Under the pieces are notes generated by a model that was given only the letters and a program-made list of their open reading frames with translations, was not told the origin of the DNA and searched no databases. Made by a program: the position numbers and the translations under genes. Positions 1-20,662 of a stretch of DNA of 20,662 nt are shown here, one piece after another. Within the stretch, counting starts at the first letter, position 1, and each line of letters begins with the position of its first letter. The stretch spans positions 1 to 20,662 of IMG/VR virus record IMGVR_UViG_3300000117_000331; one strand, given 5' to 3'. Source of the stretch: a virus.

Positions 1-1280
1 CCACTATTCAGTCCACCTAATCCAAAGAAACTTCCGTTACTACTAACTGCTGTTGAACCAGCAGTATTAGCTGCTAGTGTATGACTAAATGTTCCAAATG
101 TTGCTTGTGTAGTAATATTAGATGATGGTATTCTAGAAGCATAAGTACCATGAAATGGATTAGTTCCTACATCGTCATCACTAGTTCCCCTATCACTTGA
201 TTGTACCCAACCTTTTAGTTCCAAATAATCTAATGCTTCTTTGTAAGAACCAGTCTCACCCATATCTATAAATGCTGAACCAGTCCAAGCTGATGATAAT
301 CTAGCATTTTCATATGTAGAACCTAACACACCATTTAGTAAAGAACTCTTTGAAGTTTCACTTCCGTCTGTATGTGTGGCAGTTACACTACCGTATGTTT
401 TTGTATTTGGTGCAGCATCTGCGACATTCAAAGAATGACTCATAGCACCCGCAATAAATCTTAGTATTTCACTTACATGAGTTGTATTATCAAAATTATT
501 GAAATAACTTCCATCCAAACTTTCTTTCCAGTTATTTGAAGTAGGATATCCATTTTGTATATTATTAGCAGATATAGATGTAGATTGCTGTGAACCTGAA
601 ATCTTCATTGAACCACTAATCTGTAAATTATTTGAGGTAGACATATCAGAACCAGTAGCAGCGAATATACCAGTTCCACTACCACCTCCGCCACCAGCTC
701 CAAAACCACTAGCAGCTGCAGATGATGAAACAGCTGTTGTAAAGTTATTCCCACCAACCATAACATGACCAAATGAACCAGTAGATACTGCTGAACCACT
801 AATATTTCCAGCAGAAATAACATTTAGAAAAGTACCACCACTACCAGTTACATTACCTGTAACATACAAATCACCTTGTATACCAGCAGAACCAGTAAAA
901 GGAAACCCAACACCACTTCCACCTGAAGCAAGTGAAGCAGATGTGAAGTTACCACCACCAACCATCAAGTGTCCAAATGAACCAGTTGATGATATTGAAC
1001 TACTTATATTGCCACTAGCACTTATATGTAAAACATTTTTTATTGCTTTACCATTTATATTTAAATCTTGTGTTGCTGTATGGTTTCCTAAATTATCACC
1101 ACCAGCTACAGCAGCTGCTAACGAAGCAGATACATCAGCAAATGCACCTAATTTTAATGTACCATCTACATCAAGAGCACCAAAAGACGCAGAAGATACC
1201 GTATTACCTAAGAGACTTCCACTTAGTGTAAACGAACCTGTTAGTGCGGGATTTAGCTGTTTACTATCTATCCGAGCCAT
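1..1280 (-). CDS. Repetitive fibre or appendage protein, N-terminal part (runs off the left edge)
   Basis: The reading frame is open from an ATG at 1280 to the window edge: 426 residues with no stop. The start follows a purine-rich GAGAGAATAT stretch. The protein is rich in Gly, Ser, Thr, Ala and Asn and resembles phage tail-fibre or appendage proteins. Three degenerate repeats of about 68-69 residues carry the cores SSASFGALDVDG (about 29-40), STGSFGHLMVGG (about 98-109) and STGSFGHVMVGG (about 166-177). A Gly-run linker, AGGGGGSGTG, lies near residue 200. From about residue 240 the sequence becomes less repetitive and contains aromatic residues, suggesting a globular domain. It follows the gp15-like gene, whose C-terminal extension has a similar style. 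Role in host adsorption or virion decoration is inferred from composition and position only. The first 17 bp overlap the 3' end of the preceding small gene. Confidence 0.8.
   Translation of the reverse strand, partial: MARIDSKQLNPALTGSFTLSGSLLGNTVSSASFGALDVDGTLKLGAFADVSASLAAAVAGGDNLGNHTATQDLNINGKAIKNVLHISASGNISSSISSTGSFGHLMVGGGNFTSASLASGGSGVGFPFTGSAGIQGDLYVTGNVTGSGGTFLNVISAGNISGSAVSTGSFGHVMVGGNNFTTAVSSSAAASGFGAGGGGGSGTGIFAATGSDMSTSNNLQISGSMKISGSQQSTSISANNIQNGYPTSNNWKESLDGSYFNNFDNTTHVSEILRFIAGAMSHSLNVADAAPNTKTYGSVTATHTDGSETSKSSLLNGVLGSTYENARLSSAWTGSAFIDMGETGSYKEALDYLELKGWVQSSDRGTSDDDVGTNPFHGTYASRIPSSNITTQATFGTFSHTLAANTAGSTAVSSNGSFFGLGGLNS
296..1195 (-). repeat. Three degenerate 68-69 residue repeats in the fibre-like protein
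   Basis: Translation of the minus strand shows a phenylalanine-centred core repeated at residues F33, F102 and F170, a period of 69 and then 68 residues (about 204-207 bp). The second and third copies are close: both read SFGH(L/V)MVGG followed by NFT eight to ten residues later. Each of these is preceded by a GNIS-type strand. The first copy (SFGALDVDG) is more diverged. The copies lie within about 750-1195; no further copy was recognised towards the left edge. Such tandem modules are typical of trimeric beta-structured fibre shafts. Confidence 0.6.
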
Positions 1281-1536
1281 ATATTCTCTCTTCTTTTCTC
1301 TCTAACCACCAAGTAGATATAGATCTTGAAATCTTTCTCTTATGTTGAGTAGTCTTTGGTTGCTTCATTTTATTTATCGTATCCATAGTAAGTTTTCTGT
1401 CACTTTGAGCACAAGACTTACACACTGTATTATTACCAACTGCTCTGTCGAAAGAATCTTTTCTTGAATAGGTTAGCATCTTACCACAATCGGGACAAGG
1501 TCTATTTTTTCTATTCTTCCAACTTCTTTTTCTCAT
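1264..1536 (-). CDS. Small zinc-ribbon protein with NUMOD3-like tail
   Basis: This 90-residue basic protein has a four-cysteine zinc site, CPDC at residues 14-17 and CKSC at 39-42, with about 21 residues between the pairs. A helical segment follows (about residues 50-75) containing KMKQPKTTQHKRKISRSI, which resembles NUMOD3-type DNA-binding motifs of homing endonucleases. No HNH or GIY-YIG catalytic domain is visible, so it may be a remnant or a stand-alone DNA- or RNA-binding protein. The ATG at 1536 is preferred over an in-frame TTG at 1551. There is no good ribosome-binding site, and an AT-rich ATATTTAT element lies directly upstream. The end overlaps the fibre gene by 17 bp. Confidence that it is a real gene is moderate; function is uncertain. 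Confidence 0.6.
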   Translation of the reverse strand: MRKRSWKNRKNRPCPDCGKMLTYSRKDSFDRAVGNNTVCKSCAQSDRKLTMDTINKMKQPKTTQHKRKISRSISTWWLERKEERIYGSDR

Positions 1537-1539
1537 ACA

Positions 1540-1547
1540 TATAAATA
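1540..1547 (+). promoter_or_regulatory. TATAAATA element in the gp15-like to zinc-protein gap
   Basis: The plus strand reads TATAAATA, identical to the T4 late promoter core, but all nearby genes are on the minus strand, where it reads TATTTATA. The element sits four bases upstream of the ATG at 1536. The same element occurs in every gap longer than 15 bp in the window. Its role is unknown: promoter, RNA processing site and simple AT-richness are all possible. Confidence 0.35.
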
Positions 1548-1575
1548 TCAAAAGATGGTAAAAGAAAAGTGGGAT

Positions 1576-3114
1576 TTACGAATTAAATTTGCCTTGAGCA
1601 ATTATTTCGTCATCACTTTCCAAATCATAACCAATACTATCGGTATCTACCTTCAATCTAAATGTAGTACCTACTTGTTGTATTTCTAAAGCGTCATGTT
1701 CCATATACTGACCATTTATAAAAAATATAAAGTCTTGTTCATTAGTAGAATCAAATCCTGTTGGAGCAGAAGCAGTAATTGCTGTAAAACTAGCAGTCTG
1801 TGCTGTAATAGCATTAGACTTTTTCACAAAACTCTTTCTAACATATTGGTCAAATGTAGTTACATCTGTTCCAACATTACCACCATTTAGTGTAAGCGAA
1901 CCACTAATAGATACCGAACCAGTAAATTCTTGAGTATCTTCTAAATTATTACCAAATATATTTGAACCACTATGATTTGATTGAGTAACATTTATTACCG
2001 AAGAAGATACTATGTAATTTTCTGCTATTATGTCTCCTTGTACTACCCAATCTGTATTTACTTGAGCCTTTCCATCTTGTCTCTGTGATATTTCAAATGA
2101 TGTAGGACCAATATGTAATGTATTAGAAGCAGTTACATTTGAGAATTGTACTGTACTTGATGTACCAACATCTTGTCCGATACCAAATGTAAAATTACCA
2201 GGAGTAGTTCCATCAAATGTTGTTCCACCGTCAATCGTAAGTCCTGTTCCACCGAAGAAACTTACTGGATTATCTAATCCTGCAGAACTACCTCTACCCT
2301 GCATTGTTACCTTTACATCCTTAGATGTTACAGCTCCTAAATCTATACCAATACCATCTTCTATTATAATTCTTTTTGGTGTCAATTCTTTTTGTGTTGT
2401 AACTACACTTGAAAATTCTTCTGGTAACAAATACCCATTCATTGTTACATTGAATGTGGTTTTTATAATTCTTTCTGAATTTACATTTATCTCACTGGCA
2501 TCTGTATAATTATTTATCTGTGTTCTAAATTTGAACTTGCCATCCTCTCCCCAATAAGAACCTTCTGAATAAATTATTTGTTCTACCAACTTATTCATTT
2601 GTTCTGTATATGAACACCAAAGTACAAATTCATATTCTAATTTTATGTAATCTGGTACTGGTACAGCATACATTTCTTTTGTAGGTGTTAGTCCCCTTTG
2701 TACAGAAAATTTATCATAACGATTTTTTGAAGTATATTGTTTTTGAAAAGTATACTTTAGTCTAGGATTGAGAGGATCCATTTTATCAACAGGCAAAGTC
2801 TCATCTTTTTCAATAGAAGTTCTTTTGAATGCTATTAGAGGAATTATAAGTTGTTTTTTATTATCATATAAAAATCCCTTTTTTTGAGCCATAGTCCATC
2901 TTTCAGGATTAGCATACATAATTGGAACTTTTACAGTTTCACCATTTTCTTCTACTGTTGGTTTTATAACATTATTGAAATAATACATAATAGTAGCATC
3001 AATATCCATCAATCCTACTGAAAGATTTTTTACATTATCATCATTTCTAGACCTATCTCTACCACGATTTTTATCCCTTCTAAGAGATCGTGGAATTGGT
3101 TTTTCACGAGCCAT
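1576..3114 (-). CDS. gp15-like tail terminator (tail completion) protein with fibre-like C-terminal extension
   Basis: This 512-residue protein resembles T4 gp15, the protein that caps the tail tube and sheath at the neck. Matching blocks, from memory of T4 gp15, are VKVPIMYANPERW (61-73), LIIPLIAFKRTS (89-100), the PDYIKLEYEFVLWCSYTEQMN stretch with VEQII (154-181), and a closing TFNVTMNGYLLPEE (220-233). T4 gp15 is about 272 residues, so residues 240-512 are extra. The extension contains fibre-like strands (GSVSISGSLTLNGG, about 399-412) and ends in a compact domain (about 460-512) with FINGQYMEHDALEI and LESDDEIIAQGKF, a type seen in phage structural proteins. The start overlaps the previous stop in TAATG, with AGGAG upstream. 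Placement after gp13- and gp14-like genes matches T4 order. The gp15 domain call is fairly secure; the role of the extension is inferred. Confidence 0.7.
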   Translation of the reverse strand: MAREKPIPRSLRRDKNRGRDRSRNDDNVKNLSVGLMDIDATIMYYFNNVIKPTVEENGETVKVPIMYANPERWTMAQKKGFLYDNKKQLIIPLIAFKRTSIEKDETLPVDKMDPLNPRLKYTFQKQYTSKNRYDKFSVQRGLTPTKEMYAVPVPDYIKLEYEFVLWCSYTEQMNKLVEQIIYSEGSYWGEDGKFKFRTQINNYTDASEINVNSERIIKTTFNVTMNGYLLPEEFSSVVTTQKELTPKRIIIEDGIGIDLGAVTSKDVKVTMQGRGSSAGLDNPVSFFGGTGLTIDGGTTFDGTTPGNFTFGIGQDVGTSSTVQFSNVTASNTLHIGPTSFEISQRQDGKAQVNTDWVVQGDIIAENYIVSSSVINVTQSNHSGSNIFGNNLEDTQEFTGSVSISGSLTLNGGNVGTDVTTFDQYVRKSFVKKSNAITAQTASFTAITASAPTGFDSTNEQDFIFFINGQYMEHDALEIQQVGTTFRLKVDTDSIGYDLESDDEIIAQGKFNS

Positions 3115-3136
3115 TATATACTCCTAACACTTTCTA
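3112..3136. repeat. Direct repeat copy 1 at the orphan gene/gp15-like junction
   Basis: This 25-base segment matches 4014-4038 with one mismatch (17 identical bases, one mismatch, seven identical). It covers the end of the 300-residue orphan gene, the ribosome-binding site AGGAG and the ATG of the gp15-like gene. The repeat period is 902 bp, exactly one gene. Confidence 0.8.
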
Positions 3137-4016
3137 AAATTCTTCCACCTTTTGATGTCAACCATTTTCTAAACTCAGATGGTTTTCCATATTTAATATC
3201 TCCGACAAAACTTTTCAATTCTTTTTTATCATTATCACTCATAAGTTTTTCAACTCTACTTAAAACAAATGCACTTTTAATTTTTACATCGTAAACTAAT
3301 ATTTCATTCCAAGTTTTGAAATAGCTATCTTTCAAACCGCCCTTTGTCATATTGTCAAAAACAATTCTTTTATTTTTAATCAAAAATTTTTTTTGAGCAT
3401 CCATCCAATCTCTAATAAATTTATTATCAACTTGATTTCTAATTTTTTTCGCATCTTTCTGAACTTCACCATAAGGTCTTTTATCATTTTGTAAATGTTG
3501 TAGTTCTTTTTTCAATCTTTTATTGTAATCTTCTGGTGTTAATTTTTGTTTCTCTAACTCTCCTCTGAAAGCATATTCACTATCTTCTCCCACTACCTTT
3601 TCGATATTTACCCATCTACGGCCTGTTTTGTCTGGTGTACTCATTATATCTTCCCAACTTCTACCTAAAAGAAATCCCTCAATGTGGAATGCCAAACCAC
3701 CCATAGTTTGAATACCCTTTGCCTTATCTAAACCAGAACCTCTTCCTACATGAGAAAAAGTAGATATAGATTTTTTCTTACCAATAACTTTTTTAAGTTG
3801 TTTGTATCTTGATAAATCACTAACATGAAACGAACTAACTTTTTGCTTTCCAATAATGTTGTCCATCAGTTTTGGATAAAGAGCAACTTTATCACCTCTC
3901 ATTTGCATCTTTATAGTTTTTTCAGTATGAGCAGGAAACCATTTCTCTTCACCTTTATGTGTTAAAAAGACACCACCTTCTCTGTTTTCAGTCAACAAGT
4001 CTTTTAATAGAATCAT
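3114..4016 (-). CDS. Orphan 300-residue protein, possible packaged head protein
   Basis: No confident family assignment. The N-terminus, MILLKDLLTEN, carries an L-T-E site at residues 8-10 that fits the (L/I)-x-E cleavage rule of T4-type prohead proteases, as in the short leaders of T4 internal head proteins and Alt. Residues about 60-136 look like a compact alpha/beta domain: SSFHVSDLSRY (61-71), SISTFSHV (83-90), GGLAFHIEG (106-114) and GRRWV (132-136). The STFS strand loosely recalls the STS motif of ADP-ribosyltransferases, but no R-S-E signature can be claimed. The rest is charged and lysine-rich, probably helical. It lies between gp14- and gp15-like genes, where T4 has no extra gene, and overlaps both by TAATG junctions. 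A 25-bp direct repeat flanks it, suggesting an inserted cassette. Packaging and effector function are inference. Confidence 0.8.
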   Translation of the reverse strand: MILLKDLLTENREGGVFLTHKGEEKWFPAHTEKTIKMQMRGDKVALYPKLMDNIIGKQKVSSFHVSDLSRYKQLKKVIGKKKSISTFSHVGRGSGLDKAKGIQTMGGLAFHIEGFLLGRSWEDIMSTPDKTGRRWVNIEKVVGEDSEYAFRGELEKQKLTPEDYNKRLKKELQHLQNDKRPYGEVQKDAKKIRNQVDNKFIRDWMDAQKKFLIKNKRIVFDNMTKGGLKDSYFKTWNEILVYDVKIKSAFVLSRVEKLMSDNDKKELKSFVGDIKYGKPSEFRKWLTSKGGRILESVRSI

Positions 4017-4038
4017 TATATACTCCTAACTCTTTCTA
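4014..4038. repeat. Direct repeat copy 2 at the gp14-like/orphan gene junction
   Basis: This is the partner of 3112-3136 (24 of 25 bases identical). It contains the last codons of the gp14-like gene, AGGAG, and the ATG of the 300-residue orphan. The conserved bases encode the same C-terminal VRSI and stop in both upstream genes. Confidence 0.8.
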
Positions 4039-4507
4039 TCTGTACAGAACTCTTTCTCACCAAAAATGTATTTGCAACAACCGAATAGTTTTGGTCAAAC
4101 ATACCACCAATCAACTGATTTTCATTTATAGAACCAACTTCAAAGTAAGCATAATTCCAATCTATCAAATCTCCCATTTCTAATACCATTTCAGCATCTA
4201 TAAAAGATTGTCTTAGAAAAGCAAATACTGCTGTTTGTCTATTATCCATCAAACCACCTTGGTCAGCATTGAAATCAAAATCTTCAGCAGTAACTAAACA
4301 ATTCATTTGTACACCATTTTTGTATACCTTATTGCCATCAGCTGATTCACCATACATATTGGTTGCTGATTCTTGTACTGCTGGTTTGTAAACCACAACT
4401 TCTTGATTTATCAATCCATCTTTATTATTTTGTTTGTCACCAACTAACTCTTTAGTCACTCTGGTAACAAGATCAATGTCCTTCTGAGGTAAAAATCTAC
4501 CAGCCAT
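4016..4507 (-). CDS. gp14-like neck protein (putative)
   Basis: This 163-residue protein is called a T4 gp14-like neck protein mainly on position: it follows the gp13-like gene and precedes the gp15-like gene, as in T4. Weak sequence support comes from NMYGESADGNKVYKNGV (about residues 50-66) followed by a beta strand, and from EMGDLIDWNYAYFEVGSINENQ (about 110-131), which resembles the GD-L-Y-F-E-I pattern of neck proteins. It is shorter than T4 gp14 (256 residues). gp14 would join gp13 to close the filled head and form the docking face for the tail. The start has AGGAT upstream, four bases after the previous stop. The C-terminal VRSI is encoded by the ribosome-binding site of the next gene. 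It could instead be another head-tail connector family. Confidence 0.5.
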   Translation of the reverse strand: MAGRFLPQKDIDLVTRVTKELVGDKQNNKDGLINQEVVVYKPAVQESATNMYGESADGNKVYKNGVQMNCLVTAEDFDFNADQGGLMDNRQTAVFAFLRQSFIDAEMVLEMGDLIDWNYAYFEVGSINENQLIGGMFDQNYSVVANTFLVRKSSVQIERVRSI

Positions 4508-4511
4508 TATA

Positions 4512-5663
4512 TTATCCTATGTAAATTGGGTATGGAACTTTTTGTAATTTTTCTTGAAGATGCTGTGCCTCATCCTTATCTGCTTCCAATAGAGCTTTTC
4601 TACTGGTAGACTCTAACATCTCTCTCAACTGAGTTACCAATATTTCCTTCTCTGCAGTTGCTTCAGTTCGTAAAGTATCTCCATCCAATGTAGTTTCCGC
4701 ATTTGGTATTGGTAAAGCAGCATATTTACTTCTAATACTACCCAATAATTCTTTACATAATGCAAGAGCATATTTCTTTATCCATTGTTTACCGACATCA
4801 TTGATATCTTTGAACAACATATTATCATATGGTGCATTAGAGAAATCAGATATAACTCCATTTGATGTTCCCTGTAAAGTATTATTTCTATCCTCTTTTA
4901 CCAAATACTTAAAATGTAATTTATAATTTGATGTAGGTTTTGGAAAAATTCTCAAATTATTATTTACCAATTCGAATGAGTAACCAGACTTTCTTATTTG
5001 GTCATTGAATTCGATTGCCTGTACTTTCAATAAATCAGCATATATTGGCATCATCATAAAACTTACTGCTGGTGAATTATTACCCCATCCAAATGAATCT
5101 AACATATTGTAAGAACCATCGCCTGTTCCAGCATAAGGATCAAAATATCTAGTAACTGCCGGAGAACCTTCATAATGAACTTTTCTAACTTCAATAGCTT
5201 TACCACTTTCTGAAACATTAGACCACAAAGCATTCAAATCATATTGTTGTGAACCACTTACTATATTTATAGAGCCTGTTTTGAATGAAATAGTACCACC
5301 GACACCAGCTTCTGTACCATATTGCTCTGATAATTCTATAGCTCTACCAAATGTTGGTGTAACTTTTCTGTGTGTTATTGCTGAACTAGTAGATTGTCCT
5401 TGTAAAGAGAGTAAATTATCTCTAATATTGAACTGATTTACTTGAGCAGAGTATTCTGTAATAGATTCTTCGTAACAAGCGTAAAATGAACCTGACGGCA
5501 TTTCAACTTCAACTATTGGGTATCCTAATCTTTTAGATGCCCAATCAGCAAATTTATCTACAGAATGGTTGCCAGAGCCTGAAAACTCTGTATCTGTATC
5601 GTAAAAACCATATGGTGTTTGACTACTACTGAAGTTACTACTTCCAGCCCAAATTGCTTCCAT
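4512..5663 (-). CDS. gp13-like neck (head completion) protein
   Basis: This 383-residue protein sits directly downstream of the major capsid gene. Its C-terminal third resembles T4-like gp13 neck proteins as I remember them: NDVGKQWIKKYALALCKELLG (288-308), then GSIRSKYAALPIPN (308-321) and a TLDGDTL loop (325-331) before a long helix with QLREMLESTSRKALLE (345-360). The N-terminal two thirds are rich in Ser, Gly and Tyr and include a probable inserted beta domain (about 100-200), making it longer than T4 gp13 (309 residues). gp13 seals the portal after packaging and receives the tail with gp14. The start ATG follows TAGGAG with a seven-base spacer. It is the first gene after the terminator and leader at 5664-5743, so it probably begins a separate transcript. 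Confidence 0.6.
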   Translation of the reverse strand: MEAIWAGSSNFSSSQTPYGFYDTDTEFSGSGNHSVDKFADWASKRLGYPIVEVEMPSGSFYACYEESITEYSAQVNQFNIRDNLLSLQGQSTSSAITHRKVTPTFGRAIELSEQYGTEAGVGGTISFKTGSINIVSGSQQYDLNALWSNVSESGKAIEVRKVHYEGSPAVTRYFDPYAGTGDGSYNMLDSFGWGNNSPAVSFMMMPIYADLLKVQAIEFNDQIRKSGYSFELVNNNLRIFPKPTSNYKLHFKYLVKEDRNNTLQGTSNGVISDFSNAPYDNMLFKDINDVGKQWIKKYALALCKELLGSIRSKYAALPIPNAETTLDGDTLRTEATAEKEILVTQLREMLESTSRKALLEADKDEAQHLQEKLQKVPYPIYIG

Positions 5664-5695
5664 TATATTCTCCTAAAAAGGTGTATTTACTCACT

Positions 5696-5703
5696 AATAA
5701 ATA
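5696..5703 (+). promoter_or_regulatory. AATAAATA element in the capsid/gp13-like gap
   Basis: The plus strand reads AATAAATA, one base from TATAAATA; on the gene (minus) strand it reads TATTTATT. It lies 33 bases upstream of the gp13-like start and just downstream of the hairpin terminator, a plausible place for a promoter or RNA-processing site. It is the weakest of the five gap elements. Confidence 0.3.
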
Positions 5704-5714
5704 TACAAGATACA

Positions 5715-5743
5715 AAAAAAGGGGAGTAAAACTCCCCTTTTTT
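5715..5743 (-). terminator. Intrinsic terminator after the major capsid gene
   Basis: A perfect 13-bp inverted repeat (5715-5727 with 5731-5743) encloses a three-base loop. The stem core is GGGGAGT/ACTCCCC with A/T tracts outside, so the transcript ends in a U-run on the minus strand. It starts 24 bases past the capsid stop codon. The A-tract on the other side makes it potentially bidirectional. It is the only clear intrinsic terminator in the window. Confidence 0.9.
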
Positions 5744-5766
5744 AAGTAGTTCAATTGTTATTACAA

Positions 5767-7431
5767 TTAAACAGTATTGATGTGTGATACAATCACTTTT
5801 CCATAGAACTCTGGTCTGACCATCTTCTTAGCATAACGAGTCATTACCCCACGTCTTGGTGTGAAGTTTGTAGGATCGTATACTAATGGTGTCATAATCA
5901 TCGGTACATATGGAGCATACACAGCACCAGTCTCTAAGAAGTTACTACCTCTGAATCCAACTAGAATGTCGTTAGAAGTCATGTAAGGGTTCTTATAAAC
6001 AGTATATCTGTTATTTATAGAACCAACGGCTTCTACGCCCATAGCGTAATTCTTAGCAGAAGCATCACCAGTGTTAGCGACATATCCACTTACTGATTCT
6101 AAGATTGTAGAAGTTTCAGGTGAAACAACAACAAAATTAGCACCACCACGTAGTGTCTTCTGATGAATTGCGTTAGATACTGATTGTATCTTAATTCCAA
6201 GAGTTTGGAACCAAGATGGTTTTGTGTAAGCATTGGATGAACCACTAATTTCTGCGAAATCACTTTCAGCAGCACCAGAACCATCATACTCATAGCCGAC
6301 TTTAGCTGACCAATACTCTGTTTTAGCAGAAGCATTGATTGATAACATGTCTAAGATTTCCAAATCGATTTCCATCGCTATGTACTCACTTAGCATTGCT
6401 GTCAATTCAGCTTCAGCGTCAACACTATGGTAAGCGTTTAAGTCCTGAGCAAGTTCAGGTGTCCATACAGCTTTCAACTTACGAGTCTTAGCAACTATGC
6501 TGATAGATCGAAGTTGAATATCAACTTCTGGTATTCCAGCATCGCCTTCTCCAGAATATCCACCATCTGAACCTGCAGTTGGTGAAGCTTCCATATCGCC
6601 TCTTTGTTGATCTGTTGGTTGCTTATGATACTTTACCTTTACATCACCATGCGCCAATACAGCATTCTGGCGTACAATAAAACTTATTGCTGTACCAGCA
6701 GCGTTGATTGATGTATAATGAGGAAAGAATTCGTCAAATCCGGAACCAGAAACACTAAATGCTCTAATACCTTCTTTGTCAGGTCTTGTAAATGAATTAG
6801 CTGCATCAACAGTAATTTTTACAAGTTCGTTTTCTGTAGCTAAACCACTAGCAATAGAAGAACTTAAGTCTGGCTCAAATTCTACTTCCTTCCAAGTAGC
6901 AGAAGCAGTTGTATAAGCACTCGCGCCTATAGCTGCACCTAAAGTAAGTGCGCCTGTTTCTTCGTCATTAATAGAATATCCAGACTTACCACCACCGTAA
7001 AGTCCACCAGCAGCATCACCACTACCAGATGTGTTACCGAAGATATCAGCACCTGATGTATGGTTAGCAGTTTGTGTACTACCGTATTTGAAGTCTAGAT
7101 AAAAGATTAGTCCAGATGGAAGATTCATAGGTTGAACAGAAACGAATTCCTGTGCTGAAATTTCACCAAAGATTCTACGAACCAATGGTAAAGCAACACC
7201 TGACCATTCTTCTTTATTTCCACCAGTGCCTGTCTGTGACGCCTCTTTAATAAGCTGCGTAGCCTGGTTTTCTAGAAGAACAGACATTCCTGTTTTCTTT
7301 GTTGAATCTTCAATTCCATCTAGTAATCCTGTTGGCTCCCACTTATCGACTAACTGTCGAGTCTGTTTGAGGAGCTCTTGATGAGGGTTATGCCCTGTCA
7401 TCACATCACTTAGATTATCAAAGTTTGACAT
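5767..7431 (-). CDS. 23: Major capsid protein precursor (gp23)
   Basis: This 554-residue protein is the T4-type major head protein that forms the hexameric shell (T4 gp23 is 521 residues). The start of the mature protein can be predicted: LLENQATQLIKE (52-63) aligns with the T4 segment LLENQQNYLAE just before the gp21 cleavage site, so cleavage after E63 would remove the N-terminal 63 residues. Other T4-like blocks are SVQPMNLPSGLIFYL, TRKLKAVWTPELAQDLNAYHSVDAEAEL, NFVVVSPETSTILES, GFRGSNFLETGAVYAPYVP and NFTPRRGVMTRYAKK near the C-terminus. The start has GGGAG upstream, 14 bases after the scaffold stop. A strong terminator follows the gene. A Gly/Ser-rich insertion at about 120-165 may be a surface loop. 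Confidence 0.95.
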   Translation of the reverse strand: MSNFDNLSDVMTGHNPHQELLKQTRQLVDKWEPTGLLDGIEDSTKKTGMSVLLENQATQLIKEASQTGTGGNKEEWSGVALPLVRRIFGEISAQEFVSVQPMNLPSGLIFYLDFKYGSTQTANHTSGADIFGNTSGSGDAAGGLYGGGKSGYSINDEETGALTLGAAIGASAYTTASATWKEVEFEPDLSSSIASGLATENELVKITVDAANSFTRPDKEGIRAFSVSGSGFDEFFPHYTSINAAGTAISFIVRQNAVLAHGDVKVKYHKQPTDQQRGDMEASPTAGSDGGYSGEGDAGIPEVDIQLRSISIVAKTRKLKAVWTPELAQDLNAYHSVDAEAELTAMLSEYIAMEIDLEILDMLSINASAKTEYWSAKVGYEYDGSGAAESDFAEISGSSNAYTKPSWFQTLGIKIQSVSNAIHQKTLRGGANFVVVSPETSTILESVSGYVANTGDASAKNYAMGVEAVGSINNRYTVYKNPYMTSNDILVGFRGSNFLETGAVYAPYVPMIMTPLVYDPTNFTPRRGVMTRYAKKMVRPEFYGKVIVSHINTV

Positions 7432-7445
7432 TATATGTCTCCCAA

Positions 7446-8498
7446 TTAGATAAGGTTAGCTAACTTTTTAAACCTGTCTCTCAACTCTGAACCTTCAGTT
7501 ATTACTTCTTTTTCAGATTTTGTTGAGGCAACTGGCTTTGAAGCGCTACCCTTAGATTCATTAATTTCATTTTTTCTAGCACTACCAAAAGATTCACCAA
7601 GTGTAGAATACACTAACTTGACTTCTCTTAGGTTACTAGCTCTATCGAATTGCTCAACGACTTTCATTTTCTGATCGTTATTCAAACCATACTTTCTGAA
7701 TAGTTTGTTTGTGAACAGAAGTTTAGCATTTAGCAAGTTGACTTCGTTTAGCTTTCCACGCAACTCTTCAATTACAGAACGATGTTCAGCAAGATTTGAT
7801 TTTAGTTCGGAAACTTCATCCATTTCTTTTTCTTCATCTTCTTCTTCTGAAAGAGCCTTAAGAACTTCATCTAAATCAATGTCATCATCTTCATCCATGT
7901 CTTCTTTTTCGTCTTCTTCTTTAAGCTTAGCTTTTCCGTCATTTCCAACATTAGATGAGTCATTAGCTTTCGCATTGACTTTGTTATCAGATTTACCAAT
8001 GTCTGAAGAAACATCATTTTCATCAAGTTCTTCTTCATCTTCTTCATTGATTTCACTTTCTAGTTCTTTAATTACAGCTTCTAAGTCAAGGTCTTCGTCT
8101 TCGTCTTCTTCCATCTTTTCATCGTCCATTTCTTCTTCGACTTCGTCCTCTTCTTCCTCAGAAACTACAGGAGCGTACTTTACACCATCGATTTCAATGA
8201 TACCTTCTTCGACATCTTCGTCATCTTCATCATTGACTTCATCTTCATCGCCACGTTCTTCCAATTCGTCTCCGTCACGAGCCATTTTAGCTCTTTCTTC
8301 AACTTCATCTTCTTCCGCTTCATCAGATTCAGCTTCATCAACTTTATCTTCGTCATCCATTTCCATTTGGATTTTTTTAGACAACATAGATTGGATTTTT
8401 GGTGTGAAAGCCTCTTCTAAAGCCATCTTTGCATTTTCTAAAGCAGTCTCTCTAACCGCTTTAGCGTCAGCAATCGCTTCTTTTAAGAGATTATCCAT
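7446..8498 (-). CDS. 22: Prohead core scaffold protein (gp22-like)
   Basis: This is an extremely acidic protein (350 residues from the preferred start), with long Glu/Asp runs between about residues 45 and 230 and helical ends, immediately before the capsid gene as in T4. T4-type gp22 forms the prohead core and is degraded by gp21. The N-terminus MDNLLKEAIADAKA contains L-K-E (5-7), and the C-terminus contains VITEGSELRDRFKKLANLI with an I-T-E site, both fitting gp21 cleavage. I chose the ATG at 8498 because GGAG lies seven bases upstream (GGAGAATAAAATG); an in-frame ATG at 8510 has no ribosome-binding site. Codons for acidic residues make long Ser-rich open frames on the opposite strand, which are shadows. 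It may be longer in family terms because of the acidic tracts. Confidence 0.85.
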   Translation of the reverse strand: MDNLLKEAIADAKAVRETALENAKMALEEAFTPKIQSMLSKKIQMEMDDEDKVDEAESDEAEEDEVEERAKMARDGDELEERGDEDEVNDEDDEDVEEGIIEIDGVKYAPVVSEEEEDEVEEEMDDEKMEEDEDEDLDLEAVIKELESEINEEDEEELDENDVSSDIGKSDNKVNAKANDSSNVGNDGKAKLKEEDEKEDMDEDDDIDLDEVLKALSEEEDEEKEMDEVSELKSNLAEHRSVIEELRGKLNEVNLLNAKLLFTNKLFRKYGLNNDQKMKVVEQFDRASNLREVKLVYSTLGESFGSARKNEINESKGSASKPVASTKSEKEVITEGSELRDRFKKLANLI

Positions 8499-8563
8499 TT
8501 TATTCTCCATTTTAGGATATTATATAGTTATTGGGAACTATAATAGAATTATTATATTTTGAT

Positions 8564-8588
8564 ACACCGTATATGATAGGAACGGTGT
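8564..8588 (-). promoter_or_regulatory. Hairpin in the scaffold-gene leader
   Basis: A perfect 7-bp inverted repeat (ACACCGT at 8564-8570, ACGGTGT at 8582-8588) encloses an 11-base loop in the 121-bp gap between bS21 and the scaffold gene. It lacks a following U-run on the minus strand, so it is not a standard terminator. A second AT-only inverted repeat (ATAATA-GAAT-TATTAT) lies at about 8539-8554. Possible roles are transcript processing, stability or translational control; none can be shown here. Confidence 0.45.
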
Positions 8589-8604
8589 GTTTAGTTTAGA
8601 TATA

Positions 8605-8612
8605 TATAAATA
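8605..8612 (+). promoter_or_regulatory. TATAAATA element between bS21 and scaffold genes
   Basis: TATAAATA on the plus strand (TATTTATA on the gene strand), eight bases past the bS21 stop codon and over 100 bases before the scaffold start. It has the same orientation as the other gap elements. Confidence 0.35.
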
Positions 8613-8619
8613 TAAGTAT

Positions 8620-8847
8620 TTAGAATTTTCGTCCTCTATTTCTACTGTCTTCTTCTGATAATTTCACTTTTTTCCAATAATTACGAGCTTTTGCTTTGTT
8701 TTTCGTCTCTTTTCTAGCAGCAGAGGGTTTTTTATAAAATTCTCTTTCCCTCAACTCATAAAGGATACCTGCATCTTTTACTTTTCTTTTGAATATACTG
8801 AGAGCTTTCTCGATATTATTATTCTTTACTACAACTTTTATTGACAT
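8620..8847 (-). CDS. rpsU: Phage-encoded ribosomal protein bS21
   Basis: This 75-residue basic protein has the full bS21 pattern: IEKALSIFKRKVKDAGILYEL (12-32) followed by REREFYKKPSAARK (33-46) and a lysine/arginine-rich tail. It aligns without gaps, from memory, with E. coli bS21 (71 residues), including the REFY-KP-RK block. bS21 sits on the small ribosomal subunit next to the anti-Shine-Dalgarno end of 16S rRNA and assists initiation. Phage copies are known from marine phages and could replace or supplement host bS21 to favour phage messages. The gene lies among prohead genes, nine bases after the preceding gene, with AGAGG upstream of the ATG, so it should be expressed late with virion proteins. 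The C-terminal RNRGRKF is atypical but basic. Confidence 0.93.
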   Translation of the reverse strand: MSIKVVVKNNNIEKALSIFKRKVKDAGILYELREREFYKKPSAARKETKNKAKARNYWKKVKLSEEDSRNRGRKF

Positions 8848-8856
8848 ATTTACCTC

Positions 8857-9489
8857 TTAGTCTTTTTCGTTTTTTGCCTTATAATTTCTATCTACATAAT
8901 TGAAGAAGTCTTTTTTATCATCATCACTCATATCTTCAACACTAGATACATTAAATTTTTTCATAGCTTTTTTGAAGAATGCTTTATAATCGTCTTCTTC
9001 TCTGAACATCATTTTATCAGCTTCTGACTGTACATCTCTATCTTCGTCATCGTGTCCCGTAACATGCCCTTCACCGATAGAATAATATCTACCTAAGATG
9101 TTACCCATATCTTCATATAGTCCACTCATTCTTTCTTGTAAAGAATTAGCTTCACCAGCTACTTTACCAAATTGTTTAGATAGATTTGTAAGTTCTTTCA
9201 TATTACGACTAACTGTAATCTTATCGAACATATCACCTGCTTCAGATAGAGTATGTTGAGCAGCACCTTCTGCTATAGAAGAAAGGTTTTCAGCAACCTC
9301 TTTTAGATTACCTTTACCATATATAGATTCACCAATAGAATTAAAAGCATTGATTTTAGATACCAACTCCTTTACATCAACTTTTGGTTCTTCTTTTTCT
9401 TCTTCTTCTTTTACCCAAGGATTTCTAGAAATCATTCCACCTTGTGTACTTACTTCGTTTAATAAATCTTTTAATTTTATGTTAGCCAT
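8857..9489 (-). CDS. Prohead-region protein with possible protease-cleaved leader
   Basis: No named family is assigned. This 210-residue protein starts MANIKLKDLLNEV, with L-N-E at residues 10-12 fitting gp21-type cleavage, and this leader resembles LLKDLLTE of the 300-residue orphan. A Glu/Lys-rich linker (about 27-36) leads to a long helical domain (about 38-140), including NAFNSIGESIYGKGNLKEV and a strong helix ending GLYEDMGNILGRYYSIGEGH. A second domain (about 160-205) contains YKAFFKKAMKKFNVSSVEDMSDDDKKDFFNYVD, a module I remember from other marine T4-like phage proteins. The gene has AAGGAG before its ATG and sits between the 238-residue protein and bS21. A role as a prohead core component, processed with gp22, is plausible but inferred. 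Confidence 0.8.
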   Translation of the reverse strand: MANIKLKDLLNEVSTQGGMISRNPWVKEEEEKEEPKVDVKELVSKINAFNSIGESIYGKGNLKEVAENLSSIAEGAAQHTLSEAGDMFDKITVSRNMKELTNLSKQFGKVAGEANSLQERMSGLYEDMGNILGRYYSIGEGHVTGHDDEDRDVQSEADKMMFREEDDYKAFFKKAMKKFNVSSVEDMSDDDKKDFFNYVDRNYKAKNEKD

Positions 9490-9502
9490 AGTTTTTCTCC
9501 TT

Positions 9503-9516
9503 AGATATAAATATCT
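9503..9516. promoter_or_regulatory. Palindromic AT element with TATAAATA core
   Basis: AGATAT and ATATCT form a perfect 6-bp inverted repeat around AA in the 28-bp gap upstream of the 210-residue gene. The plus strand contains TATAAATA at 9506-9513. It lies immediately before the ribosome-binding site (AAGGAG). It could be a protein-binding operator, a promoter element or an RNA hairpin or cleavage site. Confidence 0.4.
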
Positions 9517-9517
9517 A

Positions 9518-10234
9518 CTACCTTACAAATTTGAAAGCAATTGACTGCATTTTCATCAAACCTGAATCTGAAAATTTCTTCTTATTAGATGTGTTTAGAG
9601 CATCATATACTTTTATTATAGCACTTGCTGAATATCCATCTACTCTCATTTTTTTACCACTCTTTGGGTCTTTGATAACTTTATTTTGTTTCTTTTTTAC
9701 AATATCTCTAAGATTAGCAATTACACTAGGTTCTTTAGCTTCATTTATAGATTCATATACTCCCATCGACTTTTGAAAATTGATAACAAAATCTGTCCAA
9801 TGTTTTTTATAAATTTTCATTAGTTCCATAGCTTTTTGCCTGTCACCATTCCTACCTATATCTACTATAACTTTCTTTATATCTTTATCAAATTTTGCTA
9901 TATGAGCATTAGATACGCTTCGCTGTTCTTTACTTTCTTTCTTCAAACGACTTTTTTCAGCTCTGCCTCTATTTTTAGATTGTGCTTCGAATCCCACTAT
10001 CTTTCCCCCTTTATGCGATGCGTCTTTTCCATCACCATTTCCATAAGTACCTTTCTTTCGATTATACTTATTTAGTTCTGCTCTATACTTTTTAGCTTTT
10101 TTAGAAGATTGAAATTTTTTATATTCATCTTTATAATCTCTATCTTCTTTTTTATATTTCTTTTCCCACTTTTTAGCCATCTCTGGCTTATTAGCGTGCA
10201 TCCATCTTCTCTGCTTTTCAGATTTGAATGGCAT
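9518..10234 (-). CDS. Highly basic modular phage protein of the prohead cluster
   Basis: This 238-residue protein joins three modules. The N-terminus MPFKSEKQRRWMHANKPEMAKKW (1-23) is a short motif I remember from many phage proteins. A very basic central part follows, with YNRKKGTYGNGDGKDASHKGGK (about 57-78) and KNRGRAEKSRLKKESK. After SINEAKEP (about 163-170), which contains an I-N-E site fitting gp21-type cleavage, comes a C-terminal domain: VIANLRDIVKKKQNKVI, a basic loop, and YSASAIIKVYDALNTSNKKKF ending in a helix. The positive charge suggests DNA binding, perhaps as a packaged protein, but this is inference. It starts directly after the protease stop, with GAGAGG upstream. Confidence 0.8.
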   Translation of the reverse strand: MPFKSEKQRRWMHANKPEMAKKWEKKYKKEDRDYKDEYKKFQSSKKAKKYRAELNKYNRKKGTYGNGDGKDASHKGGKIVGFEAQSKNRGRAEKSRLKKESKEQRSVSNAHIAKFDKDIKKVIVDIGRNGDRQKAMELMKIYKKHWTDFVINFQKSMGVYESINEAKEPSVIANLRDIVKKKQNKVIKDPKSGKKMRVDGYSASAIIKVYDALNTSNKKKFSDSGLMKMQSIAFKFVR

Positions 10235-10837
10235 TTATCCTCTCAATATATCATTGATTACTGATTCAACTTTACCATACTTACCATCACGAACAGGAGA
10301 ATTATTATCAACACTCTCATTCATAGGATGAAGAAATGCACCATGCGTAGATGGATTAGAAACAAAGTCAAAAGCAATCAATTCAAAATCGTCACCGACT
10401 TCTTGAGCACCATTTTCATTTACTGGTGAAACAGAACCCATACCACGAGAAGAGATACCCAACTTTATTCCGTTTTTGAATAACTCTCTCAAAATGTTAC
10501 CACTTGGTGTTGTAAGTATTTCTACTGTACCTACTAAATCGTCACCATTGAAAGCCATCTCTGTAATATTGTGAGATACATTCTGTAAGTTCACAACAGA
10601 TGATTCAGGATGGTCTAACTCACCCATAGCTCTTTTTTGTTTTACGAAGCCTTCGGAATACTTTTTTGCCTCCCGCATTAGAATTTCTTTTGGATACACT
10701 CTACCATTTTGGTTTTTGGTATCTGCTCTCTGTAAGATACCTTTGACAACTAACTTTCCGTTGTTCTCTTTCATAGCCTCATTGATTTGTTCGGCTCCTA
10801 TTTCGAATGGTAGATAATCTACTATTAATTTTTTCAT
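10235..10837 (-). CDS. 21: Prohead maturation protease (gp21)
   Basis: This 200-residue serine protease of the T4 gp21/herpesvirus-type assembly protease fold cleaves the scaffold, capsid protein and internal proteins after (L/I)-x-E. Visible motifs are GRVYPKE (45-51), GELDHPESS with the probable catalytic H76, KLGISSRGMGS with the probable nucleophile S129 or S130, and FELIAFDFVSNPST with D157. The N-terminus has its own I-N-E site (18-20), consistent with self-processing. Length matches T4 gp21 (212 residues). The start overlaps the previous stop in ATGA, with TAGGAG upstream. Position between portal and scaffold matches T4 order. Confidence 0.93.
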   Translation of the reverse strand: MKKLIVDYLPFEIGAEQINEAMKENNGKLVVKGILQRADTKNQNGRVYPKEILMREAKKYSEGFVKQKRAMGELDHPESSVVNLQNVSHNITEMAFNGDDLVGTVEILTTPSGNILRELFKNGIKLGISSRGMGSVSPVNENGAQEVGDDFELIAFDFVSNPSTHGAFLHPMNESVDNNSPVRDGKYGKVESVINDILRG

Positions 10838-11730
10838 TTTAGACTCCTAAATGTTCTATCATAAATTTCTTTAAATTTTTTGGGATTAGTTTCTGACTCT
10901 CCCTCTTTTAGAAATGATAAGTCCATATTATGTTTTTTCATTGTAGCAATTGCTTGTTGTTTACTATATTTAAATCTTTTCATTAGAAAGTTCATCAACT
11001 CTTTACCATCTATGGATTTAGTACCAGCTTCTTTTACTGTTTCATTTTTCTTATCTTTCTCTAATGCTTCTTTAGCATAAGAACCTAAGTCTAATAATGT
11101 ATCATCACCTTCACCATCCATAGCATTTTTCATCTTTCTGTCATTCATAAAGACTTCTAAAGCATTCATCATTTCATCTCTACTATCAAAATACATAGCC
11201 TGTCCACCTGAGCCAATTCCAATTTGATACTCAACACCCGTTTGATCTTCTGATGGATTAGCAGAGACGACTAATTCGTTTTCAGGATCATCATCTCCTC
11301 TTGTAACTGAATGTACCATACCACCATCCATTTCTGATTCGGATGTTGATAAATTGTATGATTGGTAGATACCTTTTCTTTTTGGATTGAACCAATTATC
11401 TAGTTTATCAGCAATTACTTTATTTTCGTTATCAGCTTTTTCATCTGCTTGAAGATCATCGCCGTCATCTCCGTCATCTCCGTCACTATCTCTGTCGAAA
11501 TCACCACCACCTAATTTTTTGCCAGATGGTTTTTCTTTTTCTTTTTCACTATCATCTTCACCATCGTCCTGCATCTTATCCCAAGCAATCTTTGCTGGAT
11601 GGTCTTTTTCCAGTGTTTTAGCTGAACCAGCTTTCATTTCACCTGACTCACCATCTTTCTTTTTATACTTGATGATTTTTTCGTCATCAACTTCATTTAT
11701 ACTTTTTGCAATTTCAAATAGTGAAATCAT
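10834..11730 (-). CDS. Acidic prohead-cluster protein with Gly-Asp-Asp repeats
   Basis: Family unnamed. This 298-residue protein begins MISLFEIAKSINEVDDE; I-N-E at 11-13 fits gp21-type cleavage. Residues about 15-52 (IIKYKKKDGESGEMKAGSAKTLEKDHPAKIAW) form a short module I remember from other phage proteins, with a beta hairpin and a helix. A low-complexity acidic region (about 53-105) includes tandem GDD repeats. A second folded part (about 105-230) contains DNWFNPKRKGIYQSYNL and an antiparallel-strand pattern around GVEYQIGIGSGGQAMYFDS. The C-terminus (about 235-298) looks helical, with MNFLMKRFKYSKQQAIATMKKHNMD. It lies directly before gp21 and overlaps both neighbours by ATGA. It could be a prohead core or packaged protein; no enzymatic motif was seen. 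Confidence 0.8.
   Translation of the reverse strand: MISLFEIAKSINEVDDEKIIKYKKKDGESGEMKAGSAKTLEKDHPAKIAWDKMQDDGEDDSEKEKEKPSGKKLGGGDFDRDSDGDDGDDGDDLQADEKADNENKVIADKLDNWFNPKRKGIYQSYNLSTSESEMDGGMVHSVTRGDDDPENELVVSANPSEDQTGVEYQIGIGSGGQAMYFDSRDEMMNALEVFMNDRKMKNAMDGEGDDTLLDLGSYAKEALEKDKKNETVKEAGTKSIDGKELMNFLMKRFKYSKQQAIATMKKHNMDLSFLKEGESETNPKKFKEIYDRTFRSLK
11462..11485. repeat. 9-bp tandem repeat encoding Gly-Asp-Asp
   Basis: About 2.7 copies of CCGTCATCT in tandem on the plus strand, encoding the GDDGDDGDD run of the acidic prohead-cluster protein. The 9-bp unit keeps the frame and could change in copy number by slippage. Confidence 0.8.
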
Positions 11731-11915
11731 TTATCTTTCTCCATCATAATTTCGTGTTTGAGACTTTCTAAATGTTCTATCCATTGTCCAAGTCTCCTTA
11801 ACATATAATTTTTGTCTACATCCTTCTTTTGTATCTCAACCTGCCATCTTTTTAGCAAAGTCGAAATACTAAAAAGAGTATCCATATAGGATTTCTTTTT
11901 GTCCTCGAAGGCCAT
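11727..11915 (-). CDS. Small helical protein of the prohead cluster
   Basis: This 62-residue protein has no recognised family. It is predicted to be almost entirely helical, with heptad-like spacing (FSISTLLKRW, YMLRRLGQWIEHLESLKHEI), and could form a coiled coil or helical hairpin. It starts 11 bases after the previous stop with no clear ribosome-binding site and ends in an ATGA overlap with the next gene, which supports translational coupling. It occupies the position of the small T4 head genes 67 and 68 between portal and protease, but there is no sequence evidence for equivalence. Confidence 0.6.
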   Translation of the reverse strand: MAFEDKKKSYMDTLFSISTLLKRWQVEIQKKDVDKNYMLRRLGQWIEHLESLKHEIMMEKDK

Positions 11916-11926
11916 ATCAGAGACAA

Positions 11927-12346
11927 TTACTGTAATTGTCCTACTTTGTTTGCTAGTTTTACTAACCTCTCACTTATTTTATGTAAAGCCTTATGTGTAT
12001 TTTTCCAATATGAACCTGAGTTTACATTCATCTCTTTCTTCAATCGTACATTCATATCAATGAGTTTACTCAGTTCTGTTAGGGAATTCCTAACTTCTCT
12101 CATTGAACGACCAATCTTTTGCTTTGGTGTGAGGGTTTCATCATTCCTATAGTTATGATATTTACCCTCATTTACTTTTTTGTATCCAGCAACTTCTGGA
12201 TCTTCATGACCTTTTTTCTTTTTACTGAATGCATATGGCGTTTGATAGCCAGGCACATTAGCACTTGTAGAAGCTTCTTCTAATGAACTAACCTCATCGA
12301 TTAGCATTTCTTGAACTCGCGCTCTTAGTTTATTTTCCAGTGACAT
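11927..12346 (-). CDS. Conserved prohead-cluster protein, function unknown
   Basis: This 139-residue protein starts MSLENKLRARVQEMLIDEVSSLEEAS. Two (L/I)-x-E sites (I-D-E at 16-18, L-E-E at 22-24) lie in the N-terminal helix and could release residues 19 or 25 onwards. Next come ANVPGYQTPYAFSKKKK (about 29-45) and a basic helical domain: LTPKQKIGRSMREVRNSLTELSKLI (about 82-106), then WKNTHKALHKISERLVKLANKVGQL (about 113-138). I remember similar proteins near the portal in marine T4-like phages. The first 17 bp overlap the 3' end of the upstream gene; AAAGGAG precedes the ATG. A head-core role is inferred from location only. Confidence 0.8.
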   Translation of the reverse strand: MSLENKLRARVQEMLIDEVSSLEEASTSANVPGYQTPYAFSKKKKGHEDPEVAGYKKVNEGKYHNYRNDETLTPKQKIGRSMREVRNSLTELSKLIDMNVRLKKEMNVNSGSYWKNTHKALHKISERLVKLANKVGQLQ

Positions 12347-13190
12347 CCTTCAACTCCTTTAATAATTGATAGTACCTCATAAGAGTAATAACTTGATTAT
12401 CCTCTACAATCCTACCCTTTAGTAGCTTATCAGATTGTTTGATAGCCTCTTTCAATTTTATGGATGTAACTTCATCATCTATATTAGGTAAAAACGATTG
12501 GAGCTGTTTTTTGACTTTTATAGATTCTTTTTCTACAAATTCTTTTAGTTGGTTTGTATTTGAGATATTATTGATATATTTTCTCAACAGACCTTTTTGT
12601 TGTTCACTAAGTGTTTTGTATTTTTTATTAAATTTTTCAACTAATACTTGATATGTAAGTAGTCTCAAATCTTTTTCTGATTTTTTATAAGTTTCTAAAG
12701 TTTTTGATTCAGTCTTTAGATGTTTTCTCTTCTTTTTTGTAATTGATTCTATTATAGTAAACTTAGAATTAGTTTCAGTAGAAGGATCAGTAGTGGTTAG
12801 AGACTCAAATAATTTATAAATAGAAGCATATACTTTATAGTTAGGGATTCTAGCCATAAAGAATTGGTCTACACTATATGAGTTCTTTATTTCACTAACT
12901 AAGTTATATTTTTCACGACGAAGCTGGGAACGATTTATCTTATTGTATGTCTTTAATACAGCATCAATCAAATGATTAGCCTTATTTTCAGATTTATAGT
13001 TCTCAGTAGTTAATACTTTGTACAATTCATACTCCTTTCCTAACTGTGTGTTAGGTGAGAAGTACTTCTTCAATAGTCCAACAGCCAAACCATCTTTATT
13101 TTCGATAATATCTGCTGTTATTTGTCTGGTTATTAACTCAAAAAGGATACCTGTGTTCCTTACCTTTGAGTGTTTTATTTTATTACTCAT
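12330..13190 (-). CDS. Conserved protein downstream of the portal, function unknown
   Basis: This 286-residue lysine-rich, helical protein has no assigned family. Residues about 5-20 (IKHSKVRNTGILFELITRQ) are distinctive and resemble the KVKDAGILYEL core of bS21 encoded 4 kb away, though this may be convergence. The first 120 residues are the best-ordered part (FSPNTQLGKEYELYKVLTTENYKSENKANHLIDAVLKTYNKI). The C-terminal half is helical with many Lys and Glu residues (about 165-286) and could be a coiled coil. It follows the portal gene after a 46-bp gap with an AT palindrome; the ATG has GGAG upstream. T4 genes 67 and 68 occupy this region, but no similarity is claimed. Confidence 0.8.
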   Translation of the reverse strand: MSNKIKHSKVRNTGILFELITRQITADIIENKDGLAVGLLKKYFSPNTQLGKEYELYKVLTTENYKSENKANHLIDAVLKTYNKINRSQLRREKYNLVSEIKNSYSVDQFFMARIPNYKVYASIYKLFESLTTTDPSTETNSKFTIIESITKKKRKHLKTESKTLETYKKSEKDLRLLTYQVLVEKFNKKYKTLSEQQKGLLRKYINNISNTNQLKEFVEKESIKVKKQLQSFLPNIDDEVTSIKLKEAIKQSDKLLKGRIVEDNQVITLMRYYQLLKELKDVTGK

Positions 13191-13215
13191 TGACGAACTC
13201 CAATCGTTTATTTCT

Positions 13216-13233
13216 CTTATATAAATATATAAG
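13216..13233. promoter_or_regulatory. Perfect AT palindrome after the portal gene
   Basis: CTTATATA and TATATAAG form a perfect 8-bp inverted repeat around AA, ending three bases before the portal stop codon on the other side. The plus strand contains TATAAATA at 13220-13227. It is the longest palindrome among the gap elements. It could be an operator, a promoter or a transcript-processing hairpin. Confidence 0.45.
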
Positions 13234-13236
13234 AAG

Positions 13237-15054
13237 TTATTTTTTCTTAGTATTTAACGAAGTGACTTCGCTTTTATATTCATTTTCTAATTCACCACTT
13301 TCGCTAAGTAGCTGTTTACCACTTTCACCTAAGTGATTCAACATATTTTCGTATTTTGCCAGTGATTTTGTACTATATGCTTTACCCATATCATGCGAAC
13401 CCAGTGGGTCTCTGCCTCTAGCACCACTATCTTGAGCATATTTATCAGCTTCTTTAGGTCTTCCAGCACCTGGCTGGCCACCTTCTTCTGAACCACCCTC
13501 ATCTTCTAACTCATGACCTGTTCTACCCATAGCCATATCTGATGGTGTACCTTGTGATTGTCCACTTTTTGCTGGATCGTTACCTTCAGATTCTATTTGC
13601 TGTCTTCTAAATTTAGTTTTGTAATCAAATGTTATTTGGTCATCTTGTTCTTTTATCTGTTCATCTGTAAAATTGAATACATTTTTGTAAATCCACTCGG
13701 AAGATACCAAACCATCTCTCATCATAGAGTCAGCTAATGAAGCCTTATTATTCCACAATTCAATCTTTTCTTGTTCATAAATTGTAGATGGATTAGTAAG
13801 TTCTAAATCAAAGTTTACAAGCTCTTGATCCCTAAACCCTTGTGAATAAAGATGTACTACAGCAATTTTTTGTAATTCACTAACTAATATTCTTTGTATT
13901 CTTTCAATTGTTCTAGCAAACCTTACATCCTCAGCAGCCAATGTAGCTTTAGAACCTAATCCCTCTTCGTATCCTAAGAAAGCCTTTGGAACATGAAGTG
14001 CAGCTAACAATTTATTTTTTAGATATTCAACATCTTCAGTAGCTTCATATTGTAAACCAGGCAAAGATTCTATATTAGTTCCACTATCTCCACCTCTTAC
14101 AGGTAAAAAGAAATCTTCTGTAAGGTTTTGGATATTGTAACGAAGATTATACTCACCAGTTTTCTCATCCATTACAGGTGCTTTTTTCATTTTGTTAATT
14201 ACCTGTTGCATGTAATTATCAACTTCGGCTGGTGGTATGTTTCCAATATCTAATTTAAATATTCTTTTTTCAGGAGCTCTCATTATTCTATGAATCAACA
14301 TAGCATCTTCCATAAGAGTTAATTGTTTCCAAACCTTTCTACCACCCTCAAGAATAGAGCGTCCATAAGGTACAAAGTTAGCATCTGATAGCAATCTAAA
14401 ATGTGCAACTTCATAATTTTCTAAAAGAGTAGACTCCCTACCCCTATTTGAGTGTCTAGCACCCACATGACCACTTCCTTGTTGTGGTATATATTCAAAC
14501 TGAACCATTTGTGGATTTGCTGGATCGTGTCCTTCTAATCTAGAAATGTCATATGTTGACATAGGCTGTACATTCGTAATACCATACTTTTCAGTTATAT
14601 CTAACTTCAGAAAGAAATCACCATACTTTACCATATTACGAACCCAAGGCCATAAATTGAATTCTATATTTATAATATCATAAAAAAGATTATGTAAAAT
14701 ATCGTGTATTTGATCATTATCAGTTCGTATACCTAAAATTTTACCATATTCATTTTTCATAGTAGATTCATCAGAGTAAATATCTAATGCTGAAGCAACA
14801 ATTGAGTCTGAATCCATGGATTCGTAGTCTCTGAATAATCCTAATCGTAGTTGCTGTACTTGCAAAAGTTCATTATATGGATGATTAGCCATATTAGAAT
14901 GAATCTTTTGGAACCTATCTACAAGTGAATTTGTAGGACCATGCTGTACTTTACTAGTATCTACTACTTTTAGTTTTCTACCACCAATGTTTCTTACGAT
15001 AGTACTACCTGAAAATAGTCTTTTTAGTCTACCAGTTAATGTTGTGTCTGCCAT
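13237..15054 (-). CDS. 20: Portal protein (gp20)
   Basis: This 605-residue protein is the T4-type portal, which forms the dodecameric channel at one head vertex, starts prohead assembly and holds the terminase. It is recognised from blocks such as NELLQVQQLRLGLFRDYESMDSD (about 60-82) followed by SALDIYSDESTMKNEYGKILGI, the NLWPWVRNMVKYGDFFLKLDI segment (about 131-151), MRAPEKRIFKLDIGNIPP (about 259-276), FFLPVRGGDSGTNIESLPG and LHVPKAFLGYEEGLGSKATLAAEDVRFAR (about 350-380). T4 gp20 is 524 residues; the extra length is a C-terminal Gly/Ser/Glu-rich tail (about 490-605) with low complexity. The start has AGAGG upstream. It directly follows terminase, whereas T4 has genes 18 and 19 between them. 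Confidence 0.93.
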   Translation of the reverse strand: MADTTLTGRLKRLFSGSTIVRNIGGRKLKVVDTSKVQHGPTNSLVDRFQKIHSNMANHPYNELLQVQQLRLGLFRDYESMDSDSIVASALDIYSDESTMKNEYGKILGIRTDNDQIHDILHNLFYDIINIEFNLWPWVRNMVKYGDFFLKLDITEKYGITNVQPMSTYDISRLEGHDPANPQMVQFEYIPQQGSGHVGARHSNRGRESTLLENYEVAHFRLLSDANFVPYGRSILEGGRKVWKQLTLMEDAMLIHRIMRAPEKRIFKLDIGNIPPAEVDNYMQQVINKMKKAPVMDEKTGEYNLRYNIQNLTEDFFLPVRGGDSGTNIESLPGLQYEATEDVEYLKNKLLAALHVPKAFLGYEEGLGSKATLAAEDVRFARTIERIQRILVSELQKIAVVHLYSQGFRDQELVNFDLELTNPSTIYEQEKIELWNNKASLADSMMRDGLVSSEWIYKNVFNFTDEQIKEQDDQITFDYKTKFRRQQIESEGNDPAKSGQSQGTPSDMAMGRTGHELEDEGGSEEGGQPGAGRPKEADKYAQDSGARGRDPLGSHDMGKAYSTKSLAKYENMLNHLGESGKQLLSESGELENEYKSEVTSLNTKKK

Positions 15055-15065
15055 AGTTTTACCTC

Positions 15066-16643
15066 TTATTTAATAAGCCATTCTAATGATTCTTTTACTT
15101 TTCCATCGGGCGTCCATTCCCAATTTGCGTCATCTACTTGATTGGAACTTTGTGGTAACATTTGTGTTGCCACGCCACTCAATGTTTTTTTCTGTAAGTC
15201 TATACCTTCTTGTCTCAATCTAAGAGCAGTATCCCTTACCCATAAACATATAGCGAAACTCATTACCAAGTCATCATTGTAACCCTGCATAGCTTCGGCT
15301 TTATTGTTATTATATATAAATACAAACAACTCATCAATTAATCGATTTGAACGGACAATTACTGACTTTTCTCTAAAGTATTCTTCTAATTTAGCAATTA
15401 CTAAAGGTCTTGTTTTCATTGTCATTGAAAAACCAGGAACCATATTTCTATCTTGTGTCCTGTATCTATTGTTTATCTGATGTTCTGTGTCTACATATTG
15501 TAAATCTTTACTTGTATAAAATAGATTAGGATAATCCCTATCTATTACTTGTTGGATTGTTGCCCAACCAATATTATTGTTTTCTATAACTAACAAAGCA
15601 TTATTGTATTCTGTTGATACATTTACTAATAAGTTACCAAAATCTTTTGTAGAAATTTTACCTTTATATTCAGCAACTTGTTCCATAGTCTCTACTTCCA
15701 TAATATGAAATGCAGAATAATCAGCACTATCTCCTCTACCAACATCAGCAGATACTACATAATCATTTGTATAATTTGGTGGTTGCCATACCCAAAGGTT
15801 ACTATCGACTCCTCTTTTCTCTAACGGATCATTACAATGTTTTTCTCTATACTCTTCCAATGTAACACCATCAATAACAGTCTGGCCTGAGGTAATGAAA
15901 TCACAATCACATTCTTGAGCAGCTAATGAAGGACCTAATAATTTATCTTGGTCTTTTCTCCACTCCTCATCTCTATCAGGATGTAAGCTCCAATGTAATT
16001 TTATAAAATTCCAATCATTTGAACCATCTTCTGCACCAACCCAAGTCTTATGAAACCAATTACCAACACCATTAGGTGTAGATAATGCTATACATTGTCC
16101 ACCAGTAGATAGTGTTTGTGAAGCAGCAGCCCATATTGGTTCAATCTTATCAATGAAAGCAGCCTCATCAAGTATTAGAAGTGATAGAGCTTCTGACCTA
16201 CCAGCTTCCTCGCCACTCGCAACTGCTTTTATTTGAGAACCATTTTTATACCGTAACGATAGTTTATTATCCTCAACACAATTCTGTTTCAACCAAGAAG
16301 GTAAGTTGGCGTGCATTACCCTTACCTTAGTTACTAAGTTTTTAGCAGTATCTTGTTTAGTGGCAATAACTAAAATGTTTTTATCACTGTGAAATGTCAT
16401 CATCCACAATGAGTATCCAGCTGATAATGTAGATAATCCTAGTTGTCTAGCTTTCAAAATAACATTTAATCTATTATCTTCAAAAGTCTTTAGTGCTTTT
16501 TCTTGAAAGTCATATAGGTGAAACGGTACTTTACCTTTCATTGGATGCTGAACTACACAGTACTTTTTTAAAAAGTAAATTGGGTCTTGAGCAGACTTCA
16601 CATATTCTTTTTTAATTACTTCTTTTAGTACTTTTGGTTTCAT
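15066..16643 (-). CDS. 17: Terminase large subunit (gp17), ATPase and nuclease
   Basis: This 525-residue packaging motor pumps DNA into the prohead and cuts it. ATPase motifs: Walker A-type KARQLGLST (64-72), Walker B LLILDE (155-160) with E160 as catalytic carboxylate, and coupling motif ALSTPNG (186-192). Nuclease acidic residues: D300 in VVSADVGRGDSADYS, E354 in VIENNNIG and D457/D458 in GYNDDLVMSF. T4 gp17 is 610 residues; this copy lacks a long N-terminal extension. I chose the ATG at 16643 because it overlaps the previous stop in TAATG with AGGG upstream; an in-frame ATG at 16679 would overlap the previous gene by 37 bp. No small terminase subunit is recognised in the window. Confidence 0.95.
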   Translation of the reverse strand: MKPKVLKEVIKKEYVKSAQDPIYFLKKYCVVQHPMKGKVPFHLYDFQEKALKTFEDNRLNVILKARQLGLSTLSAGYSLWMMTFHSDKNILVIATKQDTAKNLVTKVRVMHANLPSWLKQNCVEDNKLSLRYKNGSQIKAVASGEEAGRSEALSLLILDEAAFIDKIEPIWAAASQTLSTGGQCIALSTPNGVGNWFHKTWVGAEDGSNDWNFIKLHWSLHPDRDEEWRKDQDKLLGPSLAAQECDCDFITSGQTVIDGVTLEEYREKHCNDPLEKRGVDSNLWVWQPPNYTNDYVVSADVGRGDSADYSAFHIMEVETMEQVAEYKGKISTKDFGNLLVNVSTEYNNALLVIENNNIGWATIQQVIDRDYPNLFYTSKDLQYVDTEHQINNRYRTQDRNMVPGFSMTMKTRPLVIAKLEEYFREKSVIVRSNRLIDELFVFIYNNNKAEAMQGYNDDLVMSFAICLWVRDTALRLRQEGIDLQKKTLSGVATQMLPQSSNQVDDANWEWTPDGKVKESLEWLIK

Positions 16644-17053
16644 TATATTTTCCCTAAAATAAATCCTATTCCTAACCAAAGGTATTGATTCTCATACCAT
16701 TTTGGTTCAACCAACTCTACCATCTTCTCATTAGCAACATCACGTGCTTTTAATAAATCAATTTGTTTTCTCTGTGCTAATAGCATCAAAGTATCTAATT
16801 TTGCTTGTTCCTCTAATTCAATAATAACAGAATCAGATTTACTAATAGTTATCTTCTGAAATTCTATCAATGTATTAGCTTTAGCTATCTTTTCTTCCCA
16901 TTGAGCATCACGTGCTTTTAACATTTCTAATGCTTGTTCTTGTGTAAAAGTAGTGACTACTTTTCCATCTTTCTTTATGCTTTGTCCATCTACCAAAGAT
17001 AGAACGAAAAATGATATAAGAAAGTATTTTAATATTTTCATAGATAGTCTCAT
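16643..17053 (-). CDS. Small envelope-type protein: signal peptide, coiled coil, C-terminal hydrophobic segment
   Basis: This 136-residue protein has no recognised family. The N-terminus (MKILKYFLISFFVLSLVDGQ from residue 5) is a good signal peptide or membrane anchor. The middle (about 38-110) is charged and helical, with two copies of the motif LKARDxxxEK (LKARDAQWEEK, LKARDVANEK) about 56 residues apart. The C-terminus, WYENQYLWLGIGFILGKI, is hydrophobic and could cross a membrane. An alternative start is the ATG at 17041. It overlaps the upstream gene by ATGA and the terminase by TAATG. With the preceding coiled-coil membrane protein it might form a lysis (spanin-like) or envelope-associated pair, but no lysis gene is nearby, so function is open. 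Confidence 0.75.
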   Translation of the reverse strand: MRLSMKILKYFLISFFVLSLVDGQSIKKDGKVVTTFTQEQALEMLKARDAQWEEKIAKANTLIEFQKITISKSDSVIIELEEQAKLDTLMLLAQRKQIDLLKARDVANEKMVELVEPKWYENQYLWLGIGFILGKI

Positions 17054-17361
17054 TTACTTTTAGCAAACTTTCGTAAAAAGTCTTCTGCTGATTCTACTTC
17101 ATCATTATCGTAAACTTCTTCCATCTGTTTAGTTTTCTTTTTTGATATAGTAAGTTTTCTTTTCATACTACCAATCTCTTTTTTAGAAGATTTTTTTGCT
17201 GTTTCTAATTCTTTGATTTGTTTTTCAACTTTCTTTTCTTCTTTCTTATTGGCGTCAATGACTTTTTTGAGTTTTTTTACTTCCTCACTCTTTGCTTTAT
17301 TTACAGCAAACAAAGCACCTACAGCTCCAATAAATCCTAATATTATTTTCCATAACTTCAT
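17050..17361 (-). CDS. Small membrane-anchored coiled-coil protein
   Basis: This 103-residue protein has one N-terminal membrane segment (about residues 4-20, LWKIILGFIGAVGALFAV) followed by a lysine/glutamate-rich coiled coil (about 24-85) and a short acidic-to-basic tail. A single membrane anchor plus a coiled coil is the layout of an inner-membrane spanin, but many unrelated phage proteins share it. No enzymatic motif is seen. The start overlaps the zinc-site protein stop in TAATG and the end overlaps the next start in ATGA, so the three genes are probably translated together. Confidence 0.7.
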   Translation of the reverse strand: MKLWKIILGFIGAVGALFAVNKAKSEEVKKLKKVIDANKKEEKKVEKQIKELETAKKSSKKEIGSMKRKLTISKKKTKQMEEVYDNDEVESAEDFLRKFAKSK

Positions 17362-17891
17362 TATTCGTTCTCCAATTGTTCTAATTGTTCTGTCAATTTT
17401 TCTATTGCCTCTGTTGCTTCAGCAACCATTTTTTCAGTTCCACCTTCCCATTTTTCTTTTTCAAGTTCAGGATAATTTACACCTACATTATTTAACCACT
17501 CTGGCGCTTTCATAGTTTTGAATTCTTCTAATTGCTGTAATGATTCTTTGATGATTGCTATCTTATTTTGTCTTATCTTTTCATTAGCCCATTCATCAAA
17601 TTTACCTTCTAATTTTAATTTATGTTCTATTTCTACTTGACAATCAAAACAATGATTGAATAAATTCCACATTTTAGTGTCTAGTCTTTTCTTCATCACT
17701 ACATCACACTTAGGACAGAATAATGGCATTCTAACATCTTTCATTATCTCTGTCATTTTAGGAATAACATCACCTTTAGGTTTTTGTTTACCCTCATATC
17801 CTACTTGAACATAATTCTTTACATGCTCTCTGCCAGATAAAGCATCTCTTAGAGCATCATTTTGTCTTTCTGTTTCTTTACTATATCCCAT
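17361..17891 (-). CDS. Four-cysteine zinc-site protein upstream of terminase
   Basis: This 176-residue protein carries a zinc-ribbon-like site, FCPKC (C59, C62) and HCFDC (C81, C84), with the surrounding MPLFCPKCDVVMKKRL and WNLFNHCFDCQVEIEHKLK. I remember similar proteins in T4-like marine phages, without an assigned function. The N-terminal part (1-50) is basic and polar. The C-terminal half is helical and acidic, with a coiled-coil end (about 155-176). The start has TAGGAG; the TAG of that motif is also the stop of the 915-residue gene. Nucleic-acid binding is possible from the zinc site, but not shown. Confidence 0.8.
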   Translation of the reverse strand: MGYSKETERQNDALRDALSGREHVKNYVQVGYEGKQKPKGDVIPKMTEIMKDVRMPLFCPKCDVVMKKRLDTKMWNLFNHCFDCQVEIEHKLKLEGKFDEWANEKIRQNKIAIIKESLQQLEEFKTMKAPEWLNNVGVNYPELEKEKWEGGTEKMVAEATEAIEKLTEQLEQLENE

Positions 17892-17899
17892 TATAACTC

Positions 17900-20647
17900 C
17901 TATACGAATTTTAACATACCTAAGATTTGGTTAGCTGGAGCAAAAGCGCCAGTATATTTATATAACTTTCCTTTGAACACAAAAGTAATTCCTTCTGACG
18001 GAACAACTGATTTCAAACCACCAATAGCATTAAGTCTATCTAATTGAGTTTTCAATGTACTCAATACTTTTGGGTCTGTTGATTTTTTTACTTTGTTTAT
18101 AGCCTTAACTAAATCCTTACGAATTTGCTGAGCTGCTTTAGTTGGATTAGCTGCTATGAAGTCACTCATATTTTTTAGGATTTCAGCACCCAATTCAAAG
18201 AAAAGAACTTCCCAATCTCTGATATGTTTCTTTTGTAACTTAGCGTGATCCATTTTATCAGTTGATAGAACCCAATCTAAAAACTTTGGATACTCCTTTA
18301 AATCTTTTTTAATCATTGGAACTTTATAAGACTTATCAAAAAATGCCCATCTCTTAGTTAGTTTCATAAGAACATCATTTGATGGATTTGGATAATCTGT
18401 ATTTTTAGCACCATTATAAATATACTCCATCCAATATGCTTGATGATAATCACCTAATGTAGCACTGTCTGTAAGTTTGTAGATGTTTTGTAGTTTTTGT
18501 AGTTTACCTAAAAAGTAACTTTGTCTTTGAGCAAAATTCTTTACTACTGGCAATTGTGTAATAAATGGTTTTGTGATACTATATGTTCTTTGTACATCTT
18601 GATTTATCTGTTTTATCATACCAGCTAACATTCTAGCACTTCCTCTATCTTCTCCGATTGGAGAACCAGCAGAATCATACTCAATAGTTCCGTGAAATTG
18701 TAATAATGATTTATCATAAGGTATGACATTTGAAGTTGCTGGGTACATCACTTCTAATGACATAAACTTTTTACCTTCAGCAAATATTTTGTCTTTTTGT
18801 TTTTTACTTAGCCCATTTAGTGCTTTTTGTAAATCTGTCATAGCAGATACAAATGCTTTTTCTATGTCTCCTCTACCAGAAAACATATTTCTTATACCAC
18901 TTATGTCTAAACTATTAGCACCAAAATTCTTTATATGTCCTTTGTTTCTAGCTGCAACTAATTTTCCATTCTTCCAACTAATCATTATATTCTGTCCATC
19001 AGTCTTTTCTGTAACAGGACCTTCTTTATCAAGATTACCTTGAAGTGTATTAATAATTAGTGTTTTAAAATCTGAAAATGTTAAATTTTTATTATCAAAT
19101 GGATGATTCAAATGCCCATAAGCACCACCCTCTAATAATAATTCTTTCTTCCACCAATCTTTAGAAAATGTTTCTACTACTTGAAATTCATTTGGTAGGT
19201 ATTCTGTTGCATTAGCACCAGCTGCAAACACACTTCCAATAAGATTATCTATAGCAGCATCAGTACCCATCCAACTTACAACATCCCATCCTAAAGGTTT
19301 TATTACTTCATCCATCCAACTTTTATATTTTTCTACAGCAAGATTAGAACCCTTTTCTTGACCATGATCTAAATAAGTCAATGGTACAGATTTATATGCA
19401 TCTTTTATAGAGTTCTTAGCACCATCTCTTATCATAAAATCTAAAACTGCCCATCCAGCGTCTTCATATATAGAGTCTAACCATTCTTTTGATACTTTTA
19501 CATATTCAGCATAATCTTTATGAAATGTTGAAGGACCATCATCTAAATTTCCCGCAACAGAATTACTAGCTTCAATCAGATATTCTTTTATCAACTCATC
19601 AGATAGAGTGTATGTCTCAAATAATTGTTTAAATTTATTTGTCATCATAGTGAAAACACCTTTATCAAAATATCCAAATACTTTTTTGAATGTTTTTTGT
19701 TTTTCACTATCATCATATTTTGGAGAACCTAATAATTCTCTCATCTTCGTACCACTCATAGTTCCAGATTGTGGAGCAGTTATGATATATCCATGCTCTT
19801 CAAATCCCATCATAGGTTTACTTTTATTATAAGGTTGAAAGTACTTACCACCTAATCTACCAGCATCTTTTCCACCGACTGCATAAACGACTGCTGTAGT
19901 ATCAGCATCAAATTTTTTCAATAAGTTTTTTGCTACATATGGAGTTTTTTCTTGTACAATTCTATTTTTTGGAATTCCCATCTTTACCATATGACGAGCC
20001 TTTTCTTTGAAGTCCATAGGATGTCTTGGCAATTGTTTGAGATTAGAGGTGGTTATGTAAACTTCATCAAACTTTGACTTCATCCACTTATAAGTAGCAA
20101 GATGTCCTGAATGAAATGGTTGAAATCTTCCACCAAATACGCCAATGACTTTTTTGATTTCTTTTTGTTCTTTTAATTTTTTACCAGTATCTGTTTTTGT
20201 AAATGGGCCTCTTCTTATTGTTGAAAACCTCACAGGTGTCTCCATACCAAATAAGTTCTTAGGTGCTATAATTTTTAACTTAATCATCTTTGAACTATTA
20301 TCAACGCCTAATGTTTCAAATTCTATTTCTTTATATTTCTTACCCTTCATAGTAAGATTGTGACCTGTAATAAACTTTGCTACTTTACTGCCCTTTACGG
20401 CTTGTGCTTCACTTACTTTATTATAACCACTGCCATAGGGAACTGAAGTATTACCTTTCTTCTTCATCTTCTTTACCATCTTACGGCTTGGTGACGGTAA
20501 TATACCAGCAGGTGCACCGAACTCTTCGTTTGTGTCTTTCTTCATTATTCTAAATTTTAAAGCAGTCCTACCATTAATAAGTAAGTCTCCTTTTTCGTTA
20601 TAATCGATAGACTTAACAACTACCCTTTTATTCTTAAATCTACCCAT
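17900..20647 (-). CDS. Multidomain protein: NMN adenylyltransferase-like plus nucleic-acid ligase-like
   Basis: This 915-residue protein has at least four parts. Residues 1-160 are a basic N-terminal region. Residues 165-330 form a nucleotidyltransferase of the GxFxPxHxGH type, with GRFQPFHSGH (173-182) and a closing SGTKMREL (298-305), as in NMN adenylyltransferases and cytidylyltransferases. Residues 345-500 are an unassigned helical domain (SNSVAGNLDDGPSTFHKDY onwards). Residues 500-915 resemble covalent nucleotidyltransferases (DNA/RNA ligases): KTDG (548-551, candidate adenylated K548), ARNKGH (566-571), FMSLEVMYP (628-636) and EGITFVFKGKLYKYTG (885-900) as motif IV/V candidates. Some phages encode NAD and RNA-repair enzymes; this fusion would join both activities. 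(L/I)-x-E sites fall near domain borders (LIEA about 357-360, LLLEGG about 503-508). The start is close to the right edge, with a weak GGTG upstream. Domain calls are by eye. Confidence 0.75.
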   Translation of the reverse strand: MGRFKNKRVVVKSIDYNEKGDLLINGRTALKFRIMKKDTNEEFGAPAGILPSPSRKMVKKMKKKGNTSVPYGSGYNKVSEAQAVKGSKVAKFITGHNLTMKGKKYKEIEFETLGVDNSSKMIKLKIIAPKNLFGMETPVRFSTIRRGPFTKTDTGKKLKEQKEIKKVIGVFGGRFQPFHSGHLATYKWMKSKFDEVYITTSNLKQLPRHPMDFKEKARHMVKMGIPKNRIVQEKTPYVAKNLLKKFDADTTAVVYAVGGKDAGRLGGKYFQPYNKSKPMMGFEEHGYIITAPQSGTMSGTKMRELLGSPKYDDSEKQKTFKKVFGYFDKGVFTMMTNKFKQLFETYTLSDELIKEYLIEASNSVAGNLDDGPSTFHKDYAEYVKVSKEWLDSIYEDAGWAVLDFMIRDGAKNSIKDAYKSVPLTYLDHGQEKGSNLAVEKYKSWMDEVIKPLGWDVVSWMGTDAAIDNLIGSVFAAGANATEYLPNEFQVVETFSKDWWKKELLLEGGAYGHLNHPFDNKNLTFSDFKTLIINTLQGNLDKEGPVTEKTDGQNIMISWKNGKLVAARNKGHIKNFGANSLDISGIRNMFSGRGDIEKAFVSAMTDLQKALNGLSKKQKDKIFAEGKKFMSLEVMYPATSNVIPYDKSLLQFHGTIEYDSAGSPIGEDRGSARMLAGMIKQINQDVQRTYSITKPFITQLPVVKNFAQRQSYFLGKLQKLQNIYKLTDSATLGDYHQAYWMEYIYNGAKNTDYPNPSNDVLMKLTKRWAFFDKSYKVPMIKKDLKEYPKFLDWVLSTDKMDHAKLQKKHIRDWEVLFFELGAEILKNMSDFIAANPTKAAQQIRKDLVKAINKVKKSTDPKVLSTLKTQLDRLNAIGGLKSVVPSEGITFVFKGKLYKYTGAFAPANQILGMLKFV

Positions 20648-20662
20648 AAGAACTGTATCACC

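Follow-up and report, generated by a model that had tools for sequence, protein, structure and literature searches.

Why does a marine phage keep a gene for the ribosomal protein bS21 among the genes for its head? The question is raised by a 20,662-nt stretch of viral DNA (IMG/VR record IMGVR_UViG_3300000117_000331, positions 1 to 20,662), referred to below as the window. On its minus strand, an open reading frame at 8620-8847 runs from ATG to TAA and encodes 75 amino acids. The earlier note had described this gene as a complete bS21, which was borne out by the reading frame, by a match to PF01165 (9.5e-17, 60.9 bits with a cut-off of 27, model positions 1-54 of 55) and by the assignment to PHROG 21469 ('ribosomal protein S21'). 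It is the single bS21 copy in the whole 21.5-kb virus record. Its Shine-Dalgarno (SD) sequence, AGAGGT, is located 4 nt before the ATG and has a predicted duplex energy of -7.1 kcal/mol, which is among the stronger ones in the window. The gene is under purifying selection, with a median dN/dS of 0.09 and a maximum of 0.24 over 98 pairs. Judged by its sequence, the bS21 of this marine phage is an intact, old and conserved gene. In seven related loci (L028, L030, L031, L033-L036), bS21 apparently starts with TTG behind a strong AGAGGT SD, in place of ATG.

The head cluster and its putative late units

The bS21 gene is embedded in a T4-like head cluster that lies on one strand and contains, in this order, homologues of gp17, gp20, gp21 and gp23 (PF03237, PF07230, PF03420 and PF07068). 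The relevant features of the window are as follows.

15066..16679 (-), large terminase, PF03237
13237..15054 (-), portal gp20, PF07230, 258 bits
13221..13229 (-), late-promoter-like motif TATATTTAT, 39 nt ahead of the 286-aa gene; putative start of the bS21 unit
12330..13190 (-), 286-aa gene behind the portal; opens the putative late unit that bS21 closes
10834..11730 (-), 298-aa head-cluster protein, position conserved in relatives
10235..10837 (-), prohead protease, gp21-like, Peptidase_S77, PF03420, 98.4 bits
9518..10234 (-), 238-aa protein, function unassigned, PHROG 6437
8857..9489 (-), 210-aa head-cluster protein of no known family; N-terminus MANIKLKDLLNE, T4 capsid-targeting-like
8852..8857 (-), SD of bS21, AGAGGT; overlaps the stop codon of the 210-aa gene
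8620..8847 (-), bS21 (rpsU-like), 75 aa, complete; PF01165, PHROG 21469, dN/dS
8606..8614 (-), late-promoter-like motif TATATTTAT, directly after bS21; putative driver of the scaffold-MCP unit
8506..8595 (-), structured 5' leader of the scaffold gene; two hairpins, covariation
8582-8588 with 8564-8570 (-), leader hairpin 1
8536-8542 with 8523-8529 (-), leader hairpin 2
7446..8510 (-), acidic scaffold-like protein, by composition and place before gp23
5767..7431 (-), major capsid protein (MCP) gp23, PF07068, 256 bits
5697-5705 (-), late-promoter-like motif TATATTTAT

The earlier note gave bS21 a prohead protein and the scaffold gene as neighbours, which is correct in part. Downstream lies the acidic scaffold-like protein, for which no family match was found at 7446-8510 and which is scaffold-like by place and composition only; its start is probably at 8498, with the SD GGAG, and its N-terminus MDxLLKEAIADAKAVRETA is conserved. 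The upstream neighbour, however, is the family-less 210-aa protein, and the true prohead protease (PF03420) is present but is found two genes further upstream, at 10235-10837. The 210-aa gene is separated from bS21 by 9 nt, its homologue adjoins bS21 in all near relatives, and the two genes are probably co-transcribed. Within the same gene run as the terminase, a 915-aa protein (window 17900-20647, minus strand) carries a cytidylyltransferase-like domain (PF01467) in its N-terminal third.

The motif TATATTTAT occurs 61 times in sense and 12 times in antisense orientation in 16 near relatives, with 4.7 copies expected per strand, and 52 of 58 lie within 130 nt before a gene start in these relatives. 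The window itself contains seven copies on both strands, compared to 1.2 expected, and the 165-kb relative G001 has 14 sense copies versus a single antisense copy, its intergenic copies being found mostly before structural genes. Two positions are occupied in all 16 near relatives: one lies 39-46 nt ahead of the gene that follows the portal, the other straight after bS21 and 104-169 nt upstream of the scaffold gene; in 4 of the 16, a copy also stands about 26 nt before the 210-aa gene. The motif is likewise found about 40 nt before structural genes in the bS21-less clades and in the clade of locus L286. From its position only, we infer that TATATTTAT is a late promoter; with this placement, bS21 would end a unit that opens with the gene following the portal and includes the protease. 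The T4 late promoter TATAAATA was rejected as a candidate, since it lacks the intergenic coding-strand enrichment seen for TATATTTAT. bS21 is thus probably made late in infection: the late expression proposed earlier finds indirect support in a late-type head unit bracketed by TATATTTAT and in transcript data from related phages (Chen 2022, PMC9723584).

The structured leader of the scaffold gene comprises 14 pairs, with 98.9% of cells paired and five pairs changed on both sides. Its covariation score is 0.313 versus 0.098 after shuffling, and slid controls collapse. A covariance model built from 13 input sequences, which together with their near kin are matched by construction, gave at most one match per source, upstream of the scaffold gene; matches outside the input were obtained in immuto-like phages, L449, L461, L523 and L266. 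The leader, which follows the TATATTTAT motif, is also located at L139:6791-6881, L308:17246-17332, L449:15988-16067 and other sites. It matched no Rfam family, and a literature search with narrow terms yielded no description of it. A more elaborate bS21-scaffold leader with conserved TTAATGAATACC...TGACCGAACAA is present in L286, L407, L409, L413, L422 and L427. A link between the leader RNA and bS21 was rejected, as the leader is present in clades without bS21; the covarying RNA is a separate candidate for head-gene regulation.

Distribution, ancestry and host of the bS21 lineage

Relatives were gathered by bS21, by the protease and by the portal, which gave 160 loci with portal, protease and major capsid genes and 102 non-redundant rows for a portal tree. 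bS21 is found in the head cluster of 83 of the 160 loci, shares its strand with the major capsid gene in every one of the 83, and lies between the portal and the major capsid gene in 44 of the 102 non-redundant relatives. In the clade of the window, each locus that spans both neighbours has bS21, including those fetched by the protease. On the portal tree of 102 rows, which is rooted by midpoint only and has some unsure long branches, bS21 presence changes at least three times. Because of these three changes and of the basal carriers (L039, L214, L266 and Mel-JY01), the most parsimonious reading under the midpoint root is that bS21 was probably ancestral to the lineage and was lost three times, namely by the immuto-like clade (31 rows), by L438/L439 and by the 25 rows that make up the L518-to-L441 clade. 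PF01165 was absent throughout 18 records of 46-365 kb from the bS21-less clades. Identity in the portal rises with identity in bS21 (Spearman 0.73, Mantel p 0.002), which fits vertical inheritance. As far as these sequences tell, bS21 is inherited together with the head genes and is not a recent pick-up.

By portal similarity, the closest isolates are phages of Flavobacterium and Microcystis. The earlier note had proposed that bS21 phylogeny could point to the host, but bS21 gave no such pointer: the phage proteins are more similar to one another than to any cellular copy found, and the only matches in genome collections are misbinned phage contigs. MAGs labelled 'Flavobacteriales' and 'Euryarchaeota' were rejected as a route to the host on the same grounds, their matches being phage contigs of this lineage and thus binning contamination. 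The contigs concerned belong to Flavobacteriales NAT55 (G007 C3, C35, C58; NZWA01000064.1 and others) and Euryarchaeota SP3014 (PBHZ01000028.1); the apparently cellular contigs of the Flavobacteriales MAG are mostly of 24-33% GC and SD-less. The TonB-dependent receptor of the phage led no further, since its 72% match itself lies on a phage contig; the best cellular receptor matches in the phylum of the MAG reach about 50% and come from genomes whose GC content is very different. A tmRNA search gave no close match in 296 genomes of that phylum, and the tag of the G001 tmRNA, VNDEPTYAYAA, is unlike all 14 tags read from it. The abundance of SDs in the phage genes suggests an SD-using host.

G001 offers further observations. 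Its TonB-dependent receptor (L142:3599-6334) is full-length at 912 aa and contains CarbopepD_reg_2 and Plug domains. Its gene is flanked by those for ribonucleotide reductase and a DNA-polymerase-like protein, and another phage of this lineage has a 72% identical copy (L157:1032-3767). A role in superinfection exclusion or as a receptor decoy is possible. The genes for tmRNA, peptide deformylase, HSP20 and tRNA-Gly lie close together (L136:9378-9797, 7892-8527, 3096-3557 and 10909-10981) and form a wider translation and proteostasis set. One phage genome encodes three proteins of the Mom family (PF25680; L142:9723-10481, L142:12167-12805 and L144:3260-4030), which suggest unusual DNA modification.

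Shine-Dalgarno use and the possible role of bS21

SDs were called in genes of at least 100 aa when the predicted SD:anti-SD duplex was below -5.5 kcal/mol. By this measure, 14 of the 18 such genes in the window (78%) have an SD, and 9 of 18 have a strong SD by motif, compared to 0.9 expected after shuffling, in agreement with the earlier statement that most genes here carry strong sites. The mean SD duplex energy of G001 is -5.6, and that of Flavobacterium phage immuto, from the same lineage, is -0.2. With a cut at 25% of genes, 35 of the 102 rows have both bS21 and SDs, 9 bS21 only, 4 SDs only and 54 neither; these scores depend on simple gene calling in fragments that mostly measure 8 to 22 kb and carry 6 to 23 genes apiece. 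SD use is low in all three clades that lack bS21. Since there are only three independent pairs or loss events, the association between bS21 and SD use is not significant after phylogeny is taken into account, and it may reflect mere host type. Phages L518/L523 make moderate use of SDs without bS21, and the clade of L286 and its kin has kept bS21 with almost no SDs and a Bacteroidia-like N-terminus, MLII. The SD-less loci L286, L407, L409, L413, L422 and L427 encode a short bS21 at the same place, without Tyr54 and with the Bacteroidia-like N-terminus MLIxxVKxGNIE.

The suggestion that bS21 biases ribosomes to SD-bearing messages is hence compatible with these data, and the SD-poverty of the three bS21-less clades is suggestive, although the association falls short of significance and the SD-poor L286 clade keeps the gene. 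With somewhat more belief than doubt, we favor the reading that the gene is an old core gene for a functional phage bS21 that is made late, enters the 30S subunit and favors the phage's own SD-bearing messages. The unit containing bS21 would be read late from putative TATATTTAT-type promoters; the protein would then enter host 30S subunits beside the 16S 3' tail, in the way that pelagiphage HTVC008M bS21 does in E. coli (PMC6375957), and with the host supply declining, ribosomes carrying it would keep or shift initiation to the SD-bearing late messages of the phage. With the HTVC008M protein, translation by E. coli ribosomes was almost lost (PMC6375957); a bS21 that is incorporated therefore does not necessarily improve translation. 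More tentatively, and as something we think possible rather than probable, the upkeep of bS21 may depend on SD-based initiation, the gene being kept along with SDs and lost on a move to SD-ignoring hosts, e.g., Bacteroidia. If this is true, the bS21-plus and bS21-minus sister clades are a natural experiment on phage bS21 function.

Another reading does without message choice. Ribosomes exchange bS21 easily and may lose it or run short of it, and a phage copy might only complete them late in infection. Such a generic supply needs no message selection and fits the late position, the purifying selection and the SD-less L286 clade that has bS21; the SD-poverty of all three bS21-less clades is left unexplained by it, though three events are few, and we consider it a possible but rather unlikely account. 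A more specific alternative starts from Bacteroidia, where bS21 helps to hide the anti-SD and Tyr54 stacks on A1534; in Flavobacterium johnsoniae, ribosomes with the Y54A substitution translate strong-SD messages about 3-fold better (McNutt 2023, PMC9976891). F. johnsoniae Tyr54 aligns with Ala54 of the window bS21 (stretch 7-52, query and chain in the same register), and Ala54 occurs in all near relatives, so that a phage Ala54 protein might free the anti-SD of a Bacteroidia host for phage SDs. The SD-richness of this phage next to an SD-less Flavobacterium phage of the same lineage would suit this idea, which depends on the host. However, Tyr54 does not track SD use across the lineage: a rule by which SD-rich phages lack Tyr54 and SD-poor phages have it fitted three loci and failed with wider sampling, with SD use intermediate in the Tyr54 clade and Arg54 present in the L286 clade, which is SD-less. 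Moreover, an aromatic pair one helical turn on, Tyr57/His57-Trp58, could replace the stacking by Tyr54, the flavobacterial MAG link is contamination, the G001 tmRNA tag is unlike the 14 from that phylum and the known flavophage relative is itself SD-less. We therefore regard unmasking of the anti-SD as very unlikely.

Packaging of bS21 into the virion and its delivery at infection, which had also been raised for this locus and was proposed for related phages (Chen 2022, PMC9723584), draws on the position in the head cluster. This position is no evidence for it; late units also hold unpackaged genes, and the N-terminus of bS21 is not capsid-targeting-like; the 210-aa neighbour has such an N-terminus, by a loose pattern that 2% of internal methionines also fit. 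Packaging thus gained no support and appears highly improbable to us. Even less credence is given to an extra-ribosomal role, e.g., binding of bS21 to the adjacent structured leader: a covarying RNA element does adjoin the gene, but this RNA is kept where bS21 is missing, and the family signature of bS21 is intact. Entry into the 30S subunit with a preference for SD-bearing phage messages remains our preferred explanation.

Comparison with known phage bS21 systems

bS21 is the commonest phage ribosomal protein, and the copy of Pelagibacter phage HTVC008M enters E. coli 70S ribosomes (Mizuno 2019, PMC6375957). Chen 2022 (PMC9723584) reported bS21 next to the genes for terminase, portal, protease and major capsid protein, with late transcription, and considered ribosome hijacking the likely purpose and packaging a possibility; in 310 of 900 published bS21 phages, a prohead protease lies within ten genes. 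The presence of phage bS21 in head clusters, its late expression, its incorporation into ribosomes and the idea of packaging are therefore already published (Mizuno 2019; Chen 2022). New here are the fixed place and strand, the probable ancestry with three losses, the purifying selection on the gene and the TATATTTAT-bracketed unit.

The Bacteroidetes phages of Chen 2022 are, like the phage of the window, T4-like myoviruses with bS21 a few genes from the terminase, portal, protease and MCP genes, and the same role has been proposed for it. In those phages, however, bS21 lies on the strand opposite to the head genes, in contrast to the same strand in 83 of 83 loci here, and has an aromatic residue 54, while the clade of the window has Ala54 and genes that use SDs. 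HTVC008M, which is also marine, belongs to another phage lineage; its bS21 is about 55% identical to that of the window over 42 residues, and pelagimyophage S21 has been reported outside any specific gene cluster (PMC7029224). Viral ribosomal proteins have an average pN/pS of 0.10 (Mizuno 2019, PMC6375957), compared to the dN/dS of 0.09 found here.

Two cultivated phages of the same lineage each have a portal about 50% identical to that of the window. Flavobacterium phage immuto (MW353175, Immutovirus) shares the head gene order, but no bS21 was found in it, and only 1 of its 21 genes has an SD. Microcystis phage Mel-JY01 (PP395634), the only cultivated relative with bS21 found here, shares both the place and the strand of the gene, which lies between the protease-side genes and the scaffold; the protein is about 46% identical with a different N-terminus, and SD use is weaker. 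On the question of why many aquatic phages carry bS21, the present lineage offers a defined and probably ancestral position in a probable late unit, as well as sister clades with and without the gene; the nearest clade that lacks it includes a cultivated Flavobacterium phage. With such a defined place and such sister clades, the hypothesis that phages steer ribosomes by means of bS21 can be turned into specific tests.
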